Origin: a virus | Reading direction: 5' to 3' (one strand) | IMG/VR virus record: IMGVR_UViG_3300034121_001073 | Span: 1 to 33,825 of that record | DNA: 33,825 nucleotides | In this document: piece after piece, positions 1 through 33,825 of the stretch | How the letters are laid out: the number at the start of each line of letters is the position of its first letter | How positions within the stretch are numbered: the stretch's first letter is position 1 | Translations under genes and position numbers: made by a program | Notes under the pieces: generated by a model | What the model saw: only the letters and a program-made list of their open reading frames with translations | What the model was told of the DNA's origin: nothing | Databases searched by the model: none

Positions 1-74
1 CGCAACGCTCACGGCGACAAATGTCGCATGGGATGACTACGCCACCGCCTCTTATTCGTGAGCGACATGAAATC
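1..74. repeat. Terminal direct repeat, left copy
   Basis: Bases 1-74 are identical to 33752-33825. The repeat falls inside coding sequence (the end of the collagen-like gene and the start of the next gene), and both genes read through the join intact. The likely reading is an assembly overlap at the ends of a circular or concatemeric molecule, giving 33,751 unique bases. A true short packaged terminal repeat is possible but less likely, because the HNH-terminase arrangement suggests cos packaging. Confidence 0.95.
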
Positions 75-354
75 AAACGCAATCATCGAATCGGACGGCA
101 AGGCATACCCGGCCTGGGATGTGTCGCTGGCAATCACCCAGCGACTCCAGGAAAACGGAACAGAACCGATCTCGTTCAGCCTCCAGTGTGTGCCTGTTCG
201 TATTAACGATCATGGCGCAAGAGAGACGCTCGATAGCGCTGCGGTTCTGTTCGTGCGCGGACGCGAGAGCGAGATAACAGACCCGCGAGAGCAGGCCGCG
301 TTTTTCGCTGTGCAATCTGCCGTGGTGGACTTCCTCCGCTCAAAGGGGCTTTGA
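58..354 (+). CDS. Small protein of the fibre operon, function unknown
   Basis: A 98-residue protein whose GTG start overlaps the stop of the collagen-like fibre gene (GTGA, seen in the repeated copy at the right end), so the two genes are likely translationally coupled. An ATG at 67 is the alternative start. I recognise no domain. It is soluble-looking, with no signal peptide or membrane segment, and it ends one base before the next fibre gene begins. Its position between two fibre genes suggests a fibre subunit, adaptor or fibre chaperone, but that is inference from context only. Confidence 0.75.
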   Translation: MSDMKSNAIIESDGKAYPAWDVSLAITQRLQENGTEPISFSLQCVPVRINDHGARETLDSAAVLFVRGRESEITDPREQAAFFAVQSAVVDFLRSKGL

Positions 355-1578
355 ATGGCGACCTACTTCGCTCGCGCGAGCGGAAACATCAACGGCGCGA
401 TTTGGGCGACGACGCCAACCGGAACGGCGGCAACTGCTACGTTCACGTCAGCGGACGTTCTGTGCGCGAATGGCATTTCCACAATCGCCATCAACGTCAA
501 CACGACCGTCGCTCAGATTCGCAATGACGCCTTTAACGACGGAACCAACACTGCCACGGCTGGCGGCGCGTTTTCGCTGGCGTCTGGCGTGACGCTGAAC
601 GCGAATCTGATCTCCCAGAACACGCAATTGATGTCGATCTCTTCCGCAGGGACATACACCATCAACGGGTCCGTGACTTGCAGCGGATCGGCGGCGTGTA
701 TCAGTCAAACGGCAGGGACTCTTAACATCACTGGGGCCGTGTCGTCAGCCTCTGGCGCTTCCGGCAACGGCAGCGCGGTTAGCTTTGGGGTTGGCGCATC
801 GGCTCTCACCGTGACAGGCAATGTCACTGGATTGACGGGCGTCGGTGCGATCTTTATCCCTGGCGGCAGCGGCGCGATCGACATCACTGGAGATGTCACT
901 GGCGGAACTACTGGCCCTGGTGTCGGCTTTAACACAGGCTCCGCAAATGTCACGATAACCGGGACGGTTTCCGGCGGTTCTGGATCTGCTGCTGGCGTCA
1001 ACGCGGCAACAGCAACGTCCCCAACCATAACTATCAACGGGACGGCAGTTGGTGGAGTCGGTGGTGTTGGCCTGTCAGCCGGGGCCGTAGGCACATTTGT
1101 TGTGACGAGGGCCAAGGGAAGCTCTACGCAAGTCGGAGTTGCTGGAGGCACCGGATCAGGTGTCACACTCACTGAGGTGGAATACGCAGATAACGGATTT
1201 TCGCCCACCTCTGGAATCATCAGGTTTGCGGCGACGACAGCCAATGTCGCTCTGGTCCAAATGGTGGGAGGGTCAACGGCAGGTTCAAAGAAAACTCTCG
1301 TTGACCCGATCTCGACTGGTTTCTATCCAGCGACCGGAGACGTTCGCGGCGGCACCTCTTACGCTGGCGGGACTCGCGTCGGAACGCTCGCGGTTCCTGC
1401 CGCTTCGCTGGTCGCCGCTGGGGTCGCGGTCGATGCGACGACCGGGACGGCATCGATCACATCAGCGGCGATCCAGTCGGCGTGTTCGTCGGCGCTGACA
1501 GCGTTTGCAAGCGGTCGGCTGGCTGATGTGGCGACAACCGCCACGACAGGTCAGCAGATCGCGGACGCTACGTTCTAA
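355..1578 (+). CDS. Gly/Ala/Thr-rich tail fibre or adhesin, probably beta-solenoid
   Basis: A 407-residue protein directly after the 98-residue gene. It is dominated by Gly, Ala, Thr, Ser and Val. From about residue 100 to 290 it shows short recurring beta-strand units of the kind 'ITG-V-GG', as expected of a right-handed beta-solenoid or a shallow beta-helical fibre. The first 60 residues resemble head regions I associate with phage virion surface proteins. There is no signal peptide. It is the last fibre gene before the HNH and terminase genes. The sequence is less GC-rich and uses different codons from the head genes, which fits an exchangeable host-recognition gene. The role as a virion fibre is inferred from composition and position. 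Confidence 0.65.
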   Translation: MATYFARASGNINGAIWATTPTGTAATATFTSADVLCANGISTIAINVNTTVAQIRNDAFNDGTNTATAGGAFSLASGVTLNANLISQNTQLMSISSAGTYTINGSVTCSGSAACISQTAGTLNITGAVSSASGASGNGSAVSFGVGASALTVTGNVTGLTGVGAIFIPGGSGAIDITGDVTGGTTGPGVGFNTGSANVTITGTVSGGSGSAAGVNAATATSPTITINGTAVGGVGGVGLSAGAVGTFVVTRAKGSSTQVGVAGGTGSGVTLTEVEYADNGFSPTSGIIRFAATTANVALVQMVGGSTAGSKKTLVDPISTGFYPATGDVRGGTSYAGGTRVGTLAVPAASLVAAGVAVDATTGTASITSAAIQSACSSALTAFASGRLADVATTATTGQQIADATF

Positions 1579-1599
1579 TTCGACGCCGTTGGAGATGTG

Positions 1600-1899
1600 A
1601 TGCCATCGAAGATCCCCTCCTGGCGACCCAAGCGGATGACGGTGACGACCAGGCCGACGAAGGAGATCGCCCACTACCAAACCTCGGACTGGCGAGCCCG
1701 ACGGACGCGGATCCTGCTGAGAGACGCGATGCGTTGCTTTGAGTGCCGACGGGCCGTGAGCGGACGACAGGCCCATGTCGATCATCTGATCCCGCTCGAG
1801 GAAGGCGGGACGGACGACGACGGCAACCTCCGGACGATGTGCGAGCGTTGCCACGGGAGGAAGACCCGGGCGGAGCAGAGGCGAAGGGGAGTGAACTGA
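1600..1899 (+). CDS. Small HNH endonuclease, probably a packaging helper
   Basis: A 99-residue protein with a compact HNH domain over its second half: a CxxC pair (CFEC), then the H of 'HVDHLIPLEEGG', an N in 'DGNLRTMC', and a closing CxxCH. These are the metal-binding and catalytic positions of the HNH family. I chose ATG 1600 over GTG 1597 because GGAG lies five bases upstream. In HK97-like cos phages a small HNH protein encoded beside the terminase is needed for cutting and packaging DNA. The gene's place just before the terminase genes supports that role. A free-standing homing nuclease is the alternative. Confidence 0.85.
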   Translation: MPSKIPSWRPKRMTVTTRPTKEIAHYQTSDWRARRTRILLRDAMRCFECRRAVSGRQAHVDHLIPLEEGGTDDDGNLRTMCERCHGRKTRAEQRRRGVN

Positions 1900-1937
1900 A
1901 AAAAGCGAGTTGCCCACGGAGAAAAAGAAGAGAGAAC

Positions 1938-1959
1938 GGCCACCCACAAGGAGGTGGCC
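1938..1959 (+). promoter_or_regulatory. Hairpin over the ribosome binding site of the zinc-finger HNH gene
   Basis: GGCCACC (1938-1944) and GGTGGCC (1953-1959) are perfect inverted repeats separated by an eight-base loop. The strong Shine-Dalgarno AAGGAGG (1948-1954) lies in the loop and first stem bases, and the stem ends exactly against the ATG at 1960. In mRNA this would hinder initiation, so it may hold down synthesis of the nuclease. Confidence 0.6.
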
Positions 1960-2925
1960 ATGCGTGTCTCGGCTTGCCAGTGTTGCGGGGAATCGATCAA
2001 TGCAGGGACTCGCGGGCCTGTCCCGATCAAGTGCGGCCCGTGTCTCGGGCGACGACGACCAGGCGGGCCGCCACTCCCGAAGAAGGAGCGGCCGAGGAAG
2101 ACGCCAGAAGAGCGGATCAGGAGCGATCGGTTCACGTTCGTCCCCGGGAGAGTTGAGACGTCGTGCGGTCACTGCGGGAAGGCTCTGTGGATCACCCCCA
2201 AGCTATTTGCCGGGCAGCAGCGCCACTACTGCGGGAGAGAGTGCCGAGGTCTTGCCGATCGCCATGCAGTCCCCCACCGCTACCAGTGCCTCCGGTGTGG
2301 CAAACAATGCTCGATGCAGGGCAACCCGAGGCAGAAGCAGAAGGGGTTGTATTGCTCAAGGATGTGTGCCGGTGTCGTCAACGGCAGCAACAGGATTGGG
2401 GTTCCTGGTCCACTTCACAAAGCCATTGCCTCATGGTTCCACAAGTGGGGCAATGAAGAACCGGACTCACGGATTGTTGAACTTGAACGCTCGCTGTTTC
2501 CACACAGCCGAATGCTTTATCGGATCAGGCTCCTCCGTCGGTGTGCCGATTGCGGTGGCCCGAGAGAGAAGGGATCGCGAGTCTTCTGTGGTGGTTGCCT
2601 TTCAGCCAGGAAGAAACGGTCGTACCGCAAGAGCGGGAAGCTCCGCAGCCGCTGCAAGCATTTCGGTGTGGACTACGACAGCAAGGTGAATCGCCTCTCG
2701 GTATGCAACCGCGATGGATGGATCTGTGCGATCTGTGGAGTGAAGACGATCAAGGAAGCCAACAGGAAGCACCCACACCCGCTTGAAGGGACTCTCGACC
2801 ACATCATTCCGCTCTCGAATCGCACGAAGGGAAACACATGGGACAACGTTCAGTGCGCCTGCCGTGAATGCAACTGCCATAGGAAGCGAGACCGGATCCT
2901 CTGCTGCCAAATGAGGCTTTTCTAG
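1960..2925 (+). CDS. Multi-zinc-finger HNH endonuclease
   Basis: A 321-residue protein. The N-terminal two thirds carries a series of Cys pairs (CQCC, CGPC, CGHC, CLRCGKQC, CADCGG, CGGC), which look like several small zinc fingers or ribbons for DNA binding. The C-terminal 80 residues form an HNH domain: 'CAIC', then 'LDHIIPLS', 'NVQCACRECN'. ATG 1960 is chosen because AAGGAGG sits five bases upstream; a GTG at 1954 overlaps that ribosome binding site. Two HNH genes in a row beside the terminase suggest one packaging nuclease and one homing-type element. Which is which cannot be told here, though the extra DNA-binding fingers make this one the better homing candidate. Confidence 0.8.
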   Translation: MRVSACQCCGESINAGTRGPVPIKCGPCLGRRRPGGPPLPKKERPRKTPEERIRSDRFTFVPGRVETSCGHCGKALWITPKLFAGQQRHYCGRECRGLADRHAVPHRYQCLRCGKQCSMQGNPRQKQKGLYCSRMCAGVVNGSNRIGVPGPLHKAIASWFHKWGNEEPDSRIVELERSLFPHSRMLYRIRLLRRCADCGGPREKGSRVFCGGCLSARKKRSYRKSGKLRSRCKHFGVDYDSKVNRLSVCNRDGWICAICGVKTIKEANRKHPHPLEGTLDHIIPLSNRTKGNTWDNVQCACRECNCHRKRDRILCCQMRLF

Positions 2926-2991
2926 CCTGAAAAAAAGGCAGGCTGGGGTCCGAAAAAACGCTGAAACCAACCGGAAACCCCAGGCCTTGCC
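2924..2991 (+). other. Structured gap before the small terminase; candidate terminator or cos region
   Basis: After the HNH stop codon, AGCCTG (2924-2929) and CAGGCT (2939-2944) flank an A-rich loop. Overlapping it, CTGGGGT (2943-2949) pairs with ACCCCAG (2977-2983), and imperfect pairing extends outward on both sides. No T-tract follows, so this is not a standard intrinsic terminator. In many cos phages the cohesive-end site lies just upstream of the small terminase gene, so this 109-base gap is the natural place to look. No cleavage site can be read from sequence alone. Confidence 0.35.
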
Positions 2992-3034
2992 TGCGTGTGC
3001 GTCCTGCGGGTTTTGAAAATCCTGGAGAGGTCAG

Positions 3035-3514
3035 ATGGGATCGCGTGGCCCTGCCCCGAAGCCGTCAAGTGAGCGTTCCGCGATCGGTCGAAACACCCTC
3101 CGCCGCAAGGTCCGCGCGCCGAAGCCGACCGCGGTGGCGATGCCCGCGAGCGTGAAGGCCGACAAGGTGGCCGCCGGTTACTGGAAGGCCCACGCCCCGG
3201 CGCTGATCACCGCGCGCCGGTTGCGGCCCGACCTGGCGGAAGCCTTCGGCCTCTGTTGCCTGCTGAAATCCGAGATGGATGCCATGGCCGTCGAGCTCGC
3301 CACCCAGGAGCGGACGACCACGACAGAGAAGGGGGCATACGCCAACCCTCTGGTGAAGATCCTGAGAGACACGCGGCGCGACTGGCTTGCCCTGGCCCGC
3401 GACTTCGGTATGACCGCTGCATCCGATGCCCGCATTCCGCAGGATGCCCCCGATGTCGAAGAGTCCAAAGAGGACGCCGCGCTCCGCCTCCTCACCGTCC
3501 CGAAGCGATCGTGA
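3035..3514 (+). CDS. terS: Terminase small subunit, P27 family
   Basis: A 159-residue protein that opens with the 'GSRGPAPKP' basic N-terminus typical of the P27 family, followed by a helical body with conserved features such as 'YWKAHAPAL' and 'ANPLVKILRDTRRDW'. The small terminase recognises the packaging site and loads the large subunit. GGAGAGG lies a few bases upstream of ATG 3035. Its 3' end overlaps the start of the large terminase gene. Family assignment rests on the N-terminal motif, the length and the position. Confidence 0.9.
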   Translation: MGSRGPAPKPSSERSAIGRNTLRRKVRAPKPTAVAMPASVKADKVAAGYWKAHAPALITARRLRPDLAEAFGLCCLLKSEMDAMAVELATQERTTTTEKGAYANPLVKILRDTRRDWLALARDFGMTAASDARIPQDAPDVEESKEDAALRLLTVPKRS

Positions 3515-5072
3515 CCGGCCCGAGTGGGTCGAGGGCTACCACTTCGACGCCGCTGCCGCTGATCGCCCTTGCCAGTTCGTTGAGACGCTCTGTCGCGTCC
3601 CGTCTCGAGACGGTGGACCGGCCGAGCCCATGCGGTTGATCGAGTGGCAGAGGGAGCGAGTCATCCGGCCCCTGTTCGGATGGAAACGGGAGGACGGTCG
3701 GCTCCGCTACCGCCGCGGGTGCGTGTTCGTCCCGAAGAAAAACGGGAAGAGTTTCCTGATGGCGGCGGTGGCCCAGTACCTCCTCTGTGGCCATGCCCCG
3801 ATCTCCGACGTTTACCTCGCCGCGGTCGACCGACTCCAGGCCCGAGAGATCTACCGCGTGGTCGCAAAGTTCGTCAGCGCGTCCCCGCAGCTGTCGAAGC
3901 TCCTCGAGGTGATCGACTCGAAATCCCTGATCAGGAATCGCGATCACGGGAACGTCTTGAGGTGTTTGTCGGCCGACGCCTACCGGAACGAAGGCTTGAA
4001 CGGCAGCGTGATCATCGACGAGATCCACGCTCACAAGTCCGATCAACTGATCTCGGCCCTGACCTACGCCACGCGAGCCACGCCGAATGGTCTGATCCTC
4101 GCGATCTCCACCGCGGGGGACAACCGGAACAGCGTGGGCTACCAGTGGTGGAGCGATGCCGAGCTCGTGTCAGTGGACCCGAGGAGCAACCCTTCATTCC
4201 TCGGCGTGATCTACGCGGCCGACCCCGAAGACCCTCGCGGGTTTGGGGATCCCGCCGTGTGGCGCGAGGCCAACCCGTCGATGGGTGTCACGTTCCAAGA
4301 GGACGAGTTCGCGGCCGACTACCAGGACGCATTGACCAACCCGGTGAAGATGGGCCGGTTCATCCGATACGGGCTGAACGTCTGGACCGAGCGGGACAAC
4401 CGCTGGTTCCACGGTGACGAGTTCACCCGCTGCCGGGCCGATCCGCCCGAGCCCCTCGAGGGCCGCCCGTGTTGGGTCGGGCTCGACTTGGCTGATCACG
4501 ACGATCTGACGGCGGCCGTCTTCCTCTTCCGCTCCCCCGACGGCAGCTTCGACGCCGAGCTCCTGGCGTGGTGCCCAGAGGAGTCCATGGTCGAGCGGGA
4601 GAAGAAGCAGGGCATCCCCTACTCGTCGTGGCTCCGGGACGGCTGGCTCCGCGTGACTGAGGGGAGCCGGATCGACCAGGAGCGGATCTACGCCGACATC
4701 CAGGAAGTCCTCGAGGGCCACGAATGCCGCGGGGTATTTGGCGACCCGTGGCACTTGGACTGGATCGCGACGAAGCTCCAGTCCGACGGGGTCGACGTTC
4801 ACAAGGTTCGGCAGACGATCGGCTACCTCACCGGGCCATCGAAGACGCTCGAAGACCTGGTGAAGACGCAGCGGCTTCGATACCGCTCCCCGATCATGTC
4901 GTGGTGTGCCAATAACGTCTGCATCTGGACCGACCCAAACGGCAGCATCCGGCCCGACAAGGCGAAGAGTTCCGAGAAGGTCGACGCAATCTTCGCCCTG
5001 ATCAACGCGATTGCGGGGGCCTCGACTGACGCCGAGCCTGAAGGCGGGGAGTTCACCCTCTACCCCCTCTGA
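3453..5072 (+). CDS. terL: Terminase large subunit
   Basis: An ATPase-nuclease that pumps DNA into the prohead and cuts the concatemer. Walker A is 'VPKKNGKS' and Walker B 'VIIDE', about 90 residues apart. The RNase H-like nuclease half begins at 'VGLDLADHDD', with further acidic positions at 'GDPWH' and 'KVDA' near the C-terminus. This is the HK97-like Terminase_1 pattern and length. The start is uncertain: ATG 3453 has AGG nine bases upstream, while ATGs at 3426 and 3444 are also in frame. All overlap the small terminase gene, which suggests coupled translation. Confidence 0.95.
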   Translation: MSKSPKRTPRSASSPSRSDRDRPEWVEGYHFDAAAADRPCQFVETLCRVPSRDGGPAEPMRLIEWQRERVIRPLFGWKREDGRLRYRRGCVFVPKKNGKSFLMAAVAQYLLCGHAPISDVYLAAVDRLQAREIYRVVAKFVSASPQLSKLLEVIDSKSLIRNRDHGNVLRCLSADAYRNEGLNGSVIIDEIHAHKSDQLISALTYATRATPNGLILAISTAGDNRNSVGYQWWSDAELVSVDPRSNPSFLGVIYAADPEDPRGFGDPAVWREANPSMGVTFQEDEFAADYQDALTNPVKMGRFIRYGLNVWTERDNRWFHGDEFTRCRADPPEPLEGRPCWVGLDLADHDDLTAAVFLFRSPDGSFDAELLAWCPEESMVEREKKQGIPYSSWLRDGWLRVTEGSRIDQERIYADIQEVLEGHECRGVFGDPWHLDWIATKLQSDGVDVHKVRQTIGYLTGPSKTLEDLVKTQRLRYRSPIMSWCANNVCIWTDPNGSIRPDKAKSSEKVDAIFALINAIAGASTDAEPEGGEFTLYPL

Positions 5073-5109
5073 ACTTCACCGCCACGGGCCCGCCCTGTCC
5101 GATGGCGAC

Positions 5110-6531
5110 ATGGGAATCTTCGACCTCATTCCGTTCGCGCGGTCACGGCCGCAGCAAGCGCCCCCGGCGGTGGAGCTGCGCGGCCTGTCCGATGGCTCCG
5201 GGCCCTGGTCGGCGTGGATCAGCCCCGACGCGGTGACCCCCGAGGTTGCCGTGAGGACCACGGCCATCCTGTCGTGTGTCCGGTTCCTGAGTCAGGCCGT
5301 GGCGTCGATGCCACCGCGGGTGATCCGCACCACGCCCGACGGGCGGAAGTCTGCGGCCGTCGACCTCCCCTGCTATTCCGTTCTCACCGACCGGCCCAAC
5401 TCGACGCAGTCCCTCTACGAATGGATCGAGAGCACGATCTACCACACCGCCCTCTGGGGGAACGGTTACTCCCGGATCGTCCCCGGTGTCGACGGTGGCT
5501 TCTGCTCCGCCCTCGAGCTCCTCCACCCCAGCCGGATGGACCCGCGCCGGATGTCCGACGGCTCGATCGGTTACCGCTACCTGTACCCAAACGGATCTGG
5601 GCCGCAGGGCCAGACCGGCTGGGTGAACTTCAGCCAGGACGAGATCCTGCACGTTCGCTGGATTTCGGATAACGGGATTCGAGGCTTGGTTCCCTCGACC
5701 TTGTGCAACACGAGCGTTGCCCTCGCGCGGGAGCTCGACATCGCCGCCCGGGCTTTCTGGAGCAACGGCGCTCGTCCCGACATCGTCATCGAGACCGAGG
5801 AGACCCTGAACCAGCCGGCCATCGACGCCTTCCGTCAGCAGTGGCGGGAGATCTACGGCGGCTCGAGGAACCGCGGCGGGGCCGCGATCCTCCCCAAGAA
5901 ATCCAAGCTGGTCGCGATCGAGAGCAACTCCAACGAGGCCTCCGAGTTCTCCCAGCTGCGGCGCGATGTGACCGCGGAATGCGCCACGATCTACGGCGTC
6001 CCCGGCTCCCTTGTCGGAGTCAGGGAGGCAATGAAATACGCCACCACCGAGCAAGAGCATCTGTCGGCCCAGGTGTGGTGCCTGACGCCCTGGGAGATGA
6101 GGCTCGAAGGAGCGGTGAATCGCACCATCCTGTCCCCGGTGGTCAGCGGCCCGCAGTACGCCGGCTGTCGGTATCGGGTGGACAACCGCGGTCTCCTCCG
6201 CGGTGACAGCGCCGCCCGCGGGGCCCTCTATGACGTCCTCGCGAAATGGGGCGCAATGACGCCCGCCGAGATGCGTGACCTCGAGGACTTCCCCGAGCTC
6301 GACGAGCCCGCCGCGAAGGAAACCTACATCCAGTCTGGCTTCGTCCCGCTCCGCGAGGCGGCCGACTCCTCGCTCTCTGAGGCTCAGGTCTCCAGCCTCC
6401 TGGCCGTCCTGGCTGCCGTGTCCGCGGGGACGCTGGCCGCCCCGGCGGCCGAGGCCGTCATCGCCGCGGCTTACCCGACCCTGTCCGAGTCCGCTTCGAC
6501 CATCGTTGCCGGCGCAAGGGGGACCACATGA
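5110..6531 (+). CDS. Portal protein, HK97 family
   Basis: A 473-residue protein matching HK97-type portals: an N-terminal 'PEVAVRTTAILSCVRFLSQ' segment, 'ALWGNGYSRI', and the central 'QWREIYGGSRNRG' and 'FSQLRRDVTAECATIYGVP' regions. The dodecameric portal is the DNA entry and exit channel and the docking site for terminase and tail. ATG 5110 begins with 'MGIFDLIPF', the usual short hydrophobic start of these proteins; an upstream in-frame start at 5011 would lie inside the terminase gene and is rejected. The last four bases overlap the protease gene (ATGA). Confidence 0.93.
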   Translation: MGIFDLIPFARSRPQQAPPAVELRGLSDGSGPWSAWISPDAVTPEVAVRTTAILSCVRFLSQAVASMPPRVIRTTPDGRKSAAVDLPCYSVLTDRPNSTQSLYEWIESTIYHTALWGNGYSRIVPGVDGGFCSALELLHPSRMDPRRMSDGSIGYRYLYPNGSGPQGQTGWVNFSQDEILHVRWISDNGIRGLVPSTLCNTSVALARELDIAARAFWSNGARPDIVIETEETLNQPAIDAFRQQWREIYGGSRNRGGAAILPKKSKLVAIESNSNEASEFSQLRRDVTAECATIYGVPGSLVGVREAMKYATTEQEHLSAQVWCLTPWEMRLEGAVNRTILSPVVSGPQYAGCRYRVDNRGLLRGDSAARGALYDVLAKWGAMTPAEMRDLEDFPELDEPAAKETYIQSGFVPLREAADSSLSEAQVSSLLAVLAAVSAGTLAAPAAEAVIAAAYPTLSESASTIVAGARGTT

Positions 6532-7262
6532 GCATCGAGTACCGCACGCACGACGAGGCCGGTGACGAGATCGAGACCCGGTTCCTGGTGGCCGACCTGG
6601 CCCCGGTCGGCGTGGAAGAGCGCGAGGACGGCCCGCCGACGATCTCTGGCATGGCCCCCCCGTGGGATTCCTGGAGCGAGGATCTCGGCTTCCGGGAGAA
6701 GTTCGACCGCGGGGCCTTCGCTGATGTCCTCAAGAGCCGATCGCTCGACGTCGTCCTGGCGTGGAATCACGACGAGTCCTTCCCCCTCGGACGGACCCGC
6801 AACAAGACCCTCGACCTGGTCGAAGGAGACAAGGGGCTCGACTACCGAGGCCGCCCGCCCCAGCCCTCGGGCCGTGTCGACGAGTACCTGACCCTCATTC
6901 GAGGCGGATACGTTGCCGGCAGCAGCTTCGCCTTCACGGTCCGCGCTGACCCGAAGCACGAGACCTGGGCGACGGACGAGCGGGGCAACATCACCCGCAC
7001 CATCCACCGGGTATCGGGCCTCTACGACGTTTCGGTGGTGACGCGCCCGGCTTACCCCCGCTCGACCGTCGCCCTCCGCCGTCGTGACCTGTTCGCTGCC
7101 GCCAACCTCACCGAGGCCGAGCGCCGGCAGATCGTCGAGCGTGAGGCCGACGACCAGGCCGACGCGATCCGCAAGGCCGCCGCCGATCGGAAGAAGCTCG
7201 ACGCGCTGATCGGGGCCCGAGCGGCTTCCGCCCTCGCGAGGATGAAAGCCAATGGGCTCTGA
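6528..7262 (+). CDS. Prohead protease, HK97 family (S78/U35)
   Basis: A 244-residue serine protease that trims the capsid scaffold domain during head maturation. The catalytic His is in 'WNHDESFPLGRT' (about H81) and the Ser in 'GSSFAF' (about S132-S133). 'YDVSVVTRPAYPRSTVALR' is the family's usual C-terminal motif. It starts on an ATGA overlap with the portal stop. A coiled, charged tail follows the catalytic domain. In most HK97-type phages the capsid gene follows at once; here about 3.3 kb of other genes intervene. Confidence 0.93.
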   Translation: MSIEYRTHDEAGDEIETRFLVADLAPVGVEEREDGPPTISGMAPPWDSWSEDLGFREKFDRGAFADVLKSRSLDVVLAWNHDESFPLGRTRNKTLDLVEGDKGLDYRGRPPQPSGRVDEYLTLIRGGYVAGSSFAFTVRADPKHETWATDERGNITRTIHRVSGLYDVSVVTRPAYPRSTVALRRRDLFAAANLTEAERRQIVEREADDQADAIRKAAADRKKLDALIGARAASALARMKANGL

Positions 7263-7407
7263 CCACCGCTGCCGGTGTGGTGAACGGATGAAGATCCGCA
7301 CCTCGAAGCGGAGCGGGGATTCCGCGGTTCAGTATCTGCGATGCACCTGCGGGGCAGCGGCCCGCGTGGCTGTTCCGGCCCGAGACCTGTGGAGACGCAA
7401 GAGATGA
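7252..7407 (+). CDS. Small zinc-ribbon-like protein
   Basis: A 51-residue basic protein with two CxC pairs (C7/C9 and C31/C33), the expected arrangement for a small zinc ribbon. It begins inside the last codons of the protease gene, and its stop overlaps the next gene's start (ATGA at 7404). GAGG lies about ten bases upstream. Small zinc ribbons between phage head genes are common and of unknown role; DNA or RNA binding is the obvious guess. I recognise no named family. Confidence 0.65.
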   Translation: MGSDHRCRCGERMKIRTSKRSGDSAVQYLRCTCGAAARVAVPARDLWRRKR

Positions 7408-7763
7408 ACCCGGAACAGAAGCTCACCGCCGCCTGTCTGGCATTCGTCGCAAGCGCCCGGCTGAAGTCCGCCAACGGTCTGACCGTCAGCGAGTTCGGCT
7501 CCCTCGTCGTCGAGCTCCTCCGCCTGGCCGTCACCGGCCTCGAGGAGATCCCGGCCGATGGCCCGGCAAAGAAGGCCTGGGCCCTCGGCGTGATCGGCAA
7601 CCTGTTCGACACCGTCGCCGGTTTCGCGGTCCCGCTCTACCTCCAGCCCTTCTGGATCTTGGCCCGGCCGGCGGTTCGGGCCCTGGTGCTGGCCGCTGCC
7701 GGCGGGGCTCTCGAGCAGATCCTGACGCTCACCCGCGCCGCCGCCCCGGAGCCCGTCGCATGA
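7404..7763 (+). CDS. Small hydrophobic protein, possible holin-like
   Basis: A 119-residue protein starting on an ATGA overlap, with GGAG nine bases upstream. Its second half is mostly hydrophobic: one stretch around 'GVIGNLFDTVAGFAVPLYL' and another around 'PAVRALVLAAAGGALEQIL'. It could span the membrane twice or pack against it. It is the first of four membrane-type genes around the papain-like protease. A holin role would fit a lysis cassette, but neither the charge pattern nor the family is diagnostic, so this is inference from context. Confidence 0.6.
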   Translation: MNPEQKLTAACLAFVASARLKSANGLTVSEFGSLVVELLRLAVTGLEEIPADGPAKKAWALGVIGNLFDTVAGFAVPLYLQPFWILARPAVRALVLAAAGGALEQILTLTRAAAPEPVA

Positions 7764-8398
7764 CGACCGCCCTCGTCCTCGCCGCCGCTGCGGTGGCCTA
7801 CCTTCTCTGCACCCGCCCAGCGGTCGCGCCCGCGCTGCCGCAACTGCCGCCACTCTCGCCCATCATTCCGCCCGGCATCATGCCGTTGGGGATGCCAGGG
7901 GCAGCGGCAGGAGGCGGCGGCCCGCACCCGCTCACGCTCCTGGCGATCCTCGCCGCCGGCGCGATGATCGCGTTCTCGATTCGGGAAAATGGAACGCCGC
8001 CCCCCGCCCCCGGCCCCGCGCCGGTCGTCGGGCTCGATCTCCGGGGACGATTCGTCGGGCCGGACGCCGCGGCCGATGCTGCCGTCACGGCCGCTCTGCT
8101 CGAGGAGTTGGCCGACAAGATCCAGTGGGACGGGCTTCCGCAGGATCAGGAAGGACGACCCAAGGAGCCGCGCCTCCGCACCGGGGCCGCGTTTGACGAT
8201 CTGCGCCGCGCCGCTCGGGAGCTGCGGTGCGAAGGCGTGTCGCTCGGGGCTCGGCAGCCAGCGGTCAAGGATGAGATCAAACGCTATCTCGATGCCGAAG
8301 TCGGCACCGACGGCGGGCCTGTGGACGCCAAGAAGCGGTCGGCTTGGGTGTACGCGTTCAAGAGCATCGCCCAGGCCGCACGGGAGGCGACCCGATGA
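7760..8398 (+). CDS. Membrane-anchored protein with a proline-rich linker
   Basis: A 212-residue protein. An N-terminal membrane segment (residues 1-18) is followed by a Pro/Gly-rich stretch, then a second hydrophobic segment (about 58-73), a Pro-rich hinge, and a soluble charged C-terminal domain of about 120 residues with 'AAFDDLRRAARELRC' and a helical ending. It starts on an ATGA overlap and its stop overlaps the protease start in the same way, so the set is clearly co-translated. No family is recognised. It may place a soluble domain outside the membrane next to the papain-like enzyme. Confidence 0.65.
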   Translation: MTTALVLAAAAVAYLLCTRPAVAPALPQLPPLSPIIPPGIMPLGMPGAAAGGGGPHPLTLLAILAAGAMIAFSIRENGTPPPAPGPAPVVGLDLRGRFVGPDAAADAAVTAALLEELADKIQWDGLPQDQEGRPKEPRLRTGAAFDDLRRAARELRCEGVSLGARQPAVKDEIKRYLDAEVGTDGGPVDAKKRSAWVYAFKSIAQAAREATR

Positions 8399-9615
8399 CG
8401 CGCCGCCAGCAGATGTGGTCATGGTCCGCCGTCGGCTTCGTCGTCTTCGCGGCCATCCTCGGCGCGCTCGTCGAGCGGGCCACGCACCGGCTCGCCGCTG
8501 GGGTGGAAAGCCGGTTCGGCTACCGCCCCGACCCGGAAGGAACGCGGGAGTTCCTCTCCGAGTTGGATCGCCCGACGTTCGCCGCAGCTGCCGGCGAGGC
8601 GATGGCCGAAGCCAAAGGCGTCGACACCTTCCTTTATCGCCACACGAACAAGGCTCACCAGTCGTTCTACGGGCTCCCGTGGAAGTCGTGGGACCAGGGC
8701 AACCACGGCTCCTGCGTCTCGTTTGCCTTTGGGCTCGGTAGCTACGCGGCTCAGTCGGTCGACTTCGTCGAGGGCCGGATGGCCCGCCCGCCCCCGGAAG
8801 TGAGCACGGAGCCGATCTACGGCGGAAGCAGGACAGCCGCGCGGCTCCCGCCGATCGGCCGCAACACCGGCGGGGACGGCTCCTATGGTGGCGCTGCCGC
8901 CCGATGGATTTCGGGGAAGTGCAAAGACCCGACCGTCGGCGGCATCCTGTACCGCGAGAAGTACGGCTCCGTCGATCTCACGACCTACTCGATCCCCCGG
9001 TCGATCGAGTGGGGCCGGGACGGTGTGCCGATCGCCCTCGCCCGCGAGGCGAACAAGGTCAAGGCGGTTGCGGTCGCTCAGGTCAACACCTGGGACGAGC
9101 TGTGCGCGGCGATCGAGCGCGGCTCGCCGGTGGTGCTGTGCAGCAACGTCGGCTATGGCCGGGCCGATCGCACGATGCCCGTCAGGGACTCCGATGGCTT
9201 TCTTTCCAGGGGAACGCCTTGGAGTCACGCGATGCTGTGCTGGGCCGTCCGGCACCAGAAGAACGGCTCTCCGCGCGACGGCGGGCTGATCCAAAACTCG
9301 TGGTCGGAGAACTGGTGCAAGGGGCCGAAGTGGCCTGCCGACCAGCCCGACGGCTCCTTCTGGGCCAGCCGCGAGAACATCCAGGCCGCGCTCGACCAGG
9401 GCGACTGCTTCGCTATCGGCGGCGTCGACGGCTTCAAGTGGCGCGTCCTCGACAACGGCCAGTGGTTCGAGCCCGCCCCTGCGCCGGCAGAAGCGTCGGA
9501 GCCCGCTGAAATCAGCAGCGAAACGCTTCCGAGCGATTCACGAAAAATGCAAGTTTTTGCGAAATCTCCGCAACCCGCCCGCATCATCGCCAGCGTCTAT
9601 TCCCTCGCCCCCTGA
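8395..9615 (+). CDS. Membrane-anchored papain-like cysteine protease
   Basis: A 406-residue protein. Residues about 8-26 form one membrane anchor. The catalytic core follows the C1 papain plan: Q101 and C107 in 'DQGNHGSCVSFAFG' (oxyanion Gln and nucleophile), H278 in 'PWSHAMLCWA', and N301 in 'LIQNSWSENW'. The order Q-C-H-N and the spacing fit papain, so it looks active. ATG 8395 has GGGAGG upstream and an ATGA overlap. From memory, similar proteins with 'YGGSR', 'GDGSYG' and 'DQPDGSFW' motifs occur in Planctomycetota-linked sequences. Papain-fold enzymes can cut proteins or peptidoglycan crosslinks. With membrane genes on both sides and no other endolysin seen, a lysis role is plausible; virion or host-protein processing is the alternative. 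Confidence 0.85.
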   Translation: MTRRQQMWSWSAVGFVVFAAILGALVERATHRLAAGVESRFGYRPDPEGTREFLSELDRPTFAAAAGEAMAEAKGVDTFLYRHTNKAHQSFYGLPWKSWDQGNHGSCVSFAFGLGSYAAQSVDFVEGRMARPPPEVSTEPIYGGSRTAARLPPIGRNTGGDGSYGGAAARWISGKCKDPTVGGILYREKYGSVDLTTYSIPRSIEWGRDGVPIALAREANKVKAVAVAQVNTWDELCAAIERGSPVVLCSNVGYGRADRTMPVRDSDGFLSRGTPWSHAMLCWAVRHQKNGSPRDGGLIQNSWSENWCKGPKWPADQPDGSFWASRENIQAALDQGDCFAIGGVDGFKWRVLDNGQWFEPAPAPAEASEPAEISSETLPSDSRKMQVFAKSPQPARIIASVYSLAP

Positions 9616-9622
9616 GGCCGCC

Positions 9623-9898
9623 ATGATCCTCGATCGCAAGCTCGTCTCCATCGTCCTCGTCGCCCTCGCCCTCGGCTGGTGGCTCGGCTCCTCGCCGTCG
9701 AGCCCGATCAACCCGACTCCGCAGCGTCCGGTCCTCGCCGCCGTCGGCCGGCTGGCCCGGATCGCCGCCCGGCTCGGGCTGTGGATGGCGATGGCTGCCG
9801 AGCCCGCACCTCCGCAGGCCGACGGCCGGCAGCTTGTTCACGCGCCGGCGGTTGATGCCGACGGGCACCGTGTCGTAGATCATGGGGAGGGCTGGTGA
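9623..9898 (+). CDS. Small membrane protein of the protease cassette
   Basis: A 91-residue protein. A basic N-terminus is followed by a strong membrane segment (about residues 7-22, 'VSIVLVALALGWWLG'), a Ser/Pro hinge, a basic amphipathic or hydrophobic stretch, and a charged tail. GAGG precedes ATG 9623 by six bases, and its stop overlaps the next start (TGATG). It could be a spanin-like or anchoring subunit. No cysteine lipobox is seen, and no family is recognised. Confidence 0.65.
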   Translation: MILDRKLVSIVLVALALGWWLGSSPSSPINPTPQRPVLAAVGRLARIAARLGLWMAMAAEPAPPQADGRQLVHAPAVDADGHRVVDHGEGW

Positions 9899-10347
9899 TG
9901 AAGAACAGCAATCCAGCGGTGATCGACTGGCTCAATGTCATCGCCGCCGGATGCATTGTCGTGTCGCTCTTGGTCGGAGCGGCGGCCTTGGGGCTGTTCC
10001 CTTTTCAACAGCGACTCAGGCTCAGCGCCGCCATCGATCGGATCGACAAGATCGAAGCGAAGCTGGCCAACCATGACCAGCGGCTCCAGTCGGCCGGGCT
10101 GATCCCAAGGACGTTGGCGGCTCTCGATCGCAAGGTCTCAGACCTCGATACGCGAGTCCGCTATCCGCGCTACGCCCGGCACTACGACGGTTGCCCGCAA
10201 TGCCGCGGCGATGTGCCCAACGAAGAAGGCGGGCCGCCGTCGCTGTGCGAGGAAGGCTTCGAGGTCTGGAAGTCGGACATGCGGGCAGAGAAGGAGCGGC
10301 GATCGCCCGCTCCGGAGAAGCCCGCCGATGAAGGCACAACCCGATGA
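9898..10347 (+). CDS. Membrane-anchored coiled-coil protein with a CxxC motif
   Basis: A 149-residue protein: one membrane segment at about residues 12-33, a heptad-rich coiled coil at about 38-75 ('IDRIDKIEAKLANHDQRL'), then a globular-looking region with 'CPQC' and one more Cys, and a charged tail. The plan, a membrane anchor plus a long periplasmic-type coil, is that of a spanin or tethering protein. It starts on a TGATG overlap (GTG 9895 is also possible) and is coupled to the next gene by ATGA. Function is unknown; a spanin-like role is inference. Confidence 0.65.
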   Translation: MKNSNPAVIDWLNVIAAGCIVVSLLVGAAALGLFPFQQRLRLSAAIDRIDKIEAKLANHDQRLQSAGLIPRTLAALDRKVSDLDTRVRYPRYARHYDGCPQCRGDVPNEEGGPPSLCEEGFEVWKSDMRAEKERRSPAPEKPADEGTTR

Positions 10348-10607
10348 CCCTCTACCGCTCCCTCCTCGCCTTTCTCGCCAGCCTCTCCGCCGACCCGGCG
10401 GAGATCGACCGCGAGCCCCCACGCGCCGCCGCGGCCGTCGCCGCCGCTTACGCCAGCCTCGCCCCGGAGGTGGCTCCGACGCCGCCACCGGCACCGGCAC
10501 CGGGGAAGTGTGGATGCGGGGGGAAATGCCAGGGCGGCATCTATCGGCCCGACGGACGGATCGAGATGCGATGTGAAAAGGACTGCCCGTGCGGGTGCCG
10601 GAAGTAA
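10344..10607 (+). CDS. Small cysteine-rich C-terminal zinc-binding-like protein
   Basis: An 87-residue protein. The N-terminal half is Ala/Pro-rich and probably flexible; the last 35 residues hold eight cysteines in close CxC and CxxxC patterns ('CGCGGKC', 'CEKDCPCGC'), which could bind one or two metal ions. It starts on an ATGA overlap and is the last gene of the cassette before the capsid gene. Small proteins of this look seem, from memory, common in Planctomycetota phage contigs. No function is known to me. Confidence 0.65.
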   Translation: MTLYRSLLAFLASLSADPAEIDREPPRAAAAVAAAYASLAPEVAPTPPPAPAPGKCGCGGKCQGGIYRPDGRIEMRCEKDCPCGCRK

Positions 10608-10704
10608 GTCGGTTGTACGTTACCACCGGCAACTTCACCGACATCGGATTCTCCGTGATCGTGCGTCATCGTCGACACCGCACACCGCCCCACGGAGATC
10701 CCCG

Positions 10705-11922
10705 ATGAATCCCGTCAGCAACCGCCGCAAGCTCCAGGACGAGGCATCGAAGATCCACACGGACATCGAGGCTCTCCGATCGGCCGCCCCCGAGAGCGAC
10801 CAAGAGCAGGCCGACAACCTCGGCCGCCTCGGTGAGCTCGAAGCCCGGGCCGACTCCATCGCGGTCGAGCTCGAGCGGGAGAACGCGACCGACGCCCGGC
10901 TTGCCCGCCTCCGCACCGCTGCCAGCAACGTGGCCGAGCATCGAGGCTCCGACGATCCGGAGAAGGCGAAGGCCCAGCAGCTGGCCCAGTTCGGCGGTTC
11001 GCGATACTCCGACGAGGCCCGTCTGCTTCGGATCTCCCAGTACCTCCGCGGTCTCCGCGATGGCACGGTCCAGGCCCGGGCGCTCTCCGAGACCGGCTCT
11101 GCCGGGGCGGGGCCCGAGTTCAACCCGCCGACGGACCTGTACAACGAAATCGTGAACATCATCAACCGGCAGTCCATCGGGGCCCAGCTGGCCACGACGA
11201 TCGCGACGAACAGCCGGACGGTCGACGTTCCTAAGCTCGGCCTGGTGACCGCCGACTTCGTGGCCGAGAACACCGCGCCCACCGCGCAGGATCCGACGAC
11301 GTCGAAGGTCTCGCTGACGGTGTTCGACGCGAAGGCCGAAGTCGACATCAGCAACAACCTCCTCGACGACTCGCCGCTCGATGTCGCCGGGTACGTCACG
11401 CAGGCCATCGGCAACGGCTTCGCGAAGTTCGCGGATACCGTCTGGCTCCAGGGCCATGTCGGCAACTCGATCGCCGGTCTTTACGCCGGAATCTCCGCTG
11501 GCCGGAAGGCCACCGTGGCGGCCGGCTCGGTGATCTCCGCGGCCAACGTTGGGACCGTCATCGGCTCGATCGATCCGATGGTCATGGGCGATTTCGCCTG
11601 GGTCGTCAGCGGTGCCGGCTGGGGCCAACTCCTCGCCCTCGAGGGGACGCGGTTCGTCCAGCCGATGGTCGGCGGCGGGGCTCCCATCCCGACCGTGTGG
11701 GGCGTGCCGGTCTACAAGTCGGACCTCCTCCCGGCCAACGTCCTCGCGGTCTACGGGGCGTTCAAGATGACGACCGCGATCGCCATGCGGAAGGAGCTCT
11801 CGGTCACGCCGCTCCGTGAGCTCAAGGCCCGCGAAAACCAGACGGTCTACCTCGCTCACGGCCGCTTCGGCCTGGCGAACCACGACCCGTCCTACGCCGG
11901 TGCCATCCTCCAGGGCACCTGA
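10705..11922 (+). CDS. Major capsid protein, HK97 fold
   Basis: A 405-residue protein. The first 70 residues are a charged coiled coil, the delta scaffold domain normally removed by the prohead protease. A flexible Gly/Ala stretch around residues 128-140 may lie near the cleavage point. The body shows HK97-family signatures: 'VPKLG', 'AKAEVDISNNLLDDSPLDV', 'NGFAKFADTVWLQG', 'PMVMGDFAWVVSG', and the C-terminal 'VYLAHGRFGLANHDPSYAGAILQGT'. ATG 10705 follows GGAG. A 97-base gap precedes it and a strong hairpin follows, so its mRNA level may be set separately from its neighbours. Confidence 0.95.
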   Translation: MNPVSNRRKLQDEASKIHTDIEALRSAAPESDQEQADNLGRLGELEARADSIAVELERENATDARLARLRTAASNVAEHRGSDDPEKAKAQQLAQFGGSRYSDEARLLRISQYLRGLRDGTVQARALSETGSAGAGPEFNPPTDLYNEIVNIINRQSIGAQLATTIATNSRTVDVPKLGLVTADFVAENTAPTAQDPTTSKVSLTVFDAKAEVDISNNLLDDSPLDVAGYVTQAIGNGFAKFADTVWLQGHVGNSIAGLYAGISAGRKATVAAGSVISAANVGTVIGSIDPMVMGDFAWVVSGAGWGQLLALEGTRFVQPMVGGGAPIPTVWGVPVYKSDLLPANVLAVYGAFKMTTAIAMRKELSVTPLRELKARENQTVYLAHGRFGLANHDPSYAGAILQGT

Positions 11923-11953
11923 TCCCCTGGCCCCTGACTCCCGCCCGTCTCCA

Positions 11954-11987
11954 GCGGCCGGGCGAGGCTCACCCCTCGCCCGGCCGC
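11954..11987 (+). terminator. Strong hairpin after the capsid gene, likely terminator or mRNA stabiliser
   Basis: A perfect 14-bp GC-rich inverted repeat (11954-11967 with 11974-11987), a six-base loop, then a C-rich stretch with only three T's. It lies 31 bases past the capsid stop. The weak T-tract suggests partial termination or protection of the 3' end of the capsid message, which would favour high capsid expression over the neck genes. Confidence 0.7.
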
Positions 11988-12008
11988 CCCCCTTTCCGGA
12001 GTTCTCCG

Positions 12009-12209
12009 ATGCCGACCGTCTCGATCAAGTTCCGCCAGGACTATGGCGACCACGCCGCCGGGGCCGTCGTCCAACTCCCCGAGGCGATGGCCCGCCACCT
12101 CGTCGACTGCGGCCTGGCCACGTTCGTCGCCACCCCCGAGCCGGCGGAGCTTCCCGTCGAGCGAGCCGATGCCCCGAAGCCCAAGCACATCCAACGCGCC
12201 GCGAAGTGA
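12009..12209 (+). CDS. Small neck-region protein, function unknown
   Basis: A 66-residue protein. After a short beta-type start ('VSIKFRQDYGDHAAGAVVQLPEAMARHLVDCGLATFV') comes a flexible charged tail. The pattern 'G-V-LPEAMARHLVDCGLA' resembles the 46-residue protein at 13755 ('GDALFVDAATLAELLAAGVIE'). Such small proteins are often found between capsid and connector genes. GGAG lies eight bases upstream, in a short CGGAG-TT-CTCCG palindrome against the ATG. Function unknown. Confidence 0.7.
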   Translation: MPTVSIKFRQDYGDHAAGAVVQLPEAMARHLVDCGLATFVATPEPAELPVERADAPKPKHIQRAAK

Positions 12210-12221
12210 TCCGGAGGGCCG

Positions 12222-12845
12222 ATGCTCAAGCTCCGCTCCCTGAAGCAACTCAACGAGCCTGAGGTCGAGCCCGTGTCCCTCGCGGCAGCGAAGGGCCAGG
12301 TCGGGCTGTTGCCAGAGCAGTCCGACGACGACGCTCTCCTGCTGCGGCTGATCTCCACCGGCCGCCGGCTGGTCGAGCAGCGCCTCGGGACGACGCTGGC
12401 AACTCGGCAGTTCCGGGCCACCATCGTCGGTGACCTCGACAACCACGGCCACCATCACGGCCTCTGGCATCACCACTACCACCACCGCGACGAGCTCCGC
12501 ATTCCGCTCCCGCCTCTCCTGGTGGACGGGACACACCCGCTGGCCATCACCGTGGGCGGAGTGGCGATCAACCCGGCCACCTACTCCATCGATTCCGACT
12601 CCACCCCGGCGGTGATCCGGTTCACCACCTGGCCGACGTTCGACGATGACGCCCCGCTCGTGGTGACGTTCTGGGCAGGGCCCCCCGCTGGCGGCCGGAT
12701 CGAGCCCGCCGCCGAGTCCGTGATCCTGCTTTACGTCGCCCACGGGTTCAAGCACCGCGAGGGTGTGGTCCCCGGCAGCGTCAACGAGCTCCCCATGGGC
12801 ATCGAGACGCTCCTGGCGTCGATCTCCATCACCGGAGCCTACTGA
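12222..12845 (+). CDS. Head-tail connector (gp6-like adaptor) with a His-rich insert
   Basis: A 207-residue protein with the gp6-like plan: an N-terminal helical repeat region ('EPVSLAAAKGQVGL', 'DALLLRLISTGRRLVEQRLG') followed by a beta-rich half ('PLLVDGTHPLAITVGG', 'ATYSIDSDS', 'LVVTFWAGP') and a closing helix. It forms the ring under the portal. Residues 75-88 hold nine histidines in 14, probably an exposed loop between domains that could bind metal. GGAGGG precedes ATG 12222. The assignment rests on this pattern and the position right after the capsid gene. Confidence 0.85.
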   Translation: MLKLRSLKQLNEPEVEPVSLAAAKGQVGLLPEQSDDDALLLRLISTGRRLVEQRLGTTLATRQFRATIVGDLDNHGHHHGLWHHHYHHRDELRIPLPPLLVDGTHPLAITVGGVAINPATYSIDSDSTPAVIRFTTWPTFDDDAPLVVTFWAGPPAGGRIEPAAESVILLYVAHGFKHREGVVPGSVNELPMGIETLLASISITGAY

Positions 12846-13186
12846 TGGGCGACCGCACCGCCGCCGGCAACAAGACGCACACCTTCCGTTTCGAGCGGCC
12901 CGTCGAGACGCGGAACGCCGTCGGTGAGATCTCCTCGATCTCCTGGGTGAAGATCGCCCGCCGCCGGGGATCGATCGAGCAGATCGGCTACAGCGAATCC
13001 CAGGACCAGGGCCAGACCTCCGGGCAGGCCTCCTACCTGATCGTGGTGCCATCGGTCCCAGGCCTCGACGGTTCATCCCGGATCGTGTGGGAAAGCCGGC
13101 TCGGCCGGATCCTGGTGGTGTCCTCGGTCGTCGGGGATGACGCCGATCCCGAGCAGACGATCCAGGCCGCGGAGAAAAAGACATGA
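12845..13186 (+). CDS. Head closure protein (head-tail joining family)
   Basis: A 113-residue, mostly beta protein beginning 'THTFRFERPVETRNAVGEI', the usual start of SPP1 gp16-like / HK97 gp7-like head-tail joining proteins, and ending 'SRLGRILVVSSVVGDDA'. It plugs the connector and forms the tail docking surface. It overlaps the connector stop by one base (TGATG) and the next gene by four bases (ATGA). Length and order fit the family well. Confidence 0.85.
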   Translation: MGDRTAAGNKTHTFRFERPVETRNAVGEISSISWVKIARRRGSIEQIGYSESQDQGQTSGQASYLIVVPSVPGLDGSSRIVWESRLGRILVVSSVVGDDADPEQTIQAAEKKT

Positions 13187-13737
13187 GCGCCCCTGGCCTC
13201 TTCTTCTCCGCGTTCTTCAGTGAGAAGTCGAACCGCGACATCGACGACCTGATCCGCGCCTACGCCAAGCTCCCCGGCTCGGTGGCCCGGAAGCACCTAA
13301 AGGCCGCGATCCGGCGATCGATCAAGCCGTTCACGCCGGCGCTCAGAGCCGCGACCCCTCGAGGAAAAACCGGCAACCTGCGGCGATCGGTCATTACCGT
13401 CGTGAAGTTCGGCACCAAGGTCTCCCGCGGGGCCAACGAGGCTTTCCGCGGAACCGCCATCGGGATCGTGGGCTTCAGCCGGAAGGGCAAGAAAAAGAAT
13501 CAGAAGGGGGACCACAGCGTCCTCGTCGAGGCCGGCAGCAAGCCGCGCCGCCGGAAGGGAATCCGGGGCAACTCCTTCAGCGCTGGCCAGGGCTCCACCG
13601 GCACGATGCCCCCGAAGCACATGCTTCGCGACACGCTCGCAGCCAAGCGTTCCGGCATCCTGTCGAACATGGAAATCGAGATGGGGGTGAGCCTCGAGCG
13701 GGCCACCCAGGAAGCTGCCCGCCGCGCCGCCCGCTGA
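13183..13737 (+). CDS. HK97 gp10-like neck/tail completion protein
   Basis: A 184-residue basic protein with the gp10-like signature: 'LIRAYAKLPGSVARKHLKAAIRRS', then 'PRGKTGNLRRSV', a beta stretch 'IGIVGFSRKGKKK', 'HSVLVEAGS', and a helical ending. The family sits at the head-tail interface. It begins on an ATGA overlap. Lys/Arg-rich stretches between about residues 105 and 130 are longer than I would expect for the family and may be a species-specific loop. Confidence 0.85.
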   Translation: MSAPGLFFSAFFSEKSNRDIDDLIRAYAKLPGSVARKHLKAAIRRSIKPFTPALRAATPRGKTGNLRRSVITVVKFGTKVSRGANEAFRGTAIGIVGFSRKGKKKNQKGDHSVLVEAGSKPRRRKGIRGNSFSAGQGSTGTMPPKHMLRDTLAAKRSGILSNMEIEMGVSLERATQEAARRAAR

Positions 13738-13754
13738 TCCCCCGGAGATCCATC

Positions 13755-13895
13755 ATGGAAACCGTCCTCGTCAAGTTCACCGCCCCCTGGGGCCGCTACG
13801 TCCCGGGCGATGCCCTGTTCGTTGATGCCGCCACGCTGGCCGAGCTCCTGGCCGCTGGCGTGATCGAGGCCGACCCGGCCGGGGAGGCTGAATGA
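13755..13895 (+). CDS. Small neck-region protein, function unknown
   Basis: A 46-residue protein with GGAG upstream of ATG 13755; its stop overlaps the next start (ATGA). Its beta-turn-helix pattern ('VKFTAPWGRYVPGDALFVDAA', then 'LAELLAAGVIE') resembles that of the 66-residue protein at 12009, suggesting a shared small fold. Function unknown. Confidence 0.7.
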   Translation: METVLVKFTAPWGRYVPGDALFVDAATLAELLAAGVIEADPAGEAE

Positions 13896-14287
13896 GCTCG
13901 CCCGAGGCATGGCTGAAGGCCACGATCGAGACCACCGCCGGGGCTCTGGCCTGGCCGGTGGCCGTGTCGGAATCTGCCGGCCTGCCCTTTGTCGTCTACT
14001 CCCGCGAATCGACCGAGCGGCCCCTCCAGACGAGCGGCTTGACGGGCTTTGCGGATGGGGAGTTTGCGCTCGAGGTGTGCGGGGCCACATGGACATCGGC
14101 CCGGACTGTGGCGGATGCGATCGTGGCCGCGGTCCAGAACTTCACCGGCACTGCCCATGGGGCCATTATCGACCACGTTCACGTTGGGACTGATCGAGAC
14201 GGCACCGCCGTCTATCTCACCGATGGCCAGGATCTGCCGTCCTATTTCGTGATCGAGCTGCAAATCTTCATCCGCTGGAGAGAGTGA
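13892..14287 (+). CDS. Tail completion / tail terminator protein (DUF3168-like)
   Basis: A 131-residue alpha/beta protein in the place where siphoviruses encode the tail terminator, just before the tail tube gene. Features fitting the family are the N-terminal helix 'EAWLKATIETTAGALAWPVAVSES', 'PFVVYSRES', the central 'FALEVCGATWTSARTVADAIVAAVQNF' and the beta C-terminus ending 'YFVIELQIFIRWRE'. It would cap the tail tube and join it to the neck. Confidence 0.8.
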   Translation: MSSPEAWLKATIETTAGALAWPVAVSESAGLPFVVYSRESTERPLQTSGLTGFADGEFALEVCGATWTSARTVADAIVAAVQNFTGTAHGAIIDHVHVGTDRDGTAVYLTDGQDLPSYFVIELQIFIRWRE

Positions 14288-14289
14288 CA

Positions 14290-14643
14290 ATGCCCGCACT
14301 TCCCGCAGTCCTCGACACGATGCAGGGGCTCACGTTCTCCTTCAATTCCATCGAGTTCCGCGCCACGAACATCAAGCGGAAGGAATCCCGCCCGCTCGTC
14401 GATGTCTCCGACTGCTCCCAGGCCGCCGACTCGCTGCGGATTTATCAGGCCGAGCCACTCAAGGACGGCGACGAAATCAGCCTGGAATACTTCGGGAAGA
14501 ATCCCCCGACCAAGGGCACGAAGTACGCGATCTCCTGCTCCGGTCTGGCGATCACCGGCAACGCCTTCTGTACGGATGTCGAAGAGGGTGGCGCTGTCGG
14601 TGAGTACGTCAGGGGAACGGCCACCTTCAAGATCTCTGGCTGA
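14290..14643 (+). CDS. Tail tube-like protein 1
   Basis: A 117-residue beta-rich protein with no helical body: 'FSFNSIEFRATNIKRKESRPLVDVSDCSQ', 'GDEISLEYFGKNPP', and a closing 'YVRGTATFKISG'. Size, beta content and place (after the terminator, before the chaperones) fit a tail tube subunit. ATG 14290 is preferred because GGAG lies nine bases upstream; GTG 14284, overlapping the previous stop, is the alternative. The next gene has a similar size and ending, so either one could be the main tube protein. Confidence 0.7.
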   Translation: MPALPAVLDTMQGLTFSFNSIEFRATNIKRKESRPLVDVSDCSQAADSLRIYQAEPLKDGDEISLEYFGKNPPTKGTKYAISCSGLAITGNAFCTDVEEGGAVGEYVRGTATFKISG

Positions 14644-14657
14644 ATGGGGGACGGTCC

Positions 14658-15038
14658 ATGACCGCTATCCCATCCGCGCAAAACGTCTCCGTTTCCTTTG
14701 GCGGGGTCGCGCTCGGCGGCTTGATCGGATTCGACGAGCAATACTCCGCCGCGTCCCCGACTGACACCACCGGCTCCACCGCCACGATCGTCGGCAGTGG
14801 TGGAAACACGCGGGTGATCCGCCAAGTCGAGATCACCATGATCGAGCCCGGCTCGATCGCGTTCCGGTGCTGGGGTAACCCCCCTTTCGCCCGTTCCGAC
14901 ATCGGCCTCTCGGCCACGCTGTCGTTCACCATCGCCGGCAACACGACCAGCTGGCCCGCCCAACTGGCAAACGTCCAGCGCGTCGGCTCTGCCGGTGAAC
15001 TGATCCAAGGCTCCTACCAGTTCCAGTTCATGGGGTAA
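14658..15038 (+). CDS. Tail tube-like protein 2
   Basis: A 126-residue beta-rich protein ending 'LIQGSYQFQFMG', close in style to the end of the preceding protein ('VRGTATFKISG'). It also has 'VSFGGVALGGLIGFDEQYS' and 'RVIRQVEITMIEPGSIAFRCWGN'. Two adjacent genes of similar size and pattern may encode the tube protein and a second tube, tip or decoration variant. Sequence similarity between them is weak by eye, so paralogy is a suggestion only. Confidence 0.7.
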   Translation: MTAIPSAQNVSVSFGGVALGGLIGFDEQYSAASPTDTTGSTATIVGSGGNTRVIRQVEITMIEPGSIAFRCWGNPPFARSDIGLSATLSFTIAGNTTSWPAQLANVQRVGSAGELIQGSYQFQFMG

Positions 15039-15040
15039 CG

Positions 15041-15403
15041 ATGCTCACGCGAGACGATCTCCTCGGCCTCGAGGCCAACAAGACTGCTCCCCCGACGCGG
15101 CTCCATGTCGCCGCCTGGGGCGGGGATGTCCTCCTCCTGGATCCGACCGCCCAGGCCTATGACGAGTGGGCGATGTTCTGTGAGGCCAACAAGGGCCAGC
15201 CGGCCCCGTGGCGCGCGAAGGTGGCCTGTCTGCTCCTGTGCGACGAAGCAGGCAAGCGGCTGTTCACCGATGCCGACGTCCCGACCCTGGCCGCTTGGAA
15301 GCCCGACGGGCTTCTCGAGGTGTGGACGGTCGGCATCAAGCTCCTCAAGGTCGACGACAAGGAGATCGAAGCCGAGGCGGAAAAATCCGCGGCCAGCCCC
15401 TGA
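15041..15403 (+). CDS. Tail assembly chaperone, gpG-like
   Basis: A 120-residue protein in the lambda gpG position, after the tube genes and before the tape measure. It is alpha/beta with 'RLHVAAWGGDVLLLDPTAQAYDEWAMF', 'RAKVACLLLCDEAG' and an acidic, Lys-containing end, as for the chaperones that coat the tape measure during tail building. An A-rich slippery run near its end can shift ribosomes into the -1 frame, giving a longer gpGT-like product that ends at 15714. Confidence 0.85.
   Translation: MLTRDDLLGLEANKTAPPTRLHVAAWGGDVLLLDPTAQAYDEWAMFCEANKGQPAPWRAKVACLLLCDEAGKRLFTDADVPTLAAWKPDGLLEVWTVGIKLLKVDDKEIEAEAEKSAASP
15379..15403 (+). promoter_or_regulatory. Programmed -1 frameshift site for gpG/gpGT
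   Basis: In the gpG frame the codons read GCG GAA AAA TCC, then AGC CCC TGA. The run of five A's (15381-15385) lets a tRNA on AAA slip back one base. A second option is C-CCC at 15397-15400, directly before the stop. Either slip enters the frame of the downstream domain, which has no start codon of its own near its beginning. Which site is used cannot be decided from sequence. Confidence 0.75.
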
Positions 15404-15714
15404 CCCTGTTTCTCGGGCGGCTGGCCCTGGCGTGTGGAGAGTGGGATGTCGAAACGCTGTCGAAGCAGATCACGCTCCGACAGCTGAAATGGTGGATGGC
15501 CTTCTGGCGCGTCGAGCCGTTCGGTGACGAATGGGCCCGGTCGGGGAAGTTGGCCGCGGTGATGGCGGCGGCCCAGGGGGCCAAGGTCGAGCCTGACTTC
15601 GAGGAGAAGTTCCTGCCGAGCTACCGCTCTCCGGTCCAGACCGAAGAGGAGTTGAAAGCCCAGCTGCGAAGGATCCCGTTCTTCGCGGCCCAGATGGAAG
15701 CCCAAGGAATCTGA
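15385..15714 (+). CDS. gpT-like domain of the tail chaperone, made by -1 frameshift
   Basis: About 109 codons, read as the C-terminal part of a gpG-gpT fusion starting at 15041. The segment 'LALACGEWDVETLSKQITLRQLKWWMAFWRVEPFGDEW' is the classic T-domain pattern, a helical Trp-rich region that binds the tube and tape measure. No plausible start lies near its beginning: the only upstream ATG in frame (15208) is deep inside the gpG gene, with junk-like sequence after it. This makes the frameshift reading strongly preferred. Confidence 0.85.
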   Translation: MRGQPLTLFLGRLALACGEWDVETLSKQITLRQLKWWMAFWRVEPFGDEWARSGKLAAVMAAAQGAKVEPDFEEKFLPSYRSPVQTEEELKAQLRRIPFFAAQMEAQGI

Positions 15715-15715
15715 C

Positions 15716-17182
15716 ATGGCAGGCATCGGCAAAGTCTCCGCGATCTTCACCGCCTCGAGCGCCGGACTTTCCGCCGGGGTGTCGAAGGCAAGCTCCTCCC
15801 TGAAGGGGCTGCAGAAGGACGTTGCCAGCCTCCGCTCTGGGATGCAGCTGCTGAACGCGATCTCCGGGGCGCAGTTGCTCGGCTCCGTCGCGTCGACCGC
15901 CATGAGCTACGCCCGATCCCTGGTGGGTGTTGGCCTGGCCCAGGCCGAGGTGATCGACTCGACGAGCAAGATGTCGGCCCGCCTCGGGATGACCTACTCG
16001 GAGTTGGCCGGTCTGGCCCATGCTGGCGACCTTGCCGGGGTCTCGATGGACACGATCGGGGCCGCCGCCACCAAAGCCGACATCGCCTTCGTGAAGGCCG
16101 CCCAGGGGTCGAAGACGGCCCAGGCGGGCTTCGCGGCCATCGGCCTTGAACTGGGCGATCTTCAGGGCCTGTCGTCCGCGGAGCGATTCTCAGAGATCGC
16201 TGATGCCATCGCCGGGCTCCCGACCGAAGCGGAGCGGGCCGCCGCGGCGGTGAAGCTGTTCGGCCGGGCCGGGGCGGAGTTGCTCCCCCTGTTCGCCGGC
16301 GGGGCAGGATCGATCCAGGAGGCCACCGAGGAGGCCCAGCGGTTCGGAATGGCCCTCACCGGGGCCCAGGGGCGGGACGTCGAGGCAATGAACGACTCGT
16401 TCTCCAAGGTCTCCGCGGCCATCGGCGGGATCATCAAGCAGGTCACCGCCTACCTTGCCCCCTCGATTACCTCGATCGCCACCACGTTCACGGACTTCGT
16501 CGGCTCGATGGGCGGGGCCAACATCGGTCAGGCCATCGGAGAGGGGATCCTCGCCGCGGCCCGCTACATGGCCGGTGTCGGGGACTTCATCATCGGCGGG
16601 CTCACGACCGTGGGTGAGTACCTGACCTTCGTGGCCGGCAACTGGTCGACGGTGTTCGACTCCATCGGACGGATCGGTTCGCTCCTGGCGGGGGTCGCCA
16701 GAGCGTGGGCCGGATCGGTCCTCACCGTCCTGGGTGGTGCGGCCGGGATCGTCGGGCTGATCTCCAAGACGGCACAAAACGCTTCCGACCGAATCATCGA
16801 CGCGGCCCGCGGGCAATTCGCGGCTGCCGGTCAGAACTTCGAGGGGGCCTTCGGGACCGCGAAGCCCGGCACGGGGCCGCTGGCGGCGGGGCTCGAGATC
16901 GCGTTGGCCAAGTCCCGGCTGGCCGCTGGTCAGTTCGACCAGGCCAACCGCCTCAAGGTCGGGGAAGCGGCCGGGGCTCTGGCTCCAGCCGGTGCCGCCG
17001 CCGTCCGGCAGGAGGTCAAGGCCATCGACTCCCGCTCGAAGGAGGGCATCGCAGAGATGTTCCGCCTGATGCGTGGCGAGACGGAAGACGCGGCGGAGCG
17101 GACGGCTCGGGCCACCGAGCGGATCGCTGACAACACCGAGGACATGGGTGTCGACATCGAGGAGCTCTCCTTCGCGGGGTGA
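15716..17182 (+). CDS. Tape measure protein
   Basis: A 488-residue protein that sets tail length. It is helical and Ala/Gly/Ser-rich, with an N-terminal 'IGKVSAIFTASSAGLSAGVSKASSSLKGLQKD' typical of tape measures. A central motif region ('MSARLGMTYSELAGLAHAGDLAGVS', 'AVKLFGRAGAELLPLF') is shared by many of them. Two or three hydrophobic segments lie at about 285-340. At about 0.15 nm per residue the tail would be near 70 nm, a short siphovirus tail. It follows the chaperone gene directly, as usual. Confidence 0.92.
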   Translation: MAGIGKVSAIFTASSAGLSAGVSKASSSLKGLQKDVASLRSGMQLLNAISGAQLLGSVASTAMSYARSLVGVGLAQAEVIDSTSKMSARLGMTYSELAGLAHAGDLAGVSMDTIGAAATKADIAFVKAAQGSKTAQAGFAAIGLELGDLQGLSSAERFSEIADAIAGLPTEAERAAAAVKLFGRAGAELLPLFAGGAGSIQEATEEAQRFGMALTGAQGRDVEAMNDSFSKVSAAIGGIIKQVTAYLAPSITSIATTFTDFVGSMGGANIGQAIGEGILAAARYMAGVGDFIIGGLTTVGEYLTFVAGNWSTVFDSIGRIGSLLAGVARAWAGSVLTVLGGAAGIVGLISKTAQNASDRIIDAARGQFAAAGQNFEGAFGTAKPGTGPLAAGLEIALAKSRLAAGQFDQANRLKVGEAAGALAPAGAAAVRQEVKAIDSRSKEGIAEMFRLMRGETEDAAERTARATERIADNTEDMGVDIEELSFAG

Positions 17183-17185
17183 ATC

Positions 17186-18082
17186 ATGGCCGTCATCGCA
17201 ACCAAGTACACACCCAACAAGGCCTCCGGTGACGGGGAGTTTCGACAGTCCCACAACCTGTCGGAAACGTGGCTGGTGCGTGTCGATGCACCGCCACCGA
17301 CGACCAGCGTGGCCGCAATTCTCACGGCCCCCGGCGTGGCCTACGGCACGGCCCACCCGTCGTTCGCCGCCTGCAAGGCGATGAAGTGGAGCTACAGCGC
17401 GGTCGATGGCTCCGGGCTCCTGTGGGCGGTGACGGTTCAGTATTACGTCCCGACCGTCGAAGTAGACCCGATGACCGGCCTGCCGATGGACGCATGGCAA
17501 GCCCGAGGCACCACGCAAACGCTGCCGTTCTATCAGGACCGCAACAACAACATCCTTGCCAACTCCGCAGGCGATCCGCTCGAGGGGATGGAGCGCGAGA
17601 TCTGCTACATGGGGTGGACGCTGACCCGTTCCTATACGTCGATCAACACGGCGTTCGCGCAGATCAAAGGATCGTCGAACAAGACCAACAACGATCTCTG
17701 GCCGAGCCTTGGTTCAAGTGCGGTCGACACTTGGAAATGCACCTTCGGGAATCTTCAAAAGAGAATCATCGTTACCCAAAGCGGAGCAACGCAAACGGCG
17801 ACCGCCTACTGGGAGGCCACGTTCGAGATTGATTACAAGGAAGATACTTGGCATGTAAAGCCCTGGGACATGGGGTTCAATGAACGGGTGGACGCAACCG
17901 GAATGCCGACGAGCACCGGAACCAACAGGCGGGCCATCCTTGGGAGGGAAGGACGGCCGGTGAAACAGGCTGTCGCTCTGGCCAGCGGTGTCGCCCTCCC
18001 GCCTGGGACGCCGCCGGTTGCGCTTGACTTCGACCCGTATGGGAAAATCTCCTTCACCTCCGCCTTCGGGACGCCATCATGA
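17186..18082 (+). CDS. Minor tail protein, probably distal tail
   Basis: A 298-residue beta-rich protein immediately after the tape measure, where the distal tail or baseplate hub is normally encoded. It has no membrane segment or signal. Notable stretches are 'MKWSYSAVDGSGLLWAVTVQYYVP', 'REICYMGWTLTRSYTSINTAFAQIKGSSNKT', and a Pro-rich end. The size fits a distal tail protein, but I see no diagnostic motif; the call rests on position. It overlaps the next gene by four bases (ATGA). Confidence 0.7.
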   Translation: MAVIATKYTPNKASGDGEFRQSHNLSETWLVRVDAPPPTTSVAAILTAPGVAYGTAHPSFAACKAMKWSYSAVDGSGLLWAVTVQYYVPTVEVDPMTGLPMDAWQARGTTQTLPFYQDRNNNILANSAGDPLEGMEREICYMGWTLTRSYTSINTAFAQIKGSSNKTNNDLWPSLGSSAVDTWKCTFGNLQKRIIVTQSGATQTATAYWEATFEIDYKEDTWHVKPWDMGFNERVDATGMPTSTGTNRRAILGREGRPVKQAVALASGVALPPGTPPVALDFDPYGKISFTSAFGTPS

Positions 18083-18801
18083 CAAGGCGAATTGTCGGGG
18101 CATCCCGCGAAACGTGGGGGCGGATCAGTCGAGCCGTCCGTGGTGTCGAGAACAGCGGCCGAGGTGGCACCTCGCAACCTGCCGACTACGGATCCGGCGA
18201 CGACGCCGACTCGGTCCTCTGCAAGACAACCGCCGCCTGGGCGAAGGGATCGAGCGCCACGCTCCAGGTCTGGGCCGGTGAGCCGGGCAGCGAGACAAAC
18301 ACTGGTGTCACGCTCACGGCATACAACCGCGTGGCAGCATTCAAGTCGGGCGATTTCGTCACCGTCCAGTTGAACCGCCACGGCTTTTACTACGTCGTCG
18401 GCGCTGGCGGAGGCTTGGTAAAGCTCTCACGGACAACGTCGGTGTGGGAGAAGGGCACGACGACTTCCCTGGTGGTCTACGGCGGGACGCCTGGATCAGA
18501 GGCAGCGACCGGCGAGACCTTCAACGCCTTCAACAACTTCGGCAAGGTTCTCTCCGGGAAGTGGGTGATGATCGGAGAGACCGCCGAAGGACAACACTAC
18601 CTCATCGCCCCCGAGTCTGATCAGGTCGAGTTGGTCTACACGGCGGAGATCGTGTCGACGACAGCCTCGGGTGTCACGACATCGAAGCTGGTATTCCGCC
18701 GGAAAAAGGTATGGGTCCACTCCATCGAGGAAGGGACGCCGGTCGAAATTGGAATGACCGAGTGCGTCACCCCGTACAGCAACAACCAAGGCGGCTACTG
18801 A
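18079..18801 (+). CDS. Tail tip protein with a 69-residue tandem repeat
   Basis: A 240-residue protein. After a basic N-terminus come two tandem units, about residues 49-110 and 118-179, with matching landmarks 69 residues apart: TTxxWxKG, (E/T)PGSE, Tx(T/N)A(Y/F)N, a Gly-(D/K) beta turn and (F/H)Y(Y/L). Each unit is a small beta domain, so the protein is a two-domain beads-on-a-string structure. Its position after the distal tail gene suggests tip or receptor-contact duty. The C-terminal 60 residues differ and end 'NNQGGY'. Confidence 0.7.
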   Translation: MTRRIVGASRETWGRISRAVRGVENSGRGGTSQPADYGSGDDADSVLCKTTAAWAKGSSATLQVWAGEPGSETNTGVTLTAYNRVAAFKSGDFVTVQLNRHGFYYVVGAGGGLVKLSRTTSVWEKGTTTSLVVYGGTPGSEAATGETFNAFNNFGKVLSGKWVMIGETAEGQHYLIAPESDQVELVYTAEIVSTTASGVTTSKLVFRRKKVWVHSIEEGTPVEIGMTECVTPYSNNQGGY

Positions 18802-18802
18802 G

Positions 18803-19237
18803 TTGGCAGGGCTCATAACCTATAACGGCCTGCTGCTCCTAAAGGGTGGCGGGCTGGCCGCTAACAAAGCCTGCTGCTGCACTGGCGTAATCTGCTACTG
18901 CTTTCGGCAGTATGCCAACTACGGTCAGATAACCGTTTCTCGGTTCGTGCGATGCTACCGCCAGTCTTATTTCAACCCGGTATTGGGCGTTATTGTTTTC
19001 CCCGACGGAGTCCCTGGTGGGTGGGGTGACTCGCCGTGTCAGCCAAACTCCGCCGGCTGGTTCTTTAACGTGGCGAACAACGCTTTCAGCAATCCCCCAT
19101 GGGCGGAGGGATCCCAGCCTCCTGGGTTCCCGTCAGCGACAGGATGTGGAGGCGCAAACGGTGAGGGGTGGAACATCACTCCCATCGACAACGCCACCCA
19201 GGCCGCCGCATGCACCCCGATCGGGAGCCCGCCGTAA
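18803..19237 (+). CDS. Small cysteine-rich tail-operon protein
   Basis: A 144-residue protein with a TTG start one base past the previous stop. The N-terminus 'AGLITYNGLLLLKGGGLAANKACCC' is a hydrophobic Leu/Gly stretch followed by three adjacent cysteines, then 'CYCF', with more Cys, Gly and aromatic residues to the end. From memory, this LLL-GG-ACCC start is a recurring one in Planctomycetota-like phage contigs. It is lower in GC than its neighbours. Role unknown; a disulfide-bonded tail tip piece is one possibility. Confidence 0.65.
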   Translation: MAGLITYNGLLLLKGGGLAANKACCCTGVICYCFRQYANYGQITVSRFVRCYRQSYFNPVLGVIVFPDGVPGGWGDSPCQPNSAGWFFNVANNAFSNPPWAEGSQPPGFPSATGCGGANGEGWNITPIDNATQAAACTPIGSPP

Positions 19238-19737
19238 TGCTCGTTTCCCTTGATGCGGTCAAAGCCGTCGCGCGCATGCGGCCCGCGGGGTACGTCGACG
19301 CGGTCCTCGGCGGTGGTGTTCTCCGCATCGAGCCCGATGTCGGAGAGGTTGTCGACATCCCCGACGCAGCCTACTGGGATCTGGTCCGCACCTACTCCCC
19401 GGGTGAGTTCAGCGGCCGACTTGCCCTCCATGCCTGCGGCCCCGGCTGCCAGTTGAAACGATCCCTGGCATGGTGGGGAATCAAGGACGACGGCTCCTGT
19501 GGTTGCTCCGACTATGCCGCGATGCTCGACGCCTGGGGTCCGGACGAATGCTGGCGGCGGCTGGAGGAGATCGTCGAGCACCTGCGGGAGGCCGCCGGGA
19601 AAAAGGGACTCCCGTTCATCGCCACCGCGGCCCGGATCCTGGTAGCCCGAGCCATCGAAGCCGCGAGGAAGGAGGTTGCCCATGCCACCGCGCAAGGCGA
19701 AGAAGGGGGAGCCCCGCACATGGGACGGGCTCGGTGA
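19237..19737 (+). CDS. Tail-operon protein with two Cys pairs
   Basis: A 166-residue protein with ATG 19237 overlapping the previous stop (TAATG). The first 60 residues are beta-type ('AGYVDAVLGGGVLRIEPDVGEVVDIPD'). A metal-site-like pair of motifs follows ('CGPGC' and 'GSCGCSD', about 25 residues apart), and a long helical C-terminus ends the protein ('CWRRLEEIVEHLREAAGKK'). Cys-cluster proteins of this plan occur at the end of tail operons in other phages, but I know no function. Confidence 0.65.
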   Translation: MLVSLDAVKAVARMRPAGYVDAVLGGGVLRIEPDVGEVVDIPDAAYWDLVRTYSPGEFSGRLALHACGPGCQLKRSLAWWGIKDDGSCGCSDYAAMLDAWGPDECWRRLEEIVEHLREAAGKKGLPFIATAARILVARAIEAARKEVAHATAQGEEGGAPHMGRAR

Positions 19738-19864
19738 TCCTGACATTACCGGGGCCGACGAAGCCGAGGCCGAGCAGTTGATCGAGTTCGGCCGCCGGTC
19801 GAAGCCCCCGGAACAGCCCGAGAAGAAGGAGCGCCGCCGATGCCCCCGAAAACCCCGTCGCTGA
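19682..19864 (+). CDS. Small charged protein, function unknown
   Basis: A 60-residue, very charged protein with a basic start, an acidic centre ('DEAEAEQLIEFGRR') and a Lys/Arg-rich end. AGGAAGGAGG lies six bases before ATG 19682, a strong ribosome binding site, which is the main support. It begins 56 bases inside the previous gene in another frame. It is probably disordered. Function unknown. Confidence 0.5.
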   Translation: MPPRKAKKGEPRTWDGLGDPDITGADEAEAEQLIEFGRRSKPPEQPEKKERRRCPRKPRR

Positions 19865-20103
19865 GGGACGAGATCATCCGCGGCATCACCGAGAACAAAA
19901 AAGGCCCGCGCGGCTGGTTCGACAAGATCGCCCCCGACGTCCAGGCCGAGCTCGTCGAGATCCGGGCCGACTTCCGCGAGGGCAGGACCGAGGGATCGAA
20001 AACCGCCGTCTCTGACTCCATCCACCGCGTCTTGAAGGCCCGCGGCCTGATCACCGTCACCCGCGCGGAGGTGTTCAGATGGTTCAACAAGCGCGAGGAC
20101 TGA
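19840..20103 (+). CDS. Small helical protein, possibly DNA-binding
   Basis: An 87-residue protein with AAGGAG nine bases before ATG 19840; it overlaps the genes on both sides by about 25 bases. It looks all-helical: 'LRDEIIRGITENKK', 'DVQAELVEIRADFREG', 'AVSDSIHRVLKARGLITVTRAEVFRWFNKR'. The last part has the spacing of a winged-helix element. It is possibly a small regulator or an adaptor for the metallophosphoesterase that follows. No family is recognised. Confidence 0.6.
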   Translation: MPPKTPSLRDEIIRGITENKKGPRGWFDKIAPDVQAELVEIRADFREGRTEGSKTAVSDSIHRVLKARGLITVTRAEVFRWFNKRED

Positions 20104-21284
20104 AGCACGCGGTGGCCGAGTCCGTTGCCGCCGCCGCCACGAAGCCCGCCCCGGACGCGGAGCAGGTGTCGGAGCGCCGCGAGGGGGCCGACCTCGAGTA
20201 CCGCTCGACCTCCCGGACGATCCGCACCGTCGAGGATCTGCTCCTCCACATCGAGGCCGACATGGCCCGTTTCGAGGTGGCCGCCTCGGAGGCGACGAAG
20301 TGGGAGGTGGCCACCGTCGACCGCGACACCGGGCGGCCGGTGGTCACAGTCCTTCACCGGGTGTTCGTCCGGCTCCGCCCCCGCGGTGGGCCAGCCGTCG
20401 CGGAGCTCGTCGCCGCGATGATCGCCGGGGCCGCAAAGGCCGGGGGCATCGGACGCCCCAAGGCGAAGGCCGCGAAGGCCAAGCCCGGCCCGTGGCAAGT
20501 GTTGATCGTGGCCGACACCCACTTCGCCAAATACGCCTGGTCACGCACCACCGGGGGTGACGACTACGACCTCGACCACGCCGATCGGCTGGTCCGCTCC
20601 GCCGGGCTCGGGCTCCTGGAGGCCGGGGACGCTCACCGCCCTGGTCGTCGCACGATTGCATTCCTCGGTGACCTGTTTCATTACGATACCCCCAGCGCCA
20701 CCACGACCAGGGGAACCCAGCTGGAGCGAGACGGCCGACTCGAGCGGATGATCCAGACCGGCTCCTCCGCCCTCGTCGCCCTGGTCGAGCGATCCGCCGA
20801 GACCGCCCCGACCGATTGCGTCATCGTCCCCGGCAACCATGATGAAACGATGACCGCGTGGTTCCGGTTGCTGTTGCGGACCCACTTCGCGAAGGATCGC
20901 CGGGTGGTCGTGCATGACGTCTACACGCACAGGCAATACCTCGAGCACGACGGCAACCTCCTGGGCTTTGCCCATGGAGACAAGGCTCGGGCGAAGCTCC
21001 CGGCGCTGATGACGCTGGAGGCCCGGGAAGCGTGGGCCCGATGCCGATACCGCGAGATTCACACCGGGCATTTGCACAAGCAGGCCGCCCGGATCCGCCG
21101 GGTGATCGACTCCGATGGGATCGACACGGTCGACGGGGTGGTGGTGAGAACCGCCCCGGCCCTGTGTCCCCCCGATGACTGGCATTCCCAGGAAGGCTTC
21201 ATCGGCAGTCGGCAGGCAATGGAGACATGGTTCTATCGGGCCGGCGGCGGGCTCGCCGGGATGCTCGTGGCCGACGGGGGTTGA
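20079..21284 (+). CDS. Calcineurin-like metallophosphoesterase
   Basis: A 401-residue protein. Residues 1-137 are an extra N-terminal domain; the metallophosphoesterase domain starts at about 140 with the full set of metal-ligand blocks: 'ADTHF' (D146, H148), 'FLGDLFH', 'PGNHDE', 'FAHGDKA' and 'HTGHLHK'. These bind two metal ions in enzymes that cut phosphate esters, including SbcD/Mre11-like nucleases. GGAGG lies seven bases before ATG 20079. A nuclease partner in phage recombination or a nucleotide phosphatase are both open; no SbcC-like ATPase is encoded nearby. Confidence 0.9.
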   Translation: MVQQARGLKHAVAESVAAAATKPAPDAEQVSERREGADLEYRSTSRTIRTVEDLLLHIEADMARFEVAASEATKWEVATVDRDTGRPVVTVLHRVFVRLRPRGGPAVAELVAAMIAGAAKAGGIGRPKAKAAKAKPGPWQVLIVADTHFAKYAWSRTTGGDDYDLDHADRLVRSAGLGLLEAGDAHRPGRRTIAFLGDLFHYDTPSATTTRGTQLERDGRLERMIQTGSSALVALVERSAETAPTDCVIVPGNHDETMTAWFRLLLRTHFAKDRRVVVHDVYTHRQYLEHDGNLLGFAHGDKARAKLPALMTLEAREAWARCRYREIHTGHLHKQAARIRRVIDSDGIDTVDGVVVRTAPALCPPDDWHSQEGFIGSRQAMETWFYRAGGGLAGMLVADGG

Positions 21285-21314
21285 TCCGAGGCGATCGCGC
21301 GGGAGGGTGAGGGC

Positions 21315-21845
21315 ATGCGACACATCATCGGATTCTGTGGCCCCGCCGGGGCCGGCAAAGACCTCGCCGCCTCGATGATCCCCGGGGGCCACCGAATCGC
21401 CTTTGCCGACCCGCTCTACCAGGGCCTGGCCGCCATGCTTGGCGTCCCCGAGGGAGTCCTCCGGGACCGCTCCGCGAAGGAGCGGCCCCTCGCTGGCTTC
21501 GGGGCATCCCCTCGGCAACTGCTCCAGACCCTCGGGACAGAGTGGGGCCGGCAGATGATCTGCCCTGACATCTGGCTTCGCGTGGCCTTCTGGCGGTGGG
21601 AGCAGGCCGCCGCGGCCGGGCTTGGGGTGATCGTCGTTCCCGATGTCCGATTCGCCAACGAGGCCCGGCAGATTCGCTCCGAGGGCGGAGAGGTGTGGAT
21701 GATCCACCGCCCCGGGGTCGAGCCGGTGGCCGCTCACGAGTCCGAGGCGGGGCTCCCGCTGCGGATGATCGACCGCCTGGTCGTCAACGACGGGACGGTG
21801 GACCAGCTGCGGGAGCGCGTGGAGGCGACGTTCACGGGACGCTGA
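21315..21845 (+). CDS. Deoxynucleoside monophosphate kinase-like P-loop protein
   Basis: A 176-residue protein that begins with a Walker A 'GPAGAGKD' (residues 9-16), followed by 'RIAFADPLYQGLAAMLGVP', 'LLQTLGTEWGRQMICPDIWL', 'VIVVPDVRFANEARQIRSEGG' and 'HESEAGL'. This order matches the phage dNMP kinase family, which supplies dNDPs for replication. GGAGG-GTGAGGG precedes ATG 21315. Its 3' end overlaps by 14 bases the end of the minus-strand gene at 21832. Substrate cannot be read from the sequence. Confidence 0.88.
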   Translation: MRHIIGFCGPAGAGKDLAASMIPGGHRIAFADPLYQGLAAMLGVPEGVLRDRSAKERPLAGFGASPRQLLQTLGTEWGRQMICPDIWLRVAFWRWEQAAAAGLGVIVVPDVRFANEARQIRSEGGEVWMIHRPGVEPVAAHESEAGLPLRMIDRLVVNDGTVDQLRERVEATFTGR

Positions 21846-22056
21846 TCTCGAGATCCTTCGGCGGCGGGATTGTCTGGACGAACGAAAGCACCCAGGGCCC
21901 GCCGACGCACATCAACTCACGGCGGTAGGTGTGCTCGACGGTCGACCCGTCTGCGGCCAACTCCTCGAAGCTCACGAAGTCCGTGGAGCAGGGGTGTAGT
22001 TGTCCGTCCATCGGCCCTCCGACCACCGGCAAAACCATTTCGCCTTTCGATTCCAT
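21832..22056 (-). CDS. Small GGPxDG-motif protein, function unknown
   Basis: A 74-residue protein on the minus strand with GAGGA about eight bases before its ATG (at 22056). It carries 'VVGGPMDGQ', a charged middle, 'YRREL' and 'WVLSFV', a pattern I recall from small hypothetical proteins in many phages and bacteria with no known role. It is the last gene of the integrase operon and converges on the kinase gene with a short overlap. Confidence 0.6.
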   Translation of the reverse strand: MESKGEMVLPVVGGPMDGQLHPCSTDFVSFEELAADGSTVEHTYRRELMCVGGPWVLSFVQTIPPPKDLEISVP

Positions 22057-22088
22057 CTGTTGTTCCTCGTTTCGTGTCGTGCGAAAGT

Positions 22089-22166
22089 TCACCATACCAG
22101 CCACCGCACCAGCAGGGCCACCGGGATCGTGATCGGAAGCCACGCGATGATCTGACGGGCCGTCAT
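22089..22166 (-). CDS. 25-residue membrane peptide coupled to the integrase gene
   Basis: The ATG (22166-22164) overlaps the integrase stop (ATGA), with GAGGAG nearby upstream. The product is a 25-residue peptide: five N-terminal residues with one Arg, then a nearly continuous hydrophobic stretch rich in Ile, Val, Leu and Trp, with a Pro and one internal Arg. It would fit as a single membrane helix. Short size makes chance possible, but the coupling and ribosome binding site are good. A toxin-like or superinfection-related membrane peptide is a possibility only. Confidence 0.45.
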   Translation of the reverse strand: MTARQIIAWLPITIPVALLVRWLVW

Positions 22167-23068
22167 GGGGTCTCCTCAATGAAGGTGGCATCGTCGCCCA
22201 GGTCGAGCCGGGGGAGGAAGTCTATCCCCGCCGCCTTCCCGACGATCCGATCGTCGAGGTAGTGGTCCCTCGTGATGTTCGCGTCCGAGTGGTCGAGATG
22301 GCCCACGGCATCCCCACCAGCCGCGGCAACGTAGGAGGCCGAGGCCTTCCGCAGGGCGTGGAATCGTCGCTGCGGAACGCCGGCCTGATCGCACAGGATT
22401 CTCATCGAGTGGTAGATCGACGTCGGCCGGTGGGGCCACGGCCATACCAGATCGCCAGGGCATCGGCGGTGGAGCTCGAGCTCGGCCGCGAGATCGGGGG
22501 TGATCCGCCGGGCAATGTCGCGCGTGTGGCCCTTCCTGGTGCCAGCCAGGAACACGATCTCCTCCCCGCGGACATCCTTCCAACGCAAGGCCATCAGTTC
22601 ACCGATCCGCGCGCCGGTACACCACGCAGCGTAAATGAGCGTCGACCACCACCACCCGGCCGGCAGGCCCGCCAGGGTCCGCTGGCGCTTCCTGGCGGCC
22701 ACGATCATCCGGCCCACCTCGGCGGCAGTGAAGCCGCGGGGGAGACGCTGGGCCTTCCGGATCGGCTTGACGATCGGGAACTCTGGGATCAGCCGCTTGC
22801 GGAATGCGTAGAGCGCGAGGCAGAGCAACTGTGTCCGGTCCTTCGCGATCGTCCCCGGGCTCGGTAGGCCACGGGTGGCCGAGTGGATCGTCTTCGCGCG
22901 CCACCCGAGGAAGGCCGCGATCATGTCTTCCTCGAGGTCGTCGACCGTGGGCTCGCGTTTGAGGAAGTCCCGGAACCTGTCCAGGGTGGAGCCGTAGATC
23001 GCGACGGTTCGATCAGAGAGCCCCTTCACCGGGGCGTATCGGTCGATCAGCAGTTGACGAAGAAGCAT
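22163..23068 (-). CDS. int: Tyrosine recombinase integrase
   Basis: A 301-residue protein with an N-terminal SAM-like core-binding domain (about residues 1-95) and a C-terminal catalytic domain holding the full set: R154 ('TGARIGELM'), K179 ('TRKGH'), H237 and R240 ('HALRKASAS'), H257 ('VGHLDHSD'), and the nucleophile Y270 ('TRDHYLD'). It integrates and excises the prophage. GAGGGG lies shortly upstream of the ATG at 23068. The gene is divergent from the small HTH gene at 23266, with the inverted-repeat region between them. It shows the phage is temperate. Confidence 0.97.
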   Translation of the reverse strand: MLLRQLLIDRYAPVKGLSDRTVAIYGSTLDRFRDFLKREPTVDDLEEDMIAAFLGWRAKTIHSATRGLPSPGTIAKDRTQLLCLALYAFRKRLIPEFPIVKPIRKAQRLPRGFTAAEVGRMIVAARKRQRTLAGLPAGWWWSTLIYAAWCTGARIGELMALRWKDVRGEEIVFLAGTRKGHTRDIARRITPDLAAELELHRRCPGDLVWPWPHRPTSIYHSMRILCDQAGVPQRRFHALRKASASYVAAAGGDAVGHLDHSDANITRDHYLDDRIVGKAAGIDFLPRLDLGDDATFIEETP

Positions 23069-23087
23069 GGCATCCCCTCAAGTGAAT

Positions 23088-23099
23088 GGCATCCATGCC
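23088..23099. promoter_or_regulatory. Small palindrome upstream of the integrase
   Basis: GGCAT-CC-ATGCC is a perfect palindrome 19 bases before the integrase start. The nine-base ATGGCATCC occurs at 23086-23094 and again at 23067-23075, across the integrase start. It could be a regulatory or accessory binding site. Short enough that chance is possible. Confidence 0.3.
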
Positions 23100-23145
23100 G
23101 TGTTTGCTCAGGGTAGCCCTAGTGAACATAGGTACAACCCCGCCA

Positions 23146-23173
23146 GTACGAACGGGGCCCTCTCCGTTCGTAC
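23146..23173. other. loxP-like 10-8-10 inverted repeat, candidate attP core or operator
   Basis: GTACGAACGG (23146-23155) and CCGTTCGTAC (23164-23173) are perfect inverted 10-mers around an eight-base asymmetric spacer. Tyrosine recombinase core sites share this build (arms of 9-13 bases around 6-8 bases), and the integrase gene lies 78 bases away. An operator for the divergent genes is the other reading. The host attB is unknown, so the core cannot be confirmed. Confidence 0.5.
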
Positions 23174-23265
23174 AAGTGCCTTGGCAACCCTACGCAGGGA
23201 AACCAGGGAGAGCCAATCGGTCGAAGCGTGTTGCCCACGCTCCGATCCGGTGGTATTTCAGGGGC

Positions 23266-23517
23266 ATGAGACGCATGGGCTTGCCAGGGCCGGTTCCCGG
23301 CCACAACTGGATCGATTCCGCCGAGGCCGCAAGAATCCTTGCGATCAAGCCTGAGTGCGTGTGCGTCTACGTCCGGCGGAAATGCTTCCCCGTCTACCGC
23401 CTGGGTGACATCCAGGTGTTCGACGATTTCGAGGTCCGGAAGTACGCCGCCCGCCGCGGGGCCGGCAGGCCAGAAAAGGCACCTGCTGCCACCAGCCGCG
23501 CCTCCAAGCGCCGCTGA
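23266..23517 (+). CDS. MerR/excisionase-type small HTH protein
   Basis: An 83-residue protein (80 from the second ATG at 23275) with an HTH_17-type winged helix: 'DSAEAARILAIKPECVCVYVRRKCFPVYRLGDIQVFDDFEVRKYA', then a basic tail. This domain is typical of excisionases and AlpA-type regulators. Lying divergent from the integrase fits a recombination directionality factor. The same position, between two regions rich in CGAAC half-sites, makes it a candidate regulator of the early promoter as well. The start is uncertain: AGGGG is one base from the first ATG and 10 from the second. Confidence 0.8.
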   Translation: MRRMGLPGPVPGHNWIDSAEAARILAIKPECVCVYVRRKCFPVYRLGDIQVFDDFEVRKYAARRGAGRPEKAPAATSRASKRR

Positions 23518-23560
23518 TTCGAACAGCGTTCGTGATGCTGTTTTGAGGCCGTTTCGCCTC

Positions 23561-23580
23561 CTGTTCGCTAAATCGAACAG
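23561..23580. promoter_or_regulatory. Operator 1: CTGTTCG-N6-CGAACAG
   Basis: A perfect 7-base inverted repeat with a six-base spacer, ending six bases before the -35 box of the promoter at 23587. A near-copy lies at 23626. A repressor dimer bound here would contact or block the -35 side. A further CGAACAG half-site lies at 23520-23526. Confidence 0.7.
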
Positions 23581-23586
23581 TTCCCC

Positions 23587-23616
23587 TTGACAGTCTTTCC
23601 CGTCGGCGGATATGTT
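23587..23616 (+). promoter_or_regulatory. Early rightward promoter, sigma-70 type
   Basis: TTGACA (23587-23592), an 18-base spacer, then TATGTT (23611-23616). This is close to the bacterial consensus and the clearest promoter in the window. The start site would be near 23623. It is framed by palindromic operators on both sides. The first gene on the transcript is probably at 23805, after a leader of about 180 bases. Confidence 0.75.
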
Positions 23617-23625
23617 CCGCCCACG

Positions 23626-23645
23626 TTGTTCGATTCATCGAACAG
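23626..23645. promoter_or_regulatory. Operator 2: TTGTTCG-N6-CGAACAG
   Basis: Differs from operator 1 in one arm base only; the centres are 65 bases apart. It begins just past the -10 box, covering about +3 to +22, where a bound repressor would block initiation. Confidence 0.7.
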
Positions 23646-23674
23646 CGGCCAGCGGTTTCCCCTGCTCTTGGTCA

Positions 23675-23776
23675 ATGGAATCCAACGATTCCGGCCTGGA
23701 TTTCGCGGTGGACAGTTGGGCTGTCTGGGGTGGGTTGATCCCGCCCCCGGCTGGTCTATCTTCCCTGAACTACTGA
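23675..23776 (+). CDS. Possible 33-residue leader peptide
   Basis: A short reading frame from ATG 23675 inside the leader of the early transcript, about 50 bases past the expected start site. No Shine-Dalgarno is seen. GGAATC-CAAC-GATTCC, a small hairpin at 23677-23692, overlaps its start. Weakly supported; it could be a leader peptide or nothing. Confidence 0.2.
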   Translation: MESNDSGLDFAVDSWAVWGGLIPPPAGLSSLNY

Positions 23777-23804
23777 ACGGAAGAACACCAACGGGGGCGA
23801 GGGG

Positions 23805-24257
23805 ATGTCGGACACGGGGACGAGGGCAACGGCAAGGAAGAGGGCAAAGCAGGCGGCAGCGGGGAAGACGCCAGGGCGATTCGGGGGCGCGGCTCTGCCG
23901 TTCGACCGGAGCCTGGCTCACCTCTGCTGGCAGATCGGCCTGAGCCACGAGCGAACAGCGTGGGTGATGGGTCGATCGGTCGGGGAAGTGCGTCATGAGT
24001 GGTCAGTCCTGACGGGCCTACCTCTCGATGACGACCCAACCGAGGCCGACGTCGAGCGGATCACGGCAGAGATTCGGGCTGGCTGGTCACCGGAAGTATT
24101 TCTGGCGGCGGCCCGGGGGATCAGGCATCAGAGCGATCGGATTCACCGAGGGGAAACGCAATGCAAAGCAACGACGAACAGCCAGGGGATCGGGAAGCGG
24201 CCGGGGCCATCGCCGGGATGCAAGAGGTCTACGGGCCTCCAGCCGTCGAGCCGGTGA
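23805..24257 (+). CDS. HTH regulator, first gene of the early operon
   Basis: A 150-residue protein. After a basic N-terminus, residues about 35-70 ('LAHLCWQIGLSHERTAWVMGRSVGEVRHEW') have HTH spacing like a sigma-region-4 or MarR helix, then an acidic linker and 'DVERITAEIRAGWSPEVFLAAARG'. Its plan, HTH, linker, then 'D-P-T/S-xx-(V/I)ER-x-x-AEIR', is shared with the 98-residue protein at 32519. GAGGGG precedes ATG 23805. The last 35 residues look unconserved and overlap the next small gene. A role as early regulator is inferred from position. Confidence 0.65.
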   Translation: MSDTGTRATARKRAKQAAAGKTPGRFGGAALPFDRSLAHLCWQIGLSHERTAWVMGRSVGEVRHEWSVLTGLPLDDDPTEADVERITAEIRAGWSPEVFLAAARGIRHQSDRIHRGETQCKATTNSQGIGKRPGPSPGCKRSTGLQPSSR

Positions 24258-24310
24258 CCGAGGGCATCCCCCTCGACCTCCTGGTCCTCGACCCGACGGA
24301 CATGGAGTGA
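24161..24310 (+). CDS. Small acidic protein, function unknown
   Basis: A 49-residue acidic protein with GAGGGG eight bases before ATG 24161. It overlaps the end of the preceding gene in another frame by 97 bases. The body is Pro/Glu/Asp/Leu-rich ('GIPLDLLVLDPTDME'). The ribosome binding site and clean stop support it. No domain. Confidence 0.5.
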   Translation: MQSNDEQPGDREAAGAIAGMQEVYGPPAVEPVTEGIPLDLLVLDPTDME

Positions 24311-24371
24311 AGGACGGGCCGGGGCTGGAGGCCTCGGCAGGGAGCCCGCGGAGCGGGAATCACAGGAGCGG

Positions 24372-24398
24372 CCCGTCGGTGGTGGAACCGCCGACGGG
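24372..24398 (+). other. Stable 12-bp RNA hairpin in an early-operon gap
   Basis: Bases 24372-24383 pair with 24387-24398 (one G-U pair) around the loop GGA. No T-tract follows. It ends five bases before the GGAGG of the 53-residue gene, so it may influence its translation or the stability of the downstream message. Confidence 0.5.
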
Positions 24399-24415
24399 AT
24401 CACGGAGGGCAGTTG

Positions 24416-24577
24416 ATGGCCACGATCACGATCTCCAGGAAGCTGCGGAAAGCCCTCAAAGAGATCCGCGCAGCGTGGTCAGACGATCAGGCGGATGCAG
24501 CGCGGCGGGGGATCAAGAGGCCGAGCAGTTCGGTCGTCCCGCCACGCAAGGGGCGAGAACGAAAAGGGGGCGAGTGA
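24416..24577 (+). CDS. Small basic protein, function unknown
   Basis: A 53-residue basic protein with GGAGG seven bases before ATG 24416; its stop overlaps the Sak4-like start (TGATG). It opens with a helix ('ISRKLRKALKEIRAAW'), followed by Lys/Arg-rich sequence, as for a small nucleic-acid-binding protein. No family recognised. Confidence 0.6.
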   Translation: MATITISRKLRKALKEIRAAWSDDQADAARRGIKRPSSSVVPPRKGRERKGGE

Positions 24578-25476
24578 TGGCAGGATTTCGCAAGGCAACG
24601 AAGGCACAATCAAGGCTCCGGGCGGCCGGGTTTGGTCCGTCCGGAAGCGGGAAGACGATGTCGATGCTGCGGATCGGCCGCGGTCTGGCTGGCCCGACGG
24701 GGACCGTGGCGGTGATCGACACCGAGAGAGGATCGGCGTCGAAGTACAGCGACCGCTTCGATTTCGACGTCCTCGACCTGAAGGATCACACCGTCCAGGG
24801 CTACGTCGAGGCGATCAAGTCGGCCCACGGGTACGACGTCCTGGTCATCGACAGCCTGTCCCACGGCTGGCAATCGCTCCTCGAGGAAGTCGAGAAGCTG
24901 GCGAAGGCCAAGTACCGCGGCAACACATGGTCGGCGTGGTCCGAGGGGACGCCACTCCAGAGGAAGTTGGTCAACGCGATCCTGGACTTCCCGGGCCATG
25001 TCCTGGCGACGATCCGCAGCAAAACCGAATGGACCACCGTCGAGGACTCTAGGGGCAAGAAAGCCCCCCAGCGGATCGGCATGGCCCCCGAGCAGGGCAA
25101 GGGCATCGAGTACGAGTTCGACTTGCTCCTGGAGATCTCCACCGAGCACATCGCCAACGTCATCAAGGACAGGACGGGGCGGTTCCAGGACAAGTTGATC
25201 GACAAGCCCGACGAAGAGTTCGGCCGCCAGCTTGCCCTCTGGCTGGCCGACGGCGAGCCGGCGGCGGTTTCCCCCCCGCCGCCGGCCGCCCCCCCTCTCG
25301 ATCCGAGGATCGTCGAGATCGGAGAGTTCCCGGACTCAGTCAAAGAAGCCTGCCGGCGGGTCATGCGGGCCGCGATCGACTCGGGGATCTCGAAGGACGC
25401 CGCCATCGACCAGGCGGTCGAGCACGGCCGGGAGATCCTGGCCGTCGAGGACGCGGTCGAGGCGGGGGCCGAGTGA
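24577..25476 (+). CDS. Sak4-like RecA-type recombinase ATPase
   Basis: A 299-residue protein: Walker A 'GPSGSGKT' (20-27), a 'VAVIDTERGSASKY' motif typical of phage RecA-like Sak4 proteins, Walker B 'YDVLVIDSL' (D92), 'WSEGTPLQRKLVNAILDFPGHVLATIRSKTEW', and 'GKGIEYEFDLLLEI'. This family promotes annealing and recombination with the help of a phage SSB, which is encoded two genes downstream. A Pro-rich linker and a helical C-terminal domain follow the ATPase core. It starts on a TGATG overlap. Confidence 0.88.
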   Translation: MAGFRKATKAQSRLRAAGFGPSGSGKTMSMLRIGRGLAGPTGTVAVIDTERGSASKYSDRFDFDVLDLKDHTVQGYVEAIKSAHGYDVLVIDSLSHGWQSLLEEVEKLAKAKYRGNTWSAWSEGTPLQRKLVNAILDFPGHVLATIRSKTEWTTVEDSRGKKAPQRIGMAPEQGKGIEYEFDLLLEISTEHIANVIKDRTGRFQDKLIDKPDEEFGRQLALWLADGEPAAVSPPPPAAPPLDPRIVEIGEFPDSVKEACRRVMRAAIDSGISKDAAIDQAVEHGREILAVEDAVEAGAE

Positions 25477-25841
25477 TGGACGCCCCTCCGAGGACATGGC
25501 GGGAAGTGTGGGACCGCGAGGCCGAGGATCCGGTCCCCGACCCGCTCGTCGAGATGGCCAAGCGCATGCGGCGGCGGATCGATTCGGCCAAGGACGCGGC
25601 GGATGACGCCGCCGCCTATGCCGACAAGCCGATCCCGTCGCTGAACACGCTCCAGGCGGTGGCCTACGCGGAGGAGATCGCCCAACGAGCCCGGCAGGTG
25701 GTCGAGGAGTGGCGGCTGTCGAGGAACCCGCGCCGCTGCCAGCTGCTGGCCAGGGCGGTGATCCAACTGAAGCAAGTGATCGAACACGCGGCGGGGGATT
25801 TGGAGCCGGTTGAACCGGCCGCCACCGTCGTCGAGGGATGA
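25476..25841 (+). CDS. Helical protein between recombinase and SSB, function unknown
   Basis: A 121-residue protein, predicted mostly helical and probably partly coiled ('MAKRMRRRIDSAKDAADDAAAYADKPIP', 'AEEIAQRARQVVEEWRL', 'LLARAVIQLKQVIEHAAG'). It begins on a TGATG overlap with the recombinase stop (GTG 25473 also possible). Position between recombinase and SSB suggests an accessory DNA metabolism role; no family is recognised. Confidence 0.7.
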   Translation: MDAPPRTWREVWDREAEDPVPDPLVEMAKRMRRRIDSAKDAADDAAAYADKPIPSLNTLQAVAYAEEIAQRARQVVEEWRLSRNPRRCQLLARAVIQLKQVIEHAAGDLEPVEPAATVVEG

Positions 25842-25853
25842 GGAGGGATCGAG

Positions 25854-26369
25854 ATGGAGTTCACCAGTTACACGCCGGGACAGGCCATCGAGGGCACCGA
25901 GCCGCTCGAGGACGGGCGGCACGAGTGCGTCATCGTGAGCGCCGAGGACAAGTTCGACAACGACGGGACCGCGAATCTGCGGGTGGTGTTCCAGCCGATC
26001 CGCGGCGCGGAGGTCTACGCCTGGCCGGTCTTGAAGATCTCAGACACGGCCCGGGGGATCCGGTTCGGCGCGGCCCTGGCCGACGCTCTCCAGATCGACC
26101 GATCCAACGGGCTCGACCTGGATCCCCGCGAGCTCCGCGGGAAGCGTGTCCTGGTGTCGACCCGTCGCTGGGTGGATGACCAGTCCCGCACCAATGTCGG
26201 CGTCGACTCGATCCGCGGGACATGGACGGTTCGCGGCGGTGCCGTCGCTGCTGCACCGGCCCCGGCCCCCGAGCCGGCCCCGGTGAAGGCCAAGCCCCGG
26301 ACGCCCGCGGCAGCCGTTGCCGCGGCCCGAGGCGACGAGGCCGGTGGTTCCGACGACGTGCCGTTCTGA
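25854..26369 (+). CDS. SSB-like protein with a DDVPF tail
   Basis: A 171-residue protein. The first 125 residues form a beta-rich OB-fold-like domain of the DUF669 kind ('GRHECVIVSAEDKFDNDGTANLRVVFQPI', 'ELRGKRVLVSTRRW'). A Pro/Ala-rich linker follows, and the C-terminus is 'GSDDVPF', the acidic tip by which single-strand binding proteins recruit partners. GGAGGG precedes ATG 25854. With the Sak4-like protein upstream it forms a standard recombination pair. Confidence 0.85.
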   Translation: MEFTSYTPGQAIEGTEPLEDGRHECVIVSAEDKFDNDGTANLRVVFQPIRGAEVYAWPVLKISDTARGIRFGAALADALQIDRSNGLDLDPRELRGKRVLVSTRRWVDDQSRTNVGVDSIRGTWTVRGGAVAAAPAPAPEPAPVKAKPRTPAAAVAAARGDEAGGSDDVPF

Positions 26370-26383
26370 CCTGAAAGGTTTCC

Positions 26384-26614
26384 ATGCTCAAGCACCGCAG
26401 CCCATCACGCTCCTATCAGGCTGTCCACGACTCCGAAGGTCGTCGGCAGCAAATCGCCCAGTTCGAGGCTTCGCTCTCGGCACTGCGGCGGGAGCTCAAT
26501 CTCTGGTGGGACCGCACCGGCGGCGGGATGGAGTGTTGCCAGTCGCCGCAGCTGCTGGCCATCCGGTCGAGGGTCCGGGAATCGGCGGAGCTCGAGCGGG
26601 GGATTCAGCGATAG
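26384..26614 (+). CDS. Small protein of the early operon, function unknown
   Basis: A 76-residue protein from ATG 26384 with AAAGG upstream. It begins basic, then has a helical stretch ('QQIAQFEASLSALRRELNLW') and ends charged, with one adjacent Cys pair. Not recognised. Confidence 0.55.
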   Translation: MLKHRSPSRSYQAVHDSEGRRQQIAQFEASLSALRRELNLWWDRTGGGMECCQSPQLLAIRSRVRESAELERGIQR

Positions 26615-26702
26615 GCCAGCCCTGGCCCCGCCTTTCACGGTGGCGGAATGGGCCCGTGAGCCGGACGAGCGGGGCCGCACTTGCACGGCCAATCACCGGC
26701 AG

Positions 26703-26730
26703 CCTCGGTCGTGATCCTGACGAGCCGAGG
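26703..26730 (+). other. Hairpin in the 201-base gap between early genes
   Basis: CCTCGG-TCGT pairs with ACGA-GCCGAGG around a seven-base loop, with one bulge. No T-tract. The gap 26615-26815 otherwise shows no clear gene; a processing or attenuation element is possible. Confidence 0.3.
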
Positions 26731-26815
26731 CAACCACCCCCGTGACATGGCACGGAGGCCGATCGACGCGGCCGGGGTGGGATGGATTGATCGACACCAC
26801 AGGGAGGGGGGGCAG

Positions 26816-27097
26816 ATGAGCGATTGCACGGAGAACGGTTGCGATCAGGCGGGCCGGTGGGAAGTCGGAGAGCGTCGATATTGCTCGACACACGGCATTC
26901 AGGCATCGATCCGAGGATCGGCCGCTATGCGGCTGGTCTGCCCGGTGGTCGATCCCGAGCCCGCCGCGGCCGGCAGCGTGTGGGACGAGCTCCAGGCGGA
27001 GCTCGAGGCGGTGGACTTCGACAGCCCCACCGACCGCGAGCAGCTGCTCCGCGAGATCGCATGGGCGGCAATCGAGAACGGGAGGGGATGCCGATGA
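26816..27097 (+). CDS. Small early protein with N-terminal zinc-finger-like Cys/His
   Basis: A 93-residue protein with a G-rich ribosome binding site before ATG 26816. The start holds 'CTENGCDQAGRW' and then 'YCSTHG', a C-x4-C...C-x2-H set that could bind zinc; the rest is acidic and helical. Stop overlaps the next start (ATGA). A DNA- or protein-binding adaptor is plausible; no family is recognised. Confidence 0.6.
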   Translation: MSDCTENGCDQAGRWEVGERRYCSTHGIQASIRGSAAMRLVCPVVDPEPAAAGSVWDELQAELEAVDFDSPTDREQLLREIAWAAIENGRGCR

Positions 27098-27423
27098 GGA
27101 CGACCCTCGACGACTTTCGCCCAGCCGGTGACGACAGCGGGCTCCCGCTGTTCGCCTCGGCCAGGCGGAGCGATCCGCCGACGAGCGTGGCGGCTGCCCG
27201 GGCCGTCACTCCCAGGATGAAGAACGAACACGAGGGGCTGATCCTGGTGGCCTTGGAGTGTGGCGCGGCGGGGAAGACCCGGATCGCCCACCTGTGCGGG
27301 CTGTCGGATCAACAGGTGATCCGGCGGATGAGGAATCTGGTCCGCGATGGCCTGGTCGTCCCCACGGGGCGAGAGGTTCCGTCGGCGGCAGGCCGGGCGG
27401 AGATGGAGTGGAGGTTGGTTTGA
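27094..27423 (+). CDS. Winged-helix DNA-binding protein
   Basis: A 109-residue protein. After a flexible N-terminus ('PLFASARRSDPPTSVAAARAV', a pattern I know from small phage regulators) comes a winged helix: 'LILVALECGAAGKTRIAHLCGLSDQQVIRRMRNLVRDGLVVPTG'. It starts on an ATGA overlap. Likely a transcription or replication regulator of the early region. Confidence 0.75.
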   Translation: MRTTLDDFRPAGDDSGLPLFASARRSDPPTSVAAARAVTPRMKNEHEGLILVALECGAAGKTRIAHLCGLSDQQVIRRMRNLVRDGLVVPTGREVPSAAGRAEMEWRLV

Positions 27424-27454
27424 TCGAGTCGAATCCTACGTCACGGAGGGGGTT

Positions 27455-28396
27455 ATGGGTCCGATGATTGATGTTTATTGCGAAGAAATCACAGCGGCGA
27501 TCTCTTCAGGAGACTCAAAGCTGATTGCCGACATTGCAGAGACCTTCCTGACTCGATGCCACTACTACCGACGATGGAGCATCGAGTCGATAAGGCACAA
27601 CATTTGCCGATCCGACGGGCTTCAGGTTTTCGTATCGATTCGTTTTTCTGACGGAACACCAGGAGAGGTGAAAGTCGGAACTTTCAGCGGCAAGCGTCGC
27701 CTCATGCTCGACTCTGAGCTTGTTTCGTGCGACTCTTCAGCGAGCGTTGTTCACTCGCTCGGAGTTCCGTGTTGTTTCTTTGATGGCATTTACTATGCGG
27801 CCGAGTGCTTCCATGAAGCAGCACGCGAAGAAATCATAGAATTAGCAAAGGACTGCGAGAGGAGATATGTCGAGTCGAGAGATAGGCTGGCAAAGATTGA
27901 AGGGTCGCTCGACTGGTACGGGAATCGCCTTGAGAAGACGCTCAAGCAGATTGATTCCGCCAGGGATTCGCTTTCTGCCGCTATTGACCGCGTTAAAGTT
28001 GCCGGATCTGTCGACTCTGTCTCAATTGCTCCCGTCGACTGGAAGTCGCGGATCGGTGAGGCTGCCTGGGCGATCGAAACCGCAGCCCCGTCATTTGTTT
28101 CTCTCCAAGACGCAAAGCGGCTCCTGTCGGGACGGTCGGGGGTCTATTTCGGCTGGAGGATTACTGACGGGAAGTGTGTTTACGTCGGCAAGTCAAAGAA
28201 TCTTGGTAGCAGGCTTCATGGCGGAAGGACCGAGTTGCTCGACTGCAAGGTGAGCTACATCGAGATGCCAGAAAACCAGATTCATACATGGGAGCTTTTT
28301 TATATCTGGCTCCACCACCCGGAAAGAAACAACGAAGTCAGGAAGTCGACTGACGCTGCCGCGGCCTGTGACGCGGAGTGTGTGTCGAATGCCTGA
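27455..28396 (+). CDS. GIY-YIG nuclease-domain protein on a low-GC island
   Basis: A 313-residue protein with a G-rich ribosome binding site before ATG 27455. The GIY-YIG domain is at the C-terminus: 'GVYFGWRITDGKCVYVGKSKNLGSRLHGG', with the Tyr/Gly and Arg positions present, and a later 'ELFYIWLHHPERN' that supplies the acidic residue. The N-terminal half has a long helix with coiled-coil spacing and unknown folds. Sampled lines are about 50% GC against roughly two thirds around it, and codon use differs, so it is likely a recent import, perhaps a homing or defence-related nuclease. Confidence 0.8.
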   Translation: MGPMIDVYCEEITAAISSGDSKLIADIAETFLTRCHYYRRWSIESIRHNICRSDGLQVFVSIRFSDGTPGEVKVGTFSGKRRLMLDSELVSCDSSASVVHSLGVPCCFFDGIYYAAECFHEAAREEIIELAKDCERRYVESRDRLAKIEGSLDWYGNRLEKTLKQIDSARDSLSAAIDRVKVAGSVDSVSIAPVDWKSRIGEAAWAIETAAPSFVSLQDAKRLLSGRSGVYFGWRITDGKCVYVGKSKNLGSRLHGGRTELLDCKVSYIEMPENQIHTWELFYIWLHHPERNNEVRKSTDAAAACDAECVSNA

Positions 28397-28811
28397 CTCC
28401 TTCGAGCTCCTCCCCGACGAGCGACTCCGTGACCTTGCCGACTCGTGCGGCCGGGGTCACTGGAGGACGACCAGGCCGAAGCCGGCATCGTCTTACTTCG
28501 TCCAGAGGAGCCGGGTGGAGAACTACCGGGTGGTGTCGTGGCTGATCCGGGACGTTTCGGACGTCATGGGCGACGACAGGACTCGGGCCGCGGTGTGGGC
28601 ATCGGTCTGCCAGGCCGTCGATCTGTGGCTCGAGGAGCCGGGGATCGGCAGTGAGCAGGAGCGGGCCCTCGCCGCGCTGAAGGTGGCCGGGAGGACTGAC
28701 GCGGAGCACGAGCTCGTCAAGTTCGTCAACCACCGCCAGGAAGGCGGGATGCGATCGTGGGACAAGTGGATGGGGCTCGTCGCCCCGTGGGAGGCAACGG
28801 ATGGCCGGTGA
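28389..28811 (+). CDS. Early protein upstream of the replication gene, function unknown
   Basis: A 140-residue protein that begins eight bases inside the GIY-YIG gene end. GC content returns to the phage norm at once, so the low-GC insert has a sharp right border. It looks helical: 'FELLPDERLRDLADSC', 'YRVVSWLIRDVSDVMG', 'ASVCQAVDLWLEEPG', 'EHELVKFVNHRQEGG'. Not recognised; its place before the replication protein suggests a replication partner. Confidence 0.65.
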   Translation: MPDSFELLPDERLRDLADSCGRGHWRTTRPKPASSYFVQRSRVENYRVVSWLIRDVSDVMGDDRTRAAVWASVCQAVDLWLEEPGIGSEQERALAALKVAGRTDAEHELVKFVNHRQEGGMRSWDKWMGLVAPWEATDGR

Positions 28812-29628
28812 CTGGCTGAAGATGCGACACGACCTGGCCGACGATCCGTCCGTCATTCGGGTGGCCGCCGACCTGTCGATCGACGAAGACCTGGTGATCG
28901 GGAAGCTGTTCCGCCTCTGGTCGTGGGCCGATCGCCACACGACGGAGGGGCAGGCTGAGGGGATCGGGATGGTCTGGGTGGATCGGTTGACCAGGTGCGA
29001 GGGATTCGGTGCCGCTCTCGAGAGGGCGGGCTGGCTGGAGAAAACTGCGGGGGGACTGCTGTTTCCCCGGTTTCACCGGCATTGCAGCGACACCGCGAAG
29101 GCCCGGGCCCTGGCTTCCGACCGGATGAAACGCTCCCGTTGCGCGCGCAGCGCAACAGAAGCGCAACCAGAGAAGAGGAGAGAGAGAGAAGAAGTTCCAC
29201 CACCACCACGCGAGGCTTCGCTGGAGGAGGCAGGGCAGGGAGACCCGTGGGCGGAGTTCCGCGATGCATGGAACAAGGGAGCCGGCATCCCCTGGACGCC
29301 TCCGAAGCCGCCGGACGGCTGGGAAGGCCGTGTTGCCGTCCCAGGATGGCTGGAGGATGCCCGGAAGGCCCTTGATCGGCTCGGGCGTTGCAAGTTCTTC
29401 GTGAAGCCCGTCGGGCTCCCCCAGTTCATTCACCCCCGGTTCGTTGGCCTTTGCAACGCCGGGCAGTACGACACCCCCAAGCCGGATCGGTCTGGCAAGG
29501 GCCGCGAGCCTGAGAAGCAGTCGGCAGAGGAATACGCGAAGCGGTGGGGCTCGACCGACCCAATTGTGGCCGAGTCCCGCAAGGCAATCGCAGAGAAGAA
29601 AAAGACGCTCCTCGAGGGACGGGCATGA
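28801..29628 (+). CDS. Replication initiation protein with an N-terminal winged helix
   Basis: A 275-residue protein of a known phage replication type: the N-terminus ('DWLKMRHDLADDPSVIRVAADLSIDEDLVIGKLFRLWSWADRH', 'WVDRLTRCEGFGAALERAGWL', 'FPRFHRHCSD') is a DnaD-like winged-helix region, followed by a charged linker and a C-terminal domain with 'WAEFRDAWNKG' and 'FVKPVGLPQFIHP'. GGAGG lies six bases before ATG 28801. No helicase or helicase loader gene is recognised, so it probably recruits the host helicase. The origin is likely in or near this gene but cannot be seen. Confidence 0.75.
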   Translation: MAGDWLKMRHDLADDPSVIRVAADLSIDEDLVIGKLFRLWSWADRHTTEGQAEGIGMVWVDRLTRCEGFGAALERAGWLEKTAGGLLFPRFHRHCSDTAKARALASDRMKRSRCARSATEAQPEKRREREEVPPPPREASLEEAGQGDPWAEFRDAWNKGAGIPWTPPKPPDGWEGRVAVPGWLEDARKALDRLGRCKFFVKPVGLPQFIHPRFVGLCNAGQYDTPKPDRSGKGREPEKQSAEEYAKRWGSTDPIVAESRKAIAEKKKTLLEGRA

Positions 29629-29691
29629 GTTGCCCACCGCCCCCCCTCGGCTACGTTCGACCCAGTTCAGTTCCCCCACGGAGGATTTCCC

Positions 29692-30051
29692 ATGCGACGG
29701 ATCGTATTCGCGGTAGCCCTGTCCCTGATCGCCACCTCGGCCCACGCCGGCCCCTGGAAGCGCTCGGTGACGACGACCAGGGCGAGCACCTGCACCGGCG
29801 GCAGCTGCTCGACGGCTTCGACCCGGACGGTGACCCGCGGGGCTCAGGGCCACGCCGAGGCGATGGCGGCCAGCGGCTCGATGGTTCACGCCGCCAGCCA
29901 CGGCAGCACCTACGAGGGTGTTGGGGTGGGCGGCAGCCCGGCTGCGGCTCTCAAAGCCTGCTGCAACAACGGCGGGGCGGTGCTCGAGGAGGGAACGGCC
30001 CTCGGTCGGGATGGCCGGTGGTATGCCTGCCGGCGGTACAGCCTGCGGTGA
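29692..30051 (+). CDS. Small secreted protein 1
   Basis: A 119-residue protein with a clear signal peptide: 'MRRIVFAVALSLIATSAHA', with AHA before the likely cut. The mature part is Thr/Ser/Gly/Ala-rich with five cysteines. GGAGG lies before ATG 29692. It is the first of two secreted proteins at the end of the early operon. Exported phage proteins here often alter the host surface or block superinfection; that is inference. Confidence 0.7.
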   Translation: MRRIVFAVALSLIATSAHAGPWKRSVTTTRASTCTGGSCSTASTRTVTRGAQGHAEAMAASGSMVHAASHGSTYEGVGVGGSPAAALKACCNNGGAVLEEGTALGRDGRWYACRRYSLR

Positions 30052-30115
30052 ACAACATTCCGTCACCCAGCCGGTTGCGGCCGACGGTGCGCACGCGATT
30101 CATCCAGTGGCAGGA

Positions 30116-30130
30116 TCCCGCCTTGCGGGA
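30116..30130 (+). other. Small hairpin in the gap between the secreted genes
   Basis: TCCCGC (30116-30121) pairs with GCGGGA (30125-30130) around a three-base loop, without a T-tract. The 168-base gap (30052-30219) has no other clear content. A weak attenuator is possible. Confidence 0.3.
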
Positions 30131-30219
30131 AACGGAGCGTTCGATTCCTCCATCGCGTCTTGGTTGATGTGGTGCGTCACGACGGCGGCCACGGTTCGAT
30201 TTCTCGAAGGGATTCTCTG

Positions 30220-30582
30220 ATGCGTTTTCTCTCGACTTTGGTGGCGGTAGCGGCTTTGGTTCTCGTTGGTGCGTCCAGCCAGGGGGCGATGGCTCCGCGG
30301 AAGTCCCCGGTCCCGGCAGTGATCCCGAAGACCAGCCTCTTCCGCGGCTGGGTGACGGTGACGATCAACGGCCAGACGTTCCCCGGCTACGCCGACTGGC
30401 GTGGCTATCCCGATAGCGTTCCGACGAACGACCCGAACACTTGGGTCTTTGTCGGCTCGGGATCGACGTGGCGGCTCCTGTCGCAAGCGGAGTTGCGGGG
30501 CGCGACGGTCAGGCTGGTGCAACTCGACATGGGCTACAGCAACGGACCTTACAAGCCGGGGACGAAGGCGACGGGGATGTGA
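30220..30582 (+). CDS. Small secreted protein 2
   Basis: A 120-residue protein from ATG 30220 with AGGG upstream. It opens with a signal peptide or anchor ('MRFLSTLVAVAALVLVGASSQGA'); the mature part is beta-rich with 'FRGWVTVTINGQTFPGYADWRGYP'. An upstream in-frame start at 30160 is less likely. No recognised domain. With the gene before it, it forms a pair of exported early proteins. Confidence 0.65.
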   Translation: MRFLSTLVAVAALVLVGASSQGAMAPRKSPVPAVIPKTSLFRGWVTVTINGQTFPGYADWRGYPDSVPTNDPNTWVFVGSGSTWRLLSQAELRGATVRLVQLDMGYSNGPYKPGTKATGM

Positions 30583-30630
30583 GACAACGGGCCGAGGGTT
30601 GAATAAGGGATCGTGTTGTTCAAGCGGCGA

Positions 30631-30648
30631 GGCCGCGGGAGGGGTGAG
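30631..30648 (+). repeat. Hairpin plus ribosome-binding cassette, copy 1
   Basis: The 18 bases GGCCGCGGGAGGGGTGAG occur here and at 31393-31410, each just before a gene start. A small GCGGC-N3-GCCGC hairpin precedes the GGGAGGGG in both copies. A shared translation-start cassette, possibly a site of past gene shuffling. Confidence 0.7.
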
Positions 30649-31409
30649 TGAAGTTCGGTTCCCTCTTCTGCGGCATCGGCGGTTTCGATCTCGGCCTAGA
30701 GCGGGCCGGGATGCAGTGTGCGTGGCAAGTGGAGATCGACCCGTATGCCCAAAAAGTCCTCGCCAAGCACTGGCCCGATGTCAGGAGACACGCCGATGTC
30801 TGCACGTTCCCCCCGGAAGAAGGCGACTGGGAAGTCGATGTCATCTGCGGAGGCTTCCCGTGCCAGGACATCAGCTACGCCGGGAAAGGGGCCGGGCTCG
30901 CCGGTGCAAGGTCCGGTCTTTGGTACGAGTTCGCTCGGATCATTGGCCAGCTTCGACCTCGATACGTCATCGTGGAAAACGTCTCAGCGTTGCTTACTCG
31001 AGGGATGGGTGAAGTACTCGGGACGCTGGCCTCGCTCGGGTATGACGCGGAGTGGCACGTTATCCCAGCTTCGGCCGTTGGTGCGCCGCACCGGCGGGAC
31101 CGCATCTGGATCGTTGCCTACGTTCCCGACGCCAACGGTGGGAGATTCAATCGGTGCAAGGAACGCGACATCATCCAGAAAGCCGGGAAGCGAACATCAC
31201 GGCGGGACAACGCTGACGGACTGGCTTTGGATAAACGAAGAGCGTGGGTTTGCGAACCCGCAATTCGTCGAGTGGCTCATGGGGTTCCCGCTCGGGTGGA
31301 CCGACTGCGCTGTCTCGGAAACGCCGTCGTCCCCCAAGTCGTCGAGTTGATCGGCCGGGCGATCATGGAGCGAGAAGCACAAACAGCGGCAGGGCCGCGG
31401 GAGGGGTGA
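30648..31409 (+). CDS. C5 cytosine DNA methyltransferase
   Basis: A 253-residue enzyme that methylates cytosine at C5 with AdoMet. Motif I 'FCGIGGFDLGLE', motif IV 'GGFPCQDIS' (C72 nucleophile), motif VI 'ENV' (E110), motif VIII 'HRRDRIW', and motif X 'LGNAVVPQV' are all present, so it looks active. The target-recognition stretch between motifs VIII and IX is short, about 50 residues. It starts at GTG 30648 after GGGAGGGG. No partner restriction enzyme is nearby; protection of phage DNA is the likely use. The +1 frame is also open for 210 codons. Confidence 0.92.
   Translation: MKFGSLFCGIGGFDLGLERAGMQCAWQVEIDPYAQKVLAKHWPDVRRHADVCTFPPEEGDWEVDVICGGFPCQDISYAGKGAGLAGARSGLWYEFARIIGQLRPRYVIVENVSALLTRGMGEVLGTLASLGYDAEWHVIPASAVGAPHRRDRIWIVAYVPDANGGRFNRCKERDIIQKAGKRTSRRDNADGLALDKRRAWVCEPAIRRVAHGVPARVDRLRCLGNAVVPQVVELIGRAIMEREAQTAAGPREG
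30718..31350 (+). CDS. Second open frame (+1) inside the methyltransferase gene, motif-rich
   Basis: A 210-codon frame from GTG 30718 (ATG 30745 also possible) with no stop, in +1 relative to the methyltransferase. Its product contains 'TSSWKTSQ', 'YSGRWPRSGMTRSG', 'LPTFPTPT' and 'NPQFVEWLMGFPLGWTD', in the order of a recurring phage protein family I know from memory. These motifs map onto methyltransferase motifs VI, VIII and X. It may be a true overlapping gene or a by-product of enzyme constraint. No separate ribosome binding site is clear. Confidence 0.35.
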   Translation: MRGKWRSTRMPKKSSPSTGPMSGDTPMSARSPRKKATGKSMSSAEASRARTSATPGKGPGSPVQGPVFGTSSLGSLASFDLDTSSWKTSQRCLLEGWVKYSGRWPRSGMTRSGTLSQLRPLVRRTGGTASGSLPTFPTPTVGDSIGARNATSSRKPGSEHHGGTTLTDWLWINEERGFANPQFVEWLMGFPLGWTDCAVSETPSSPKSSS

Positions 31410-31410
31410 G
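31393..31410 (+). repeat. Hairpin plus ribosome-binding cassette, copy 2
   Basis: Second copy of the 18-base sequence at 30631-30648, again behind a GCGGC-N3-GCCGC hairpin and directly before a start (ATG 31412). It overlaps the end of the methyltransferase gene, encoding its last residues. Confidence 0.7.
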
Positions 31411-31411
31411 G

Positions 31412-32074
31412 ATGGCGATTGCAGTTACCAGCCCGGCTGTCGGGCGTTTGGCGGCGGCCCTCGGCCTGGAGCGTTGCCGAAGCGCGACTATCAGCCTCGG
31501 AGTTGATGAGGTGGTGATGATCAGGGCGCAGCAATACGCCGAGGTCAATCAACTCACGCGGATGGCGGCCGAGCTGGAGACGAATGAGTATGTCGTGATC
31601 ACTCGACACGAATACGACAAGCTCAAGGCCGAGGCCCGCCCCTTTGCCGATGCCGCTGAACGCTCATCGACGGTGAGCAAAACGGGCGAAGGGCAAAGCG
31701 GGATGAGGACGGAGCGGGTGACGCTGGAGGTGACGCACGATCTCGACGCGCGGCTCGCTGACTGGATCGTCGAGGTGGTAGACGAGTCGCTGGGGCTGAT
31801 GGAGTCCGTGCGTGTGGTCCATGAGCCGAAACTCGCATCACACGCGAACGCTGACGGCGAAGCCAATCACGCCGCCCAGGCCGCGAGCGGCGGCGGGGAG
31901 CACAAGGTCACGGAAGGCGATTGTCTTTCCACGGTCAGGGATGCGGGTGGCAGGCCGATGCCAAAGGGGCCAGCGCCTGGATTGGTTGCCAAGCAGGCCG
32001 CGAGCGGCGGCAACCCACCGGAAACTCCGGAGGGTTCGACGCCAGCCGCAAAACCCGAGTTGCCCACCGACTGA
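31412..32074 (+). CDS. Regulator-like protein with a repetitive C-terminus, function unknown
   Basis: A 220-residue protein. The first 70 residues are helical with HTH-like spacing ('LAAALGLERCRSATISLGVDEVVM'). The middle holds a beta/helix unit ('VTLEVTHDLDARLADWIVEVVDESLGLM'), and the C-terminus is low-complexity with two related stretches ('QAASGGGEH' and 'QAASGGNPP') from an 18-base direct repeat at 31877-31894 and 31994-32011. The strong ribosome binding site supports expression. No known family. Confidence 0.65.
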   Translation: MAIAVTSPAVGRLAAALGLERCRSATISLGVDEVVMIRAQQYAEVNQLTRMAAELETNEYVVITRHEYDKLKAEARPFADAAERSSTVSKTGEGQSGMRTERVTLEVTHDLDARLADWIVEVVDESLGLMESVRVVHEPKLASHANADGEANHAAQAASGGGEHKVTEGDCLSTVRDAGGRPMPKGPAPGLVAKQAASGGNPPETPEGSTPAAKPELPTD

Positions 32075-32095
32075 TCACCCGTACCGTGGCTGTCC

Positions 32096-32515
32096 ATGCC
32101 ATGGACCACGCTCGAGATCACCGGCCGACCTGTCCCCCAGCCGCGCCACCGCGCGACCCGGGGCGGCAGGATGTACCTCCCGAGCTCGGCACCGATCCGA
32201 GCGTTCAAACGGCAGGTGGTCACCGCGGCGGTGAAGCGGTTCACCAAGCCGCTCACCGGCCCGGTGGTGGTCGAGATAACCGCCATGTTCCAGCGGCCAC
32301 CGTCCCATCGGACAGGCCGCGGTGAGCTCCGGAAGGGAGCCCCGGTGTTCCCAGGCCGCAACCTCGGGGACGTCGACAACCTCGCCAAAGGGGCCCTCGA
32401 CGCGCTGACCGGCATCGCCTGGGACGACGACAGCCAGGTGGTCGACCTCCGAGTGGCAAAGCAGTGGGCCAACATCGACCGGATGACGATCGCGATTTCC
32501 CCCCGGGAGGTCTGA
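32096..32515 (+). CDS. rusA: RusA-like Holliday junction resolvase
   Basis: A 139-residue protein with the RusA pattern: 'ITGRPVPQPRHRATRGGRMY' near the start and the metal-binding block 'GDVDNLAKGALDALTGIAWDDDSQVVDL', which holds the conserved acidic residues. RusA cuts four-way DNA junctions made during recombination and replication, pairing here with the Sak4-SSB system. There is no obvious Shine-Dalgarno before ATG 32096. Confidence 0.92.
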   Translation: MPWTTLEITGRPVPQPRHRATRGGRMYLPSSAPIRAFKRQVVTAAVKRFTKPLTGPVVVEITAMFQRPPSHRTGRGELRKGAPVFPGRNLGDVDNLAKGALDALTGIAWDDDSQVVDLRVAKQWANIDRMTIAISPREV

Positions 32516-32518
32516 CGC

Positions 32519-32815
32519 ATGGCCGCTCGAGGTGACCGCGCCCTCCTCACACCCGAACAAGAGCGGATCATCCGGGACGCCCACGCGCGGGGCCTGACCC
32601 AGGACGACGCCGCCTGGCTGGCTGGAGTCTCTCGACGGCTCCTGGTCACCCGCCTGGCCGACCAGCTGGCCGACGTCCACTGGGGGCAGGGGCGCGGCCG
32701 CAAGGCCCGAGCCGATCCCAGCCAGGAGGAGATCGAGCGGCTGAAGGCGGAGATCAGGAACCGCAACGGCCACACGCCGCCGCCCTCGGACTTCACCGAT
32801 ACTCTTGGGTGGTGA
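32519..32815 (+). CDS. HTH protein at the early-late border
   Basis: A 98-residue protein with GGGAGG eight bases before ATG 32519. Residues about 10-50 form an HTH ('EQERIIRDAHARGLTQDDAAWLAGVSRRLLVTRLADQL'). A basic patch ('GRGRKAR') and 'DPSQEEIERLKAEIRN' follow. The same plan appears in the first early protein at 23805. Its place just before the fibre and head genes makes it a candidate late-gene activator; that role is inferred. Confidence 0.75.
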   Translation: MAARGDRALLTPEQERIIRDAHARGLTQDDAAWLAGVSRRLLVTRLADQLADVHWGQGRGRKARADPSQEEIERLKAEIRNRNGHTPPPSDFTDTLGW

Positions 32816-33147
32816 ACCATGGCCAGACCATGGCAGACGCATCCCAGACTCCCGGCGCGGTCGACCTCGGCTTCCGCCGTGGCGACGAGTTCCGCCGCGT
32901 GTTGACGGTCAACCTCAACCTCACGGGCTACACGCTCACATGGGAGATCTACGGTCTCCGGGATGACGGCGTGAAGCTCTCGGGCTCCCTGTCGTTCTCG
33001 ACACCGCCCCACGCTGTCGCCCTGATCATCACCGAGGCCCAGACCGGGACGCTGGCCGTCGGCACCTACGGTTTCCGCGCGGTGTGGATCGCCACGGGGT
33101 CGATCCAGCGGACCTTCCTTGAGGGCATCTGTGAGGTGACCCGGTGA
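32812..33147 (+). CDS. Fibre-operon beta protein, Ig-like
   Basis: A 111-residue, all-beta protein with '[37 protein letters not shown]' and '[32 protein letters not shown]', a pattern known from small fibre-associated or Ig-like virion proteins. GTG 32812 overlaps the previous stop (GTGA); ATG 32830 is the alternative. The next gene is collagen-like, so it is likely part of the fibre complex, perhaps its attachment domain. Confidence 0.7.
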
Positions 33148-33812
33148 CCGACATCAGCGTCTCCATCGTCGACGACCCGGTCTCGGTCTCCGTGAGCAAC
33201 GCCCCCGGCCCCTCCGGGGCTTCGTCGTTCTTCAAGGGCATGGCCGCCGCCTGGCCGCCAACGGCAACGCCAACCGCCGGCTGGATCTACACGCTCCCTG
33301 ATCCCGTCCCTGCCGGCACACCGGCCGGATTCCTGGCCGGTTACGGGGCACAGTGGGACGGGCTGGCATGGGTGAACATTGGCCCTGTGCGGGGCCCTGC
33401 GGGGCCCGCCGGCCCCCAGGGTGTAGCCGGCCCCGCCGGCTCCCCTGGTGTGGCGGGACCGCAGGGACCAGCCGGCAACACTGGAGCAGCTGGCCCAGCC
33501 GGTGTGGCCGGTAGTGCTGGCCCGGCCGGCGCTCAAGGCCCCCAAGGGATCCAGGGGCCAGCGGGTGTGGCCGGGGCCGCTGGTGCCACCGGCCCGACTG
33601 GTCCGGCCGGAGCTTCTGCGCCTTCATACTCGCGCCGATTCGCGTGGTCATCGCCCTACTCCTACTCTGGCCGCGCCGCCGCCAGTTCCGCTGCCTCCGC
33701 ATCGGTGTGGACGATCAAGCGATCGCAGGTTTCGGCCGCCGGTGCGATCACCGCAACGCTCACGGCGACAAATGTCGCATGGGATGACTACGCCACCGCC
33801 TCTTATTCGTGA
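33144..33812 (+). CDS. Collagen-like tail fibre protein
   Basis: A 222-residue protein starting at GTG 33144 (GTGA overlap). Residues about 1-79 form an N-terminal beta head. About 26 uninterrupted Gly-X-Y triplets follow (residues 80-157, rich in GPA, GPQ and GVA), which should make a trimeric collagen helix. The C-terminal 65 residues are a Ser/Ala/Tyr/Thr-rich tip for receptor contact or trimer registration. Such proteins are typical phage side or tip fibres. The stop overlaps the start of the 98-residue gene across the circle join. Confidence 0.88.
33381..33614 (+). repeat. Collagen Gly-X-Y coding repeat
   Basis: Nine-base units encoding Gly-X-Y repeat about 26 times in frame. Such GC-rich repeats are prone to length change by slippage, which would alter fibre length. 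Confidence 0.85.
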
Positions 33813-33825
33813 GCGACATGAAATC
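33752..33825. repeat. Terminal direct repeat, right copy
   Basis: Identical to bases 1-74. It lets the contig close into a 33,751-base circle, with the collagen-like gene running into the 98-residue gene. Confidence 0.95.

Follow-up and report, generated by a model that had tools for sequence, protein, structure and literature searches.

The C5-cytosine methyltransferase gene of the virus described here raises the question whether its open +1 frame encodes a second protein and, if so, to which function this protein belongs. The window, i.e. the whole stretch of 33,825 nt that was analysed, corresponds to the IMG/VR virus record IMGVR_UViG_3300034121_001073. Frame 0 of the gene (alpha, 30648-31409, on the plus strand like all features of the gene given below) encodes 253 amino acids with motifs I-VIII and X. 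It matched TIGR00675 (6.2e-42, above the cut-off of this model) and PF00145 (1.5e-49), the latter over profile positions 1-169 of 324 only, and the catalytic PCQ and ENV are present. Motif IV (GGFPCQD) is located at 30849-30869, motif VIII (APHRRDRIWIV) at 31083-31115 and motif X (LGNAVVPQ) at 31314-31337. The +1 frame is free of stop codons from 30700 to 31347 (216 codons) and ends with a stop codon at 31348-31350; the 210 open codons reported in a first-pass annotation of the sequence are obtained by counting from the first GTG at 30718. The ordered +1 motifs named in this annotation were all found at the places given there. TSSWKTSQ (30964-30987) overlies VENV of alpha motif VI (30972-30983), SGMTRSG, as part of RSGMTRSG (31033-31056), overlies GYDAEWH (31038-31058), and LPTFPTPT (31114-31137) begins a variable region with PTP, a type of motif which occurs 0-6 times per protein among the relatives. 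A further string, EWLMGFPLGWTD, lies within 31255-31305 immediately upstream of LGNAVVPQ. Elsewhere in the window, neighbouring genes gave matches to a RusA-like resolvase (32096-32515; 3e-28), a replication initiation protein (28801-29628; 1e-42) and tail fibre proteins (33144-33812; 3e-23).

The first-pass annotation had assigned the +1 protein to a recurring phage family. This family exists, since the +1 product matched PHROG 1008 (E 2.2e-27, profile positions 7-153 of 329; 1.2e-26 for the shorter product beta introduced below), a family labelled 'DNA methyltransferase' which is also matched by the second gene of Eagle (3e-96). The best PHROG match of frame 0 is PHROG 363 (1.8e-87), and thus the products of the two frames fall into different families. 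PHROG 1008 is kept apart from the family of the catalytic half, and the overlap is unrecorded in the library. Searches with beta against Pfam, NCBIfam and PDB sequences gave no meaningful match.

A +1 frame of this kind may be a by-product, held open and family-like by the constraint on the methyltransferase or by base composition alone, and untranslated; the constraint on the enzyme had been named in the first-pass annotation as the alternative to dual coding. Synonymous codons were shuffled within each gene, with both codon usage and the protein of frame 0 left unchanged. For the window alone, which is GC-rich, an equally long +1 opening was obtained in 6.7% of the shuffles (p 0.067), a value that is not significant and compatible with a by-product. 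In the same shuffles, a motif-IX-like string was retained in 1% and the SSWK...SG string in 2%. The counts for the family as a whole reject this explanation. In 253 related methyltransferases, part of which had been found by using the +1 protein, 752 stops were detected in the +1 frame versus 1618 expected by shuffling (ratio 0.46), and the 32 genes found by the methyltransferase protein alone contained 127 versus 226. By contrast, 251 other genes on the same contigs had 3111 +1 stops versus 3113 expected (ratio 1.00), and in their third frame the methyltransferase genes had 3198 versus 3210. The depletion is therefore specific to the +1 frame and to methyltransferase genes. Members with a low GC3 retain the +1 opening as well (e.g. 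L114, GC3 0.38). Among distant pairs, the excess of protein similarity over the shuffled expectation was larger for the +1 than for the +2 frame, and shuffling was expected to keep the +1 motif IX in only 0.2 of 55 loci; as these loci had been preselected for this motif, the informative figures here are this expectation and the count for SSWK.

The distribution of substitutions points in the same direction. Within the catalytic part, pairs of relatives differed at codon positions 1, 2 and 3 by 0.228, 0.150 and 0.429 per codon, which is the pattern of a frame-0 gene. In the interval between motifs VIII and IX, it is the +1 codon positions that show such a pattern (0.173, 0.150 and 0.343). This interval varies as a +1 gene, and hence the third positions of frame 0 are the least variable ones there, which is not expected of a by-product. 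The synonymous constraint, whose analysis had been proposed along with that of the stops, was most pronounced at 4-fold sites under the SSWKTSQ...SGMTRSG core. While 4-fold divergence was close to 0.5 for most of the initial part of the catalytic portion and 0.41 from 20 codons to one codon upstream of PCQ, it dropped to 0.36-0.20 at 20 to 70 codons past PCQ, where the +1 frame reads SLAxxDPxTSSWKTSQ...SGMTRSG; TSSWKTSQ of the window lies within this strongest constraint. Pairs and loci share a phylogeny and are non-independent, so that the counts given here overstate the number of independent events. Both frames are under selection, and the +1 frame is a real coding sequence. With stop depletion, synonymous constraint and codon shuffles all against it, a by-product is an extremely improbable explanation, and the proposed dual coding of the gene has gained support.

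What the +1 product may contribute becomes apparent from the position of motif IX. To our knowledge, every C5 methyltransferase needs this motif. The C-terminal part of the +1 product, LNPxFVEWLMGFPxGWTD, corresponds in form to motif IX (in the window NPQFVEWLMGFPLGWTD at 31255-31305), and the motif-IX pattern is absent from frame 0 of the window and of 272 nested relatives. Eighty viral loci were sampled on the catalytic domain alone and motif IX was sought irrespective of the limits of the frame-0 ORF. With a strict pattern, which missed motifs obvious by eye in L304, L325, L334, L337 and L327, it was located in the +1 frame in 71 loci, in frame 0 in three (L317, L347 and L358) and in both frames in none; the remaining six loci were cut, rearranged or without a pattern match. 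In the 71 loci, the recognition region contained no +1 stop versus 85.8 expected, and the +1 frame was open there in all 71 versus 23.3 expected. Frame 0 was likewise open through this region towards motif X in 70 loci versus 8.9 expected, the sole exception (L359) being of the split kind described below. Over the whole set, motif IX was found in the +1 frame, in frame 0 and in both in 272, 10 and 0 cases, respectively. In L317 and L358, which carry the motif in frame 0, the downstream +1 frame is full of stops. From the comparison of the 80 loci and from these two genes it follows that both frames are maintained and that retention of a frame and the location of motif IX go together. The single-chain enzyme L317 also supports the assignment of the motif, since its in-frame counterpart aligns without gaps with residues 270-318 of M.HhaI (motifs IX-X), an alignment that is weak in isolation, yet adjoins a strong catalytic match. 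The predicted model of L317 (residues 1-342) superimposed on M.HhaI with a Z score of 26.7 and an rmsd of 1.8 over 218 aligned residues.

The first-pass annotation had suggested that the +1 family may have arisen by overprinting, i.e. that the ORF encodes an independent protein which is selected by itself and whose function is unrelated to methylation, and the absence of free-standing homologues had been named beforehand as a result against it. Among the matches listed from viral, genome and phage collections, the +1 family lies inside a methyltransferase in the exact +1 relation in 281 of 281 loci, and no free-standing homologue was detected among them. Moreover, the +1 frame carries motif IX precisely where frame 0 is without it. 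Three architectures were found. The window and most of its relatives have the nested form. In split actinophage enzymes (Eagle gp78/gp77 and Euratis gp33/gp34), the +1 frame continues into motif X, which thus shares its frame with the C-terminal half of the +1 product. Gudmit, Rabbitrun, L082, L142, L317 and L358 have a single chain. That the selection on the +1 frame is genuine agrees with overprinting, and so does the persistence of its N-terminal half in single-chain relatives: in the actinobacterial L004, L082, L142 and L358, this half with its SSWK-like and SGMTR-like core has remained open despite the location of motif IX in frame 0. The N-terminal half may thus have a role that is unexplained by motif IX. 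Taken together, we regard an independent overprinted protein as improbable. Hence, the dual-coded frame and the phage family of the first-pass annotation were confirmed but not the separate overprinted family, as the +1 product carries the methyltransferase's own motif IX. Because frame 0 lacks this motif, the most fitting interpretation of the +1 product is that of a second subunit belonging to the methyltransferase.

Another way of joining the two frames would be programmed frameshifting, by which ribosomes pass from alpha into the +1 frame and make one continuous polypeptide that includes the +1 recognition region together with motif IX. In the split relatives Eagle and Euratis, one shift would suffice. 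In nested genes, however, motif X is in frame 0 and two opposite shifts would be required. Frame 0 is itself held open across the recognition region, and +1 ATGs preceded by a Shine-Dalgarno sequence are enriched 30 to 11 codons upstream of PCQ (92 versus 33.5 expected), which also speaks against shifting ribosomes. Programmed frameshifting is therefore very improbable. In the window, a Shine-Dalgarno-like AGGAG at 30783-30787 is located eight bases upstream of an ATG at 30796, and for this reason the latter was chosen as the probable start of the nested gene (beta, 30796-31350 including the stop codon), which gives a product of 184 amino acids. There is no start position common to all members.

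The best explanation of the locus is an enzyme similar to M.EcoHK31I, and we consider it likely that the gene encodes a two-subunit C5-cytosine methyltransferase whose second subunit is nested in the first. Alpha would provide the SAM-binding and catalytic domain with motifs I-VIII, followed by a fast-evolving linker and motif X. Beta, probably initiated internally, would comprise the SSWKTSQ/SGMTRSG core, the variable region containing PTP and motif IX, and both chains would assemble into one methyltransferase. As the +1 frame is the one in which the variable region evolves, the sequence comparisons point to a recognition function of beta, which would then supply the small DNA-recognition domain. 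Separate translation of beta, a heterodimer, its recognition site and its activity are what we infer from these data.

The small subunit of M.EcoHK31I (YGGCCR), about 176 amino acids in length, is encoded within the gene of the large one, in a different frame. According to a published account (PMC3404938, citing Lee 1995), motifs I-VIII and X of this enzyme are in the large polypeptide and motif IX is in the smaller one, both of which are needed. Compared by description only, this is the arrangement of the window, but M.EcoHK31I is a bacterial restriction-modification enzyme whereas the gene of the window is viral. Its recognition domain was predicted in the large subunit (PMC3404938), while here this region evolves in the frame of beta, and this difference counts against the two-subunit reading. 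M.AquI is a naturally split C5 methyltransferase, and its layout is shared by Eagle gp78/gp77 and Euratis gp33/gp34, whose second polypeptide carries both motif IX and motif X. Motif X of M.AquI is in the small subunit, unlike in the window, where it is in frame 0. A protein encoded out of frame inside phage methylases is also known from the ShiLan domain (PMC11855218). However, this HNH endonuclease is a homing endonuclease encoded by a mobile insertion, whereas beta is a putative enzyme subunit. Literature searches, with most subscription journals outside their scope, gave no description of this nested frame in phages. The precedent is already known, but its extent in phages and the recognition region in beta appear to be undescribed in the literature searched.

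Further observations count against the two-subunit reading. The AlphaFold model of beta alone was poor (pLDDT 61, pTM 0.26) and a Foldseek search with it revealed no PDB match. The open N-terminal +1 half of single-chain forms belongs here too, as does a different +1 peptide, SLSxILExxxPxKYYLSxKACxGILRRAExRGKxLP, since its presence in canonical enzymes indicates that +1 coding need not mean a motif IX subunit. This peptide is found repeatedly over the start of the variable region in phage C5 methyltransferases of the canonical, single-chain type. Carriers are L120 (2468-3475), L121 (37-1074) and L347 (2489-3928), and furthermore L362 (dmt of the P1-like phage RCS47), L363, L364, L365, L367 and L368, near 1501-1670. 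In the six annotated phage loci examined that have a methyltransferase frame, it was located in the +1 frame (openness p 0.003-0.28 per gene), and it was matched by 127 phage records.

It is conceivable, if rather doubtful, that specificity is encoded in this large phage family in a frame overlapping the catalytic subunit, that the N-terminal half of beta either is indispensable as a recognition subunit or serves an additional function of its own, and that dual coding is general in phage C5 methyltransferases. Specificity written over the catalytic subunit would mean that recognition and catalysis evolve on shared nucleotides. With a second +1 peptide in canonical phage methyltransferases, including the P1-like Dmt, dual coding would be a general habit of these genes.

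Hundreds of phages keep both frames, of which annotations usually show only one. In KX853510.1 (L006, 1516-2196) and PP395640.1 (L003, 392-652), it is the +1 frame that has been annotated as CDS, under the label 'conserved hypothetical' or 'hypothetical protein', and the methyltransferase frame is unannotated. If the two-subunit reading is true, hundreds of phage genes annotated either as one methyltransferase or, in the alternative frame, as a 'hypothetical protein' would be two-subunit enzymes whose second half has been missed, and no activity would be expected from a recoded version of just the annotated ORF. The locus would represent a widespread pair of overlapping genes in DNA phages whose products are both parts of one enzyme, and its natural split and single-chain relatives would make it possible to test how gene overlaps originate and are resolved.
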